NCBI RefSeq assembly: GCF_000612545.2
Contig: NZ_CP097800.1
Location: forward strand, 2,036,001-2,100,000
DNA length: 64,000 bases
Direction of reading: 5' to 3'
Source: Streptomyces sp. PCS3-D2
Lineage (GTDB): Bacteria > Actinomycetota > Actinomycetes > Streptomycetales > Streptomycetaceae
Positions 1 through 64,000 of this stretch are shown piece by piece (within the stretch, counting starts at the first letter, position 1; each line of letters begins with the position of its first letter). The position numbers and the translations under genes are program-made. The notes under the pieces were generated by a model. The model saw only the letters and a list, made by a program, of their open reading frames with translations, did no database searches and was not told where the DNA came from.

Positions 1-650
1 AGTCGAACCTGGTCTGGACGGCGGGCCACTGCGTGCACGCGGGCAAGGCGGGCGGCTGGTACCGCAACATCGCGTTCGTCCCGTCCTACAACAACGCGGG
101 CAAGCCGTCGGCGCAGCTCAAGGGCGCGCCGCGTGAGCAGGTGGCCCCGTACGGCGTGTGGTGGAGCGACTGGGCCCAGACCTCCGACCAGTGGATCGCC
201 ACGGGCGGCCCGACCGGCGGCGCGGGGGCTCCGTACGACTTCGCCGTACTGCACGTGACGCCCGAGAAGGGAAGCGGCAAGTCCCTGGAGGAGACTGTCG
301 GTTCGGCGCTCCCGGTCGAGTTCGCCGCGCCCGCCGTGCCGAAGGTCGTGGGCATCACGGCGACGGGTTACCCGGCGGCGGCCCCGTTCGACGGCCAGAA
401 GGCCTTCCAGTGCACGGACAGGCCAGGCCGGCTGACCCTGAAGGCGAACGAGCCGGTGATGTACCGCATCGGCTGCACGATGACCGGCGGCGCCTCCGGC
501 GGCGGTTGGGTCGCGGCGGGCGCGGACGGGCGGCCGGCGCTGGTGTCGAACACCTCGATCGGCCCGGCCAAGGCGGGCTGGCTGGCCGGACCGCGGCTCG
601 GCCCGGAGGCGAAGGGCATCTTCGACGCGGTGAGCCGCAAGTTCAAGTAG
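1..650 (+). CDS. Secreted trypsin-like serine protease, 3' part only
   Basis: The gene enters from the left edge; codons are in phase from base 3. The catalytic triad can be read: histidine in TAGHC near the left edge, aspartate in YDFAVLHV near base 235, and serine in TGGASGGGW near base 490. This arrangement is typical of chymotrypsin-fold (S1-like) endopeptidases, which Streptomyces exports in numbers. The remaining C-terminal stretch of about 55 residues has no added domain. The signal peptide and any propeptide lie outside the window, so export is inferred from the family. A strong hairpin follows the stop. Substrate cannot be told from the sequence. Confidence 0.85.
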   Translation, partial: SNLVWTAGHCVHAGKAGGWYRNIAFVPSYNNAGKPSAQLKGAPREQVAPYGVWWSDWAQTSDQWIATGGPTGGAGAPYDFAVLHVTPEKGSGKSLEETVGSALPVEFAAPAVPKVVGITATGYPAAAPFDGQKAFQCTDRPGRLTLKANEPVMYRIGCTMTGGASGGGWVAAGADGRPALVSNTSIGPAKAGWLAGPRLGPEAKGIFDAVSRKFK

Positions 651-688
651 CCCCTACCCGGGAGCACCGGCCCCGGAGCGGGAACGAA

Positions 689-728
689 CGGGTGAGGGCC
701 CCCTGCGCGTGCAGGGGGCCCTCACCCG
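689..728. terminator. Bidirectional hairpin terminator between protease and hflX
   Basis: A perfect inverted repeat of 18 bp (689-706 paired with 711-728) encloses the four-base loop GCGT. It lies between two converging genes, the protease ending at 650 and hflX ending at 811, so it can stop transcription from both sides. There is no clear U-tract, as is common for terminators in GC-rich actinobacteria. Confidence 0.8.
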
Positions 729-810
729 TGAGAAGGTCTCGGCGACGCCGTCGTGCCGGCGCTCCCGGCACGCGGCAGCAGTCAGCCGTAGGGTGCCGGC
801 AGCGGCCCGG

Positions 811-2316
811 CTACTGCTTGGCCGGCGTGTACGGTGCCAGGTCCGCCGCAAGCTCCTGGTGGACGCGTGCCTTGAGCAGAGTGCCCTCCGGGGTGTGCTC
901 CTCGGAGATCACCTCGCCCTCGGCGTGCGCCTTGGCAACCAGCGAACCGCGGGTGTACGGCACCAGGGCCTCCACCTCGACCTCGGGCCGAGGCAGCTCG
1001 GAGTCGATGAGCGCGAGGAGTTCCTCGATGCCCATGCCCGTGCGGGCCGAGACGGCGATGGAATGGCGCTCGATCCGCAGCAGCCGCTGCAGGACGAGCG
1101 GGTCCGCGGCGTCGGCCTTGTTGATCACCACGATCTCGGGCACGTTCACCGCGCCGACCTCGCGGATCACCTCGCGCACCGCCGCCAGCTGCTCCTCCGG
1201 AGCCGGGTGCGAACCGTCGACGATGTGCAGGATGAGGTCGGAGTCGCCGACCTCCTCCATCGTGGAGCGGAACGCCTCGACGAGGTGGTGGGGCAGGTGC
1301 CGGACGAATCCGACGGTGTCGGCGAGGGTGTAGATCCGGCCGCTGGGTGTCTCGGCCCGGCGCACGGTCGGGTCGAGGGTGGCGAACAGCGCGTTCTCCA
1401 CCAGTACGCCCGCGCCCGTGAGGCGGTTGAGCAGTGAGGACTTGCCCGCGTTGGTGTAACCGGCGATGGCGACCGAGGGCACCTTGTTGCGGCGCCGTTC
1501 CTGCCGCTTGATGTCACGGCCGGTCTTCATCTCCGCGATCTCCCGGCGCATCTTCGCCATCTTCTCGCGGATGCGTCGCCGGTCGGTCTCGATCTTGGTC
1601 TCACCGGGGCCTCGGGTGGCCATGCCGCCACCGCCGCCGCCGCCCATCTGCCGCGACAGCGACTGACCCCAGCCGCGCAGCCGGGGCAGCATGTACTGCA
1701 TCTGCGCGAGTGCGACCTGCGCCTTGCCCTCTCGGGACTTGGCATGCTGGGCGAAGATGTCGAGGATCAGGGCGGTCCGGTCGACCACCTTGACCTTGAC
1801 GACGTCTTCGAGGGCAATGAGCTGGCCGGGGCTGAGCTCACCGTCGCAGACGACGGTGTCGGCGCCGCTCTCCATGACGATGTCGCGCAGCTCGCGGGCC
1901 TTGCCGGAACCGATGAAGGTGGCCGGGTCCGGCTTGTCACGGCGCTGGATCACGCCGTCCAGTACGAGAGCGCCCGCCGTCTCGGCGAGGGCGGCGAGCT
2001 CCGCGAGGGAGTTCTCCGCGTCCTGCACGGTGCCCGAGGTCCAGACGCCGACGAGGACCACGCGCTCCAGGCGGAGCTGTCGGTACTCGACCTCGGTGAC
2101 GTCTTCGAGCTCGGTGGAGAGACCGGCGACGCGGCGCAGGGCCGCGCGCTCGGAGCGGTCGAACTGGTCGCCGTCCCGGTCTCCGTCGATCTCGTGGCTC
2201 CAGGCGACGTCCTCTTCCATCAGGGCATCGGCCCGAAGGCTCTCGGTGAAGCTCTGCGGTTCACGCGCGTCGGTCGCGTCCCGCTCGTCCTGGGAAGCGG
2301 AAGAAGAGGAGGTCAT
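811..2316 (-). CDS. hflX: Ribosome-associated GTPase HflX
   Basis: The 501-residue product has the HflX layout: an N-terminal HflX-specific domain, a coiled-coil linker with a run of seven glycines followed by GPGETKIETDRR, then a G domain with the P-loop GYTNAGKS near residue 287, DTVGF (G3) and NKAD (G4). HflX binds 50S and 70S particles and splits stalled ribosomes in characterised bacteria. The charged N-terminal extension of about 60 residues is usual in actinobacteria. The ATG at 2316 is preceded by AAGGA at a suitable distance, supporting this start. It is the distal gene of a leftward series; the 5' region (2317-2449) separates it from the M1 peptidase gene. Confidence 0.95.
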   Translation of the reverse strand: MTSSSSASQDERDATDAREPQSFTESLRADALMEEDVAWSHEIDGDRDGDQFDRSERAALRRVAGLSTELEDVTEVEYRQLRLERVVLVGVWTSGTVQDAENSLAELAALAETAGALVLDGVIQRRDKPDPATFIGSGKARELRDIVMESGADTVVCDGELSPGQLIALEDVVKVKVVDRTALILDIFAQHAKSREGKAQVALAQMQYMLPRLRGWGQSLSRQMGGGGGGGMATRGPGETKIETDRRRIREKMAKMRREIAEMKTGRDIKRQERRRNKVPSVAIAGYTNAGKSSLLNRLTGAGVLVENALFATLDPTVRRAETPSGRIYTLADTVGFVRHLPHHLVEAFRSTMEEVGDSDLILHIVDGSHPAPEEQLAAVREVIREVGAVNVPEIVVINKADAADPLVLQRLLRIERHSIAVSARTGMGIEELLALIDSELPRPEVEVEALVPYTRGSLVAKAHAEGEVISEEHTPEGTLLKARVHQELAADLAPYTPAKQ

Positions 2317-2449
2317 TGGATCCTTACGTCGATTCGAATAGCAGTGTCACGCCTGGCGGGGACACGGTGGATGTCACGTCCAACGTGTCACACCGCCCGG
2401 GGATTCCCCGAACGGACCCGTCGATGGTGACATGCCCGTTCGTAGGCGG

Positions 2450-4051
2450 TCACACCCTTTTCCCGCCGGGCGCAGCCCCGCCCGGTGCGGCCATGCCCGG
2501 TGCGGCCATGCTCGGTGCGGCCAGGCTCGGTGCCTGCTTGCCCCGCGCGGCCCGGTCCGCCGCCGGGGCGCTCCACTCCGGGTGCCCCGGCATCGGCGGG
2601 GTCTTCGTCCCGTACAGCCACGGCTCCAGGAAGGCTCCGAGGTCGCGACCCGCCTCCTGCGAGGCCAGGCGGACGAAGTCGGCCGTGCCCGCGACCCCGT
2701 CCCGGTACCGCGTGACCCAGCGGCGTTCGATCCGCTCGAAGGCGGGGGCGCCGATCTCCTGTCGCAGTGCGTAGAGGATCAGCGCGGCGCCGTCGTAGAC
2801 CACCGGCCGGAACAGCCCGATCTTCTCGCCGGGCGCCGCGGCCTTCGGGGCGGCCGGGGGGCCGCCCGCCGCCCGCCACTGGTCGGAGCGCTGGTACGCC
2901 TCGCGCATGCGCCGCTCCAGGGAGTACGTGCCCAGGCCGTCCGCGTACAGGGCCTCGTACCAGGTGGCGTGTCCCTCGTTGAGCCACAGGTCGGACCAGG
3001 TCCGGGGGCTGACGCTGTCGCCGAACCACTGATGGGCGAGCTCGTGGACCATCACCGCCTCGACGTACCACTCGGGGTAGCCCTCGCCGGAGAACAGGCT
3101 GCTCTCGAAGAGCGAGAGGGTCTGCGTCTCCAGCTCGAAGCCGGTCGTCGCCCGCGCGATCAGCACCCCGTAGTTCTCGAACGGGTAGCGGCCGACGCGC
3201 TCCTCCATCCACTCGATGTGGCCGGCGGTCTTCTTCAGCCAGGGGTCGAGCCGCTGCCGGTCGGCGGCGGGCACCACGTCGCGCAGCGGCAGCCCGTGCG
3301 GTCCGGTCCCGTGGACGACGGCGGAGCGGCCCACGGAGACCTGGGCCAGCTCGGTGGCCATGGGGTGGCGGGTCCGGTACGTCCACGTCGTGGTGGGGCC
3401 CGTGCGCCGGGCAGGGCCTGCCTGGAGGCCGTTGGCGACGGCTGTGAGCCCGGTGGGTGCGCTGATCCGGAAGGTGAAGAGGGCCTTGTCGGCGGGGTGG
3501 TCGTTGCAGGGGAACACGCGGTGGGCGGCGTCGGCCTGGTTGGCCATGGCCAGACCGTCCTCGGTGGGCACCCAGCCGCCGTCCCCGCGACCGCGCGGGT
3601 CGCTGGTGTGCCGGACCGTGATCCGCAGCGCGCCGCCCTCCGCCACCGCCCGCGGTGGGGTCAGTACGAGGTCCTCCCCGACGCTCTCGAAGCGTGCGGG
3701 CTCCCCGTTCACCTCGGCGGACGCCACAGTGCCGTGGGTGAAGTCCAGGTTGACGCGCTCCAGCGGCTCCAGTGCCCGGGCCTCGATGACGGTGACCGCG
3801 TCGAGCGGGGTCAGGTTGTCCTTGTACGTGAAGGACAGGTCGTACGCGAGCACGTCGTAGCCGGGGTTCCCCAGCTCGGGGAAGAGGCGGTCCCCGATGC
3901 CCAGGGGCTTCGGCGGGGGCAGTACCGCGGCGACGAGGGTGAGGGAGGCCGCGGCGAGCAGGGCGGCGCGCAGGCGGGGCGAGGAGAGCTGCATCCACCA
4001 CCGCTTACCAGCGCCCGCCACGGGACGGCGTACGGCGCGCGACGGGGCCAC
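2450..4051 (-). CDS. M1 family zinc metallopeptidase (aminopeptidase N-like), exported
   Basis: A gluzincin active site is visible: HELAHQWFGD supplies two zinc-binding histidines and the catalytic glutamate, and LWLNEGHATWYE 18 residues on gives the third zinc ligand. An N-terminal beta-sandwich domain (about residues 60-240) precedes the catalytic domain, as in M1 enzymes. A signal-like hydrophobic segment follows an arginine-rich stretch. The start is uncertain: GTG at 4051 has GAAGG ten bases upstream, while ATG at 3994 gives a conventional signal peptide beginning MQLSSPRLR. At about 533 residues it is shorter than aminopeptidase N and lacks the C-terminal helical domain, like the secreted Streptomyces subclass. 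The C-terminus is an Ala-Pro-Gly-Met tail encoded by a DNA tandem repeat. Confidence 0.88.
   Translation of the reverse strand: MAPSRAVRRPVAGAGKRWWMQLSSPRLRAALLAAASLTLVAAVLPPPKPLGIGDRLFPELGNPGYDVLAYDLSFTYKDNLTPLDAVTVIEARALEPLERVNLDFTHGTVASAEVNGEPARFESVGEDLVLTPPRAVAEGGALRITVRHTSDPRGRGDGGWVPTEDGLAMANQADAAHRVFPCNDHPADKALFTFRISAPTGLTAVANGLQAGPARRTGPTTTWTYRTRHPMATELAQVSVGRSAVVHGTGPHGLPLRDVVPAADRQRLDPWLKKTAGHIEWMEERVGRYPFENYGVLIARATTGFELETQTLSLFESSLFSGEGYPEWYVEAVMVHELAHQWFGDSVSPRTWSDLWLNEGHATWYEALYADGLGTYSLERRMREAYQRSDQWRAAGGPPAAPKAAAPGEKIGLFRPVVYDGAALILYALRQEIGAPAFERIERRWVTRYRDGVAGTADFVRLASQEAGRDLGAFLEPWLYGTKTPPMPGHPEWSAPAADRAARGKQAPSLAAPSMAAPGMAAPGGAAPGGKRV
2484..2534. repeat. 15-bp tandem repeat in the 3' end of the M1 peptidase gene
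   Basis: Three consecutive 15-bp units (2484-2498, 2499-2513, 2514-2528) of the form GGTGCGGCCATGCCC differ at one or two positions, followed by six bases of a fourth. In the gene frame they encode AAPGM-like pentapeptides at the extreme C-terminus. Such in-frame minisatellites commonly change copy number between strains. Confidence 0.75.
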
Positions 4052-4105
4052 CCGAACGGGACCTTCCGGCGCCGTACCGGCCTACGCCCGGCCGGCGCCG
4101 TCGCC

Positions 4106-6202
4106 CTACGCGCGGCCGACGTCGTACACGCCCGGCACGTCACGCATGGCGCGCATCAGTGCGGGCAGGCCGGCCGCGTCGGGCAGCTGGAGGGTGTAGG
4201 TGTGCCGGACCCGGCCCTCGACCGGGGGTTCGACGGTCGCGGAGACCACCTCGACGCCCTCGTGGGCAATGGCCTCGGTCAGGTCCGCCAGCAGATGCGG
4301 GCGGCCGAACGATTCAGCGAGCAGGGTGACCCGGCAGTCCGCGGTGGCCCGCCAGTGCACGGCGACGGAGGTGCGGCCCACGGCGCGCATCCGGGCCACG
4401 GCCGCGCACTGGACCCGGTGCACGGTGACGGCTCCGCCGCGGACGACGAATCCGGCGACGGCGTCCGGCGGGACCGGGGTGCAGCACCCGGCCATCCGGA
4501 CGGTGGCGTCCGGCAGGTCGGCCACGGCGTTGGCCCCGCCGCCCCGGGCTCCGACCACCGACAGCGGCGCCCGCGCGGCCGAGGTGGTGGCCATGGCCCG
4601 GTCGGGATGGGATTCGAGCCAGCTGCTGATGGCGATGCGGGCGGCGGGCGTCCGGGCGTGGTCCAGCCACTCGGCGGCGGGTCCGGAGGAGGCGTCCTGC
4701 GCGAGCAGCAGCTGGACGGTGTCACCGTCGGACAGCGGTGAGGACAGTGAGGCGAGGCGCCCGTTGACGCGGGCGCCGATGCAGCCGTGGGCCGCCTCTC
4801 CGTGCTGCGCGTAGGCGGCGTCGATGCAGCTGGCTCCGGCGGGCAGGCCCAGGGTGCCCCCGTCGGCCCGGAAGACGGTGATCTCCCGGTCCTGCGCGAG
4901 CTCGGCGCGGAGCACGCTCCAGAAGGTGTCCGGGTCGGGTGCGGACTGCTGCCAGTCGAGCAGCCGGGACAGCCAGCCGGGCCGGGTCGGGTCCACCCGC
5001 TCCTCGTACGGGTCGGCGGCATCGGGCGTCGCGGTGGCGTCGGGCGCCGCGGTGGCGTACGGGTTGCCGAGCGCCACCACGCCGGCCTCGGCGACCCGGT
5101 GCATCTGTCGGGTCCGCACGATGACCTCGGCCACGTACCCCTCGGGGGTGGCCACGGCGGTGTGGAGGGACTGGTAGAGGTTGAACTTCGGGGTGGCGAT
5201 GAAGTCCTTGAACTCCGAGACCACCGGGGTGAAACAGGTGTGGAGCTCCCCCAGTGCCGCGTAGCAGTCGGCGTTCTCGCCGACCAGGATGAGGATGCGC
5301 CCGAAGTCGGAGCCGCGCAGCTCGCCGCGGGTGCGGGTGATCCGGTGGACGGAGACGAAGTGCCGCGGCCGTACCTGTACTTCGGCGCCGATGCCCGCCT
5401 CCCGCAGGACGGTCCGTACGGAGTCGGCGATGCCGGGCAGCGGGTCGCGCTCGCCGGCGTGGGCGGCGATGAGGGCGCGAGTGCTCTCGTACTCCTCGGG
5501 GTGCAGGATCGCGAAGACGAGGTCTTCCAGTTCGGTCTTGAGGGCCTGCACGCCGAGCCGTTCGGCAAGCGGGATCAGGACGTCACGGGTGACCTTGGCG
5601 ATCCGGGCCTGTTTCTCCGGCCGCATCACGCCCAGGGTGCGCATGTTGTGCAGCCGGTCGGCGAGCTTGATGGACATCACGCGGACGTCGTTGCCGGTGG
5701 CGACGAGCATCTTGCGGAAGGTCTCCGGTTCCGCCGCGGCACCGTAGTCGATCTTCTCGACCTTGGTGACGCCGTCGACGATGAAGCAGACCTCGTCGCC
5801 GAACTCGGCGCGGACCTGATCCAGGGTCACGTCGGTGTCCTCGACGGTGTCGTGGAGCAGAGAGGCCGTCAAGGTGGTGGTTTCGGCGCCCAGTTCGGCG
5901 AGGATCAGGGTGACGGCGAGTGGATGTGTGATGTACGGCTCACCACTTTTTCGCATCTGGCCGCGGTGGGAGCTCTCCGCGAGCAGATAGGCGCGCCGCA
6001 GAATGGACATATCGGCGTCCGGATGGTGGGCGCGGTGGGCCTCGGCGACATGGCCGATTGCGTCCGGGAGCCGGTCCCGGGACGTCGGCCCGAGCAGCGC
6101 CGCGCGCCCGAGGCGGCGCAGATCGAGCCTGCTCCGGCCCCGTCTGCGGAGCTCAGGGCGCACTTCGGGGTGTGCTTCGGGGTTCGTGGCCTCTGCACTC
6201 AT
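4106..6202 (-). CDS. rshA: RelA/SpoT homologue RshA, (p)ppGpp hydrolase/synthetase-like
   Basis: The protein (698 aa) has the RSH domain order: HD hydrolase domain with HDTVED and KLADRLHNMRTL (about residues 60-200), synthetase-like domain (about 260-380), TGS domain with ITVFRADGGTLGLP (about 440-500), and a C-terminal ACT domain. It would turn over the stringent alarmone (p)ppGpp. The start was chosen at ATG 6202 because GGAGGT stands five bases upstream; an in-frame extension to 6286 lacks a good ribosome site. The synthetase centre is divergent: the segment usually reading HDLVGVRI reads SDFGRILI here, while EFKDFIATPKFNLYQSLHT is kept. In S. coelicolor a second RSH protein, RshA, is encoded next to dapF and hflX, which is the context seen here. 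Confidence 0.9.
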   Translation of the reverse strand: MSAEATNPEAHPEVRPELRRRGRSRLDLRRLGRAALLGPTSRDRLPDAIGHVAEAHRAHHPDADMSILRRAYLLAESSHRGQMRKSGEPYITHPLAVTLILAELGAETTTLTASLLHDTVEDTDVTLDQVRAEFGDEVCFIVDGVTKVEKIDYGAAAEPETFRKMLVATGNDVRVMSIKLADRLHNMRTLGVMRPEKQARIAKVTRDVLIPLAERLGVQALKTELEDLVFAILHPEEYESTRALIAAHAGERDPLPGIADSVRTVLREAGIGAEVQVRPRHFVSVHRITRTRGELRGSDFGRILILVGENADCYAALGELHTCFTPVVSEFKDFIATPKFNLYQSLHTAVATPEGYVAEVIVRTRQMHRVAEAGVVALGNPYATAAPDATATPDAADPYEERVDPTRPGWLSRLLDWQQSAPDPDTFWSVLRAELAQDREITVFRADGGTLGLPAGASCIDAAYAQHGEAAHGCIGARVNGRLASLSSPLSDGDTVQLLLAQDASSGPAAEWLDHARTPAARIAISSWLESHPDRAMATTSAARAPLSVVGARGGGANAVADLPDATVRMAGCCTPVPPDAVAGFVVRGGAVTVHRVQCAAVARMRAVGRTSVAVHWRATADCRVTLLAESFGRPHLLADLTEAIAHEGVEVVSATVEPPVEGRVRHTYTLQLPDAAGLPALMRAMRDVPGVYDVGRA

Positions 6203-6342
6203 GGGCACCTCCGGCGGCTTCGACCGGCGGTGGTGGGCATGGGGTGAGCCCTCAGGGCCGGTGCCTGATGTTACCGACCCCACCACGTGGCGCAGTCCAC
6301 CTCTCGCACAGCGTGAAACGGATCACCCATTAGAGGGAGGCT

Positions 6343-7218
6343 TCAGGAGAAAGCCGTTTCGGTGAGCCAGGCTTCGTCGAACTCACCGGCGGCCACGATG
6401 ACGGCCGGTCCGGTCATGTCGATCTGCCCGTCGGGGTGTTCGGTGATGACGAGCGTCCCGCCGGGGAGGTCGACGGTGTACGTGGCCGGCTCACCGGTGG
6501 CGGCGGGGTCCACGCCGTCGCGGCGGATGGCGGCGACGGCGACGGCGCAGGCGCCGGTGCCGCAGGAGCGGGTCTCGCCGGAGCCGCGCTCGTGGACGCG
6601 CATGGCGACGTGGCGGGGGCCGCGGTCGACGACGAACTCGACGTTGACACCCGTCGGGTAGGCGGACGCCGGGCTGAACGGCGGGGCGGTCAGGAGGTTC
6701 CCGGCGTCGTCGAGGCTGTCGACGAACGCGACCGCGTGCGGGTTGCCCATGTTCACGTTGCGGGCGGGCCAGCTGCGCGGTCCGACGCTGACGGTGACCT
6801 CGCCCTCGGGGAACGCGGCACGGCCCATCGAGACGGTGACGTCGCCCCCCTTGTCGAGGTGCACCCGCTTGACGCCGCCGCGCGTGGCGACCGTCAGGTC
6901 ACCGGGCTCGACGTGGCCGGCGTACTGGAGGTAGCGGGCGAAGACGCGCACGCCGTTGCCGCACATCTCGGCGACGGAGCCGTCGCTGTTGCGGTAGTCC
7001 ATGAACCACTCCGCCTCGTCGGCCAGGTGCGCCGCCTCGGGGTGCGCTGCGGACCGGACGACGTGCAGGACCCCGTCGCCCCCGATGCCGGCGCGCCGGT
7101 CGCAGAGCTTCGCGACGGCGGAAGCGGGCAGCTCGACGGCGTTGTCCGGGTCCGGGACGATCACGAAGTCGTTCTCGGTGCCGTGGCCCTTGAGGAAGGA
7201 GAGGGTGGTCTGCGTCAC
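6343..7218 (-). CDS. dapF: Diaminopimelate epimerase
   Basis: DapF interconverts LL- and meso-diaminopimelate, supplying lysine and peptidoglycan precursors; it is cytosolic and cofactor-free. Both active-site cysteines are present: Cys86 in AEMCGNGVRVF and Cys219 in ETRSCGTGACA, one in each of the two pseudo-symmetrical halves. Length (291 aa) is normal. Streptomyces wall peptide contains LL-Dap, so here the enzyme mainly serves lysine synthesis. The GTG start at 7218 has no clear Shine-Dalgarno, but TACCAT lies exactly six bases upstream (7225-7230), suggesting a leaderless message. Confidence 0.96.
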   Translation of the reverse strand: MTQTTLSFLKGHGTENDFVIVPDPDNAVELPASAVAKLCDRRAGIGGDGVLHVVRSAAHPEAAHLADEAEWFMDYRNSDGSVAEMCGNGVRVFARYLQYAGHVEPGDLTVATRGGVKRVHLDKGGDVTVSMGRAAFPEGEVTVSVGPRSWPARNVNMGNPHAVAFVDSLDDAGNLLTAPPFSPASAYPTGVNVEFVVDRGPRHVAMRVHERGSGETRSCGTGACAVAVAAIRRDGVDPAATGEPATYTVDLPGGTLVITEHPDGQIDMTGPAVIVAAGEFDEAWLTETAFS

Positions 7219-7290
7219 CCGCCCATGGTACCGAGCCCCTGCTCACGGGCGCCGGGCGGCCCGTCGGGGGTCACCGGGGCCCCGGAGCCG

Positions 7291-7350
7291 GTCACGGGAG
7301 GTCCGGGACGGTCACGGGAGGTCCGGGACGGTCGCCGGAAGCCTGGAACG
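7291..7350. repeat. 20-bp tandem repeat upstream of dapF
   Basis: Two identical 20-bp units (7291-7310 and 7311-7330, beginning GTCACGGGAGG) are followed by a degenerate third copy at 7331-7350. They lie in the gap between the dapF start and the stop of the small membrane protein gene. No function is evident; the array is too short and close-packed for CRISPR. Confidence 0.7.
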
Positions 7351-7370
7351 GTCACCGCCGCCGGCGGCGG

Positions 7371-7883
7371 TCAGCGGAGCCGGGCGACCCGGTACACGGC
7401 GAGGCCTACGACGACCAGCGCGACCACGGCGTACAGCGCGGCCATGCGCCAGTCGGGGCGGCGGCCGCTCCCCCGGGCCGGGAGACCGGGCCATGTGTAG
7501 CCGACCCGTCGGGCGGCCATCATCCCCCAGCCTCCGGCGCAGCAGCTGATGAGGAAGCCGAGCATGGCGACCACGGCTCCGCCGTCGCCGAACTCGAAGG
7601 CCAGGGGGAAGGCGAACATCAACGAGCCGGCGGCGGCGAGCATGACGATGGGGGCGATCTGCCACACGCGCAGGCGGCGCCGCGGCCGCAGTTCGACCTC
7701 GAACTCGGCTCCGGCGGCCGCCTCGGCCTCGGCGGTGTCCGGGGCGTCCGGGCCGTCCGAGGTCAGCCGCGCGGGGTCCGCGGGCAGCCCGAGGCCCGCG
7801 GTCCCGTCCGTCCCGCCGAGAAGCATCGGGTCCGCTTCCCTTCGGGTGTCGTCCCGCCCGGTGTCGCGAGGGCCGGCCTCCAT
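7371..7883 (-). CDS. Small membrane protein of unknown function
   Basis: I do not recognise a family. The 170-residue product has about 70 polar N-terminal residues, then three predicted transmembrane segments: IAPIVMLAAAGSLMFAFPLA, a glycine- and cysteine-containing segment around MLGFLISCCAGG, and a C-terminal helix ALYAVVALVVVGLAVYRV. ATG 7883 was preferred over GTG 7901 because GGGAGG lies upstream of it. The gene sits between dapF and miaA in the same orientation, a place where Streptomyces genomes commonly have a membrane protein gene. Localisation to the cytoplasmic membrane is inferred from the helices alone. Confidence 0.75.
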   Translation of the reverse strand: MEAGPRDTGRDDTRREADPMLLGGTDGTAGLGLPADPARLTSDGPDAPDTAEAEAAAGAEFEVELRPRRRLRVWQIAPIVMLAAAGSLMFAFPLAFEFGDGGAVVAMLGFLISCCAGGWGMMAARRVGYTWPGLPARGSGRRPDWRMAALYAVVALVVVGLAVYRVARLR

Positions 7884-8014
7884 CGCCACGCGCCCTCCCA
7901 CTCGGACTCAGTACGCCGCCATGCAGTGCAGGTGATCGCACCTGCTGGAGTTTGATGATGGCACGCCCCCGACCCCGCTACGGGCGCCCGGGGCTTCCCG
8001 ATGCCATCACGTGA

Positions 8015-8953
8015 TCAGGCTGTAACCGCTCGTTCGACCAACGACTCGGCGAGCTGGGGGAGTTCCGCCCGGTCTGCGGCAGCTCCGCTGAGCCAGTGGA
8101 CGCGCGGATCGCGGCGGAACCAGGAGTCCTGGCGGCGGGCGAAGCGCTTGGTCGCCCGGATGGTCTCCGCCCGTGCCTCGTCCTCGGTGCACTCACCCGC
8201 GAGCGCGGCCAGCACCTGCTGGTAGCCCAGCGCCCGGGAGGCAGTGATGCCGTCGCGCAGTCCGCGGGCCTCCAGCGCCCGGACCTCGTCCACCAGGCCG
8301 TCCTGCCACATCCGGTCGACGCGCCGCGCGATCCGCTCGTCGAGCTCGGGCCGGGCGACGTCGACGCCGATCTGGACCGTGTCGTAGACGGACTCGTGGC
8401 CGGGCAGGTTCGCGGTGAACGGCTTGCCGGTGATCTCGATGACCTCCAGCGCGCGGACGATGCGCCGGCCGTTGCTGGGCAGGATGGCCCGGGCGGCCTC
8501 CGGGTCGGCGGCGGCCAGGCGGGCGTGCAGGGCGCCGGGCCCGCGCAGCGCGACCTCCTCCTCCAGCCGGGCGCGGACTTCGGGGTCGGTGCCGGGGAAC
8601 TCCATGACGTCCAGGGCGCCCCGGACGTACAGGCCGGATCCGCCGACGAGGACGGGGGTGCGGCCCTCGGCGAGCAGCTTGTCGATCTCCCCGCGGGCCA
8701 GCCGTTGGTACTCCGCGACATTGGCGGTGTCGGTGACGTCCCAGATGTCGAGGAGGTGGTGCGGGACGCCGCCGCGCTCCTCGGTCGTCAGCTTGGCGGT
8801 GCCGATGTCCATCCCCCGGTACAGCTGCATGGAGTCGGCGTTGACGACTTCTCCGTCGAACCGGCGGGCCAGGGCTACGCCCAGGTCGGACTTTCCTGCC
8901 GCGGTGGGACCGACGACGGCGATGACCCGCGGGGCGGGGGCTGCTTTCCTCAC
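8015..8953 (-). CDS. miaA: tRNA dimethylallyltransferase MiaA
   Basis: MiaA transfers the dimethylallyl group of DMAPP to N6 of A37 in tRNAs reading UNN codons, the first step of the ms2i6A pathway. The sequence has the P-loop GPTAAGKSDLG near the N-terminus, the DSMQLYRGMDIGTAK substrate loop, and GGSGLYV and the C-terminal RRQDSWFRRD region typical of the family. The 312-residue length is normal. GTG 8953 was chosen because the protein homologous to MiaA begins there with MRKAAPAPRV; upstream in-frame sequence lacks family features. The partner enzyme gene miaB lies 1.6 kb further right on the same strand. Confidence 0.96.
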   Translation of the reverse strand: MRKAAPAPRVIAVVGPTAAGKSDLGVALARRFDGEVVNADSMQLYRGMDIGTAKLTTEERGGVPHHLLDIWDVTDTANVAEYQRLARGEIDKLLAEGRTPVLVGGSGLYVRGALDVMEFPGTDPEVRARLEEEVALRGPGALHARLAAADPEAARAILPSNGRRIVRALEVIEITGKPFTANLPGHESVYDTVQIGVDVARPELDERIARRVDRMWQDGLVDEVRALEARGLRDGITASRALGYQQVLAALAGECTEDEARAETIRATKRFARRQDSWFRRDPRVHWLSGAAADRAELPQLAESLVERAVTA

Positions 8954-9140
8954 GGCCCCAGTCTCGCAAACCCTGGGGGATGTACCCGATCGAGCTACGT
9001 GACGGGGTGGTGCCGGGGTCGTTGCCCTGGCGGGGTTCCGGCCGGGGGATGCGCCGTGCGCACGCCCGGCGCGGACCGGTCGCGGACCGGTTCGGTCGAC
9101 GCGGAACTTCACTCGCACGCGTAACGTTACGGGAGTAGAC

Positions 9141-9350
9141 ATGGGCGTTTTTGATCGGTTTTTCCGTCGCAGGAACGAGGCCGTGACCGAAGGGGTCGCG
9201 ACCGCGGCTCCGGCGGCGGAGTCCGGTGCGGCCGGCGAGAGCGAGCCTGCTGCTGCACAGAGCGAGCCGGCGGAAGCCGTGGAGATTCCGAAGCAGCAGT
9301 CGGCGGAGGTGGCCGCGGACAGCGAAGCCGGCGAGGGCGCCCGTACGTAG
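9141..9350 (+). CDS. Small acidic hypothetical protein
   Basis: The 69-residue product begins MGVFDRFFRRR, a short amphipathic basic head, and continues as a low-complexity Ala/Glu/Pro-rich acidic tail. It has no cysteine and no transmembrane helix. No family is recognised. It lies 23 bases before the antitoxin-like gene on the same strand, and the pair faces away from miaA. Similar small proteins occur at this place in Streptomyces as far as I recall. Codon use is normal for the genome (G/C in third positions), which supports it being a real gene. Confidence 0.6.
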   Translation: MGVFDRFFRRRNEAVTEGVATAAPAAESGAAGESEPAAAQSEPAEAVEIPKQQSAEVAADSEAGEGART

Positions 9351-9373
9351 CGCACGCCAACGGAAGGTGACCC

Positions 9374-9619
9374 ATGGGCCTGCTGGACAATCTGAAGGCC
9401 AAGCTCGCTCCGGCGAAGGACAAGGTCGGCGATCTCGCGCAGCAGCACGAAGGCAAGATCAGCGAGGGTCTGGACAAGGTCGCCAAGGCCGTGGACTCCA
9501 AGACCAAGGGCAAGTACAGCGGCCAGATCACGAGTGGGACGGGCAAGGCGAAGGACGCCCTGGGGAAGATCGCGCACAAGGACACCCCCGGCGGGCCGAC
9601 GCCTCCGACCGCCTCCTGA
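9374..9619 (+). CDS. MT0933-like antitoxin family protein
   Basis: The 81-residue lysine-rich product starts MGLLDNLKAKLAPAKDKVGD and continues with helical lysine/alanine repeats and the KGKYSGQI segment. This is the pattern of the MT0933-like (Rv0909-type) antitoxin family of actinobacteria. Mycobacterial members pair with a downstream toxin gene; none is present here, because a terminator hairpin and then a gene on the other strand follow. It may therefore be a solitary family member with a different role. Start ATG 9374 has GGAAGG upstream. Confidence 0.75.
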   Translation: MGLLDNLKAKLAPAKDKVGDLAQQHEGKISEGLDKVAKAVDSKTKGKYSGQITSGTGKAKDALGKIAHKDTPGGPTPPTAS

Positions 9620-9630
9620 CGCGGTCACGG

Positions 9631-9670
9631 AAGGGGCCTGGAACCGGCTGGTGCCGGTTCCAGGCCCCTT
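9631..9670. terminator. Hairpin terminator between antitoxin-like gene and LigB-like gene
   Basis: A perfect 17-bp inverted repeat (9631-9647 with 9654-9670) has a six-base loop CTGGTG. It starts 12 bases after the stop at 9619 and precedes the stop of the converging gene at 9745, so it can serve both strands. Confidence 0.8.
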
Positions 9671-9744
9671 CGGCGCTGAGGGCCCGGTGGAGACCTGCTG
9701 CGGGTGCCGGCGGGCCCGCCACCGCTGCGGCCGGGTGGCGTCGG

Positions 9745-10467
9745 CTACGACCAGGTGGCAACCATGTACCCCACGCCGTACGGGGCGTCCTCGTACAGCA
9801 GCCGCCCGACGAGGTCCGCACCCTGCGCGGCGCCGGCCAGCACCTGCCACGGCGCCCGACCCGAGGCCTGGAGCTCGGCCGCGAGCCCGGCGTCGATCGC
9901 GGCGAGCGCAGCCGCATCGGCGGCGCCCAGCGCACGGGCGGCGGCGGCGTCGAATCCCGCGGCGCGCTCGTCCAGGTATCCGGGGGCCTTGAGGGTGCGG
10001 CAGGCGCTGCCGTCCCCGAGGACCAGCATCGCCACGCGTGCGGCGGAACGCCCCAGATCCGCACCGAGGAGGCCGCAACCGCTCGGGGGCAGGTCCTCGG
10101 CGACGGCCACGCCGGCGACCGGGGCGGCCGCCCACCGGGCCCGGCCGAGCAGCCATCCGGCCACCGCGAGGGACGCGGGGAGGGTTCCCGTGGAGGCGTG
10201 CCGGCTCGGCGCCTCGCCCAGGTCCGGGCCCAGGGTGACGGTCAGGTCCACGCCGAAGCCGGCGAAGCTGCCGGGGGTGCCCTGGTCGTATCCACCGCCC
10301 TCGGCGGCGGCCCCGACCACGACCAGCAGGTCGGGCCGGGAGGCGGCGAGCACCGCGAGCGCGTCGGAGCAGGCGGTGCGGGCGTCGCCGAGTTCGGCGG
10401 CGGCGCCCGCGGCGACCTCCGGTACGAGCAGCGGCGGGGCGGGGCAGACGGCGGCGGCTACGAGCAT
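9745..10467 (-). CDS. LigB-like protein (class III extradiol dioxygenase B subunit fold)
   Basis: The 240-residue product resembles the class III extradiol dioxygenase subunit-B-like proteins found between miaA and miaB in Streptomyces. The N-terminal motif region reads AVCPAPPLLVPE, where active class III enzymes carry a metal-binding histidine (PHxP). The C-terminal part ends in YGVGYMVATW. No other enzyme motif is clear. The fold assignment rests on this N-terminal pattern, the VVVG segment and the conserved position. A dioxygenase activity should not be assumed because the histidine is missing. Start ATG 10467. Confidence 0.7.
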   Translation of the reverse strand: MLVAAAVCPAPPLLVPEVAAGAAAELGDARTACSDALAVLAASRPDLLVVVGAAAEGGGYDQGTPGSFAGFGVDLTVTLGPDLGEAPSRHASTGTLPASLAVAGWLLGRARWAAAPVAGVAVAEDLPPSGCGLLGADLGRSAARVAMLVLGDGSACRTLKAPGYLDERAAGFDAAAARALGAADAAALAAIDAGLAAELQASGRAPWQVLAGAAQGADLVGRLLYEDAPYGVGYMVATWS

Positions 10468-10522
10468 GATCCGCAGCCTAGCCGCACCGCCCCGCAGCCC
10501 GGGCCGAAGGCGGGCCCGTCCC

Positions 10523-12046
10523 TCAGGAGGAGGCGGGCACCGAGCAGCCGGAGACGGCGGCCGGGAGCGGCGCGGGGACGCCGAGCGTGGGGATGCCGAG
10601 CATGACGCCCGCAGGCTGGGCCGGGGCGGCGTTGCGCTTCTCCCAGGCGTCGCCGGCGCGGGTGCGGCGCACGGTCCGCGTCGGGCCCTCGGCCAGCAGG
10701 TGGTGCGGGGCGGCGTAGGTGATGTCGACGGTGACCACGTCGCCGGGGCGGACGTCCTGCTCCGGCTTCGTGAAGTGGACCAGGCGGTTGTCGGGGGCGC
10801 GGCCGGACAGGCGGTGCGTCGCACCGTCCTTGCGGCCCTCGCCCTCCGCGACCATGACCTCCAGCGTGCGGCCGACCTGCTTCTTGTTCTCCTCCCAGGA
10901 GATTTCCTCCTGGAGGGCGACCAGGCGCATGTAGCGGTCCTGCACGACCTCCTTGGGGATCTGCCCGTCCATGTCGGCGGCGGGGGTGCCGGGCCGCTTG
11001 GAGTACTGGAAGGTGAAGGCGTTCGCGAAGCGGGCCTCGCGCACCACGTGCATCGTCTGCTGGAAGTCCTCCTCCGTCTCACCGGGGAAGCCCACGATGA
11101 TGTCGGTGGAGATCGCGGCGTGCGGGATCGCGGCGCGCACCTTCTCGATGATGCCGAGGAAGCGCTCCTGGCGGTACGAGCGGCGCATCGCCTTCAGGAT
11201 CGGGTCGGAGCCGGACTGCAGCGGCATGTGCAGCTGCGGCATCACGTTCGGGGTCTCGGCCATCGCGGCGATCACGTCGTCGGTGAAGTCGCGGGGGTGC
11301 GGGGAGGTGAAGCGGACCCGCTCCAGGCCTTCGATCTGGCCGCAGGCGCGCAGCAGCTTGCTGAACGCCTCGCGGTCGCCCAGGTCGGAGCCGTAGGCGT
11401 TCACGTTCTGGCCGAGCAGGGTGATCTCCGAGACGCCCTCGGCGACCAGGGCCTCCACCTCGGCGAGGATGTCGCCGGGGCGGCGGTCCTCCTCCTTGCC
11501 GCGCAGCGCCGGGACGATGCAGAAGGTGCAGGTGTTGTTGCAGCCGACGGAGATCGAGACCCATGCGGCGTACGCGGACTCGCGGCGGGTCGGGAGCGTG
11601 GAGGGGAAGGCCTCCAGAGACTCGGCGATCTCGATCTGCGCCTCCTCCTGGATGCGGGCGCGCTCCAGCAGCACGGGCAGCTTGCCGATGTTGTGCGTAC
11701 CGAAGACGACGTCGACCCAGGGGGCCTTCCTGACGATCGTGTCGCGGTCCTTCTGGGCGAGGCAGCCGCCGACGGCGATCTGCATGCCGGGGCGCTTGGT
11801 CTTCATCGGGGCGAGCCGGCCGAGGTTGCCGTACAGCTTGTTGTCGGCGTTCTCGCGGACCGCGCAGGTGTTGAAGACCACGACGTCGGCGTCGCCGTCG
11901 GAGCCCTCGGGCGCCCGGACGTAGCCGGCGTCCTCCAGCAGACCGGAGAGCCGCTCCGAGTCGTGCACGTTCATCTGGCACCCGTAGGTGCGCACCTCGT
12001 AGCTTCGCTTCTCGTCCACTGCCTGGCTCCGGTCGCTGCTGGTCAT
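10523..12046 (-). CDS. miaB: tRNA-2-methylthio-N6-dimethylallyladenosine synthase MiaB
   Basis: MiaB is a radical-SAM methylthiotransferase that converts i6A37 to ms2i6A37 in tRNA. The order is: N-terminal UPF0004 domain with three cluster cysteines (YGCQMN, NTCAVRE, GGCLAQ), radical SAM domain with the CxxxCxxC motif in [12 protein letters not shown], and a TRAM RNA-binding domain near [12 protein letters not shown] 50-residue tail after TRAM is poorly conserved and Pro/Ala rich. Length is 507 aa. ATG 12046 begins [17 protein letters not shown] stands six bases upstream (12053-12058), pointing to a leaderless transcript. The 5' gap shared with the divergent TAXI gene contains an 11-bp inverted repeat at 12080-12116. 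Confidence 0.95.
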
Positions 12047-12221
12047 GCAACAAGGGTAGGCGGTGGACGGAAGCCCTCCGGCCGCCGTCCGCCGGCTCAC
12101 CGGGAGGACGGCGGCCTGGCCGGACGAGCCGCAGGTCAAGGGCATCGACGGCGACCTTGGGCGGGGGCGGGGGGCGGTCCGCGCCGTGACAGGAGGGCGG
12201 CCGGGTGGCAGGATCGCGCCC

Positions 12222-13217
12222 ATGCCTCTCGTACCGCCCCGGATCAGCAGGCGCCACGCCCTGCGGGTCCTGGTGACCGTGCTCGCCGTGCTCGGTGTGC
12301 TCACGTGGTGGCTGAAGCCCTTCGGGCAGGCGGAGCCGGAGGGCGATCTGACCTTCAGCACGGGGGCGCGGACCGGTGTCTACCACCGGTACGGAACGCT
12401 GTTGCAGCAGGCGCTCGGACGTGACATGCCCGGGGTGGACGTCACGCTGGTGACCAGCGAGGGCTCGCAGGAGAACCTGAAGCGGCTGGCCACCGGGGAG
12501 GCGGACTTCACCGTGGCGACGGCGGACGCCGTCGCCAAGTACCGGCTCGACGGCAAACCGGACGCGGACCTGCTGCGCGGATGCGCGCGACTCTACGACG
12601 ACTACGTGCAGCTGGTGGTGCCGGCCGGGTCACCGGTGCAGTCGGCGCGGGACCTGCGGGGCAAGCGGGTGGCGATCGGCCAGCCCGGTTCCGGGGTGCG
12701 GCTCATCGCGGAGTGGCTGCTCACCGCGGCGGGGATCGACCCGGTCCTGGACGTCACACCGGTGTCCATCGGACTCGACACGATGCCCGCCGAGCTGGAG
12801 GCGGACCGTATCGACGCCTTCTTCTGGTCCGGCGGCCTGCCGACCAACGCGGTGCGCGAACTGTCCGAACGCTTCGACATCCGGCTCGTCCAGCTCGGCG
12901 ACCTGGTGGAGCAGCTCCAGAGCAACGGTGGCCCGGCGCGCTACTACCGGACGGCCGTCATGCCGCAGGACGCGTACACGCGGGCGCGCAACACCAGCGC
13001 GGTGACCACCCTGGCCGTGCCGAACCTGCTGGTCACCACGGCCAAGACCGACGCCGCGCTGACCGAGCGGCTCACCCGCACGGTGATCCTGAGCCGCGAC
13101 CGGGTCGGGCGCGAGGTGCACGCGGCGCAGCTGGTGGACCTGCGCACGGCGATCTACACCGATCCCCTGGAGCTCCACGAGGGAGCCCGGCGCTACTACC
13201 GGTCCGTCAAGCCCTGA
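12222..13217 (+). CDS. TAXI-type TRAP transporter solute-binding protein, orphan
   Basis: The 331-residue protein has an N-terminal signal or anchor ([20 protein letters not shown]), then a periplasmic-binding-protein fold with the TAXI family signature [11 protein letters not shown], and the conserved [15 protein letters not shown] and DAFFWSGG segments. TAXI proteins deliver small substrates such as glutamate or other acids to TRAP permeases. No TRAP membrane subunit gene is adjacent: the neighbours are miaB (divergent) and the ROK kinase (convergent, three bases away). There is no lipobox cysteine, so it is probably membrane-tethered by the uncleaved helix or released. ATG 12222 is the chosen start; the sequence before it shows no family feature. 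Confidence 0.85.
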
Positions 13218-13220
13218 CGT

Positions 13221-14282
13221 TCACGCCGCGGGCGAGGACGGGGGCAGCAGCATCGTCGCCGCAGCTGCCGCGCCGATCAGTCCCGCGTGGGTGCCCAGGG
13301 CCGCCGGCACCACCTGGAGGTTCTGGACGAAGGAGAGTGTGGCGTACCGGGCGAGGTGGGCGCGGATCGGACCGAAGAGGACGTCCCCGGCGGCGGCCAC
13401 TCCGCCTCCGATGACCGCGATGTCCGTCTCCACGAGGGTGGCGCCGGCCGCGATGCCGGCGGCCAGGGCGCGGCCGGCGCGGTCGAAGGCGGCCCGTGCG
13501 ACCGGGTCGCCCTGCGCGGCGGACGCCGCCACGCCTGCCGCGGTGGCGTCGCGCGCGGTGCCGGGGCCGGCAGCGCCGTCCGCGCCGTCGCGGCCGCTCC
13601 GGACGGAGCCCGCCGACGGGGTCCAGCCCTGAGCGAGGGCCCAGCGGGCGATCGCCGTGCCGGAGGCGATCGACTCGACGCAGCCGTGGCCGCCGCAGGC
13701 GCACGGCTCGCCGTCGAAGGCCACGCTGATGTGTCCGATGTGGCCCGCGTTGCCGGTCGGACCGGGGTGGAGCCGACCGTTCAGGATCAGGCCGCCGCCG
13801 ACGCCCGTGGAGACCACCAGGCACAGGGCGTTCGCGTGGCCGCGGGCCGCGCCCAGCCAGTGCTCGGCCGCCGTCATCGCCACGCCGTCACCGGCGAGTA
13901 CGGTCGGCAGGTCGGCACCGCGCGCCGCGAGCTCCGCCGCGACCCGCTCCTGGACGGGGAAATCCCGCCACGCTCCGATGTTGACCGGGCTGACCGTGCC
14001 CCGGGACGTGTCCACCGGGCCGGCGCTGCCGATCCCGCAGCGGACGGCGAAGGGCCACAGCGGCGACCGGGACAGGTCGGCGACGACCTCGGCCACCGCC
14101 GCCATGACGTCTTCGGCGTCCCCTCCGCGCGGGGTGGCGCGGCGGGTGGTGGCCGACATCGTTCCGTCCGGATGCACCAGCGCCCCGGCGATTTTCGTGC
14201 CGCCGATGTCGATCGCCACCGTCGGTCCGGCGGCCGCTGCGGCGGCGCGCGGCGTGGGCGACGGGGCGGTGTGGGTGATCAC
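13221..14282 (-). CDS. ROK family sugar kinase
   Basis: The 353-residue protein shows the ROK kinase phosphate-binding motif AIDIGGTKIAGALV near residue 25 and the zinc-binding signature region CACGGHGCVES. A second glycine motif (GGGVAAAGD) and catalytic-type sequence VLAGDGVAMTAAEHW fit an active sugar kinase rather than a ROK repressor; there is no N-terminal helix-turn-helix. Family substrates include glucose, mannose, N-acetylglucosamine and N-acetylmannosamine. It lies 21 bases after the LacI gene on the same strand and next to two glycosidases, so phosphorylation of mannose or GlcNAc released from N-glycans is a plausible role, inferred from context. Confidence 0.88.
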   Translation of the reverse strand: MITHTAPSPTPRAAAAAAGPTVAIDIGGTKIAGALVHPDGTMSATTRRATPRGGDAEDVMAAVAEVVADLSRSPLWPFAVRCGIGSAGPVDTSRGTVSPVNIGAWRDFPVQERVAAELAARGADLPTVLAGDGVAMTAAEHWLGAARGHANALCLVVSTGVGGGLILNGRLHPGPTGNAGHIGHISVAFDGEPCACGGHGCVESIASGTAIARWALAQGWTPSAGSVRSGRDGADGAAGPGTARDATAAGVAASAAQGDPVARAAFDRAGRALAAGIAAGATLVETDIAVIGGGVAAAGDVLFGPIRAHLARYATLSFVQNLQVVPAALGTHAGLIGAAAAATMLLPPSSPAA

Positions 14283-14303
14283 GGTGGCGGCTCCAGGAAG
14301 AGG

Positions 14304-15443
14304 TCAGGGACCAGTATGCGCCGGGGGCGGCGCCGTACTGCCGCGAGGCTCCAGCCTCGGCCGCTCGCTCTCCCGGACCCCCGGCGGCCCGCCGGCGAGC
14401 AGGGACAGCAGTTCCTCGGCGGCCAGCCGGCCGAAGCCCGCCGTGTCGCGGACGAGGGCCGTGAGGCTCGGGTGGGTGACGCGGCACAGCGCGGAGTCGT
14501 CCCAGGCGACGATCGACAACCGGCCGGGCACGGGAATGCCCAGCTCGGCGGCGACGGCGCAGCCGGCCACGGCCATCACGTCGTTGTCGTAGACGAGCGC
14601 AGTCGGCGCCTGCGGCTCGGCGAGGACCCGCCGGGTGGCGGCCGCGCCCTCCGCGTCGGAGTAGTCGGTGACCACGGAGCGCACCTGGTCCGGGCCGAGG
14701 CCCCGGGACTCGGCCCCGGCCCGCAGGGACTCCATCCGGCGGGCCGTGTGCGCGAGGCCGGGGAGCCCCGCGATGTGGACGATCCTGCGGTGGCCCAGCC
14801 CGTGGAGGTGGTCCAGTACCTGTGCCATGGCTCCCGCGTCGTCGGCCCGGACGGACGAGACGGACGAGACGGGCGCCGTGGCGGGGAGCACCGGGGAGCC
14901 GGGGACCGGGCCGGGCCCGGAGACCTCGGGGACCGGGAGGACCGGGGTGGGTGCGGTCCGGGGGTCGGGCTCGCCGATGGTGACCGCGGGCAGGCCCAGT
15001 TCGGCCAGGAGCTCCGGTCGCGGGTCCCCCGTCCGGGGGTCGACGACGAGTACGCCGTCCACCCGCCCTTCCGCCCACCAGCGGCGGTATACCGCGCATT
15101 CGGCGTCGACGTCGTGGACGACCTGGAACAGCAGGGCGGTTCGGGCCCCGGCCAGGACCTCCTGGATGCCGGAGACGAGCTGCAGGAAGAAGGACTCGAC
15201 GCCGAGTGTGTGCGCGGGGCGGGCCAGCACGAGCCCGACGGCTCCGGAGCGTTCGCCGGACAGTGCCCGGGCCGCGCTGTTGGCCTGCCAGCCGAGTTCG
15301 TCGGCGACGCGACGGATCCGGGCCCGGGTGTCCTTCGACACGCCGGGCCGGTCGTTGAGCGCGAAGGAGACGGCGCTCTGCGAGACTCCGGCCCGTCGGG
15401 CGATGTCCTTGATCGTGGGTCTGCGGGCCATGGCCTGCCTCAT
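14304..15443 (-). CDS. LacI family transcriptional regulator
   Basis: The N-terminal LacI helix-turn-helix reads TIKDIARRAGVSQSAVSFALN, followed by a hinge helix (ANSAARALSGERSGAVGLV) and a periplasmic-binding-protein-like sensor domain. The sensor is interrupted by an unusual Pro/Gly/Thr/Val-rich insertion near residues 165-200. Length is 379 aa. ATG 15443 has GAAGGA just upstream; ATG 15431 (MARRPTIKD) is an alternative. It is cotranscribed with the ROK kinase and diverges from the GH5-GH85 pair, so it is likely the local repressor. A LacI-type palindrome lies in the shared gap at 15630-15645. Confidence 0.92.
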   Translation of the reverse strand: MRQAMARRPTIKDIARRAGVSQSAVSFALNDRPGVSKDTRARIRRVADELGWQANSAARALSGERSGAVGLVLARPAHTLGVESFFLQLVSGIQEVLAGARTALLFQVVHDVDAECAVYRRWWAEGRVDGVLVVDPRTGDPRPELLAELGLPAVTIGEPDPRTAPTPVLPVPEVSGPGPVPGSPVLPATAPVSSVSSVRADDAGAMAQVLDHLHGLGHRRIVHIAGLPGLAHTARRMESLRAGAESRGLGPDQVRSVVTDYSDAEGAAATRRVLAEPQAPTALVYDNDVMAVAGCAVAAELGIPVPGRLSIVAWDDSALCRVTHPSLTALVRDTAGFGRLAAEELLSLLAGGPPGVRESERPRLEPRGSTAPPPAHTGP

Positions 15444-15629
15444 TCATCCTTCGGGCGGTGCGGACTGCGGACGGCGATGGCCGGACCGTACGCGATCCGG
15501 CAGCGTCGGACACCCCCCGATCACCGCAACCGCCGATCGCCGCGCCGTGCGGGGACGCCCGGGAACAGCCGGCCGCGATGACCGGAAATCGGCTGTCCGT
15601 TTCCGCACAGTTCCCATGCAGGCCACAGC

Positions 15630-15645
15630 GCTAAATCGCATTAGC
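15630..15645. promoter_or_regulatory. Candidate LacI-family operator
   Basis: The 16-mer GCTAAATCGCATTAGC has perfect five-base arms (GCTAA/TTAGC) around a central CG at the centre of symmetry, the layout typical of LacI-family operators. It is markedly AT-rich for this genome. It lies in the 353-base gap between the lacI start (15443) and the GH5 start (15797). No reliable -35/-10 pair was identified in that gap and nothing else in it is interpretable with confidence. Confidence 0.5.
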
Positions 15646-15796
15646 CGACAGGGCAGTTCAGAACAGTGGCCTTGTACTGAAGGGACTGAAGCGCATAAGT
15701 GGACGCTACGGAGGCCCTGTTGACTTTCCGCACCCGCACCGGCAGTTTGTCGCCCGTCCGGTGAATTCGTGCACACTCCAGAAATCAGGACGCCCT

Positions 15797-17050
15797 GTGC
15801 AGGAACACGCGCCCCGCTTCGGTGCCAACTACACGCCCGCCGAGGGCTGGTTCCACCACTGGCTCGACTTCGACCTCGACGCGGTCCGGGCCGATCTCGA
15901 CGCGATCGCCGCGCTCGGGCTGGACCACGTCCGGGTGTTCCCGCTGTGGCCGGTCTTCCAGCCCAACCGGGCGCTGATCCGGCCGCGCGCCGTCGAGCAG
16001 CTCGTCGCCCTCGCGGACGCCGCCGCCGGACGCGGGCTCGACGTGAGTGTGGACGGGCTGCAGGGGCACGTGTCCAGCTTCGACTTCCTGCCCGCCTGGA
16101 CCCGGACCTGGCACCGACGCAGCCTCTTCACCGACCCGGACGTGATCGCCGGGCAGGAGGAGTACCTGCGCACGCTTGCCGCGGCACTCGCCGACCGGCC
16201 GAACTTCCTCGGCATGACCGTCGGCAACGAGATCAATCAGTTCTCCGGTGCCCCGCACCCCGACCCGGACCGCATCACCCCGGCGCAGGCCGCCGACTGG
16301 CTGGAGCGGATGCTCGCGGCCTGCGAGCTCGGGGCGCCCGGCAGGCTCCACGTGCACGCCGAGTACGACGCCGTCTGGTACCGGGGCGACCATCCCTTCA
16401 CGCCCGCCCAGGCCGCCGGACTGGGCGGGGCGACCGCCGTCCACTCCTGGGTGTTCGACGGCACCGCTCAGCGGCACGGCGCGCGCGGTACGGCGACCGA
16501 GCACCACGCCGCGTACCTGATCGAGCTCTCCAAGGCCTGGGCGCCCGATCCGCACCGGCCGGTGTGGCTGCAGGAGGCCGGCGCACCGGCGCCGCTGATC
16601 GGGCCGGAGCAGGCGGCCCGGTTCACCGAGGCCACCGTCGTGAACGCGCTGGACTGCCCGGACCTGTGGGGTGTGACGTGGTGGTGCTCGCACGACGTGT
16701 CCCGGGAGCTCGCCGACTTCCCGGAGCTGGAGTACGGCCTCGGCCTGCTCGCCAACGATGGCAGCACCAAGCCGGCCGGCGCCGCGCTCGCCCGGCTCGC
16801 CCGGGAGTGGCGGGGCCTCGTACACCGTCCCGCACCGCGCTCCACCGCGCTGGCCGTGGACGTGGGTGGGGCGGAGCGGGCCCCCGGCCGTTCCGTGTGC
16901 GCCCCCGGCGGTGTCTTCTTCGACGCCTGGACGGTGCTGACGGCCCGGGGGGTGCGCCCCGCGGTGGTGCTGGCGGAGCGCGCCGGGGACCCGGGCCACC
17001 TGGCGGCGCGCGGGATCACCGAAGTGCTGCACGTACGCGACGTGCTGTGA
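15797..17050 (+). CDS. GH5-type glycoside hydrolase, probable beta-mannosidase (GH5_18-like)
   Basis: The 417-residue protein is a TIM-barrel hydrolase. The acid/base is Glu145 in VGNEINQF and the nucleophile Glu260 in WLQEAGAP, the clan-A pair after strands 4 and 7. FGANYTPAEGWFHHW at the N-terminus resembles the GH5_18 group, which in bifidobacteria removes beta-mannose from the N-glycan core disaccharide Man-GlcNAc. There is no signal peptide, so it acts in the cytosol on imported glycans. GTG 15797 is preferred over GTG 15761 because AGGA lies six bases before it. The next gene, 132 bases on, encodes an ENGase, supporting an N-glycan role; subfamily assignment is by memory. Confidence 0.8.
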   Translation: MQEHAPRFGANYTPAEGWFHHWLDFDLDAVRADLDAIAALGLDHVRVFPLWPVFQPNRALIRPRAVEQLVALADAAAGRGLDVSVDGLQGHVSSFDFLPAWTRTWHRRSLFTDPDVIAGQEEYLRTLAAALADRPNFLGMTVGNEINQFSGAPHPDPDRITPAQAADWLERMLAACELGAPGRLHVHAEYDAVWYRGDHPFTPAQAAGLGGATAVHSWVFDGTAQRHGARGTATEHHAAYLIELSKAWAPDPHRPVWLQEAGAPAPLIGPEQAARFTEATVVNALDCPDLWGVTWWCSHDVSRELADFPELEYGLGLLANDGSTKPAGAALARLAREWRGLVHRPAPRSTALAVDVGGAERAPGRSVCAPGGVFFDAWTVLTARGVRPAVVLAERAGDPGHLAARGITEVLHVRDVL

Positions 17051-17182
17051 TCCCGACGCGGCCCGAAGGCGCCCGGCCCCGCCCCGCACACCACGCCCCG
17101 GCGCCGGCCCAGACCGACAGGAAGCGGCCCGGCCCATCGGAACCGACCCCGACCCGACCCCGCGCCTCGTGAGGAGCCCCGC

Positions 17183-19318
17183 ATGTCCGAGACCGACCAC
17201 GGCGTCGATCCCCGTACGCGGCCCGTCCCGTTACGCCCGACCCGGCGCAGAGCGCTGGCCGCCGGGGCGTGCGCCGCCGCCCTGCTGGGCGTGGCCGGCC
17301 GCACCCGGGCCGCGGCGGCCACGGCCGGGCCCGAGCACCGGCCGGCCCCCGGCGACCTGGCCCCGTACGCCTCCTACTGGTTCCCCGACTCCCTCCCGGC
17401 AGGCACCCCGGGCCCCGGTATCGTGTGGCGCTCGCTCAGCCGGTGGACCCCCGGGAGCGACCCCGACCTGGCCCACAACACCGCGACCGTGCCGCTCGCC
17501 GAGCGGTTCACCCCCGTCCCGGCGAACGGGACGGCCCGGGCCGGCCAGGCCGGGATCGCCTCCCTCGTCTCCTTCGCGCCGACCGCCGGGAACCCCGCGC
17601 AGGGCTCCGCCACCGCCGACTACTACGCGCTCACGCACTGGGCGTACATCGACGAGCTGGTCTTCTGGGGCGGCTCCGCGGGCGAGGGGATCATCCTGGC
17701 CCCGAACGCGCCGGTCGTCGACGCCGCCCACCGCAACGGGGTCCGCGTGCTGGGCAACGTGTTCCTGCCGCCCGTGGCGTACGGCGGCGACCTGCGATGG
17801 ACCCGCGACCTGGTGCAGCGCGACCGCTTCGGGTGCTTCCCGATCGCGGAGCAGCTCGTCCGGGTCGCGCGGACGTACGGCTTCGACGGCTGGTTCGTCA
17901 ACGCCGAGACCGACGGCGGCGACAGCGCCCTCGCCACCCGGATGCGGGAATTCCTGCGGGCCCTGCGGTCGGCGGGCGAGCCGCACGGTCTGCGGATCAC
18001 CTGGTACGACGCCATGAACAGCACCGGCCGGGTGGGCTGGCAGGGCGCCTTGAACGCCCTCAACCAGGAGTTCTTCGAGGACCGCGCCGGAAGGGTCGCG
18101 GACACCGTGTTCGTGGACTTCCGCTGGACCCCGCAGACGCTGGCCGCGTCGGGCGCGCTCGCCGACCGGCTGGGCCGCTCCCGCCACGAGCTGTGGGCGG
18201 CCGTGGACACGGAGTCCCGGGGCTGGAACACCGACGTCCGCTGGGACGCGATCATCCCGCGGACCGGCGACCACGTCGTCAGCTATGCCTTCTACCGGCC
18301 CGAATGGACGCTGGGCCACCTCGCCGACCGCTCCCCCGGCGCCTTCCACCAGGCGGACGACCGGTTCTGGACGGGTGAGTCCCTGGACCCGTCCCGGCCC
18401 GCGCCCGAGACTTCCTGGCGGGCTCCCGCGACGGCCGTCGCCGACCGGTCCACGGTCACCGGGCTCCCCTTCGCCTGCTCCTTCAACACCGGACACGGCC
18501 TGCGCTGGTACGAGAACGGCCGGGTCGCCTCCGACACGCCCTGGAACCATCTCGGGCTCCAGGACCGGCTGCCGGGCCGGCGCTGGGTCGTGGAGACCGC
18601 CGGAACGCCTCCGTCCGTCACCCTGGACTTTGCGGACGCCTGGCGCGGCGGCTCCAGCCTGCTGGTCTCGGGCGACCTGACGGCCCCGGTCGCCGTCGGG
18701 CTGCACGCCACCCGGCTGCCGCTGAGCCGGGCGAGCGTCGTGGAGCTGGTGCACGCGACCGGGTCGGGTCCGGTCACCGTCGAGGTCGGCGTGGCCACCC
18801 GCGAGCCGTCCGCCCCGGGCGAGCCGGTCCCGTACACCTGGCTACGGGCCGGGAGCGCGGCGACCGGGGCGGGCTGGCAGACGGCCCGGGCCGCGCTCGC
18901 ACCGCTGGCGGGCAGGACCGCGCACGCCCTGGCCGTACGGATCACCGCGCCCGCGGGCAGGCCGACGCTGTGGCGGCTCGGGGCGCTGTCGGTGCACGAC
19001 GGTGCCCGCACCCGGTGCCCGGCCCCGCCCACCGCGGCCGCCGTGGACGCCGCCGCCCACCGGGACGGCAGGGCCTGGCTCCGCCTGTCCTGGCGGGCGG
19101 CGGCCGGCACCGACGGGCCCCCGCGCCACCACGAGGTGCACCGGGTGCTCCCGAACGGCAGCCGCCGCTTCCTCGGCGGGACCTGCGGCACCGCTCTCTA
19201 CCTCCCGGGAGTCCCCCGCGCGGGCCGGGAACGGGCCGCCGTCTTCGAGGTACGGGCCGTCGACGAGCTGTACGCGACGTCTGCACCAGCCCCCGCGGTC
19301 CTGCCCTGGGAGCCGTGA
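17183..19318 (+). CDS. Secreted endo-beta-N-acetylglucosaminidase, GH85
   Basis: ENGases of GH85 cut the chitobiose core of N-linked glycans and free the oligosaccharide. The 711-residue protein has a twin-arginine-like signal (TRRRALAAGACAAALLGVAG), a GH85 barrel (about residues 55-380) with ASYWFPDSLP, and the catalytic pair Asn240 and Glu242 in GWFVNAETD, where the asparagine supports the substrate acetamido group and the glutamate is the acid/base. ITWYDAMNSTGRVGWQ follows as in the family. Beta-sandwich sequence (about 430-610) and a fibronectin-III-like C-terminal domain complete it. A GAGGAG ribosome site precedes ATG 17183. It works outside the cell; the GH5 enzyme encoded upstream would act on the imported product. 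Confidence 0.92.
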   Translation: MSETDHGVDPRTRPVPLRPTRRRALAAGACAAALLGVAGRTRAAAATAGPEHRPAPGDLAPYASYWFPDSLPAGTPGPGIVWRSLSRWTPGSDPDLAHNTATVPLAERFTPVPANGTARAGQAGIASLVSFAPTAGNPAQGSATADYYALTHWAYIDELVFWGGSAGEGIILAPNAPVVDAAHRNGVRVLGNVFLPPVAYGGDLRWTRDLVQRDRFGCFPIAEQLVRVARTYGFDGWFVNAETDGGDSALATRMREFLRALRSAGEPHGLRITWYDAMNSTGRVGWQGALNALNQEFFEDRAGRVADTVFVDFRWTPQTLAASGALADRLGRSRHELWAAVDTESRGWNTDVRWDAIIPRTGDHVVSYAFYRPEWTLGHLADRSPGAFHQADDRFWTGESLDPSRPAPETSWRAPATAVADRSTVTGLPFACSFNTGHGLRWYENGRVASDTPWNHLGLQDRLPGRRWVVETAGTPPSVTLDFADAWRGGSSLLVSGDLTAPVAVGLHATRLPLSRASVVELVHATGSGPVTVEVGVATREPSAPGEPVPYTWLRAGSAATGAGWQTARAALAPLAGRTAHALAVRITAPAGRPTLWRLGALSVHDGARTRCPAPPTAAAVDAAAHRDGRAWLRLSWRAAAGTDGPPRHHEVHRVLPNGSRRFLGGTCGTALYLPGVPRAGRERAAVFEVRAVDELYATSAPAPAVLPWEP

Positions 19319-19321
19319 CCC

Positions 19322-19383
19322 GGCCGGGATCGGGCCGGGATCGGGCCGGGATCGGGCCGGGATCGGGCCGGGATCGGGCCGGG
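19322..19383. repeat. 11-bp tandem repeat between converging genes
   Basis: About five and a half copies of the 11-mer GGGATCGGGCC run through the whole 67-base gap between the GH85 stop (19318) and the sensor kinase stop (19386). GATC recurs exactly every 11 bases (19328, 19339, 19350, 19361, 19372). Each unit carries two four-base palindromes, GATC and GGCC. No conventional terminator is present in the gap. Confidence 0.9.
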
Positions 19384-19385
19384 GG

Positions 19386-20798
19386 TCAGGAGGCCTCGGG
19401 GCCGGTGCGCGGGACGGTCACGGTCACGCGCAGTCCGTGCGGCGGGTTCGTCTCGTAGGCGAGGGTCCCGCCGCCCGCGGCCAGCAGGGCCCGGGAGATC
19501 GACAGGCCGAGTCCGGAGCCCTTGATGTTCTGGTGGCGGCCGCTGCGCCAGAAGCGGTCGCCGACGCGCTGCAGCTCGTCCTCGGTGAGGCCGGGCCCGT
19601 GGTCGGCGACGACCACGCGCACCGAGCGGCCCTCGGCCGAGACCGACACCTCGACCTCCTCGCCGGCGGGCGTGAACTTGAGGGCGTTGTCGATGACGGC
19701 GTCGAGCGCGCTGGACAGCGCGATGGGGTCCGCCCAGCCGGTGACGGCGGTCCGGCCCCCCTCGGCGAGCCGGACGCCCTTCTCCTCGGCGTACGGCCGC
19801 CAGGCGGCGACCCGCTCCGCCGCCAGCGCGCCGACGTCGGTGAGGCTGATCTCGGCGGAGGCGTGCTCGGCCAGCGCGAGGTCGAGGAGGTCGTCCAGGA
19901 CCTGGGTCAGGCGCTTGCCCTCGGTCCGTACGGAGGCGATCTCCTCGTTGCCCTCGGGCAGTTCGAGGGCCAGCAGTTCGATGCGCAGGAGCAGCGCCGC
20001 GAGCGGGTTGCGCAACTGGTGCGAGGCGTCGGCGACGAAGGCCCGCTGTTGCTCCAGCGCCTCTTCGACGTTGTCGGCCATCTCGTTGAACGAGTGGGCC
20101 AGGCGCTGTAGTTCCGGCGGTCCGCTGGCGGCCGCGACCCTGGAGTTCATCCGCCCGGTGGCGATGCCGTGGGCGGCGGCGTCCAGGGTCCGTACGGGCT
20201 TGAGCACCCAGCTGGTGAGCCGCAGGGCGGCGCCGAAGGCGACCAGCATCGCGGCCGCGAGGCCGCCGGCGATGAGCAGCCAGCCCGTCAGGATCCGGCC
20301 GCGCATGAGGTCGGTCGGCGATTCGGTGGCGACGACCGCAACCACGTCGCCGTCGAGGACGACCGGGGAGACGACGAGCAGCTTTCCGTTGGTCTGCCAG
20401 GGCCACACCTGCGGCGGGTCGTGGCTGCGGCGCCCGGCGAGCGCCTCTTTGAAGGCACGGCGGCCCTCACCGGATTCGGGGAGCTGCCACCAGCCGGGGG
20501 AACGCGCCAGGGCGTGGTCGTCGCGGAGGAAGACCCCGACGCGGATGCCGTACAGCTCCTGGTAGCGGGCGAGTTCGAGCTGGAGCAGGTCCCGGCGCTC
20601 GCCGGCGCCGGTGGAACCGGCCCCCTCGGCGTCGATGACGAACTGGGCGAGGGCGGCGAAGCGGGCACTGTCGTCGATGCGGTCGACCACGACCCGCTGC
20701 TGCTGCCCGGCGGCGAGGGACACCGCGAGCGGGAAGCCGAGCGCGAGGAGCGTGCCCGCCATCAGGATGACGAGCAGGGGCAGCAGACGTGCGCGCAC
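19386..20798 (-). CDS. gluK: Sensor histidine kinase, GluK-like
   Basis: The 470-residue kinase has two membrane helices (about residues 5-30 and 172-200) flanking a roughly 140-residue extracellular sensor, then a HAMP domain, a HisKA dimerisation domain with His260 in DASHQLRNPLAAL, and a HATPase domain with DNALKF and DHGPGL. It would phosphorylate the response regulator encoded ten bases upstream. The pair diverges from gluABCD; in S. coelicolor a GluK-GluR system beside gluABCD senses glutamate and controls its uptake. The name is given on that synteny. Ligand binding by this sensor domain is inferred. Confidence 0.85.
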   Translation of the reverse strand: MRARLLPLLVILMAGTLLALGFPLAVSLAAGQQQRVVVDRIDDSARFAALAQFVIDAEGAGSTGAGERRDLLQLELARYQELYGIRVGVFLRDDHALARSPGWWQLPESGEGRRAFKEALAGRRSHDPPQVWPWQTNGKLLVVSPVVLDGDVVAVVATESPTDLMRGRILTGWLLIAGGLAAAMLVAFGAALRLTSWVLKPVRTLDAAAHGIATGRMNSRVAAASGPPELQRLAHSFNEMADNVEEALEQQRAFVADASHQLRNPLAALLLRIELLALELPEGNEEIASVRTEGKRLTQVLDDLLDLALAEHASAEISLTDVGALAAERVAAWRPYAEEKGVRLAEGGRTAVTGWADPIALSSALDAVIDNALKFTPAGEEVEVSVSAEGRSVRVVVADHGPGLTEDELQRVGDRFWRSGRHQNIKGSGLGLSISRALLAAGGGTLAYETNPPHGLRVTVTVPRTGPEAS

Positions 20799-20808
20799 GG
20801 CAGGGTCC

Positions 20809-21513
20809 CTAGGGGGCGGTGGGGGCGACGAGCCGGTAGCCCACCCCTCGGACGGTCTCGATCAGGGCGGGCATGCGCAGCTTGGAGCGCAGCGAGGCGA
20901 CGTGGACCTCCAGGGTGCGCCCGGTCCCCTCCCAGCTGGTGCGCCACACCTCGCTGATGATCTGCTCGCGCCGGAAGACGACACCGGGCCGCTGCGCGAG
21001 CAGGGCCAGCAGGTCGAACTCCTTGCGCGTGAGGGGTACGTCGATGCCGTCCACGCTGACCCGGCGGGTGGGCAGCTCGATGCTGACGGGGCCGAGGCGG
21101 ACGGTGGGGGGAGCACCGGTTCCGGTGGCGAGCGCCTCCTCGGAGGCCCCGGTGCGCCGGGCGACGGCGTGGATGCGGGCGAGGAGCTCGCCGGTGTCGT
21201 AGGGCTTGACGACGTAGTCGTCGGCTCCCATGTTCAGGCCGTGGATCCGGGAGCGTACGTCGGCCCGCGCGGTGACCATGATGACGGGCGTGGCGGTGCG
21301 CTTGCGGATCTTGCCGCACACCTCGTAGCCGTCCTGGTCGGGCAGGCCGAGATCGAGCAGGACCACGCCGAAGGGCGGGGCGCCGGCGGGCAGCAGCGCC
21401 TGGAGCGCCTCCTCACCGTTGCGGGCGTGGGTGACCTGGAAGCCGTGCCGGGCGAGGACCGCGGACAGGGCGGCGGCGACGTGGTCGTCGTCCTCGACGA
21501 GCAGCAGTCTCAT
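20809..21513 (-). CDS. gluR: OmpR-family response regulator, GluR-like
   Basis: The 234-residue protein has a receiver domain with acidic residues EDD at 7-9, phospho-acceptor Asp54 in LLDLGLPDQDG and the conserved lysine in VVKPYD, and a C-terminal winged-helix domain ending in TVRGVGYRL. It probably binds direct repeats in the 365-base gap (21514-21878) shared with gluA; I could not pick out such repeats with confidence. It is encoded first in the gluR-gluK unit, ten bases before the kinase gene. Confidence 0.88.
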   Translation of the reverse strand: MRLLLVEDDDHVAAALSAVLARHGFQVTHARNGEEALQALLPAGAPPFGVVLLDLGLPDQDGYEVCGKIRKRTATPVIMVTARADVRSRIHGLNMGADDYVVKPYDTGELLARIHAVARRTGASEEALATGTGAPPTVRLGPVSIELPTRRVSVDGIDVPLTRKEFDLLALLAQRPGVVFRREQIISEVWRTSWEGTGRTLEVHVASLRSKLRMPALIETVRGVGYRLVAPTAP

Positions 21514-21843
21514 GTCGTCCCCCTTTCCTCATTCTTTCTCGGTCGACCGGTACCCGAATCTCGGCCGTGGTCTCGGTCGGGGGTCACGGTCCTTGCGGTT
21601 TCCCGGACCGCGCGGCAGGTCGGTGCCGGACGCACGGCCGCAGAAAAGGCCACCCTGCATCCACGCCGATGCGGAGTCCCACGTCAAGGGGGTTCCGCCG
21701 CGGCGGGCCTTCCGTTATGCACCCGGTACGCGCGCATGATCGACCACGCCGGGGCCGCGCACGGAGCGTATCCGTTGGAGGCCGGATCGTTATGCTCAAT
21801 TCTCCCTCAGATGTGATGACGTTGTGCGCGGGTCGTCACTACT

Positions 21844-21868
21844 GTCCTCCCAACCGAGGAGGACGGAG
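21844..21868 (+). promoter_or_regulatory. gluA leader with ribosome site inside a short hairpin
   Basis: GTCCTCC (21844-21850) can pair with GGAGGAC (21858-21864) across a seven-base loop. The right arm is the first purine-rich ribosome-site sequence before gluA; a second GGAG at 21865-21868 stays outside the stem and lies ten bases before the ATG. A promoter-like TATGCT stands at 21791-21796 without a matching -35. The rest of the 365-base gluR-gluA gap shows nothing I can interpret. Confidence 0.4.
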
Positions 21869-21878
21869 CTAGAAGCCG

Positions 21879-22664
<786 letters not shown>

Positions 22665-22679
22665 GGTTTACGTCTGGTA

Positions 22680-22699
22680 GTGATCCGTGTGCGGATCAC
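22680..22699 (+). promoter_or_regulatory. Intercistronic hairpin gluA-gluB
   Basis: GTGATCCG (22680-22687) pairs perfectly with CGGATCAC (22692-22699) over the loop TGTG. It begins 16 bases after the gluA stop and about 83 bases before gluB. It may partly terminate, or protect the downstream message from 5' decay. Confidence 0.5.
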
Positions 22700-22782
22700 C
22701 GCCGGACGGGTTCCTGTCGGCCGTGCGTGCGCCGCAAGCGTCGCTCGTCGTTCAACAACGTCTCATCCGAGGGAAGTTCACC

Positions 22783-23634
22783 ATGAAGATCTCCAAGGCC
22801 GCCGCGGCCGCGGCAGTCGCCGTCGCCCTGTCCCTGACCGCGACCGCGTGTGGCGGCAGCAAGCAGGACGCCGCCTCTGACGGCGGTGCGTCCGGTGGCA
22901 CCAAGGACAAGATCGTCGTCGGTATCAAGTACGACCAGCCCGGTCTCGGCCTGAAGACCCCGGACGGCAAGTTCACGGGCTTCGACGTCGACGTGGCGAC
23001 CTACGTCGCCAAGGAGCTCGGCTACCAGCCCGACCAGATCGAGTTCAAGCAGGCCGTCAGCGCCGAGCGCGAGAACCTGCTCTCCAACGGCGACGTCAAG
23101 TTCATCGTCGCGACCTACTCGATCAACGACAAGCGCAAGGAGCGGGTCGACTTCGCCGGCCCGTACTTCCTCGCGCACCAGGACCTGCTGGTCCGCGCGG
23201 ACGACACGAGCATCACCAAGGTCGAGGACCTGAACAAGAAGAAGCTCTGCTCGGTCACCGGCTCCACCTCGGCACAGAACGTCAAGAAGACCCTGGCCCC
23301 CGAGGCCGACCTGCTGGAGCAGGGCGGCTACTCCGAGTGCCTCACCGGCCTGGAGAACGGCAAGGTCGACGCCCTCACCACGGACAACTCGATCCTGGCC
23401 GGCTATGCCGCGCAGGAGCAGAACAAGGGCAAGTTCAAGCTCGTCGGTCTGAGCATGAGCAACGAGAACTACGGCATCGGCCTGAAGAAGGGCGACAAGG
23501 AGCTCCAGACCAAGATCAACGCCGCGCTCAAGAAGATGGTCGAGGACGGCAGCTGGCAGAAGGCGGTGGACGCGAACCTCGGCCCGGCCAACTACAAGAA
23601 CGAGCCTGCTCCGCAGATCACCGAAGGCAGCTGA
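22783..23634 (+). CDS. gluB: Glutamate-binding lipoprotein GluB
   Basis: The 283-residue protein has a lipoprotein signal peptide with the lipobox LTATAC, giving a diacylglyceryl-modified cysteine near residue 24, so it is anchored to the outer face of the membrane. The mature part is a family-3 solute-binding protein: VVGIKYDQPGLG, FTGFDVDVATYVAKELG, and VDFAGPYFLAHQDLLVR are characteristic of acidic amino acid binding proteins. ATG 22783 follows GAGGGAAG at good spacing; an upstream in-frame GTG would add sequence unlike a signal peptide. Large hairpins flank the gene on both sides, which fits higher expression of the binding protein than of the permeases. Confidence 0.95.
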   Translation: MKISKAAAAAAVAVALSLTATACGGSKQDAASDGGASGGTKDKIVVGIKYDQPGLGLKTPDGKFTGFDVDVATYVAKELGYQPDQIEFKQAVSAERENLLSNGDVKFIVATYSINDKRKERVDFAGPYFLAHQDLLVRADDTSITKVEDLNKKKLCSVTGSTSAQNVKKTLAPEADLLEQGGYSECLTGLENGKVDALTTDNSILAGYAAQEQNKGKFKLVGLSMSNENYGIGLKKGDKELQTKINAALKKMVEDGSWQKAVDANLGPANYKNEPAPQITEGS

Positions 23635-23639
23635 TTCAT

Positions 23640-23690
23640 CGGTGAGGGACGTCGCCGCCCGCCTGCCTCGGGCGGCGGCGCACCTCACCG
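23640..23690 (+). promoter_or_regulatory. Large intercistronic hairpin gluB-gluC
   Basis: The outer stem CGGTGAGG (23640-23647) pairs with CCTCACCG (23683-23690) and the inner stem CGCCGCCCG (23653-23661) with CGGGCGGCG (23669-23677), with a seven-base loop. It begins six bases after the gluB stop and ends 28 bases before gluC. With no U-run it is more likely a partial terminator or 3' mRNA stabiliser than a full stop. Confidence 0.65.
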
Positions 23691-23717
23691 GCCATCCTGG
23701 GGAGAGCGCAGGGCATC

Positions 23718-24392
23718 GTGTTCGATTTTCTTGATTCCGGGCAGTACGACGTGCTCGGAGCCTTCTGGGTGACGGTTCAGCTCACCCTCTACTCGGCGGT
23801 CGGGTCCCTGATCTGGGGCACCGTCCTGGCGGGAATGCGGGTCAGCCCGGTCCCGCTGCTGCGGGGCTTCGGTACCGCGTACGTCAACCTGGTGCGCAAC
23901 ACTCCGCTGACCTTGCTGGTCATCGGCTGCTCGCTGGGTCTCAGCCAGACCCTCGGGATCGATCTGGGCGGCACCACCTTCAAGGAGACCGGCTTCCGGC
24001 TCGCGGTCCTCGGATTGGTCGCCTACACCGGCACCTTCGTCTGCGAGGCCCTGCGCGCCGGCATCAACACCGTGCCCGTCGGCCAGGCCGAGGCGGCCCG
24101 CGCACTGGGGCTGAGCTTCTTCCAGGTGCTCACGCTGATCGTGCTCCCCCAGGCCTTCCGGGCGGTCGTCGCACCGCTCGCCAACGTACTGATCGCGCTC
24201 ACCAAGAACACCACGGTGGCGGCGACCATCGGCGTGGCCGAGGCGGCGCTGCTGATGAAGGAGATGCTGGAGAACGAGGCCCAGGCGGTCTTCGCCGTCT
24301 TTGCGGTCTTCGCCCTCGGTTTCGTTCTTCTGACCCTCCCCACCGGTCTGCTGCTGGGCTGGGTGGCCAAGCGAGTGGCGGTGAAGCGATGA
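23718..24392 (+). CDS. gluC: Glutamate ABC transporter permease GluC
   Basis: The 224-residue membrane protein has five or so hydrophobic helices and the EAA loop of amino acid permeases (EAARALGLSFFQVLTLIVLPQAFR), which contacts the ATPase GluA. It pairs with GluD to make the translocation channel. GTG 23718 opens MFDFLDSGQYDVL, a usual start for this family. The stop overlaps the gluD start by four bases (ATGA), indicating translational coupling. Confidence 0.94.
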   Translation: MFDFLDSGQYDVLGAFWVTVQLTLYSAVGSLIWGTVLAGMRVSPVPLLRGFGTAYVNLVRNTPLTLLVIGCSLGLSQTLGIDLGGTTFKETGFRLAVLGLVAYTGTFVCEALRAGINTVPVGQAEAARALGLSFFQVLTLIVLPQAFRAVVAPLANVLIALTKNTTVAATIGVAEAALLMKEMLENEAQAVFAVFAVFALGFVLLTLPTGLLLGWVAKRVAVKR

Positions 24393-25282
24393 GCTCCGTG
24401 CTGTACGACACCCCCGGCCCCCGGGCCAAGGTGCGCAACTGGATCTACAGCGGGATCTTCGTCGTCCTGTTCGGTCTCGCCCTGTGGTGGGCGCTGTCCC
24501 TCATGGGCGAGAAGGGCCAGCTCGACGCCGACAAGTGGACCCCCTTCGTCACCGACAGCCGGGTCTGGACCACGTACCTGATTCCCGGTCTGGTGGAGAC
24601 CCTCAAGGCCGGTGCGCTGGCCATGGTGATCGCCCTCCCGCTCGGTGCGGCCCTGGGCATCGGCCGGCTGTCCGACCACGCCGGAGTCCGGGCAGCGGTC
24701 GGCGCGTGGGTGGAGTTCTTCCGCGCCATCCCCGTGCTGATGCTGATGCTGTTCAGCAGCGCGCTGTACGCCCCCCAGCTCATGGACGTCCCCTCCGACA
24801 CCCGGCCGTTCTGGGCCGTGGTCACGGGCCTCGTCCTCTACAACTCGGCCGTCATCGCAGAGATCGTCCGGGCGGGCGTGCTCTCCCTCCCCAAGGGGCA
24901 GTCGGAGGCGGCGAAGGCCATCGGCCTGCGCAAGGGCCAGACCATGACCCACGTGCTGCTGCCGCAGGCCGTCACGGCCATGCTGCCGGCGCTGGTCAGC
25001 CAGCTGGTCGTGATCCTGAAGGACACCGCGCTCGGCGGCGCCCTGCTCGGCTTCGCGGAACTGCTCTCCATGAACCGGCAGATCGCGGCGAACTACAGCA
25101 ACACGATCCCGACGATGCTCGTGATCGCCCTGATCTACATCGTGGTGAACTTCACCCTGACCACTCTGGCCTCCTGGCTGGAGAAGCGGCTGCGGGGGTC
25201 GAAGAAGAGCACCGGTGCGGTGCTCGGCGCGGAAGAGGTCGACGACCCGGTCCCCGGGGCGAACACCGCGGCCGGAGCCTGA
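24389..25282 (+). CDS. gluD: Glutamate ABC transporter permease GluD
   Basis: The 297-residue second permease has an N-terminal helix, a longer extracytoplasmic segment than GluC, then a five-helix permease domain with EAAKAIGLRKGQTMTHVLLP as the ATPase-coupling loop. It ends in a charged tail. It starts inside the gluC stop codon and is the last gene of the operon; a strong terminator hairpin follows 58 bases later. Confidence 0.94.
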   Translation: MSSVLYDTPGPRAKVRNWIYSGIFVVLFGLALWWALSLMGEKGQLDADKWTPFVTDSRVWTTYLIPGLVETLKAGALAMVIALPLGAALGIGRLSDHAGVRAAVGAWVEFFRAIPVLMLMLFSSALYAPQLMDVPSDTRPFWAVVTGLVLYNSAVIAEIVRAGVLSLPKGQSEAAKAIGLRKGQTMTHVLLPQAVTAMLPALVSQLVVILKDTALGGALLGFAELLSMNRQIAANYSNTIPTMLVIALIYIVVNFTLTTLASWLEKRLRGSKKSTGAVLGAEEVDDPVPGANTAAGA

Positions 25283-25340
25283 CGGCACCCCCGACCGGCA
25301 GCCCCCGAGGCCTGACGTCCGGTCAGCCATGGTGCTTATC

Positions 25341-25379
25341 CAGCGTGGTGCGGCGGAACACATCCGCCGCACCACGCTG
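25341..25379 (+). terminator. Terminator of the gluABCD operon
   Basis: A perfect 17-bp stem (25341-25357 with 25363-25379) closes over the loop ACACA. It lies 58 bases after the gluD stop and immediately before the promoter region of the monooxygenase gene. No U-tract follows. Confidence 0.85.
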
Positions 25380-25400
25380 CGTTGCGCCCTCGGGTGTCAC

Positions 25401-25445
25401 TTGACGCAGACACCTCCAATGGGTTGCATACGTTCTGTGATCACA
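25401..25445 (+). promoter_or_regulatory. Candidate promoter and palindrome of the FAD monooxygenase gene
   Basis: TTGACG (25401-25406) and TTGCAT (25424-25429), 17 bases apart, fit a weak housekeeping-type promoter. The perfect ten-base palindrome TGTGATCACA (25436-25445) falls at the expected transcription start, where a bound regulator would block initiation. The regulator is unknown. Confidence 0.4.
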
Positions 25446-25468
25446 TACCGGACATCGGGAGCCGCGCC

Positions 25469-27061
25469 GTGGACCCGGTGATCGTCGTCGGCGCGGGGCC
25501 CGTCGGACTGTCCCTGGCCCTGGCGCTCGCGGGCGCGGGCGTGCCCTCCGTCGTGCTCGACGAGCGGCCCGGCAAGGACGAGGTACGGCCGGCCCGCACG
25601 GTCGTCCTCCACGCGGACACGGCGGCCATGGCGCACCGGCTGGGCTGCACGACCCTGCGCGACGAGGCGGCGTACTTCGCCGCCTGGCGCACCATGCGGC
25701 GCGGCCGGGACGCCCAACGGCTCACCTTCGAGGACCATCCCGCGCCCCTGCACGTCCCTCAGCACGCTCTGGCGCGCGGACTGCGTGATTCCGCGGCCGC
25801 GCACCCCCTCGTCCAGCTGGTCTGGGACAGCAAGCTGGACTCCCTGGAACAGGACGACCGGGGCGTCACCGCGCACACCCGGGGCGCCGAGACCACCTGG
25901 TGGCGCGGAAGTTACGTGGTCGGCTGCGACGGGGCCCGCTCCACCGTGCGCAAGCTGCTCGGGATCCGCTTCCCGGGCCGTACCGCCGTCGAACGCCACG
26001 CCGTGGCCGCGCTGCGCACCGAACTGCCCTGGCCCGGCGAGGCCCTGCTGCACCGCAGCGCGCCGCAGGAGGTCACGTCGCGGCCGCTGCCCGACGGGGT
26101 CTGGCGGCTGGACTGGCTGCTCCCGGCGCGCGGCGAGCTCGTCACCCCCGACGCGCTGGTCACCCTGATCCGCGACACCCTCGCGCAGTGGTGCGGCGGT
26201 ACGACTCCCCCGTACGACCTGCTCGACACCGGCGTGCACACCCTGCACCACCGGCTGGCCCGGCGCTGGCGGGACGGGCGGGCGTTCCTCGCCGGCGATG
26301 CCGCGCACCTGCTGGGCGCGCTCGGCACCCAGGGCGTCGAGGAGGGGCTCCGGGACGCCGAGAACCTGGCGTGGAAGCTCTCCCTGGCCTGGCACCAGGG
26401 CGCCTCTGCGGCTCTGCTCGACAGCTATGAGGACGAACGGCGCACCGCGGTGGCCGCCCGGCTGCGCGCGGCCGACCAGGCCATGCCGACGCTGCGGACC
26501 GGGAGCGGTCTGCGCAACTACCTTCCGGGAGCCTCGCGTTCCGCCGAGTCCCTGCTGACCGACGGCCATCTGGGCCGGGGGCCGCTGGGCGCGGAGCCGG
26601 CGTACGCCCCGCCCGTCGCCGTGCGCGAGGTGCCGACGGCCACGGAACCGGGCGGGCCGGTCGCGAACGTCCCGGTCACCGCGCCCGACGGGGCGACGGT
26701 GCCGCTGCGGGACCTGCTGGGCCAGGGCCGGCTGCTGGTGGTGCTGGTGGCCCCGGGCACCGGGGTGTGGGACCGGCGCCACTGGATGGGCGCCGGGCTG
26801 ATGCCCCGCCTGGCCGCCGCGGTCAGCGCCCTGCCCGTCCGCACCGACCTGCTCGTCGCCGACAGCTACCCAGGCGCCCCGGCGCACACCGTGCTCCTCG
26901 TGCGACCGGACGGGCATCTGGCGGCGACCTTCGCAGGGGTCCGCCCGGCAGAGCTGTACGAGGCGGCGGACGCCGTCCGGGCCGGTGCTCCCGCCTCCCG
27001 GGTACCCGCGGCCTCGAAGCCGCAGACACCCACACCGACACCGACCGTCGTGATCGACTGA
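25469..27061 (+). CDS. FAD-dependent aromatic monooxygenase (PHBH class)
   Basis: The 530-residue flavoprotein has the N-terminal Rossmann motif VIVVGAGPVGLSLALALAGAG, the middle DG motif VVGCDGARSTVRKLLGI, and the GD motif GDAAHLLGALGTQGVEEG. A C-terminal thioredoxin-like domain (about residues 400-515) is of the kind found in class A hydroxylases such as those of polyketide and phenolic metabolism. It would hydroxylate an aromatic substrate with NAD(P)H and oxygen; the substrate is not evident. GTG 25469 has GGGAG seven bases upstream, and the FAD motif starts right after it. No pathway genes adjoin it, so it is probably a stand-alone catabolic or detoxifying enzyme. Confidence 0.85.
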   Translation: MDPVIVVGAGPVGLSLALALAGAGVPSVVLDERPGKDEVRPARTVVLHADTAAMAHRLGCTTLRDEAAYFAAWRTMRRGRDAQRLTFEDHPAPLHVPQHALARGLRDSAAAHPLVQLVWDSKLDSLEQDDRGVTAHTRGAETTWWRGSYVVGCDGARSTVRKLLGIRFPGRTAVERHAVAALRTELPWPGEALLHRSAPQEVTSRPLPDGVWRLDWLLPARGELVTPDALVTLIRDTLAQWCGGTTPPYDLLDTGVHTLHHRLARRWRDGRAFLAGDAAHLLGALGTQGVEEGLRDAENLAWKLSLAWHQGASAALLDSYEDERRTAVAARLRAADQAMPTLRTGSGLRNYLPGASRSAESLLTDGHLGRGPLGAEPAYAPPVAVREVPTATEPGGPVANVPVTAPDGATVPLRDLLGQGRLLVVLVAPGTGVWDRRHWMGAGLMPRLAAAVSALPVRTDLLVADSYPGAPAHTVLLVRPDGHLAATFAGVRPAELYEAADAVRAGAPASRVPAASKPQTPTPTPTVVID

Positions 27062-27276
27062 CCGTGTGCGGGCCGCATCCCGGCCGGGGTCCCACGGCCA
27101 CCGCGTTCCCCGCCTCCACGGGCCCGCGGGACTCGGGTCGGTCCGGGCGGGGCACTTCGGCGGCCCCACCCCCGAGGAGGTGCGCACGCTCTCGTGGGCG
27201 GCGCGGCGCTCCCCGTGTCGTGGGGGTCGCCCGGCGTCCGGCCCGAGGGCTGCGCCCGCCCCGGGCCGCGCGCGGC

Positions 27277-27843
27277 TCAGTCCCCCGGATACCCGAGGTC
27301 GTCGGCGTCCTCGCCCTCCGCTTCCAGTGCGCGGCGGACCACTCTCAGGGCCATGCCTTCCGGGTATCCCTTGCGGGCGAGCATTCCGGCCAGCCGCCGG
27401 ATCCGCTTCTCCCGCTCCAGGCCCCGGGTGGATCGGAGCTTGCGCTCGACGAGCTCGCGGGCGGTCTGCTCCTCCTGGTCGGAGTCCAGCCGGCCCAGGG
27501 CCTCCTCCACGAGGGTGGCGTGCACCCCCTTGGTCCGGAGCTCCTGGGCGAGCGCGCGGCGGGCCAGGCCCCGGCCGCGGTGGCGGGACTCGACCCAGGC
27601 TCCGGCGAACGCCGCGTCGTCGATCAGGCCCACTTCCTCGTAACGGGAAAGGACCTGCTGTGACACCTCGTCGGGGATGCCCCGCTTGTGCAGGGCGTCC
27701 GCGAGCTGGCGCCGGGTACGCGGGTTCCCCGTGAGCAGGCGCAGGCAGATGGCCCGCGCCTGCTCCTCGGGGGTCTGGGGCGGCAGCTCCTGGCGGCCCT
27801 CACCGCCTCCTCGGCTCCTGCCGCCCGCTTCCTGCCCGAGCAC
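27277..27843 (-). CDS. recX: RecA regulatory protein RecX
   Basis: RecX binds RecA filaments and limits their extension and ATPase activity. The 188-residue protein has the three-helix tandem repeats of the family: ICLRLLTGNPRTRRQLADAL, ...SRYEEVGLIDDAAFAGAWVESR..., and ...RRLAGMLARKGYPEGMALRVV.... It begins three bases after the recA stop and is certainly cotranscribed. The C-terminal end is acidic (EGEDADDLGYPGD). The 215-base gap to the converging monooxygenase gene (27062-27276) has no clear terminator. Confidence 0.95.
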   Translation of the reverse strand: MLGQEAGGRSRGGGEGRQELPPQTPEEQARAICLRLLTGNPRTRRQLADALHKRGIPDEVSQQVLSRYEEVGLIDDAAFAGAWVESRHRGRGLARRALAQELRTKGVHATLVEEALGRLDSDQEEQTARELVERKLRSTRGLEREKRIRRLAGMLARKGYPEGMALRVVRRALEAEGEDADDLGYPGD

Positions 27844-27846
27844 GGG

Positions 27847-28959
<1,113 letters not shown>

Positions 28960-29060
28960 GGGTTCCACCCGGTTTGCTTGAGTCGATCGCTTCACGCCAT
29001 TGACGCTAATGCCTGCCACTGACAATGCGCCTCCACGACCGGTTCGGCTGTGGATAACCC

Positions 29061-29090
29061 ATCAGAATGGATGTTCGATTTTCCTGTCAA
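29061..29090 (-). promoter_or_regulatory. recA promoter with embedded LexA (SOS) box
   Basis: On the minus strand TTGACA (29085-29090) and TCTGAT (29061-29066) are 18 bases apart. The sequence GAACATCCATTC (29065-29076) spans the spacer and the first base pairs of the -10. This dodecamer is, to my knowledge, the SOS box reported for Streptomyces recA genes, so LexA would sit on the promoter. The leader from here to the start codon is about 95 bases. Confidence 0.8.
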
Positions 29091-29142
29091 GCTCGCCACA
29101 CCCAGAGCGCTATGCCCTGATTACACAGATATCCTATGGAGT

Positions 29143-30252
29143 GTGATCGAGTCTGGACGGCCACGACTCCGTAGGCGCCCCGGCCCGGGAAGGCTCGTGC
29201 GGCTGTCGCCGGTCATCCTGACCATCGTCATCGCCGGCCTGGCATACAACACTCCGCCGGAGATGGCCTTCAGCCGCCTCCTACCCGCGGCGCCGGCCCT
29301 CGCCGCCGCGATGTGGACCGTGCTCCCCACCGTCCTGCTCGGGACCGTCTGCCTCATCCTGATGATCGGCCTCAGCTTCATCTTCCCGGACCTCGGCACG
29401 TGGTGGACGTGCGCGGGGATCATCGCGGTCACCGTGGCCGCCGCGTACGGCAGCCACGTCCGGCTCCAGCGGGAGCGCACGCTCTTCCAGGTCAGACTCG
29501 TCGCCGACGCGGCGCAGCAGGTGGTCCTCAGCCCCATGCCGCGCCTCCTCGGCAGGATCGAGATCGAATCCCTGTACCTCGCGGCCGCGGCGGAGGCCAG
29601 CATCGGCGGGGACTTCTACGAGGTGGCCGACACCCCGCACGGCGTCAGACTGCTCATCGGTGACGTGCGCGGCAAGGGCCTGCCGGCGGTCGGGGCCGCC
29701 GCGGCGATCGTCAACGCCTTCCGGGAGGCCGCCTACGGCGAGCCCGACCTGGTCGAGGTCGCCCGCCGGCTGGACGCCAGCAGCACCCGCTACAACGCAG
29801 CCTTCCCGCCCGAGGGGCCGATGGAGCGCTTCGCCACCGCCCTGCTCGTCCAGATCCCGCACGAGGGCGGCCGCATCGACGTCCTCAACTGCGGGCACCC
29901 CCCGCCACTGCTCCTGAACCGCCGCGGGCTGCGCACCCTCGAATCGACCGCCCCGTCGCCGCTGCTCAGCCTCGCGGACCTGATCGGCGACCGGTACAGC
30001 ATCGACAGCTTCGACTTCGCCCCCGACGACCTGCTGCTCCTCTACACCGACGGGATCGCCGAGGCCCGTGCCCGCGACGGCGAGTTCTTCCCGCTGGCCA
30101 CGTGGATGGGCAGCCAGCCCCCGACTCCGCCGCAAGCGCTCCTCAAGGCCCTCCACCGCGACCTCCTGCGCTACAGCAGGGGGCGTCTCGACGACGACAT
30201 CGCGGCCCTGGCCGTCCGCCTGCGCGGCCCCCTGACCGCGGATCCCCCGTAG
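29143..30252 (+). CDS. Membrane-anchored PP2C/SpoIIE-type protein phosphatase
   Basis: The product (about 369 aa) has an arginine-rich N-terminus, three to four transmembrane helices (about residues 25-130: SPVILTIVIAGLAY, MWTVLPTVLLGTVCLILMIG, WTCAGIIAVTVAAAYGS), then a SpoIIE phosphatase domain with IGGDFYEV, LIGDVRGKGLPA, NCGHPPPLL and LLYTDGIAEAR, which hold the metal-binding aspartates. Such enzymes dephosphorylate anti-sigma-factor antagonists. It has no PAS or GAF domain, so signals may be sensed in the membrane. The GTG 29143 start is supported by TATCCT seven bases upstream (leaderless type) but an in-frame ATG at 29071 is possible. It diverges from recA. Confidence 0.8.
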   Translation: MIESGRPRLRRRPGPGRLVRLSPVILTIVIAGLAYNTPPEMAFSRLLPAAPALAAAMWTVLPTVLLGTVCLILMIGLSFIFPDLGTWWTCAGIIAVTVAAAYGSHVRLQRERTLFQVRLVADAAQQVVLSPMPRLLGRIEIESLYLAAAAEASIGGDFYEVADTPHGVRLLIGDVRGKGLPAVGAAAAIVNAFREAAYGEPDLVEVARRLDASSTRYNAAFPPEGPMERFATALLVQIPHEGGRIDVLNCGHPPPLLLNRRGLRTLESTAPSPLLSLADLIGDRYSIDSFDFAPDDLLLLYTDGIAEARARDGEFFPLATWMGSQPPTPPQALLKALHRDLLRYSRGRLDDDIAALAVRLRGPLTADPP

Positions 30253-30340
30253 GTCGCGCGCCCTCCAGGTCGCCGGCCCACGGTCACGGGGGCGCACGGG
30301 GCACGGGGCGCATCGCGCACGGGTCCCCTACGATCGCCGG

Positions 30341-31384
30341 ATGATCGAATTGCTGTATCCGCCCAAGCCCCGACCCGGGGACCGGGTCGCCGTCCTGTCC
30401 CCCTCGGCCGGGCTGCCCGGCCTCTTCCCGCTCCCCTACGAGCTGGGGCTGCGCAGGCTCCGTGACGACTTCGGGCTGGAGCCCGTGGAGTACCCGACCA
30501 CGCGGAAGATGGGCGCGACGCCCGAGGAGCGGGCCGCGGACATCCACGCCGCCTTCGCGGACCCCGACATCAGGGCGGTGATCGCCAGCATCGGCGGCGA
30601 CGACCAGATCACCGTCCTCCCCCACCTCGACGGCGATCTGCTGCGGGCCAACCCCAAGCCGTTCTTCGGCTACAGCGACAACACCAACCTCCTGCTGTTC
30701 CTGCGGAACCTGGGCATCGTCGCCTACCACGGCGCCTCGGTCATGGTCGAGCTCGGCCGACCCGGCGCGATGCACCCGGCCACCGCCGACTCGCTCCGGG
30801 CCGCATTGTTCACCTCGGGCGCGTACGAACTCAGCCGGTCCGGCGAGTACGGGGACGTCAACCTGCCCTGGGAGGACCCGCTCAGCCTGGAGTCCGAGCC
30901 GCCGATGGCACGCTCCTACGGCTGGACCTGGCACAACGGCGACCGGGTGGTCGAGGGCGCCGGCTGGGGCGGCAACCTGGAGGTCCTCTCCTGGATGATG
31001 GCGGCCGACCGTGCGGTACTGCCCGCCGAAGAGTACGCGGGCGACGTGCTCTTCCTGGAGACCTCCGAGGAGATGCCGCGCGCGGAGGAGGTCTACCGGA
31101 TGCTCCGGAACATGGGCGAGCGCGGACTGCTGCGGCAGTTCCCCGCGCTGCTGATGGGCCGGGCCAAGAGCTGGTCGTTCGAGAACCGGTTCGACGTCGG
31201 GCAGAAGGAGCGGTACCGCGAGGAGCAGCGCGAGGCCGTCCTGCGTGCACTGCGGCAGTACGCCCCCGACGTCATGGCCGTCTTCGACGTGGACCTCGGC
31301 CATACCGACCCGCAACTCGTGATCCCCGTGGGCGGGCGGATCCGGGTGGACGGACCCGCCCGGCGGATCACCGTCAGCTACTGA
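30341..31384 (+). CDS. S66 family serine peptidase (LD-carboxypeptidase/MccF-like)
   Basis: Family S66 enzymes are Ser-Glu-His peptidases; some remove D-Ala from muropeptide tetrapeptides during wall recycling, others (MccF) inactivate microcin C-type peptidyl nucleotides. The nucleophile is in FFGYSDNT, after the IASIGGDDQ turn. The N-terminus PRPGDRVAVLSPSAG is typical. At 347 residues it is longer than Escherichia coli LdcA and nearer MccF homologues. No signal peptide is present, so it is cytosolic. TACGAT sits six bases before ATG 30341, suggesting leaderless translation. The 3' end overlaps the converging methyltransferase gene by 11 bases. Confidence 0.85.
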   Translation: MIELLYPPKPRPGDRVAVLSPSAGLPGLFPLPYELGLRRLRDDFGLEPVEYPTTRKMGATPEERAADIHAAFADPDIRAVIASIGGDDQITVLPHLDGDLLRANPKPFFGYSDNTNLLLFLRNLGIVAYHGASVMVELGRPGAMHPATADSLRAALFTSGAYELSRSGEYGDVNLPWEDPLSLESEPPMARSYGWTWHNGDRVVEGAGWGGNLEVLSWMMAADRAVLPAEEYAGDVLFLETSEEMPRAEEVYRMLRNMGERGLLRQFPALLMGRAKSWSFENRFDVGQKERYREEQREAVLRALRQYAPDVMAVFDVDLGHTDPQLVIPVGGRIRVDGPARRITVSY

Positions 31385-32024
31385 GCGGCCCTGCGCCGGG
31401 CACGGGCGAGCGTGCGACGCCGAGCGAGTCGGCGGCGAGGGGTTTCGGCGCGCGCTCCTCATAGAAGACGTCGAGTTCCGTGATCACGAACCCGGCGGAG
31501 GTCAGCAGGTCGACGGTCGGCCGGGTGAGGTGGCACCCGCCGCAGAGCCGCTTGTTCAGCGGTTCGATCCGCCGCTGCATGCGGCGCACGCGCTCGTCCC
31601 CCTGCGGCGCCAGGCCGTGCTCGACGAAGTGCAGGCCGCATCCGGGCTTGAGCACGCGCCGCACCTCGCGCAGGGCGGCCAGCGGATCCGGGATGGTGCA
31701 CAGCGTCCACGTGGACAGCGCCGCGTCGAAGGTGGCGTCCTCGAAGGGCAGCGACCGGCCGTCCGGACCGGCCCGCCGCACCGGGACCCGGGAGGCCCGT
31801 ATCCGGTCGGCGGCGAGGCCCCAGGCCACGTCGGAGGGCTCGATCGCGGCCACCCCGGTGACGCCCGGCGGGTAGAAGGGCACGTTGTGGCCGGAGCCGA
31901 AACCGATCTCGACGACCTCCCCGGCCAGGCCGGCGCAGACGCGCCGCCTGAGCGGCCGGGCGCCACGCGCCCCGCAGGCGAGGTCGACGATCCGCGGAAC
32001 GATCCGTTCGGCGTAGAAACCCAT
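31374..32024 (-). CDS. Class I SAM-dependent methyltransferase
   Basis: The 216-residue protein has the SAM-binding motif VVEIGFGSGHNVPFYP and post-motifs LPFEDATFDAALSTWTLCTI and EVRRVLKPGCGLHFVEHG, in the order of the UbiE/COQ5-like superfamily. A cysteine pair in RLCGGCHLTR lies in the C-terminal half. The acceptor is unknown. ATG 32024 has GGGAGGA upstream. It diverges from the ClpC2-like gene and shares its 112-base control region, so the operators there could also affect it. Confidence 0.82.
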   Translation of the reverse strand: MGFYAERIVPRIVDLACGARGARPLRRRVCAGLAGEVVEIGFGSGHNVPFYPPGVTGVAAIEPSDVAWGLAADRIRASRVPVRRAGPDGRSLPFEDATFDAALSTWTLCTIPDPLAALREVRRVLKPGCGLHFVEHGLAPQGDERVRRMQRRIEPLNKRLCGGCHLTRPTVDLLTSAGFVITELDVFYEERAPKPLAADSLGVARSPVPGAGPLSS

Positions 32025-32089
32025 CGCATCCTCCCAGTCCGTGGTCCCAGCATGGCACCGGCGGCGCCGGAGCGGCAGCCATGGAGTGA

Positions 32090-32136
32090 CAACCCAGGGT
32101 TGACACCCCTTCGACTGTCAACCTAGGGTTGCACCC
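32090..32136 (+). promoter_or_regulatory. Promoter overlapped by twin operators, ClpC2-like gene
   Basis: CAACCCAGGGTTG (32090-32102) and CAACCTAGGGTTG (32119-32131) are near-identical palindromes with centres 29 bases apart. TTGACA (32100-32105) starts inside the first and TAGGGT (32124-32129) is inside the second; the spacing between the hexamers is 18. The -10 ends seven bases before ATG 32137, so transcription should start at the A of the start codon. A repressor on both sites would cover the entire promoter. Confidence 0.8.
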
Positions 32137-32892
32137 ATGACGAACCCTTCGGTGGAACCCGTTCGCATGACCCATCCGGTACGCCTCGACGACCTGATCG
32201 AGGCCATCAACAAGGTCCACACCGACCCCCTGGAGCAGCTCAGCGGCGCCGTCGTCGCCGCCGAGGCCCTCGGGGACGTCGCGGACCACCTCATCGGCCA
32301 CTTCGTCGACCAGGCCCGCCGCTCGGGCGCCTCCTGGACCGACATCGGCCGCAGCATGGGCGTCACCCGCCAGGCGGCCCAGAAGCGCTTCGTCCCCAAG
32401 GCGGACAAGGAGGGCGCCGACGCCCTCGACCCGAACGCGGGCTTCGGCCGCTTCACCCCGCGCGCCCGCAACGTGGTCGTGACCGCGCAGAACGAGGCCC
32501 GCGCCGCAGGGAACGCCGAGATCCGCACCGAGCACCTGATCCTGGGCCTGATGGCCGAGGCCGACGGCCTCGCGGGGCTCGTCCTGCGCGCCCAGTCGGT
32601 CTCGCCGGACGACGTACGGGCCGCCGCGGCCGCCGCACTCCCGCCGGCCCAGGACGAGATCCCCGCCCTCGTCCCCTTCGACGCCTCGGCGAAGAAGGCC
32701 CTGGAGCTGACCTTCCGTGAGGCCCTGCGCCTGGGCCACGACTTCGTCGGCACCGAGCACATCCTGCTCGCGCTCCTGGAGCTGGAGAACGGCGAGGGCC
32801 TGCTGAGCGGCCTCGGCCTGGACAAGGCAGCTGCGGAGGCGAGCGTCAGCGAAGCCCTGGCAGTCGTACTCCGCGACGCGGACGGGACGTAG
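32137..32892 (+). CDS. ClpC2-like helix-turn-helix/Clp N-domain protein
   Basis: The 251-residue protein joins an N-terminal helix-turn-helix region (WTDIGRSMGVTRQAAQKRF, about residues 66-84) to two Clp-N repeats (about 100-245) that start FTPRARNVVVTAQNEAR and ELTFREALRLGHDFVGTEHI. It lacks both AAA+ modules of ClpC. Mycobacterial ClpC2 has the same plan and length; it is reported to repress its own gene and to bind ClpC1-directed cyclic peptides, protecting the ClpC1P1P2 protease. The same role is inferred here. It is a leaderless gene controlled by two palindromes, probably its own operators. The 3' end overlaps the converging AI-2E-family gene by 47 bases. Confidence 0.85.
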   Translation: MTNPSVEPVRMTHPVRLDDLIEAINKVHTDPLEQLSGAVVAAEALGDVADHLIGHFVDQARRSGASWTDIGRSMGVTRQAAQKRFVPKADKEGADALDPNAGFGRFTPRARNVVVTAQNEARAAGNAEIRTEHLILGLMAEADGLAGLVLRAQSVSPDDVRAAAAAALPPAQDEIPALVPFDASAKKALELTFREALRLGHDFVGTEHILLALLELENGEGLLSGLGLDKAAAEASVSEALAVVLRDADGT

Positions 32893-34159
32893 AGGAGTCC
32901 GCGTCCCGCGTCAGCTCGTAGCGCCTGACGTAGGCGCCGAGGAAGGCCTGCAGCGTGGCGACGGCCGGGATGGCGATCAGCGCCCCGACCGCGCCCAGCA
33001 GGGCGGTGCCCGCGATGACCGATCCGAAGGCCACCGCCGGATGGATGTCGACGGTCTTCGACGTCAGCTTCGGCTGGAGCATGTAGTTCTCGAACTGCTG
33101 GTAGATCACCACGAAGGCGAGGACGTACAGCGCGTACCAGGGGTCGACGGTGAAGGCGAGCAGGACCGGCAGCGCGCCCGCGAGGTAGGTGCCGATGGTG
33201 GGGACGAACTGCGAGACCAGCCCCACCCACACGGCGAGCGCGGGCGCGTACGGCACCCCCAGGACGGCCAGCACGATGTAGGTCACGACGCCCGAGATCA
33301 GTGCCATCAGCCCGCGCGAGTAGAGGTAGCCACCGGTCTTGGCCACGGCGATCTCCCAGGCCCGCAGCACCTCCGCCTGCTTCGCCGGCGGCAGTACGGA
33401 GCACAGCGCGCGCCGCAGCCGCGGTCCGTCGGCGGCGAAGTAGAAGGAGAACAGGCCGATCGTCAGCAGCTTGAAGAGCCCGCCGAGCACGGTGGCGGAC
33501 ACGTCGAGCACGCCGGACGCACTGTTCTGCACGTACTTGCGCAGCCAGTCGGAGCGCAGCACGCTCTCCTGGATCTCCAGCCGGGACAGATCGGTGTGGA
33601 CGGTGGAGTTGATGAAGTTGATCACCGAGTCGAGGTAGCCCGGGAAGCCCTCCACCATGGCGACGATCTGCCCTGCGAGCAGGGAGCCGAGCAGCGCGAG
33701 GAACCCGACGGACACGACGAACACCGCGGTGAACACCAGGAAGGTGGCGAACCCGCGGCGCATGCCGCCGGCCGCCATCCTGGCGACGGCGGGTTCGATC
33801 GCGAGCGCGAGGAAGAACGCGATCAGGATGTTGACGAGCAGCCCGGTCAGCTGGTGGAAGGCCCAGCTGCCGAGCTGGAAGCAGGCGACGAGGCCCAGGA
33901 CCAGGACCACGGCGCGCGGCAGCCAGCGCGGCATGCGCCCGTCTCCCCCGGCCGGTGGCCCGCCCGGGCCGGCAGGACCCTGCGGCGGGACCGGATCGGC
34001 GGGCCGGGCCGCCCCGCTGCCCGCCGGCCCCGCGCCCGCCGCCGGGTCCGGATCCGTTCCGGAGGCGACCGGTGCGGCGCCGGGATCGGCTGCCCGGGGC
34101 GGGGGCAGCGCGCCCTGGACGGCTGCGGGCTGGTCGGTCGTGTCTTCGGTGGCTCCCAC
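32846..34159 (-). CDS. AI-2E family (UPF0118) membrane transporter
   Basis: The 437-residue protein has a 75-residue Pro/Gly/Ala-rich cytoplasmic N-terminus and about eight transmembrane helices with the family's long mid-protein soluble loop (residues about 180-250). The conserved VPTIGTYLAGALPVLLA and FVVIYQQFENYMLQPK are typical of PF01594-type permeases. Some members export AI-2 or act as sodium/proton antiporters; substrate here is not predictable. GTG 34159 is the chosen start. Confidence 0.88.
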   Translation of the reverse strand: MGATEDTTDQPAAVQGALPPPRAADPGAAPVASGTDPDPAAGAGPAGSGAARPADPVPPQGPAGPGGPPAGGDGRMPRWLPRAVVLVLGLVACFQLGSWAFHQLTGLLVNILIAFFLALAIEPAVARMAAGGMRRGFATFLVFTAVFVVSVGFLALLGSLLAGQIVAMVEGFPGYLDSVINFINSTVHTDLSRLEIQESVLRSDWLRKYVQNSASGVLDVSATVLGGLFKLLTIGLFSFYFAADGPRLRRALCSVLPPAKQAEVLRAWEIAVAKTGGYLYSRGLMALISGVVTYIVLAVLGVPYAPALAVWVGLVSQFVPTIGTYLAGALPVLLAFTVDPWYALYVLAFVVIYQQFENYMLQPKLTSKTVDIHPAVAFGSVIAGTALLGAVGALIAIPAVATLQAFLGAYVRRYELTRDADSSTSRPRRGVRLPGLR

Positions 34160-34231
34160 GCCGCCCAGTCTGTCCCACCAGCGGCCCGTACGGCGAAAGG
34201 CGCTGCCCTCCCGCCCGGCCGCCGCAGGGCG

Positions 34232-34426
34232 TCAGCGCAGCGAGGCCGGCACGTCCATCGCCGAACACACCGCGCGCCACACGTCCTTGGTCTCCCAGCC
34301 CGCCTCCAGGGCCTGGTGGACGGTCAGGCCGCCCAGCTCCGCCATGACGTGGTCCCGCGCGAAGGAGTCGGCGTAGCCGGCGCCGAAGTGCTCGGCCATC
34401 CGCTCCCAGAAAATCGTCAACCGCAT
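34232..34426 (-). CDS. DUF3046 family protein
   Basis: The 64-residue protein starts MRLTIFWERMAEHFGAGYAD and contains TVHQALEAGWETKDVWRAVC, the signature of the small actinobacterial family DUF3046, which is usually found near recA and recX. Function is unknown. It lies 72 bases upstream of the AI-2E-family gene on the same strand and may be its operon partner. ATG 34426 has GATACT six bases upstream. Confidence 0.9.
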   Translation of the reverse strand: MRLTIFWERMAEHFGAGYADSFARDHVMAELGGLTVHQALEAGWETKDVWRAVCSAMDVPASLR

Positions 34427-34507
34427 GCCCCCAGTATCCCGCCCCGGGAGAGTGCACCGGCGGCGTTCGCGCCACGCCCCTCCGCGATCGCGCCCTACGT
34501 TGCACGC

Positions 34508-35554
34508 ATGCCCGGAGACGAAGCTTCCCCACAAAGCCCGCGATCCCCGCGATCCCCACAGGCCGCACACCCCACACCGGCCATGCCCCCCACGCAGTCC
34601 CCTCCGCCCGCGTCGGACCCGCAGCCCGCTCTGGCCCGAGCCGAGCGCTTCATGTGGCTCACGGCCCGCGTCCTGGAACAACGGCGCTTCGCGTTCCACT
34701 TCCTCGGCGGGGACGCCGACGCGGTGGACACCGCGCTCGGCTCGTACCTCAACCCCGACGGCGGCTACGGCCACGCGCTCGATCCGGATCTGCGCGGCCC
34801 GATCAGCCAGCCCCTGCACACGGCGCACGCGCTGCGGGTGCTGGACAGCCTGGGACGCTGCGGCGGACAGCGCATCGAGCGGCTCTGCCGCCACCTGACC
34901 GGGGTCTCCACCCCGGAGGGCGCCCTTCCGGTGGTCTTTCCGGCCCGCCCCGGCTACCCCGCCGCCCCCTACCACCCGGTGTACGACGAACCGCCGGGCG
35001 AGCTGCTGACCACCGGCCCGGTCGTCGGCCTGCTGCACCGCAACCGCGTCTGGCACGCCTGGCTCTTCCGGGCCACGGACTTCTGCTGGGACCGGGTCGA
35101 GAACCTGCACCGCTCGCATCCGTACGAGGTGCAGAGCGCCGTGGCCTTCCTCGACGGAGTCCCCGACCGGTCCCGCGCCGCAGCCGCCGCGGACCGGCTG
35201 GGACGGCTGGCGCGCGAGCAGCGACTGGTCGTCCTCGACCCGCGGCGGCGGGCCGAGTTCCCGCCGGCTCCGGGCTACGCGCCGGGCGAGCAGCTGTTCC
35301 CGCACGACTTCGCGCGGCGGCCCGGGTCACTGGCCCGCGGCTGGTTCACCGACGAGGAGATGCGCCGCTCGCTGGACTTCCTCGCCGCCGGACAGCAGCA
35401 GGACGGCGGCTGGCCGGTCCGCCGCGAGGCCTGGGCGCCGGGGAGTTCCCTGGAGCGGCGGCCGATCGCGACGCTGGAGGCCCTGCTGACCCTGCGGGCC
35501 TACGGGCGCCTTCCGGCTCGGGTCAGCCTCCCAGGGCCCGTACCCCCGCGGTAA
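34508..35554 (+). CDS. Hypothetical alpha/alpha-toroid-like protein
   Basis: I do not recognise a named family. The 348-residue protein has a 45-residue Pro/Ser/Gln-rich N-terminus, then helical repeats with glycine-aromatic turns such as YLNPDGGYGHALDPDLRG and QQQDGGWPVR, which resemble the repeats of prenyltransferase/squalene-cyclase alpha-toroids. The DxDD or DDxD catalytic motifs of terpene cyclases are not visible. No signal peptide or membrane helix was seen. TACGTT lies six bases before ATG 34508, suggesting a leaderless start. The 3' end overlaps azlD by 32 bases on the opposite strand. Confidence 0.7.
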   Translation: MPGDEASPQSPRSPRSPQAAHPTPAMPPTQSPPPASDPQPALARAERFMWLTARVLEQRRFAFHFLGGDADAVDTALGSYLNPDGGYGHALDPDLRGPISQPLHTAHALRVLDSLGRCGGQRIERLCRHLTGVSTPEGALPVVFPARPGYPAAPYHPVYDEPPGELLTTGPVVGLLHRNRVWHAWLFRATDFCWDRVENLHRSHPYEVQSAVAFLDGVPDRSRAAAAADRLGRLAREQRLVVLDPRRRAEFPPAPGYAPGEQLFPHDFARRPGSLARGWFTDEEMRRSLDFLAAGQQQDGGWPVRREAWAPGSSLERRPIATLEALLTLRAYGRLPARVSLPGPVPPR

Positions 35555-35831
35555 CGGCGACGGCGGCCGCCACCACGACCAGGAACGGGGCCCGCAGCAG
35601 CAGCGCGATGCCCGCGGCGGCCAGCCCGGCGGCGCGGGCGTCGACGACCAGGGCGGACCCGGTGCTGAAGGTCTGTTGGGCCGTGAGCGCGGCGAGCAGC
35701 GCGACCGGCAGCAGCGCGGCCAGACGGCGCACCAGGGGCCGCTCCAGCGCCCCGGCGGGGACCAGCAGCCCCGCGTACTTCACGGCGTAGCAGCCGACGA
35801 CGGTGAGCCCGATGGCGATCCAGACGTTCAC
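35523..35831 (-). CDS. azlD: Branched-chain amino acid exporter small subunit AzlD
   Basis: The 102-residue membrane protein has four hydrophobic segments (VWIAIGLTVVGCYAVKYAGL, LAALLPVALLAALTAQ, and two C-terminal helices) and the AzlD family tyrosine-lysine motif early on. It pairs with AzlC to export branched-chain amino acids or related compounds. GTG 35831 overlaps the azlC stop by four bases (GTGA), so the two are translationally coupled. Confidence 0.88.
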   Translation of the reverse strand: MNVWIAIGLTVVGCYAVKYAGLLVPAGALERPLVRRLAALLPVALLAALTAQQTFSTGSALVVDARAAGLAAAGIALLLRAPFLVVVAAAVAVTAGVRALGG

Positions 35832-36550
35832 GAACGGCGTCCCTTCATCCAGAGCACGGCGGGGGCGGCCAGGGCCGCGATCAGTACCGGCACACCGGCG
35901 GGCAGCACGGGCAGGAATCCCAACCCGAGGACGAGCGCGAGGGCGGCGACCGCACGCTCGGTGGCCGTCCTCAGCATCGGTGCGAGCAGGGCCAGGAACA
36001 CGGCGGGTCCGGCGGCGTCCAGCCCCCAGGCACGGGTGTCGCCGATCGCCTCGGCGCCCAGCGCGCCGAGCAGGGTGGTGAGGTTCCACAGCGCGTAGAG
36101 GGTGAGCCCGGTGACGGTGAAGCCCAGCCGGGCCGATTTCCGGTCGGGCTGGGCCAGCGCCACGGCGGTGGTCTCGTCGATCACCCAGTGCGCGGCGAGG
36201 GGCCGTACGGCCCGGGGCAGCCGGAGCAGCTGCGACAGCCGCAGCCCGTAGAAGGCGTTCCGGGTACCGAGGAAGAAGGCCCCGGCGGCGGCCGTGAACG
36301 GGTTGCCTCCCGCGGCCAGGGCCCCGACCAGGGCGAACTGCGAGGCCCCGGTGAACACGAGCAGGCTCAGCACGCAGGCCTGCAGGGTGCTGATGCCGGC
36401 TCCGGCCGCCGTCACGCCGAAGGCGAACCCGGATAGGCCGACGGCGACCCCCACCCCGAGCGCGTCCCGTACGACCGCGGCCCGCGGCCGCCCGCCGGGG
36501 GCTGCTGTCTCCCTTATTTCTGGCTCTGTGACCAGCTGTTTCTCTCCCAC
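35828..36550 (-). CDS. azlC: Branched-chain amino acid exporter large subunit AzlC
   Basis: The 240-residue integral membrane protein has the AzlC signature FGVTAAGAGISTLQACVLSLLVFTG-like N-terminal helices, with GASQFALVG and FFLGTRNAFYGLRLS following. It forms the export system with AzlD. GTG 36550 has TAGTTT six bases upstream and no ribosome site, so translation may be leaderless. The AraC regulator gene 72 bases upstream on the same strand is likely its regulator. Confidence 0.9.
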   Translation of the reverse strand: MGEKQLVTEPEIRETAAPGGRPRAAVVRDALGVGVAVGLSGFAFGVTAAGAGISTLQACVLSLLVFTGASQFALVGALAAGGNPFTAAAGAFFLGTRNAFYGLRLSQLLRLPRAVRPLAAHWVIDETTAVALAQPDRKSARLGFTVTGLTLYALWNLTTLLGALGAEAIGDTRAWGLDAAGPAVFLALLAPMLRTATERAVAALALVLGLGFLPVLPAGVPVLIAALAAPAVLWMKGRRS

Positions 36551-36622
36551 GCCCCGAAACTACGCGGGCCCGGCGGGATGGGTCTTGTACGTTCTTGCGC
36601 GCGACCGGCGCGGCGCCCCGGG

Positions 36623-37465
36623 TTACGCCCCCGGCCGGACCCGCTCCCGACGGTAGGCGCCCGGCGGGACCCCCACGATGCGGGTGAAGTGGCGGTTCAG
36701 GTGGGGCTGGTCCGTGAAGCCGACGGCCACCGCCGCCTCCGCCGGCGGGGTGCCGGCGTCGAGGAGCCGCCGCGCCCGCCGGACCCTGGCGTCGGTCAGC
36801 CAGGTGTGCGGCGGCATCCCGTACCGGTCCCGGAAGGCCCGCAGCAGGGCGAACGGGCTCGTGCCCAGTTCCGCGGCGAGCTGTTCCAGGGACGGCGGGT
36901 CGGCGAGGCGTTCCTCCAGCACGGCCCGGGCCGCCGCCGCGTCGGCGCCGCCCGAGGCTCGGGGCGTACGGGCCGGCAGGGGTCCCGCGTACCGGGTCAG
37001 CATCCGGGCGACGACACCCCGCAGAAGGCTGTCGGCGGCCAGCGCGTTCCCGGCTTCGGCGGCCCGGTGCACCTCGGTGATCGTGCGCGAGGCCTGCGGG
37101 TCGGCGACGACGTCCGCGGTGAAGCCGGGGGTGCCACGCAGGGTGCCGACCTCGGCGGCGACCTCGGCGATCAGGGCGCGGGAGGGGTAGAGGGTGGCGT
37201 ACGCCCACCCCTCGGGCGCACCGGCGCGCGCCGTGTGGGGCACCTCCGGGTTGATCAGGACCACGCTGCCCGGTCCGGCGCGCACGACGTGGCCGGGCAG
37301 GCCGACCTCCTCGATGCCGCCGGTGACGGCCGCGATGACGTAGCCGTCGTGCGCGTGGCGCGGGAACGTGTGGCGGACGTAGCGGGCGCGCAGCAGGTCC
37401 AGGCCGGGCAGTTCCTCGTACTGCCAGTGCCGTGCCCACTCCCGGTGGCCGTCCGCCGTCCCCAT
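36623..37465 (-). CDS. AraC family transcriptional regulator
   Basis: The 280-residue protein has an N-terminal cupin-like ligand domain with HTFPRHAHDGYVIAAV and PGSVVLINPEVPHTA, and a C-terminal double helix-turn-helix with LEQLAAELGTSPFALLRAF and AVGFTDQPHLNRHFTRIVG. AraC genes of this type often adjoin azlCD, and here it precedes azlC on the same strand, so it probably controls that exporter. The ligand is not known. Confidence 0.9.
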   Translation of the reverse strand: MGTADGHREWARHWQYEELPGLDLLRARYVRHTFPRHAHDGYVIAAVTGGIEEVGLPGHVVRAGPGSVVLINPEVPHTARAGAPEGWAYATLYPSRALIAEVAAEVGTLRGTPGFTADVVADPQASRTITEVHRAAEAGNALAADSLLRGVVARMLTRYAGPLPARTPRASGGADAAAARAVLEERLADPPSLEQLAAELGTSPFALLRAFRDRYGMPPHTWLTDARVRRARRLLDAGTPPAEAAVAVGFTDQPHLNRHFTRIVGVPPGAYRRERVRPGA

Positions 37466-37545
37466 CCCCCCATTCTGCGCCCCGCCGCCGGCGCGTGTTT
37501 ACCCAGGTCCGGGGCGTTGTCAGTGGCCGGGTGCACGATGGGGGC

Positions 37546-40500
37546 ATGGCAGGCGCTGCGCTCGACTCGTTCTCCCCCGCGACCCGCTCGTGGTTCACGG
37601 GCGCCTTCGTCGAGCCCACCGGTGCGCAGGAGGGCGCCTGGCGGGCGATCGGGGCGGGCTCGGATGTGCTGGTGGTGGCGCCCACCGGCTCGGGGAAGAC
37701 GCTGGCCGCGTTCCTCGCCGCCCTGGACCGGCTCGCCTCGACCCCGCCCCCCGCCGACTCGAAGAAGCGCTGCCGGGTGCTGTACGTGTCGCCCCTGAAG
37801 GCCCTCGCGGTCGACGTCGAGCGGAATCTGCGCAGTCCGCTGACCGGGATCCGGCAGGAGTCAGTGCGCCTCGGGCTGCCGGAGCCGGACATCCGGGTGG
37901 GGATCCGCTCGGGGGACACCCCGGCGGCGGAGCGGCGGGCGCTGGCCACGCGGCCGCCGGACATCCTCATCACCACGCCGGAGTCGCTGTTCCTGATGCT
38001 GACCTCGGCGGCGCGCGAGGCGCTGACCGGGATCGAGACGGTCATCGTGGACGAGGTGCACGCCGTCGCCGGGACCAAACGCGGCGCGCACCTCGCGGTG
38101 TCCCTGGAGCGGCTGGACGAGCTGCTGCCCCGCCCGGCGCGCCGGATCGGGCTGTCGGCGACGGTCCGCCCGGTGGACGAGGTGGCCCGTTACCTCGCGC
38201 CGCGCGGCACGGTGGAGATCGTCCAGCCGCCGTCGGCGAAGGAGTTCGACCTGTCGGTGGTCGTACCGGTCCAGGACATGGGCGAGTTGGGCGGCTCCCC
38301 CGCGTCGGAGGGCCGGGAGGGCGGGGACGCGCCGTCGATCTGGCCCCATGTGGAGGAGCGGATCGCGGACCTGGTGCAGGCGCACCGGTCGACGATCGTG
38401 TTCGCCAACTCCCGCCGCCTCGCCGAGCGGCTGTGCAACCGGCTCAACGAGATCGCGTACGAACGGGCCGTCGGCGAGAAGCTGCCCGAGCACTCCTCGC
38501 CGGCCGAGGTCATGGCCCAGTCGGGTGCGGCCCTGGGTGCCCCGCCGCTGCTGGCCCGGGCGCACCACGGCTCGGTGTCCAAGGAACAGCGGGCGCTGGT
38601 CGAGGAGGACCTGAAGGCGGGCCGGCTGCCGGCCGTGGTCGCCACCTCCAGCCTGGAGCTGGGCATCGACATGGGTGCGGTGGACCTGGTGGTGCAGGTG
38701 GAGTCCCCGCCCTCGGTGGCGTCCGGGCTCCAGCGGGTGGGCCGGGCCGGGCACCAGGTGGGCGCGGTCTCCACCGGGGTGGTCTTCCCCAAGTACCGGG
38801 GCGACCTGGTCCAGGCGGCGGTGGTCACCGAGCGGATGCGGACCGGGGCGATCGAGTCCCTGCGCATCCCCTCCAACCCCCTCGACGTGCTGGCGCAGCA
38901 GCTGGTCGCCATGGTCGCGATGGACACCTGGCAGCTGGACGACCTCCTCGCGCTGGTCCGTCGGGCGGCGCCGTTCGCGGCGCTTCCGGAATCGGCGTTC
39001 ACGGCGGTGCTCGACATGCTGGCCGGCCGCTATCCGTCGGACGCGTTCGCCGAGCTGAGGCCGCGCGTGGTCTGGGACCGGGTGGCGGGGACCGTCACCG
39101 GCCGACCGGGAGCCCAGCGCCTGGCGGTCACCTCCGGCGGCACCATCCCCGACCGCGGGCTCTTCGGGGTCTTCCTGGCCGGCTCGGACCCCAAGAAGGG
39201 CGGCGGGCGGGTCGGCGAGCTCGACGAGGAGATGGTCTACGAGTCCCGTGTCGGAGACGTCTTCACGCTGGGCACCACCTCCTGGCGGATCGAAGACATC
39301 ACCCGCGACCGGGTCCTGGTGACGCCCGCCCCCGGGGTGCCGGGCAGGCTGCCGTTCTGGAAGGGGGACCAGCTGGGCCGCCCGCTGGAACTGGGCCGCG
39401 CGGTGGGCGCGTTCCTGCGCGAGCTCGGCGCCCTCGGCGCGGAGGACGCCCGGCTGCGGCTGGTGGCGGCCGGCCTGGACGCCTGGGCCGCGGAGAACGT
39501 GCTGGCGTACCTCGCCGAGCAGCGCGCGGCCTGCGGCCACGTCCCCGACGACCGGACGATCGTGGTGGAGCGGTTCCGCGACGAGCTGGGCGACTGGCGG
39601 GTCGTGATCCATTCGCCGTTCGGCGCGCAGGTGCACGCCCCGTGGGCGCTGGCGCTGAGTGCCCGCCTGGCCGAGAAGTACGGCATGGACGCGCAGGTCA
39701 TGCACGCCGACGACGGCATCGTGCTCCGCCTGCCGGACGCGGACCTGCTGTCCATGGATCTGCTGGACCACGACCCCGCGGGCCCGCCCGCCTTCGAGTT
39801 CGACGACGAGCAGGCGCCGCTGGGCGCGGCCGACGTCGCCTTCGACCACGGTGACGTCCACCAGATCGTCACCGACCAGGTGGGCGGATCGGCGCTGTTC
39901 GCCTCCCGGTTCCGCGAGTGCGCGGCCCGCGCCCTGCTGCTGCCGCGCCGCAGTCCCGGCCGTCGCACCCCACTGTGGCAGCAGCGTCAGCGCGCTTCGC
40001 AACTGCTCCAGGTGGCCTCGGAGTTCGGTTCCTTCCCGATCGTGCTGGAAGCCGTACGCGAATGCCTCCAGGACGTCTTCGACGTCCCGGGCCTGACCGA
40101 GCTGATGGGCGACATCGAAGCGCGCCGGGTCCGGCTGGTCGAGGTCACCACCCCGGAACCGTCCCCCTTCGCCCGCTCCCTCCTCTTCGGCTACGTGGCC
40201 CAGTTCCTCTACGAGGGCGACTCCCCACTGGCCGAACGCAGGGCGGCCGCGCTGTCGCTGGACTCGCGGCTGCTGGCCGAACTGCTCGGGCAGGCGGAGC
40301 TGCGCGAGCTCCTCGACGCGCAGGTGCTGGAGGAGCTGGAGCGCGAGCTCCAGTGGCTCACCGAGGACCGGCGGGCCAAGGACGCCGAGTCGGTGGCCGA
40401 CCTGCTGCGTCTGCTCGGCCCGCTGACGCAGGACCAGCTGGCGGCGCGCGGGGCGGAGCCTGCCTGGGCGCAGGAGCTCGCCGCGGCCCGCCGCGCCATC

Positions 40501-42135
40501 CGGGTGCGGATCGGCGGCGCGGACCACTGGGCGGCGGTCGAGGACGCGGGCCGGCTGCGAGACGCCCTGGGCACCGCGCTGCCGGTCGGTGTCCCGGAGG
40601 CGTTCACCGAGCCGGTCAAGGACCCGCTGGGAGACCTCCTGGCCCGATACGCCCGCACCCACGGGCCGTTCACCACGGCCGCCGCGGCCTCCGCGTTCGG
40701 TCTGGGCGCGGCGGTGACCGAGGGTGCCCTGAACCGTCTCGCGGCTGCGGGGCGGGTGGTGCAGGGTGAGTTCCATCCGGCGGGCATCGGCCGGGAGTGG
40801 TGCGACACGACGGTGCTGCGCAGGCTCCGCCGCCGCTCGCTCGCCGCGCTCCGCCAGGAGCTGGAACCGGTCCCTCCGGCATCGCTGGCCACCTTCCTGC
40901 CTCAGTGGCAGCATCTGGGGGGAGCGCTGCGCGGCCTCGACGGCCTGGCCCGGGCGGTCGAGCAGCTCCAGGGCGCCCCGGTGCCGGCCTCCGCACTGGA
41001 GCGGCTGATCCTGCCCTCCCGGGTGGCCGGCTACTCCCCCGCCCTGTTGGACGAACTGACCACCACCGGCGAGGTGGTCTGGGCGGGAGCGGGAGCTCTC
41101 CCGGGCAAGGATGGCTGGGTGTCGCTCTACCTGGCGGACGCCGCACCGCTGCTCCTACCGCCGCCACACCCACTGGACCCGAGCCCCCTCCAGCAGGCGG
41201 TCCTGACGGCCCTCTCCGGCGGGTACGGTCTGTTCTTCCGGCAGATCTCGCAGGCGGTACGCGCCGAGTTCCCCGAGGTGTCGGACATCGCGCTGTCGGA
41301 GGCGGTGTGGGACCTGGCCTGGTCGGGCCGGCTCACCAACGACACCCTCGCCCCGCTGCGCTCGCTGCTCGGGTCGGGCCGCACGGCGGGCTCCACCGCC
41401 CACCGGGCGCGGCGCACGGTGCCGCGCGGCCGGTACGGCACGCTGAGCGCGACGGTGTCCCGCACCGGCCCTCCCACGGTCTCCGGGCGCTGGTCGCTGC
41501 TGCCGTCCCCCGCGCCCGACCCGACCCACCGCGCCCACGCCCTGGCCCGCACCCTGCTGGACCGGCACGGGGTGGTGACTCGGGGCGCGGTGGCGGCGGA
41601 GGGCGTGGAGGGGGGCTTCAGCGCGGTCTACCGCGTGCTGTCGGCCTTCGAGGACAGCGGCCGGGCCCGTCGGGGCTATGTGGTCGAGGGACTGGGCGCG
41701 GCCCAGTTCGCGATGGACGGCGCGGTCGACCGGCTCCGGGCCGCCGAGCGGACCCCTCCCCCGCTGGCGGCGGTGGTGCTGGCCGCCGCCGACCCGGCCA
41801 ACGCCTACGGCGCGGCCCTACCGTGGCCCGAGCCCCCGGCGGGCGCGACCCACAAGCCGGGCCGCAAGGCGGGCTCCCTGGTGGTTCTGGTGGACGGGGA
41901 GCTCACGCTCTACCTGGAGCGGGGCGGCAGGACCCTGCTGGCCTGGGCCGGCCCGGAGGATCCGCGGCTGACCGCGGCGGTCGCCGTCCTCGCCGCCGGC
42001 TGCCGTGCGGGCACCCTGCCGGCGCTGACGGTGGAACGGATCAACACCGCGGCCGCGCTCACCTCGCCGCTCGGGCCTCCGCTCGAAGCGGCCGGGTTCC
42101 ACGCCACACCCCGGGGACTGCGCCTACGGCAGTGA
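37546..42135 (+). CDS. lhr: Large ATP-dependent helicase Lhr
   Basis: Lhr is a superfamily 2 DNA repair helicase, translocating 3' to 5' and preferring RNA-DNA hybrids in mycobacteria. The 1529-residue protein has Walker A VVAPTGSGKTLAAF (motif I), DEVHAV (motif II), LSATV (motif III) and QRVGRAGHQVG (motif VI) in its first 450 residues, a Lhr winged-helix/beta-barrel core up to about 900, and the long C-terminal tandem winged-helix region of full-length bacterial Lhr. ATG 37546 was taken as start because the helicase core begins 40 residues later. It diverges from the AraC gene. Its stop abuts the stop of the next, converging gene. Confidence 0.93.
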   Translation: MAGAALDSFSPATRSWFTGAFVEPTGAQEGAWRAIGAGSDVLVVAPTGSGKTLAAFLAALDRLASTPPPADSKKRCRVLYVSPLKALAVDVERNLRSPLTGIRQESVRLGLPEPDIRVGIRSGDTPAAERRALATRPPDILITTPESLFLMLTSAAREALTGIETVIVDEVHAVAGTKRGAHLAVSLERLDELLPRPARRIGLSATVRPVDEVARYLAPRGTVEIVQPPSAKEFDLSVVVPVQDMGELGGSPASEGREGGDAPSIWPHVEERIADLVQAHRSTIVFANSRRLAERLCNRLNEIAYERAVGEKLPEHSSPAEVMAQSGAALGAPPLLARAHHGSVSKEQRALVEEDLKAGRLPAVVATSSLELGIDMGAVDLVVQVESPPSVASGLQRVGRAGHQVGAVSTGVVFPKYRGDLVQAAVVTERMRTGAIESLRIPSNPLDVLAQQLVAMVAMDTWQLDDLLALVRRAAPFAALPESAFTAVLDMLAGRYPSDAFAELRPRVVWDRVAGTVTGRPGAQRLAVTSGGTIPDRGLFGVFLAGSDPKKGGGRVGELDEEMVYESRVGDVFTLGTTSWRIEDITRDRVLVTPAPGVPGRLPFWKGDQLGRPLELGRAVGAFLRELGALGAEDARLRLVAAGLDAWAAENVLAYLAEQRAACGHVPDDRTIVVERFRDELGDWRVVIHSPFGAQVHAPWALALSARLAEKYGMDAQVMHADDGIVLRLPDADLLSMDLLDHDPAGPPAFEFDDEQAPLGAADVAFDHGDVHQIVTDQVGGSALFASRFRECAARALLLPRRSPGRRTPLWQQRQRASQLLQVASEFGSFPIVLEAVRECLQDVFDVPGLTELMGDIEARRVRLVEVTTPEPSPFARSLLFGYVAQFLYEGDSPLAERRAAALSLDSRLLAELLGQAELRELLDAQVLEELERELQWLTEDRRAKDAESVADLLRLLGPLTQDQLAARGAEPAWAQELAAARRAIRVRIGGADHWAAVEDAGRLRDALGTALPVGVPEAFTEPVKDPLGDLLARYARTHGPFTTAAAASAFGLGAAVTEGALNRLAAAGRVVQGEFHPAGIGREWCDTTVLRRLRRRSLAALRQELEPVPPASLATFLPQWQHLGGALRGLDGLARAVEQLQGAPVPASALERLILPSRVAGYSPALLDELTTTGEVVWAGAGALPGKDGWVSLYLADAAPLLLPPPHPLDPSPLQQAVLTALSGGYGLFFRQISQAVRAEFPEVSDIALSEAVWDLAWSGRLTNDTLAPLRSLLGSGRTAGSTAHRARRTVPRGRYGTLSATVSRTGPPTVSGRWSLLPSPAPDPTHRAHALARTLLDRHGVVTRGAVAAEGVEGGFSAVYRVLSAFEDSGRARRGYVVEGLGAAQFAMDGAVDRLRAAERTPPPLAAVVLAAADPANAYGAALPWPEPPAGATHKPGRKAGSLVVLVDGELTLYLERGGRTLLAWAGPEDPRLTAAVAVLAAGCRAGTLPALTVERINTAAALTSPLGPPLEAAGFHATPRGLRLRQ

Positions 42136-42843
42136 TCAGCGCATCACCTTGACGCCGAAGCGGGCCCCGCCGAGCGCGAACTGGATGGCGCTGTGCATGT
42201 GGGCGTACATTTCCATGCCTCGGGAGCTCACCATCGGACCGAGGTCGAGGACGTCCTGCCAGCCATAGGACCGCAGCAGGCTGGTGACCTCCGCCTTTGC
42301 CTCGGGGTTCTCGCCCGCGATGAACATGGTGTGGTCGCCGCCCGCCACGGCCCGCGGATCCACGACGGTCTCCTGCTCATGGGTGACGCCCGCCTTGACC
42401 ACCCGGGTCTTCGGCAGCGCGCGCTGGATCCGCTCTCCCAGGCTGTCGTGGTCGACCGGATCCAGGGCGGGCATCACCCCCCAGGGGGTGGGCCAGGGGT
42501 GGGCCTGCTCGGGGTTGTAGACGAACGGGACGGCGTAGTCCATCAGGGTCTTGCCCGCCAGGTGCTCCGCGATGCCGGTGAGCACTCCGACGGAGCTGGC
42601 CCCGTCGATCCCGTTGATGACGAAGTCGGCGGCCGCGGCGGCGTCGCCGAAGGTGCGCAGCTCGATGCCGGGGTAGTCGGCGAGCCACTGGCCGAAGGGT
42701 TCGACACCCATGAAGTCGGGCTCGGTGCGGCCCAAGGTCACCTGGGAGTCGCGGGTGCCGACGTACACCTCGTGCCCGAGGCCGAGCAGCTTGGCGGCGT
42801 GCGCGCGCCCGCCCGCGCCGGTTCCGAGGACTGCGATCTTCAT
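42136..42843 (-). CDS. NADPH-dependent F420 reductase-like oxidoreductase
   Basis: The 235-residue protein has the N-terminal dinucleotide motif IAVLGTGAGGRAHAAKLLG with GHEVYVGTRD after it, as in F420:NADPH oxidoreductase-like (ProC/F420_oxidored superfamily) proteins. The second part has KTLMDYAVPFV and FIAGENPEAKAEV. It may couple F420 and NADP(H), but an assignment within the superfamily is not possible from sequence alone. ATG 42843 starts at the first residue of the fold. Confidence 0.75.
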   Translation of the reverse strand: MKIAVLGTGAGGRAHAAKLLGLGHEVYVGTRDSQVTLGRTEPDFMGVEPFGQWLADYPGIELRTFGDAAAAADFVINGIDGASSVGVLTGIAEHLAGKTLMDYAVPFVYNPEQAHPWPTPWGVMPALDPVDHDSLGERIQRALPKTRVVKAGVTHEQETVVDPRAVAGGDHTMFIAGENPEAKAEVTSLLRSYGWQDVLDLGPMVSSRGMEMYAHMHSAIQFALGGARFGVKVMR

Positions 42844-43028
42844 CGTGTTGCTCCGTTTCTGGGTGGTGTCGTCCCCCGGGAAGGAGCCTGACCACCGCGA
42901 CCGGGAAAGCCTGCAGAACCCGCCGACACGGCCGGAACCGGTGGGAGCGCATCGCCGGGGTGGCCGAGGGACCGCCGGGCGCCGGCCCGGGCCCCGGGTC
43001 GGCGGCCCGCCCGGGGGACAATGGGTGC

Positions 43029-43862
43029 ATGCCCGAAGGCGACAGCATCCGGCGCGCGGCGACCCGCTTGCACGCGGTCCTGGCAGGCCGTGAGCTGACC
43101 CGGAGCGACCTGCGCGTCCCCCGCTTCGCCACGGCGGACCTCACCGGCCGCGTCACTCTCGACGTCACCCCGCGCGGCAAGCACCTCCTCACCCGCTTCG
43201 AAGGCGGGCTCACCCTGCACAGCCATCTCCGCATGGACGGTGCCTGGCACGTCTTCGCCGCCGGCGAGACGTGGCGCGGCGGCCCCGCCCACGAGATCCG
43301 CTGCGTCCTCGGCACGGCCGGGCACACGGCCGTGGGCTACCGCCTCCCCGTCCTGGAGCTGATCCGCACCGCCGAGGAGGACCGTGCCGTGGGCCACCTG
43401 GGCCCCGACATCCTCGGGCCGGACTGGGATCCCGGCCGTGCTGCCGCCAACCTCCTGGCCGCCCCGGAGCGCCCGCTCGGCGAAGCCCTCCTCGACCAGC
43501 GCAACCTCGCCGGGATCGGCAACATCTACAAGGCCGAGCTCTGCTTCCTGGCCCAGGTCACCCCCTGGACCCCGGTCGGCGAGCTTCCCGAGGCCAAGCT
43601 GCCCCGAATCGCCGCCGCCGCCCACCGGCTCCTGGCGGCGAACACCGGCGACCGGCCCGGACACCGCAACACCACCGGCATCCGCCGCCCCGGCCAGGAT
43701 CTCTTCGTCTACGGCCGCGCCCACCGGCCCTGCCTGCGCTGTGGCACTCCCGTCCGCGAGGCCCCCCCAGGACGGCCGTCCCACCTACTGGTGCCCCCGC
43801 TGCCAGCCGGGGCCCGCTCCCGGCGCGGCACCCGGTCCTGGCCGGCCGATGGAGCACGATGA
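43029..43862 (+). CDS. Nei/Fpg-type DNA glycosylase, zinc finger frameshifted
   Basis: The enzyme excises oxidised bases. It begins MPEGDSIRRAATRLH, with catalytic Pro1 and Glu2 after Met removal, and holds the helix-two-turn-helix region LDQRNLAGIGNIYKAE. The C-terminal zinc finger starts CLRCGTPVREAP but then runs into unrelated sequence in this frame. In the next frame, reached by removing one C from the run of seven at 43762-43768, the sequence reads GRPTYWCPRCQP and stops at 43866. That would restore a perfect CxxC-16-CxxC finger. The shift is either a sequencing error or a real lesion that would impair DNA binding. MPEGD-type actinobacterial enzymes are usually called Nei2 or Nei-like. 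Confidence 0.85.
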   Translation: MPEGDSIRRAATRLHAVLAGRELTRSDLRVPRFATADLTGRVTLDVTPRGKHLLTRFEGGLTLHSHLRMDGAWHVFAAGETWRGGPAHEIRCVLGTAGHTAVGYRLPVLELIRTAEEDRAVGHLGPDILGPDWDPGRAAANLLAAPERPLGEALLDQRNLAGIGNIYKAELCFLAQVTPWTPVGELPEAKLPRIAAAAHRLLAANTGDRPGHRNTTGIRRPGQDLFVYGRAHRPCLRCGTPVREAPPGRPSHLLVPPLPAGARSRRGTRSWPADGAR

Positions 43863-43892
43863 TTGACGCCCCATCAGATGCGGTCGTACCGT
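43863..43892 (+). promoter_or_regulatory. Promoter of the short-chain dehydrogenase gene
   Basis: TTGACG (43863-43868) and TACCGT (43887-43892) are 18 bases apart, and the -10 ends six bases before ATG 43899. The -35 begins at the base after the frameshifted glycosylase stop and overlaps the restored stop codon at 43864-43866. This supports a separate, leaderless transcript for the next gene. Confidence 0.65.
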
Positions 43893-43898
43893 CCCCCC

Positions 43899-44678
43899 AT
43901 GCCCACACCGCCCGTGCCCACCGCCCCGTACGACCTCACCGGCCGCACCGCGCTGGTCACCGGAGCCGCCAGCGGCATCGGCCGCGCCACCGCCGTCCTG
44001 CTCGCCGCGGCCGGCGCCCATGTGCACTGCGCGGACCGTGACGCCCAGGGGCTGGGCGGGACCGCCGCCCTGATCACCGAGGCCGGCGGCCGGGCCACCG
44101 CCCACCCGCTCGACGTCACCGACCGGGCTTCGCTCCGGGCGGCCGTCAGTGCGGCGGGCCCGCTCGACATCGCCGCCGCGATCGCCGGGATCATGCACAC
44201 CAGCAGCGTCCTGGAGACGGCCGACGAGGACCTCGACCGAGTCCTGGAGGTCAACTTCAAGGGAGTCCTGCGCACCTGCCAGGAGGCCGCCCGTTCCATG
44301 ATCGCGGCGGGCCGCCCGGGATCGATCGTCACCATGGCCTCCGGTGCCGTGGACGCCGCCCAGCCCGGCCTGCTCTGCTACAGCGCCGCCAAGGCCGCGG
44401 TGGTCCAGCTCACCCGGACCCTCGCCACCGAGGCCGGCCCGCACGGCATACGGGTCAACGCCGTCGCCCCCGGCTGGATTCGCACCCCGATGACCGGCCG
44501 CCACGGCCCCGGGGTTCAGGAACAGACCGAGGCAGCCATGATCCGCATGTCCCCGCTGCGCCGGGTCGGCGAGCCGGAGGACATCGCCCGGGCGGTGCTC
44601 TACCTGGCCTCGGAGGCCTCGTCTTTCGTCACGGGCCAGATCCTGCGTCCGAACGGCGGAGTATCGATGCCGTGGTAG
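43899..44678 (+). CDS. Short-chain dehydrogenase/reductase
   Basis: The 259-residue protein is a classical SDR: cofactor motif TGAASGIGRAT, structural NNAG-equivalent reading AAIAGI (unusual), catalytic Ser in VTMASGAVD, and YSAAKAA with the catalytic Tyr-Lys pair. RVNAVAPGWIRTPM follows as usual. It would oxidise or reduce an alcohol/ketone with NAD(P)(H); substrate unknown. ATG 43899 is chosen from the leaderless promoter and the fold start; ATG 43878 is an alternative. The 3' end overlaps the next, opposite gene by 50 bases. Confidence 0.88.
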   Translation: MPTPPVPTAPYDLTGRTALVTGAASGIGRATAVLLAAAGAHVHCADRDAQGLGGTAALITEAGGRATAHPLDVTDRASLRAAVSAAGPLDIAAAIAGIMHTSSVLETADEDLDRVLEVNFKGVLRTCQEAARSMIAAGRPGSIVTMASGAVDAAQPGLLCYSAAKAAVVQLTRTLATEAGPHGIRVNAVAPGWIRTPMTGRHGPGVQEQTEAAMIRMSPLRRVGEPEDIARAVLYLASEASSFVTGQILRPNGGVSMPW

Positions 44679-44979
44679 CCGGGCCGGCCCCCGCGGCTGC
44701 GTCGCCACCATCCCGGCCGCCGCTGCGCCGGGCCCGGCGCAGCGGCGCCGGAACACAGTGCACCGGCAACAGGCCCAGCCCCCAGCCGCCGACCGCCACC
44801 GCGCCCTCCACAGCCCCCGACGCACCGGGTGCCAGGACCAGCCGCAGCACGGCCCACCACCACAGAGCCCCCGCCGTCAGCGCCAGGGCCGCCAGGACGG
44901 GGACGCGCGACACGGCGGGTATCCGACGCAGTGACGTCCGCACTGCCACCTCCAGGGGCCGGGACCCGGACGGCCCCAT
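44629..44979 (-). CDS. Small hypothetical membrane protein
   Basis: I do not recognise a family. The 116-residue product has a basic N-terminus, a hydrophobic stretch VPVLAALALTAGALWWWAVL, a second segment GAVEGAVAVGGWGLGLLPV, and an Arg/Gly/Ala-rich tail. ATG 44979 is the likeliest start since the preceding in-frame sequence to 45063 overlaps the clgR terminator. Codon bias is compatible with coding but both strands here have long open frames, so the call is tentative. It converges on the SDR gene. Confidence 0.55.
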   Translation of the reverse strand: MGPSGSRPLEVAVRTSLRRIPAVSRVPVLAALALTAGALWWWAVLRLVLAPGASGAVEGAVAVGGWGLGLLPVHCVPAPLRRARRSGGRDGGDAAAGAGPATTASILRRSDAGSGP

Positions 44980-45018
44980 GGTCTCGCACCCCCATTGCTC
45001 CCGCACCCAGAACGGCCG

Positions 45019-45057
45019 GGAGCCCCGGCCGGTGCTCCACGCACCGGCCGGGGCTCC
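45019..45057 (-). terminator. Terminator downstream of clgR
   Basis: A perfect 17-bp stem (45019-45035 with 45041-45057) has the loop TCCAC. It begins 29 bases after the clgR stop codon at 45086 in the direction of transcription. Confidence 0.8.
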
Positions 45058-45085
45058 GGCCAAGCTCGAACACGCACGTGCTCGC

Positions 45086-45463
45086 TCAGGCGGCTACTAC
45101 ATTCACCGCTTCCGCAGGCGCCTTGATGGTCACCCGCTCCGGACCCGCGACCGAAGCCATCGAGACCGAATTGAGCATCGGGCGGACCGGTACGGTGACC
45201 GGTTCGCTTGCCGCGGTCGACTGTGCCAGCTCGGCGAGCGACAGCTCGTCACTCACTTCGCGCATCAGCTCGGACATCCGTACGTCCAACGCGTCGCAGA
45301 TCGCGGAGAGCAGCTCGGAGGATGCCTCCTTCTGCCCCCGCTCCACCTCGGAGAGATAGCCGAGCGAAACTCGGGCCGACGAGGAGACTTCGCGCAGAGT
45401 ACGGCCCTGGCGCTGGCGCTGCCGACGCAGCACGTCACCCAGCAGGCGACGGAGCAGAATCAT
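45086..45463 (-). CDS. clgR: Clp gene regulator ClgR
   Basis: ClgR is an XRE-type activator of clp protease, lon and related genes in actinobacteria. The 125-residue protein begins [20 protein letters not shown] and has the helix-turn-helix [20 protein letters not shown]. It ends VNVVAA; C-terminal Ala-Ala is the feature that makes ClgR itself a ClpP substrate in S. lividans, giving feedback. ATG 45463 follows GGAGGGAG. Location after cinA in the rimO-pgsA-cinA-clgR series is the usual actinobacterial order. I found no clear ClgR-box in its own 109-base upstream gap. Confidence 0.92.
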
Positions 45464-45572
45464 CGGTGGCTCCCTCCTCTGACCGTGTAGCCGCATCCTT
45501 CACGCCCCACCGTACCGCCTCGCGCCGCGGCCGTGCGGGGAGCGATGTCGTGTTCACTCAGGGCTGCAAACA

Positions 45573-46139
45573 TCAAATCCCCCCGTTCTGTTCCGTATCC
45601 TGCCCCCGCGCATTCTCACGGAGTTCGTCCGAGAGAAGCTCGAGCACTGTCCGTGCACTCTCCCTACGGATTTCCGCCCGGGAGCCGTTCAACCTCAGAC
45701 GGACCGTTTTCCTGCTCCCCGGACCGTCCACGGCGACGAAAACCGTGCCCACCGGCTGCCCGTCCTGCGGCTCGGGGCCGGCCACCCCGGTCGTCGCGAT
45801 CCCCCAGGACGCGCCCATCACCCGGCGCACACCGGCCGCCATCTCGGCAGCCACCTGGGCGTTCACCGCACCCTCGGCCGCCAGCAGGGCCGCGTCCACG
45901 CCCAGGACCCGGTGCTTGATCTCCGTGGCGTACGCCGTGACCGAACCGCGGAAGGACCGGGAGGCGCCCGGGACGGCCGTGAACTCGGCCGCGACCACCC
46001 CACCGGTCAGGGATTCCGCGACGGCGACCGTCTGGTCACTCTCCGCGAGGAGCTGGAGCGCGTACGCAGCGGCCGTGCGCCCCCCGCTCGCTCCCGCGCG
46101 CCCCTGCGCCACGGGAGCATCCCCCGCCCCGTCGGTCAC
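45573..46139 (-). CDS. cinA: CinA-family nicotinamide-nucleotide amidohydrolase (PncC)
   Basis: The 188-residue protein is the stand-alone C-terminal CinA domain, with AESLTGGVVAAEFTAVPGAS near residue 40 and GIATTGVAGPEPQDGQPVGT. Such proteins deamidate nicotinamide mononucleotide in pyridine nucleotide recycling. The N-terminal molybdopterin-binding-like domain of longer CinA proteins is absent. GTG 46139 overlaps the pgsA stop by four bases, so the two are coupled. Confidence 0.9.
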   Translation of the reverse strand: MTDGAGDAPVAQGRAGASGGRTAAAYALQLLAESDQTVAVAESLTGGVVAAEFTAVPGASRSFRGSVTAYATEIKHRVLGVDAALLAAEGAVNAQVAAEMAAGVRRVMGASWGIATTGVAGPEPQDGQPVGTVFVAVDGPGSRKTVRLRLNGSRAEIRRESARTVLELLSDELRENARGQDTEQNGGI

Positions 46140-46792
46140 CGCGCGGCCCGCTCCGCAGCGAGACCCTGGCGACGGAGCACGATCGCCTGGCGGATGTAGT
46201 CCAATCCGGTGACGACGGTCAGCACGACCGCGATCGCCATCACCCAGAAGCGCATCGTCGCCAGCGCGCCGGTCAGTGCGAGGACGTACATGCCCACGGC
46301 AGTGCCCTGGGCCAGCGTCTTCAGCTTGCCGCCGCGGCTGGCCGGAATGACCCCGTACCGGATGACCCAGAAGCGCAGCAGCGTGATCCCGAGCTCCCGT
46401 CCGAGGATCACCCCGGTCACCCACCATGGGAGGTCGCCCAGCCAGGAGAGGCAGATCAGCGCCGACCCCATGATCGCCTTGTCGGCGATGGGGTCGGCGA
46501 TCTTGCCGAAGTCCGTGACCAGGTTGTACGTACGGGCCAGGTGCCCGTCGAAGATGTCCGTGATCATCGCGACGGCGAACGCCGCCCAGGCCCAGGCCCG
46601 CCACGCCGGGTCGTAGCCGCCGTCGGCGAGCAGCAGCAGGACGAATCCCGGCACCAGCACGAGCCGGATCATCGTCAGGATGTTGGCGATGTTCCACAGG
46701 CTGGCCTGATCGACCGCCGCGGCCCCCAGCTTCGCGCCGGGGACCGGCCGGCGGCCGGTCCCGCCCGCCGCAGATGCCGGGACACCGGTCAT
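46136..46792 (-). CDS. pgsA: CDP-diacylglycerol-glycerol-3-phosphate 3-phosphatidyltransferase
   Basis: PgsA makes phosphatidylglycerolphosphate in the membrane. The 218-residue protein has the CDP-alcohol phosphotransferase motif [19 protein letters not shown] followed by IADPIADK, with all the aspartates, and about five transmembrane helices. Other family members in actinobacteria use inositol phosphate, but the position between rimO and cinA is that of pgsA. Both ends overlap neighbours by four bases, so rimO-pgsA-cinA is one translationally coupled unit. Confidence 0.92.
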
Positions 46793-48294
46793 CCGGCCGC
46801 CTCCTCGAAGTCCAGGTCCAGGGGCTCGGCCACGAGGTCCACTCCCAGGCTGCCGACCACCTTCGCCGTGACGATACGCCCGGGAACCAGGCCCGTGCCG
46901 TCCGTGAAGACGACCTGGCCGTCGGTTTCGGGGGCCTGATGCGCGGCGCGCCCGTAGGCGCCCTCGCCGTCCTCCGCCTCGTCGAACGGAACGACCGTCT
47001 CCACGAGCACTTCCAGGGTCTCGCCGATCCGCTCCTCCGCACGCTGGGCGGTGAGCTCCTCGGCGAGCCGCTGCATGTGCGCCAGGCGCTCGGCGATCGT
47101 GTCCTCGTCCAGCTTGTTCTCGTAGGTGACGGCCTCGGTGCCGTCCTCGTCGGAGTAGCCGAAGACGCCGATCGCATCGAGGCGGGCGTGGGTGAGGAAA
47201 CGCTCCAGCTCGGCGAAGTCGGCTTCCGTCTCGCCGGGGAAGCCGACGATGAAGTTGGATCGGACGCCGGCCTGCGGAGCCTTGGAGCGGATGGTGTCGA
47301 GCAGCTCCAGGAAGCGGTCGGTGTCACCGAAGCGGCGCATCGCGCGCAGCACGTCGGGGGCCGAGTGCTGGAAGGACAAGTCGAAGTACGGCGCGACCTT
47401 GGGCGTCGAGGTCAGCACGTCGATCAGGCCCGGGCGCATCTCGGCGGGCTGCAGGTAGCTGACCCGGACACGCTCGATCCCGTCGACGGCGGCGAGCTCG
47501 GGCAGCAGGGTCTCCAGCAGCCGGATGTCGCCGAGGTCCTTGCCGTACGAGGTGTTGTTCTCGGAGACCAGCATGATCTCCTTGACGCCCTGCTCGGCGA
47601 GCCAGCGGGTCTCGCCCAGCACGTCGCCGGGGCGGCGGGAGATGAAGGACCCGCGGAAGGACGGGATGGCACAGAAGGAGCAGCGCCGGTCACAGCCGGA
47701 GGCCAGCTTGACCGAGGCCACCGGGCTCTTGCCCAGGCGGCGGCGCAGCGGGGCGCGCGGGCCGGAGGCGGGAGCGACACCCTCGGGCAGGTCCGCGGGG
47801 GCCTCGGCGGGCTCCTCGGCGGGCGCCTGGGCGTGCCCGGGGAGGGCGACGTCGGCGGCCTGGCGCGCGGCGGGGCTGATCGGCAGCAGCTGGCGGCGGT
47901 CGCGCGGGGTGTGGGCTTCGACACTGCCCCCGCTGAGGATGACCTGGAGGCGGTTGGAGATGTCGGCGTAGTCGTCGAAGCCGAGGACCCCGTCGGCCTC
48001 GGGAAGGGCCTCGGCGAGCTCCTTGCCGTAGCGCTCGGCCATGCAGCCGACCGCGACGACGGCCTGGGTCTTGCCGTGATCCTTGAGATCGTTGGCTTCC
48101 AGCAGGGCGTCTACGGAGTCCTTCTTGGCGGCTTCGACGAAGCCACAGGTGTTGACGACGGCTACGTCCGCTTCGGCGGCGTCCTCGACGAGCTCCCAGC
48201 CATCCGCCGCCAAGCGGCCTGCGAGCTCCTCCGAGTCCACCTCGTTACGGGCGCAGCCAAGAGTGACAAGGGCGACGGTACGGCGTTCGGGCAT
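46789..48294 (-). CDS. rimO: Ribosomal protein S12 methylthiotransferase RimO
   Basis: RimO adds a methylthio group to an aspartate of ribosomal protein S12. The 501-residue radical-SAM protein has the N-terminal cluster cysteines ([23 protein letters not shown]), the CxxxCxxC motif in [14 protein letters not shown], and a C-terminal TRAM domain. An insert of about 60 Ala/Pro/Glu-rich residues between the N-terminal and radical-SAM domains is larger than in E. coli but usual in Streptomyces. ATG 48294 begins [13 protein letters not shown]; homology starts there. It is the paralogue of MiaB found at 10523. Confidence 0.95.
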
Positions 48295-48350
48295 GGACTC
48301 AAGACTACTTCGTCCCGGCGCCGGCCCCCGCCGCGCGTCCCCGCACATCA

Positions 48351-48385
48351 AGATCCCCGGGGTGCGCGGAGCGCCCCGGGGATCT
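48351..48385 (-). terminator. Hairpin between the RodZ-like gene and rimO
   Basis: AGATCCCCGGGG (48351-48362) pairs with CCCCGGGGATCT (48374-48385), and GCGC sequences inside extend the stem. It separates the upstream RodZ-like gene from rimO on the same strand, suggesting independent transcription of rimO-pgsA-cinA. Confidence 0.7.
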
Positions 48386-48420
48386 CGGTCCTCGCCCGCC
48401 GCCCTGGGGCGGCGCCTCGG

Positions 48421-49317
48421 TCAGCCCGCCTGCGGCTGGCCCTGGGAGGGGTCTTCCTTGGTGTAGGTGAGGCGTTCCACCTGGCCTCGCTGGAAGTCGT
48501 CCTTGATCTCCTTGCCGTTCACGAAGAGCTTCACGGCCCCGGCGTCGCCGAGCACGAGGTCGACGGACTCCTTGTCCGTGAAGGTCTTCGACTCGCCCCG
48601 GACGAGGGTGCCGTCGAAGAGGAGCCGGCCCGTGGAGTCCTTCGCGGAAATCCAGCTCTCGCCCGTGTCGGCTGTCAGGACGACCGTGACGAGGTCCTTG
48701 GGCGCGGCGGCGATGGCACTGTCGGAGGGGTCCGGCTGGGCGGCCGACGGAGCCTGGGAGGGCAGCGCGGCCGGCTTGCCGCCGGTCTGCTTGGGTGCGG
48801 GCTTGGGGGAGGCGGATCCTTCCGCCACCGGGCGCTTTTCCTTCTCGTCTCCGCCGCTGAAGGCGGTGAAGCCCACGAAGCCGATCACGGCGACGATGGC
48901 CGCGACCATGGCCGCGGTCCAATTGGGCCGCTGGCGCTCGGGGCGGATCCGCTCCGCCTCGAACATCGGCGCGGCGGGCGTGGGTGCCGGCCGGCCGCCG
49001 TGGGCCGCGTCGTAGCTGTCGACCAGCGGTGCCGGGTCGAGGTGGACGGCGCGGGCGAGCGTACGGATGTGGCCGCGGGCGTAGACGTCGCCGCCGCACC
49101 GCGTGAAGTCGTCCTCTTCGATCGCGTGCACGATCGGGATGCGCACGCGGGTGAGGGAACTGACGTCGTCGACTGTGAGCCCGGCGGCGATCCGGGCCTT
49201 CTTGAGGGCCGACCCGATGGACGGCTCTTCGACGGAACGTTCGATGAGACGGTCCTCGGACCGGTCGTCGGTCGAAGGCCGCTCTTCTTCGGGGGAGTTG
49301 GAGTTGCCGATGGACAC
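48421..49317 (-). CDS. RodZ-like membrane protein with helix-turn-helix
   Basis: The protein (298 aa) has an acidic N-terminus, a RodZ-type helix-turn-helix (SIGSALKKARIAAGLTVDDV, about residues 33-95), a single membrane helix TAAMVAAIVAVIGFVGFTAF, a Ser/Pro/Lys linker, and an extracytoplasmic DUF4115-type beta domain. RodZ proteins link the cell-shape machinery (MreB) to the membrane. GTG 49317 was taken as start because AAAGG precedes it; GTG 49342-49344 has no ribosome site. The gap to ftsK (49318-49535) holds only a six-base-pair hairpin at 49408-49423. Confidence 0.85.
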   Translation of the reverse strand: MSIGNSNSPEEERPSTDDRSEDRLIERSVEEPSIGSALKKARIAAGLTVDDVSSLTRVRIPIVHAIEEDDFTRCGGDVYARGHIRTLARAVHLDPAPLVDSYDAAHGGRPAPTPAAPMFEAERIRPERQRPNWTAAMVAAIVAVIGFVGFTAFSGGDEKEKRPVAEGSASPKPAPKQTGGKPAALPSQAPSAAQPDPSDSAIAAAPKDLVTVVLTADTGESWISAKDSTGRLLFDGTLVRGESKTFTDKESVDLVLGDAGAVKLFVNGKEIKDDFQRGQVERLTYTKEDPSQGQPQAG

Positions 49318-49535
49318 AAGGGCGCCTTTCGAGCGTGTAGCCACCTGCTGGATGTCCAGTCTAGGGGGGTGACGAAAGGGTGGAGCAACCGGAGGGTGCC
49401 CTTCCTACGCCATACGAATGGCGACGGGAGGTCCCCTTCGGCGTGGCGGCCCGACACCGTACGCGAGTCGTGCGCGCAGCCGCCCCTCCGTTCAACTTGA
49501 CGCGGGCCCACGGGAAACGGTTGCCCGCGATTTCA

Positions 49536-52316
49536 CTACGAATCCGTCTCGCCCCGGATGACCGCGAGCACGCCGTCCAGATCGTCGGCCTTCAGCAGGA
49601 CGTCACGCGCCTTCGAACCCTCGCTCGGCCCGACGATGCCCCGCGACTCCATGAGGTCCATGAGCCGACCGGCCTTCGCGAAGCCCACCCGCAGCTTGCG
49701 CTGGAGCATCGAGGTGGAGCCGAACTGCGTGGTGACGACGAGCTCCGCCGCCTGGCACAACAGGTCCAGGTCGTCGCCGATCTCCTCGTCGATCTCCTTC
49801 TTCTGCTTCTGCCCCACGGTGACGTCGTCCCGGAAGACCGGTGCCATCTGGTCCTTGCAGTGCGTGACGATCCCGGCGATCTCCTCCTCGGTGACGAAGG
49901 CGCCCTGGAGGCGGACGGGCTTGTTCGCCCCCATCGGCAGGAACAACCCGTCCCCCTTGCCGATGAGCTTCTCGGCACCGGGCTGGTCGAGGATGACCCG
50001 GCTGTCGGCCAGCGAGGAGGTCGCGAAGGCGAGGCGCGAGGGCACATTCGCCTTGATCAGTCCCGTGACCACGTCGACCGAGGGCCGCTGGGTGGCCAGC
50101 ACCAGGTGGATGCCGGCGGCGCGGGCCAGCTGGGTGATGCGGACGATCGAGTCCTCGACGTCGCGCGGGGCCACCATCATCAGGTCGGCCAGCTCGTCGA
50201 CGATCACCAGCAGGTACGGGTAGGGGCTGAGCTCGCGCTCGCTGCCTGGCGGGAGCTTGATCTTCCCGTCCCGGATGGCCTGGTTGAAGTCGTCGATGTG
50301 CCGGTAGCCGAAGGCGGCCAGGTCGTCGTAGCGCAGGTCCATCTCGCGCACGACCCACTGAAGTGCCTCGGCAGCCCGCTTGGGGTTGGTGATGATCGGC
50401 GTGATCAGGTGCGGGATGCCCTCGTACGCCGTCAGCTCGACCCGCTTGGGGTCGACGAGGACCATCCGGACGTCCTCCGGGGTGGCCCGGACCATGATCG
50501 AGGTGATCAAGCAGTTGATGCAGGAGGACTTGCCGGAGCCCGTCGCACCGGCGACCAGTACGTGGGGCATCTTGGCGAGGTTGGCCATGACGTAGCCACC
50601 CTCGACGTCCTTGCCGAGCGCGACCAGCATCGGATGGTCGTCCTCGGCCGCGTCCGCGAGGCGCAGTACGTCGCCCAGGTTGACCATCTCGCGGTCGGTG
50701 TTGGGAATCTCGATGCCGACCGCGGACTTGCCCGGGATCGGACTGATGATGCGCACGTCGGGGCTGGCCACGGCGTAGGCGATGTTCTTGGTCAGCGCGG
50801 TGATCCGCTCGACCTTGACGGCCGCGCCGAGGGTGACCTCGTAGCGGGTGACCGTCGGGCCCCGGGTGAAGCCGGTGACGTCGGCGTCCACCTTGAACTC
50901 GGTGAAGACGTTGCGCAGGGAGGCCACCACGGCGTCGTTGGCGGCGCTTCGGGTCTTGCCCGGACCGCCCTTCTCCAGCAGCTCCAGCGAGGGCAGGGAG
51001 TAGGTGATGTCCCCGCGCAGCTGGAGCTGCTCGGCGCGGGGCGGCAGCGGCTGGGCCTCCGGCGGGGCCTTGGTCAGGTCGGGCACCGCCAGCGTTCCGG
51101 AGGCCGCGGCGGTGGTGGCGTGCGGCTGCTCGGCACTCTCGGGCGCGGCCTCCGGTACGGCGGTCCCGGCGGAGAGCCCGCCGCGGGCGGTCGGCACCGG
51201 GGCGGTGACCGCCACGCCCTCCCGCTCGGCGGTGATCCCGTGCGTGAGGTCGGCGACGAGCGGGGAGGGCGGCATGCCGCCGTAGACCGCTCCGTCCAGT
51301 GCCGCGGCGGCGGCCGCGGCCACGTCGACGGCGTCCATCTCCCGGTCGATCGCCGGACGGGCGGCGGCCTTGCGCGGCCGGCGCCGCCGGGCCAGCGCCT
51401 CCTCCTCGGCGGCGTCCGCGGGGTCGCCGGAACCCTCGGGCGCCCCCGAGCGGGCCCGCCACTGCTCGGGGTCGTGCCGGGCGGCGGGCCCGCCCGCGGC
51501 CTCCCCGTAGCCCTCGTCGTACTCGTTCGGCGCGACGATCCCGAGCCGGATGCCGAGCCGGCGCAGCCGCTGCGGGATCGCGTTGACCGGGGTCGCGGTG
51601 ACCACGAGCAGCCCGAAGACCGTCAGCAGCACCAGCATGGGCACGGCCAGCGGGGCACCCATGGTGAAGATCAGTGGCTTGGAGGCGGCCCAGCCGATGA
51701 GCCCGCCGGCGTTCTGCATGGCGGTGGTGCCCTCGTCGCGGCCGGGTGCCCCGCAGGCGATGTGGACCAGGCCCAGGACACCGACCACGAGGGCGGACAG
51801 CCCGATGCCGATCCGGCCGTTGGCGTCGGCCTGGTCGGGGTGGCGGATGAAACGTACCGCCATGACGCCGAGCAGCATCGGCACGAGCAGGTCCAGCCGC
51901 CCGAAGAGCCCGGTGATCAGCATGGTCACCAGGTCTCCGACGGGACCGCTCAGGTTCGACCAGGTACCGGCGGCGACGATCAGGGCGAGCGCGAGGAGGA
52001 GCAGCGCCACCCCGTCCTTGCGGTGGGCGGGGTCGAGGTTCCTGGCTCCCTGGCCGAGCCCGCGGAAGACCGCGCCGACCGCGTGGGCGCACCCCAGCCA
52101 CAGGGCCCGCACCAGTCGCAGCACGCCGCTCGTCGGAGACGGCACGGGCTTGGCCGCGGCCTTCTTCGCCGGGGCGCGCCGTGCGGCCGCGGCCTTCTTC
52201 GCCGGGGGCTTGCGTGCCGGGGCGGCCTTCTTCGCGGGCGCCGTCGTACGGCCGGTGCGGCCCTTCGCGGTGCCCGCGGTGCTCGGGGAACCCTTGCCGG
52301 ACGTACGTGAGGCCAT
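49536..52316 (-). CDS. ftsK: DNA translocase FtsK/SpoIIIE
   Basis: FtsK pumps DNA through closing septa; in Streptomyces it acts mainly at sporulation septation. The 926-residue protein has a Lys/Ala/Pro-rich N-terminus with KKAA repeats, four transmembrane helices (about residues 85-250), a Glu/Ala/Pro linker, and the RecA-like motor with VLVAGATGSGKSSCIN (Walker A) and LLVIVDELADLMM (Walker B). The C-terminal gamma winged helix is present (TSMLQRKLRVGFAKAGRLMD), so it should read KOPS-like polarity sequences. ATG 52316 is the natural start. It follows osaB on the same strand after a 114-base gap. Confidence 0.96.
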   Translation of the reverse strand: MASRTSGKGSPSTAGTAKGRTGRTTAPAKKAAPARKPPAKKAAAARRAPAKKAAAKPVPSPTSGVLRLVRALWLGCAHAVGAVFRGLGQGARNLDPAHRKDGVALLLLALALIVAAGTWSNLSGPVGDLVTMLITGLFGRLDLLVPMLLGVMAVRFIRHPDQADANGRIGIGLSALVVGVLGLVHIACGAPGRDEGTTAMQNAGGLIGWAASKPLIFTMGAPLAVPMLVLLTVFGLLVVTATPVNAIPQRLRRLGIRLGIVAPNEYDEGYGEAAGGPAARHDPEQWRARSGAPEGSGDPADAAEEEALARRRRPRKAAARPAIDREMDAVDVAAAAAAALDGAVYGGMPPSPLVADLTHGITAEREGVAVTAPVPTARGGLSAGTAVPEAAPESAEQPHATTAAASGTLAVPDLTKAPPEAQPLPPRAEQLQLRGDITYSLPSLELLEKGGPGKTRSAANDAVVASLRNVFTEFKVDADVTGFTRGPTVTRYEVTLGAAVKVERITALTKNIAYAVASPDVRIISPIPGKSAVGIEIPNTDREMVNLGDVLRLADAAEDDHPMLVALGKDVEGGYVMANLAKMPHVLVAGATGSGKSSCINCLITSIMVRATPEDVRMVLVDPKRVELTAYEGIPHLITPIITNPKRAAEALQWVVREMDLRYDDLAAFGYRHIDDFNQAIRDGKIKLPPGSERELSPYPYLLVIVDELADLMMVAPRDVEDSIVRITQLARAAGIHLVLATQRPSVDVVTGLIKANVPSRLAFATSSLADSRVILDQPGAEKLIGKGDGLFLPMGANKPVRLQGAFVTEEEIAGIVTHCKDQMAPVFRDDVTVGQKQKKEIDEEIGDDLDLLCQAAELVVTTQFGSTSMLQRKLRVGFAKAGRLMDLMESRGIVGPSEGSKARDVLLKADDLDGVLAVIRGETDS

Positions 52317-52430
52317 GGGCCGAGGTTACCGGTGCGCGCGCCGGTGGACACGCGTGCCCACCCCTTCACCCGATCGTGTCGTCGTCCGGGTGGGCACTTT
52401 GACGGCCCGCCAGGCCGGACGCGAGCACGG

Positions 52431-53114
52431 TCAGTTCTGCGAGGGCAGCGCCGGAGCCCCTCCGGCGCTGCCGGGCTCCAGCGCGTCGAGTGCCCGGCGC
52501 AGTCCGGTGAGTTTGCGTTCCAGATGGGCCGCGGTCGCCACGACCCCGGCATCGGCCGCATCCTCGCCGAGTTGCTTGCTCAGCGCTTCGGCCTGCTCCT
52601 CGACCGCCGCGAGCCGTGCGGAGAGCTCGGCCAGCAGGCCCGCCGCCTCCTTGCCTGCGTCCACGCCGTTGGAGCCGCTGCCTTCCAGCTGGAGCCTCAG
52701 CAGGGCCGCCTGCTCCCGCAGTTGGCAGTTCTTCGTGTAGAGCTCCACGAACACGGAGACCTTCGCCCGCAGCACCCACGGGTCGAACGGCTTGGAGATG
52801 TAGTCGACCGCGCCCGCCGCGTAACCGCGGAAGGTGTGGTGCGGACCGTGGTTGATCGCGGTGAGGAAGATGATCGGGATGTCCCGGGTCCGCTCCCGCC
52901 GCTTGATGTGCGCGGCCGTCTCGAAGCCGTCCATACCGGGCATCTGGACATCCAGCAGGATGACCGCGAAATCGTCCGTGAGCAGCGCTTTGAGCGCCTC
53001 CTCCCCCGACGACGCCCGGACCAGTGTCTGATCGAGCGCGGAGAGGATGGCCTCCAGCGCCAGCAGATTCTCCGGCCGGTCGTCGACCAGGAGGATCTTG
53101 GCCTTCTGCACCAT
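52431..53114 (-). CDS. osaB: Response regulator OsaB
   Basis: The 227-residue protein has an N-terminal receiver with DD at 11-12, phospho-acceptor Asp55 in ILLDVQMPGMDG and the lysine in ISKPFDPW. The C-terminal half is a long coiled coil with no DNA-binding domain. This matches OsaB of S. coelicolor, which is needed for osmoadaptation and for aerial growth under salt. ATG 53114 has GAGGAGGA eight bases upstream, so the longer frame to 53282 was rejected. It is encoded upstream of ftsK and downstream of the hybrid kinase OsaA on the same strand. Confidence 0.9.
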   Translation of the reverse strand: MVQKAKILLVDDRPENLLALEAILSALDQTLVRASSGEEALKALLTDDFAVILLDVQMPGMDGFETAAHIKRRERTRDIPIIFLTAINHGPHHTFRGYAAGAVDYISKPFDPWVLRAKVSVFVELYTKNCQLREQAALLRLQLEGSGSNGVDAGKEAAGLLAELSARLAAVEEQAEALSKQLGEDAADAGVVATAAHLERKLTGLRRALDALEPGSAGGAPALPSQN

Positions 53115-53295
53115 GCCCTGTCCTCCTCGCCCCGGCATGGGGCCTCCCCGGCTCCTGGCACCGGCCTGTGCGCCGGGCCCCGCCCCAGAGGACGACACCC
53201 GTGCGCCGTCCGTCCTTGTGCCGGTCATCGTAGCCCCAGTCCCGAGATCGCCACACCCTGTCACCGAGATGTCACTGTGCACGAAGCGGAAACGC

Positions 53296-53371
53296 TGTGG
53301 GAGAGCAGAAGGTTCCCCGTTCGCCGCTCTCCCACACCACCGCGGCGGCAGCAGGTCGGTCGCCGCCGCGG
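53296..53371 (-). terminator. Tandem hairpins between osaA and osaB
   Basis: Two inverted repeats lie between the osaA stop (53388) and osaB: TGTGGGAGAGC at 53296-53306 pairs with 53326-53336, and CCGCGGCGGC at 53340-53349 pairs with 53362-53371. They suggest that osaA transcription is terminated or reduced before osaB. Confidence 0.6.
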
Positions 53372-53387
53372 TTCCGCTTCCCTCCGG

Positions 53388-58904
<5,517 letters not shown>

Positions 58905-59132
58905 CGTGTCCCTCCCGAAAGGGTCGACCGCCGTTCAACCGGACACCTGACTCATCACGAGCCGGCTCTCCAAGCCTGCCCAGTGTTTCACCCTGTCCGA
59001 ACCCGGCCATAACACTTCGGCACCATCGCACACCGGTCGTACCCTGCGAGTGGATTCCCGGACGACGGCACCATGCCGTCCGCGAAGGTAAGTAACCTGG
59101 CAACCGATGTCCAACCGCGTCGAAGGAGATTC

Positions 59133-61658
59133 GTGATCACGGCACGGGCGGCTGCCAGCTTCGATCCTCTCGGGCGCTCGGTCGCCGCCGCTCGCGCGTT
59201 CGTCCGCGACACCCTGCAGGGCTGGGGGTTCGCGGACATCGTCGACGACGCGGTGGTCCTCACCAGCGAGCTCGTCACCAATGCCGTGGTCCACGCCGGA
59301 ACCAGGGCCGAGGTCCTGTGCCTGCGCACCGAGGACGGTGTCCGGGTCGAGGTCGCCGACCGCTACCCGGAGCGCGAGCTGCCGCTGCGGCACCCCGGCG
59401 AGCGCCCGTACGCCGACCCGGACCGTGAGAACGGCCGCGGGCTGATGCTGTGCGCCGCACTGGCCACCCGCTGGGGCGTCGAGTACACCGCCACCCACAA
59501 GCACGTGTGGTTCCGCCTCGACCTGCCGGACCGGCCGGTCGGTACGCGCTCCGCCGGGCCCGTCGTCCCCGACCGGCTGCTCCCGCTCGCCGACAGCCGG
59601 GTCCGCGTCGCCGTCCTCCAGGTCGACTCGGCCGATACCGTCTCCGCCTGGAACGAGGACGCCGAGCACATCTTCGGGCACGCCGCCGAGAAGGCGGTCG
59701 GCCGCTCGCTCGCCGAGCTCGCCGCGTGGCCGCAAACCCCGGGCACCGGAACCGGCATCGCCGAGGCGCTGCGCCTGTCCCGCTGGGAGGGCAGCTACGG
59801 CGTCCGGGGAGCTGACGGCCGCGTCATCCCGGTCTACGCCTCGCACCTGCGCGTCCGGGACGCGCACGGCGAACCCTCCACCGTCTGCCTCCTCGTCCAC
59901 GACGACGAGCGGGCCCTGCTCCAGAGCCCCGTACGGACGCCTTCCACCGACGGCGGCCACTTCGCCGAGCCCCGGGCCACCGACCCCTTCGAGGTCTTCA
60001 TCGGCTCACCCGCCCCCGACGACCTCGACAGCCTGCTGCAGCGCACGGTCGAGCGGGCCCGCGACCTCCTCGACGCCGACTCCGCCTTCCTGCTCCTCGC
60101 CACCGACGACGAGACGGAGCTGGAGGTCCGGGCCACCACCGGTCTGCCGTCCACTCGCCAGCGCTTCGCCCGCGTCCCGGTCGAGGCCGGCACCAACCGC
60201 TACGGCTCTGCCCGGATGCCTGCCGTCCACGACGACCTCGTCGCCGTGCCCGGAGCGGTTCCGCTCCTGGAGTCCACCGGCATGCGCTCCGCGGTCACCG
60301 TCCCCCTCAAGGTCGAGGGGCGACTGACCGGCTCCCTGGGCGTGGCCGCCGAGAGCCCCGGCCGCTACTCGAACGAGGAGGCGCTCCACCTCCAGTTCGC
60401 CGCCGACCGCATCGCCCTGGCGGTGGAGTCCGCCCGCCTCGGCGAACTGGAGCGGCTGCGCCGTGGCTCCCTGTCCTTCCTCGTCGAGGCCTCCGACCTG
60501 CTGGCCGGCACCCTGGACCGGGACCAGACCCTGGCCCTCATGGCTCAGATGACCGTCCCGACGCTCGCCACGTGGTGCGCCGTCTACACCATCGCGGACC
60601 AGTCCTCGGACCCCTACCTCAGTTATGTCCTCCACGAGGACGAGGACCGCATCGATGGCCTGAAGGCCCTGCTGTCCCGGGTCAGTCCGCCCGAGCCGGT
60701 CCGCGAGGCCGGCGCCCGCCCGTGGCCCGAGACCGCCCTTGCGGTCGGCGGCGAGACGGTGGTCCTGCCTCTCCTCGCCCGCAACCGCGTCATCGGGATG
60801 CTCACCCTCGGCAAGCCGCGGGAGGAGCACTTCCGCCAGGAGATCCTCGAACTCGCCGAGGACCTCTCCCGCCGGGCCGCCCTCGCCCTGGACAACGCCC
60901 GCCTCTACTCCGAGCGGACAGCGATCAGCCGGTCCCTGCAGCGCAGCCTGCTGCCGCCCGGCTCCCCCGCCATCCCCGGCATGGAGGTCGAGGTCATCTA
61001 CCGCGCGGCCGGCGAGGGCAACGAGGTGGGCGGCGACTTCTACGACGTCTTCCCGATCCGCGAAGGCGCCTACGGGTTCGCCATCGGCGACGTCTGCGGC
61101 ACCGGCCCGGAGGCTGCCGCAGTGACCGGCCTGGCCCGGCACGCCCTGCGCCTCCTGGCCCGTGAGGGCCTCGGCGGCCCCGCCGTCCTGGAACGCCTGA
61201 ACGCGGCCATCCTCGACGAGGGGGCGCGCAGCCGCTTCCTCACCCTCCTCTACGGCGAGCTCCACCCGCAGCCGGACGGCGGCGCCCTCATGAAGGTCGT
61301 CTGCGCGGGCCATCCGCTCCCGCTGCGCCTGCGCCCGAACGGCGAGGTCGACGCGGCCGCGGAGCCTCAGCCCCTGCTGGGTGTGATCGAGGACCTGGAC
61401 CTGTACGAGCAGACCGTCACCCTCGATCCGGGCGACGTCCTGCTGTGTGTCACGGACGGCGTGACCGAGCGGCGCGAGGGCAGCCGCATGCTCGGCGATG
61501 ACGGTCTCACGGAGGTCCTCACGACCTGCACGGGCCTGACCGCGGGTGCGGTGGCTTCGCGTGTCCTGCGCGCGGTGGAGCGCTTCGCGGCCGAGCCCGC
61601 CTCGGACGACATGGCGATCCTGGCCTTCCGCGTGCCCCACCCCCGGGCCGGCGACTGA
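59133..61658 (+). CDS. osaC: Multidomain SpoIIE-type phosphatase OsaC
   Basis: The 841-residue protein has an RsbW-like HATPase anti-sigma domain (residues about 1-130, SELVTNAVVHAG and NGRGLMLCAALA), a PAS domain (about 150-260), two GAF-type regions (about 290-600) and a SpoIIE/PP2C phosphatase (about 630-835) with VGGDFYDVFP, AIGDVCGTGP and LLCVTDGVTERREG. In S. coelicolor OsaC limits the stress sigma factor SigB after osmotic shock. GTG 59133 has AAGGAGA five bases upstream, which decides the start over ATG 59073. It diverges from osaA across 228 bases, completing the osaABC cluster. Confidence 0.92.
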   Translation: MITARAAASFDPLGRSVAAARAFVRDTLQGWGFADIVDDAVVLTSELVTNAVVHAGTRAEVLCLRTEDGVRVEVADRYPERELPLRHPGERPYADPDRENGRGLMLCAALATRWGVEYTATHKHVWFRLDLPDRPVGTRSAGPVVPDRLLPLADSRVRVAVLQVDSADTVSAWNEDAEHIFGHAAEKAVGRSLAELAAWPQTPGTGTGIAEALRLSRWEGSYGVRGADGRVIPVYASHLRVRDAHGEPSTVCLLVHDDERALLQSPVRTPSTDGGHFAEPRATDPFEVFIGSPAPDDLDSLLQRTVERARDLLDADSAFLLLATDDETELEVRATTGLPSTRQRFARVPVEAGTNRYGSARMPAVHDDLVAVPGAVPLLESTGMRSAVTVPLKVEGRLTGSLGVAAESPGRYSNEEALHLQFAADRIALAVESARLGELERLRRGSLSFLVEASDLLAGTLDRDQTLALMAQMTVPTLATWCAVYTIADQSSDPYLSYVLHEDEDRIDGLKALLSRVSPPEPVREAGARPWPETALAVGGETVVLPLLARNRVIGMLTLGKPREEHFRQEILELAEDLSRRAALALDNARLYSERTAISRSLQRSLLPPGSPAIPGMEVEVIYRAAGEGNEVGGDFYDVFPIREGAYGFAIGDVCGTGPEAAAVTGLARHALRLLAREGLGGPAVLERLNAAILDEGARSRFLTLLYGELHPQPDGGALMKVVCAGHPLPLRLRPNGEVDAAAEPQPLLGVIEDLDLYEQTVTLDPGDVLLCVTDGVTERREGSRMLGDDGLTEVLTTCTGLTAGAVASRVLRAVERFAAEPASDDMAILAFRVPHPRAGD

Positions 61659-61783
61659 CCGCGGTGCGTGCGTCGACGGTCAGGCATTGACCTCGGTGCC
61701 TGTGCCGGCTTCCTCGTACGTGTTCCTCGACGCGATCCGCACACCGGAGGCCGTAATGAGGCCTGCTACGGAGCCACTAACGC

Positions 61784-61815
61784 AAAAAGGCCCCCGCCAT
61801 CAGGCGGGGGCCTTT
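61784..61815 (-). terminator. Terminator of the rRNA-tRNA operon
   Basis: AAAGGCCCCCGCC (61786-61798) pairs with GGCGGGGGCCTTT (61803-61815) over the loop ATCA. Read leftward it ends in a run of five T, so it is an intrinsic terminator for the rRNA operon. Read rightward it ends CTTTCTATT and could also stop osaC transcription. Confidence 0.9.
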
Positions 61816-61823
61816 CTATTGTG

Positions 61824-61896
61824 AGCCCTTTAACGGAATCGAACCGTTGACCTTCTCCTTACCATGGAGACGCTCTACCGACTGAGCTAAAAGGGC
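61824..61896 (-). tRNA. tRNA-Thr(GGT)
   Basis: The 73-base minus-strand sequence folds as a standard cloverleaf: acceptor GCCCTTT/AAAGGGC, D stem GCTC/GAGC, anticodon stem TCTCC/GGAGA with loop ATGGTAA (anticodon GGT), T stem AACGG/CCGTT with loop TTCGATT, discriminator T. CCA is not encoded. Its 5' end lies four bases after the 5S 3' end and it shares the operon terminator. Confidence 0.95.
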
Positions 61897-61900
61897 GGGT

Positions 61901-62020
61901 TGTTCGGCGGCGTCCTACTCTCCCACAGGGTCCCCCCTGCAGTACCATCGGCGCTGAAAGGCTTAGCTTCCGGGTTCGGAATGTAACCGGGCGTTTCCCT
62001 AACGCTATGACCACCGAAAC
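61901..62020 (-). rRNA. rrf: 5S ribosomal RNA
   Basis: The minus strand begins GTTTCGGTGGTCATAGCG and contains CCGGTTACATTCCGAACCCG and GTGGGAGAGTAGGACGCC, the known actinobacterial 5S sequence. The 120-base length is estimated from the pairing of the two ends (CGGTGG with CCGCCG). It is separated from 23S by about 80 bases. Confidence 0.95.
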
Positions 62021-62100
62021 ACTATGAAATTTAGAACGCTGGCATGTAATCACAGCCGTTCGTTATTTCAGAACTAACACAGTGGACGCGAGCAACTGAG

Positions 62101-64000
<1,900 letters not shown>

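What the first reader, a model, noticed from the sequence alone, without database searches (positions are those of the whole stretch)
32090..32892. ClpC2-like Clp-N sensor gene with twin operators exactly covering a leaderless promoter
Seen: palindromes CAACCCAGGGTTG and CAACCTAGGGTTG, centres 29 bp apart, each contain or overlap one promoter hexamer (TTGACA, TAGGGT, 18-bp spacer). The -10 lies seven bases before the ATG. The protein is a helix-turn-helix fused to two Clp-N repeats without ATPase modules. Known: mycobacterial ClpC2 of the same plan autoregulates and binds ClpC1-targeting peptides. Inferred: a self-contained sensor-repressor that rises when ClpC-directed antibiotics, many made by actinomycetes, occupy its Clp-N domain.
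Basis: partly seen in the sequence, partly recalled or inferred. Interest (0 to 1): 0.7.

Follow-up and report, generated by a model that had tools for sequence, protein, structure and literature searches.

The report
Self-repressing Clp decoy gene, Streptomyces
This is the Streptomyces version of a known bacterial gene, clpC2, whose protein mimics the docking part of the ClpC protease and appears to switch its own gene off through two matching DNA sites; the gene itself is ordinary, but comparing it with relatives questions which part of the protein reads the DNA.

Summary
Two 13-bp palindromes (32090-32102, 32119-32131) carry the -35 and -10 of a promoter abutting the ATG of a ClpC2 orthologue (32137-32892). 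Of 150 protein-fetched full-length type A relatives, 145 keep twin sites 28-29 bp apart, 4-6 nt before the ATG; exact twins occur in 138 of 161 promoters and 0 of 16,100 shuffles. Operator, doubling, promoter overlap, suggested leaderless start and cyclomarin-relieved autorepression are already published for actinobacterial clpC2 (Taylor 2023, PMC10030653): new member of a known kind. The Streptomyces inducer is unknown; in M. tuberculosis a cyclomarin, but not ecumicin or ilamycin, raised ClpC2 (PMC12913811).

Added by comparison: rarer paralogue types B, C and D keep the twin geometry with altered half-sites and recognition helices, although the C-terminal arginines proposed to bind DNA are partly or wholly lost. 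The crystallised N-terminal fragment (8ADA) stops just before the recognition helix. I infer that the N-terminal helix-turn-helix reads the operator; published mutants show that the C-terminal domain also contributes. One type C protein also carries a ClpX-type zinc finger.

The parts
32137..32892 (+). clpC2 orthologue, 251 aa: N-terminal dimerisation/HTH domain plus a C-terminal double Clp-N domain
32090..32102 (.). operator 1, CAACCCAGGGTTG; its 3' half overlaps the -35
   Evidence: conserved in orthologues
32119..32131 (.). operator 2, CAACCTAGGGTTG; contains the -10
   Evidence: TA at core positions 6-7 in 144 of 145 type A site-2 sequences but in 2 of 145 site-1 sequences
32100..32105 (+). 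-35 hexamer TTGACA
   Evidence: TTGAC in 145 of 145 type A twin loci
32124..32129 (+). -10 hexamer TAGGGT (TAnnnT type); predicted start at or next to the ATG
   Evidence: spacer 17 or 18 in 145 of 145; 6-8 nt to the ATG; no GGAG, GAGG or AGGA at -20 to -4 in 145 of 145; no 5'-end data; not called by the generic scan
32332..32394 (+). helix-turn-helix, residues 66-86 (SWTDIGRSMGVTRQAAQKRFV); recognition helix about 78-85
   Evidence: model helices 67-74 and 78-85; near-invariant columns
32383..32385 (+). codon of K83, the recognition-helix residue that changes together with half-site position 4
32443..32877 (+). Clp-N double repeat (residues 103-247), the presumed ligand-binding decoy
   Evidence: contact-residue equivalents F103, F181, E190
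32716..32730 (+). R194 to R198, whose two arginines are the equivalents of Mtb R185 and R189 proposed to bind DNA
   Evidence: mapping by alignment; role proposed in PMC10030653

Best explanation
The gene is a self-contained decoy and sensor. A ClpC2 dimer, joined through its N-terminal domain, binds two operators that are built into the -35 and -10 of its own leaderless promoter and keeps the gene nearly silent. A ligand or client that occupies the C-terminal Clp-N domain, the same surface that ClpC uses, lowers DNA binding; transcription then rises and the protein accumulates as a sponge that protects ClpC. Sequence-specific reading is most likely done by the N-terminal helix-turn-helix, with the C-terminal arginines helping indirectly. 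Shown here: orthology, the twin sites, their geometry and conservation, and the covariation with the helix. Shown elsewhere for mycobacterial orthologues: dimerisation, autorepression, operator binding, relief and protection by cyclomarin. Inferred: that the same happens in this Streptomyces, which ligand does it, the leaderless start, and the HTH as reading head.
For: Orthology by sequence and fold. Same-genus sample: a clpC2-type match in 169 of 199 genomes and an exact twin pattern in 165 of 199; the reversed control pattern occurs in 2 of 199. By hand, 164 of the 169 have the pair. Protein-fetched full-length loci: twin sites in 145 of 150 type A and 12 of 12 type B. Exact twin in 138 of 161 promoters against 0 of 16,100 shuffles, and none in the remaining 499,739 bases of the same loci. 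Half-sites carry 1.97-2.0 bits, the linker 0.25-0.68. Published mechanism in mycobacteria. G000 has one exact pair. For the HTH as reader: the 8ADA chain ends at ...GKSMGV, just before the recognition helix; the helix tracks the half-site across types A-D.
Against: No binding, expression or 5'-end data for this strain. Taylor et al. report that R185A/R189A in the C-terminal domain weakens DNA binding and that its M. smegmatis counterpart raises clpC2 mRNA 2.0-fold (4.6-fold for the dimer mutant R57A), so that domain does contribute. The HTH-like region of the related antitoxin RelI contacts its toxin, and its authors found no evidence of DNA binding. 30 of 199 sampled genomes have no match at the threshold, so the gene is dispensable. 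Five of 150 type A loci lack the normal twin: L167 (site 2 lost), L195 and L200 (distant), L214 and L215 (sites 23 bp apart, no TA). A loose one-mismatch scan of G000 found 138 single sites against 64 for the control, so further single-site targets are not excluded.
Confidence: 0.85

Rival explanations
1. The C-terminal Clp-N helix with R185/R189 (window R194/R198) is the DNA-reading element, and the N-terminal domain only dimerises (Taylor et al.).
For: R185A/R189A binds DNA less well, and its M. smegmatis counterpart derepresses 2.0-fold. Both arginines are kept in nearly all type A proteins: R194 144 of 145, R198 143 of 145.
Against: R198 is D, E or A in 12 of 12 type B proteins, which keep near-identical operators. 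Type C has neither arginine (0 of 3 at both positions) yet has a CAAC core. In type D R194 is never R (22 other residues and 1 gap of 23) and R198 is R in 4 of 23. One type A locus, L203, has A at R194 with an intact twin operator. ClpC1, with a similar spread of positive charge in the corresponding region, shows little specificity for the operator (PMC10030653).
Confidence: 0.2
2. The main role is proteostasis: unfolded proteins, not antibiotics, are the natural ligand, and cyclomarin mimics a client. This shares the rest of the mechanism with the best explanation.
For: Milder induction under heat shock (PMC10030653); PMC12913811 describes ClpC2 engaging unfolded proteins.
Against: I saw no client named for the Streptomyces protein; the cyclomarin response reported in M. 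smegmatis is large (263-fold mRNA).
Confidence: 0.45
3. The palindromes belong to another repressor, and ClpC2 is only the regulated decoy.
For: No binding data in Streptomyces.
Against: Mycobacterial ClpC2 binds its operator directly in EMSA. The pair accompanies clpC2 almost one to one in 199 genomes. In types B-D half-site and HTH change together.
Confidence: 0.05
4. The palindromes are a by-product of a promoter (TTGAC and TAnnnT) without operator function.
For: The 28-29 bp spacing equals a 17-18 bp promoter spacer.
Against: The halves that are not promoter hexamers (GTCAAC of site 1 and of site 2) are as invariant as the hexamers. Type D keeps the twin geometry with CAAG half-sites and without a clear -10.
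Confidence: 0.02

Closest known systems
Mycobacterial ClpC2 (Rv2667 and the M. smegmatis orthologue), Taylor et al. 2023, PMC10030653
   Same: Domain plan, length, operator CGTCAAC-n5-GTTGACG, doubled in many species, covering -35 and -10, leaderless transcript suggested, cyclomarin-contact residues
   Different: Window site 1 is GACAAC...GTTGAC and site 2 GTCAAC...GTTGCA, so the outermost bases are less symmetric; Streptomyces is not among the seven species named in their Fig. 4b legend
ClpC1 N-terminal domain
   Different: No HTH; part of a full ATPase
RelI antitoxin, PMC13284704, PDB 9sdc
   Same: Homologous N-terminal domain including the HTH-like segment (5.2e-06); that paper already notes an HTH region shared with ClpC2
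   Different: No Clp-N; bound to a toxin; no DNA binding shown
Streptomyces 'ClpC2' in the Clp literature (PMC12607617, start of abstract seen in a search listing)
   Same: Name only
   Different: There ClpC2 is counted among the Clp-ATPases; this protein has no ATPase module

Membership tests
ClpC2 (Rv2667-type autorepressor) | N-terminal domain homologous to Rv2667 residues 4-72 | tested here: met
   9.6e-30 over residues 7-76
ClpC2 (Rv2667-type autorepressor) | C-terminal Clp-N double repeat, no ATPase modules | tested here: met
ClpC2 (Rv2667-type autorepressor) | Cyclomarin-contact residues F96, F172, E181 | tested here: met
   window F103, F181, E190 by alignment
ClpC2 (Rv2667-type autorepressor) | CAAC-n5-GTTG operator, doubled, over -35 and -10 | tested here: met
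ClpC2 (Rv2667-type autorepressor) | Leaderless transcript | tested here: inconclusive
   geometry fits and there is no GGAG, GAGG or AGGA at -20 to -4; no 5'-end mapping
ClpC2 (Rv2667-type autorepressor) | Protein binds its operator and represses its own gene | not testable with these tools
   needs EMSA, footprint, reporter
ClpC2 (Rv2667-type autorepressor) | Relief by cyclomarin and protection of the cell | not testable with these tools
   needs ligand and strain work

The most novel reading that the evidence does not exclude
clpC2 is one of at least four paralogous 'HTH plus Clp-type decoy' autorepressors in Streptomyces. All keep one promoter design, two 13-bp palindromes 28-29 bp apart that end 4-6 nt before the ATG, while the half-site (GTCAAC, CGTCAAY, GACAAC, GTCAAG) changes with the N-terminal recognition helix and the sensor changes independently: type D has a rebuilt Clp-N pocket and type C can add a ClpX-type zinc finger. 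The N-terminal HTH, not the C-terminal arginine helix, is then the reading head, and the module is a swappable sensor of whatever docks on Clp unfoldases.
Probability: 0.6. Interest if true: 0.6.

Novelty: new member of a known kind. Interest (0 to 1): 0.42.

Why it matters
ClpC1 is a tuberculosis drug target hit by peptides that actinomycetes make, and ClpC2 is a sponge that blunts one of them. The same autorepressor is widespread in the genus that makes many antibiotics (169 of 199 sampled genomes), nearly always with one dedicated twin-operator promoter; that is a ready biosensor for ClpC-docking compounds. If the HTH reading is right, the published account of how the drug switches DNA binding off must change from direct overlap on the C-terminal domain to a signal passed between domains. 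The rarer paralogues point to sensors for ligands other than cyclomarin.

Tried and rejected
Large regulon: the exact pair occurs once in G000. G000 has 44 single CAACN5GTTG sites, the two of clpC2 included, against 27 for the reversed control, and 138 TCAACN5GTTGA sites with up to one mismatch against 64 for the control (list cut). I did not examine these one by one, so weak single-site targets stay open. In four genomes there are extra exact pairs, five places in all: one is a type C promoter; the other four I saw as letters only and did not place relative to genes. The pair in G152, which has no clpC2 match at the threshold, is A-rich and looks like chance.

HTH-only paralogue as a test of DNA reading: the HTH-DUF2812 gene of G000 (L003; DUF2812 named after PMC13284704, not tested by Pfam) shows no CAACN5GTTG site in the 200 bases upstream that I printed, and only 6 of 61 genomes hold a match; uninformative.

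Neighbours as co-regulated partners: the divergent methyltransferase is found near clpC2 in 4 of 104 loci and the downstream transporter in 25 of 104 (flanks 1.5 kb or less), so neither is a conserved partner.

A first count of sites (two sites in 92 of 106 loci, one in 1, none in 13) was spoilt because genome-search loci are not turned to the gene strand; it was redone with orientation. A regular expression was wrong and found nothing; one search repeated it corrected.

Structure: a single-sequence model was poor (mean pLDDT 47.4) and was not used; the 29-sequence model was. The rows of the fold search span mainly residues 100-247, so it says nothing about the N-terminal fold. PDB 9P2P, named ClpC2, is closest among my loci to Streptomyces ones (77.7 percent to L112), but I could not learn its organism or paper.

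Mobile elements: 9 plasmid records (several are megabase replicons) and 6 phage records hold matches. The phage matches cover only the Clp-N part.

Full report
Observation. They are the only CAACN5GTTG sites in the window. The generic promoter scan of 31900-33000 found no promoter, because TAGGGT is a poor match to TATAAT.

Conservation. In the same genus 169 of 199 genomes have a match at E 1e-30 or better, and 165 of 199 have an exact twin CAACN5GTTG-N14-17-CAACN5GTTG. Comparing the two lists by hand, with the ten genomes not printed filled in by elimination, 164 of the 169 have the pair. The five that lack an exact pair were searched again: G064 has a type B gene but no type A, G139 only a fragment, and G025, G055 and G196 have one changed half-site base (L166, L032, L174). 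The place list was cut, so not every pair was checked against its gene. For that I used fetched loci: 214 looked at, 188 distinct with a hit, 184 full length. I then dropped the 22 fetched by the operator pattern itself, leaving 162: 150 type A and 12 type B, sorted by the better tblastn score. This set is not a random draw: it holds the best matches, the odd genomes, and 40 places that I chose from the matches listed. Twin CAA-N7-TTG sites before the start are present in 145 of 150 and 12 of 12. In 139 of the 145 both sites are exact CAACN5GTTG. The start codon was allowed to lie 0 to 7 nt after site 2, so the 4-6 nt found are partly by construction. Exact twins occur in 138 of 161 promoters (types A and B; one locus was too short upstream) and in 0 of 16,100 dinucleotide shuffles, and nowhere in the remaining 499,739 bases of the same loci.

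Promoter design. In the 145 type A loci the site spacing is 28 or 29 bp, which equals a promoter spacer of 17 (89 loci) or 18 (56 loci), and the -10 ends 6-8 nt before the ATG. TTGAC is present in all 145. The core of site 2 carries TA at the -10 position in 144 of 145, that of site 1 in 2 of 145. So site 2 is a palindrome bent to hold a -10, and the distance between the two operators appears to be set by the polymerase. No GGAG, GAGG or AGGA lies at -20 to -4 in any of the 145; AAGG does in 15. This supports a leaderless transcript; it does not prove one.

What is known. I read parts 1 to 3 of 8 of PMC10030653 and passages from the rest. Taylor et al. describe CGTCAAC-n5-GTTGACG one to two nt before the ORF, repeated upstream in many of the actinobacteria they looked at, overlapping putative -35 and -10 elements, with leaderless transcripts suggested; ClpC2 binds it, represses its own gene, and cyclomarin A relieves this (263-fold mRNA in M. 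smegmatis). Passages of PMC12913811 report that a cyclomarin, not the ecumicin analogue or ilamycin, raises ClpC2 in M. tuberculosis.

Which domain reads DNA. Taylor et al. point to R185/R189 of the C-terminal domain. Three observations favour the N-terminal HTH, a region that PMC13284704 already calls an HTH shared with RelI (passages). First, the crystallised fragment 8ADA ends at GKSMGV, directly before the recognition helix, so that structure could not show it. Second, paralogues. Type B (9 of 199 genomes at E 1e-50; 12 loci used, three of them from another genus of the class sample) has twin CGTCAA-N7-TTGACG sites but D, E or A at R198 in 12 of 12. Type C (three long matches in 393 genomes: L251, L256, L257; L258-L260 are partial matches) has GACAAC-type twin sites and neither arginine in 3 of 3. 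Type D (29 of 393 genomes at E 1e-30) has 23 genes that align from residue 1 (one of them, L325, aligns poorly), 21 with twin sites, 28 bp apart in 20 and 29 in one; R194 is never R (22 other residues and 1 gap of 23) and R198 is R in 4 of 23. Third, half-site position 4 changes with residue 83 of the recognition helix: type A has K83 in 144 of 145 and C in 574 of 580 half-sites; type B has Q in 12 of 12 and T 24, C 20, G 4; type D has Q in 22 of 23 and G in 78 of 84; type C has Q in 3 of 3, an extra change Q82R, and C in 10 of 12. The one type A protein with Q83 (L231) is also the only one with T at this position in site 2, though five other type A loci have a changed half-site in site 1 with K83. 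Types B, C and D are each one clade in a FastTree tree (support 1.0, 1.0, 0.999), so these are few independent events and the correlation is suggestive, not proof. Type C keeps C at position 4 in spite of Q83, which the simple K83-to-C rule does not explain. Against the HTH stand also the mutant data of Taylor et al. and RelI, whose similar segment contacts a toxin without known DNA binding.

Sensors. The cyclomarin-contact positions (window F103, F181, E190) are F in 139, F or Y in 144 and E in 142 of 145 type A proteins, and F, F and mostly E (10 of 12) in type B; type D has mainly P, always W and mainly A, and type C has lost the first and third in 3 of 3. Type C protein L251 has a Pfam zf-C4_ClpX match (8.5e-15) besides Clp_N; L256 shows the same cysteines by eye; the L257 frame ends before them. 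One paper search asking for at least three of Clp_N, zf-C4_ClpX, helix-turn-helix and Streptomyces returned one paper, on another subject. Many subscription papers are not in the library; the 2023 paper by Hoi et al. on ClpC2 and ClpC3 I know only as cited in PMC10864484 (passages) and by recall. So I cannot say that types B-D are unpublished, nor whether one of them is ClpC3.

Verdict. A correct and well-read observation of a known system; new member of a known kind. The added comparison makes an open point of the published mechanism, which domain reads the operator, directly testable.

Noticed in passing
L251:1402-2310 (G040), also L256 and L257: Type C paralogue: in L251 HTH, Clp-N and a ClpX-type C4 zinc finger in one 302-aa protein behind its own twin GACAAC operator; a possible decoy for two Clp unfoldases at once.
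   Followed up: partly
L301-L322 and L285-L288: Type D paralogue in 29 of 393 genomes of the genus: twin CAAG-N5-CTTG sites 28-29 bp apart before the ATG, pocket residues changed. A clear -10 is not seen in its site 2.
   Followed up: partly
L254:2413-3117; probably also L332:2486-3187: Type B paralogue (L254). A gene on a Streptomyces plasmid record, 38 percent identical to the window protein and probably of this type, is annotated only as a Clp protease N-terminal domain protein.
   Followed up: partly
L331:1468-2175 (phage Myrna gp251), also phage Phabba: Mycobacteriophages encode a protein (235 aa in Myrna) with a Clp-N stretch 44-46 percent identical to the window protein over about 110 residues; a possible phage decoy or effector of host ClpC.
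   Followed up: no
L214, L215: Two class members have CAACN5GTTG sites only 23 bp apart without TA in site 2, a different promoter arrangement.
   Followed up: no
L181 with L167 (G157): A genome with two type A copies: one has lost site 2, the other keeps the twin.
   Followed up: no
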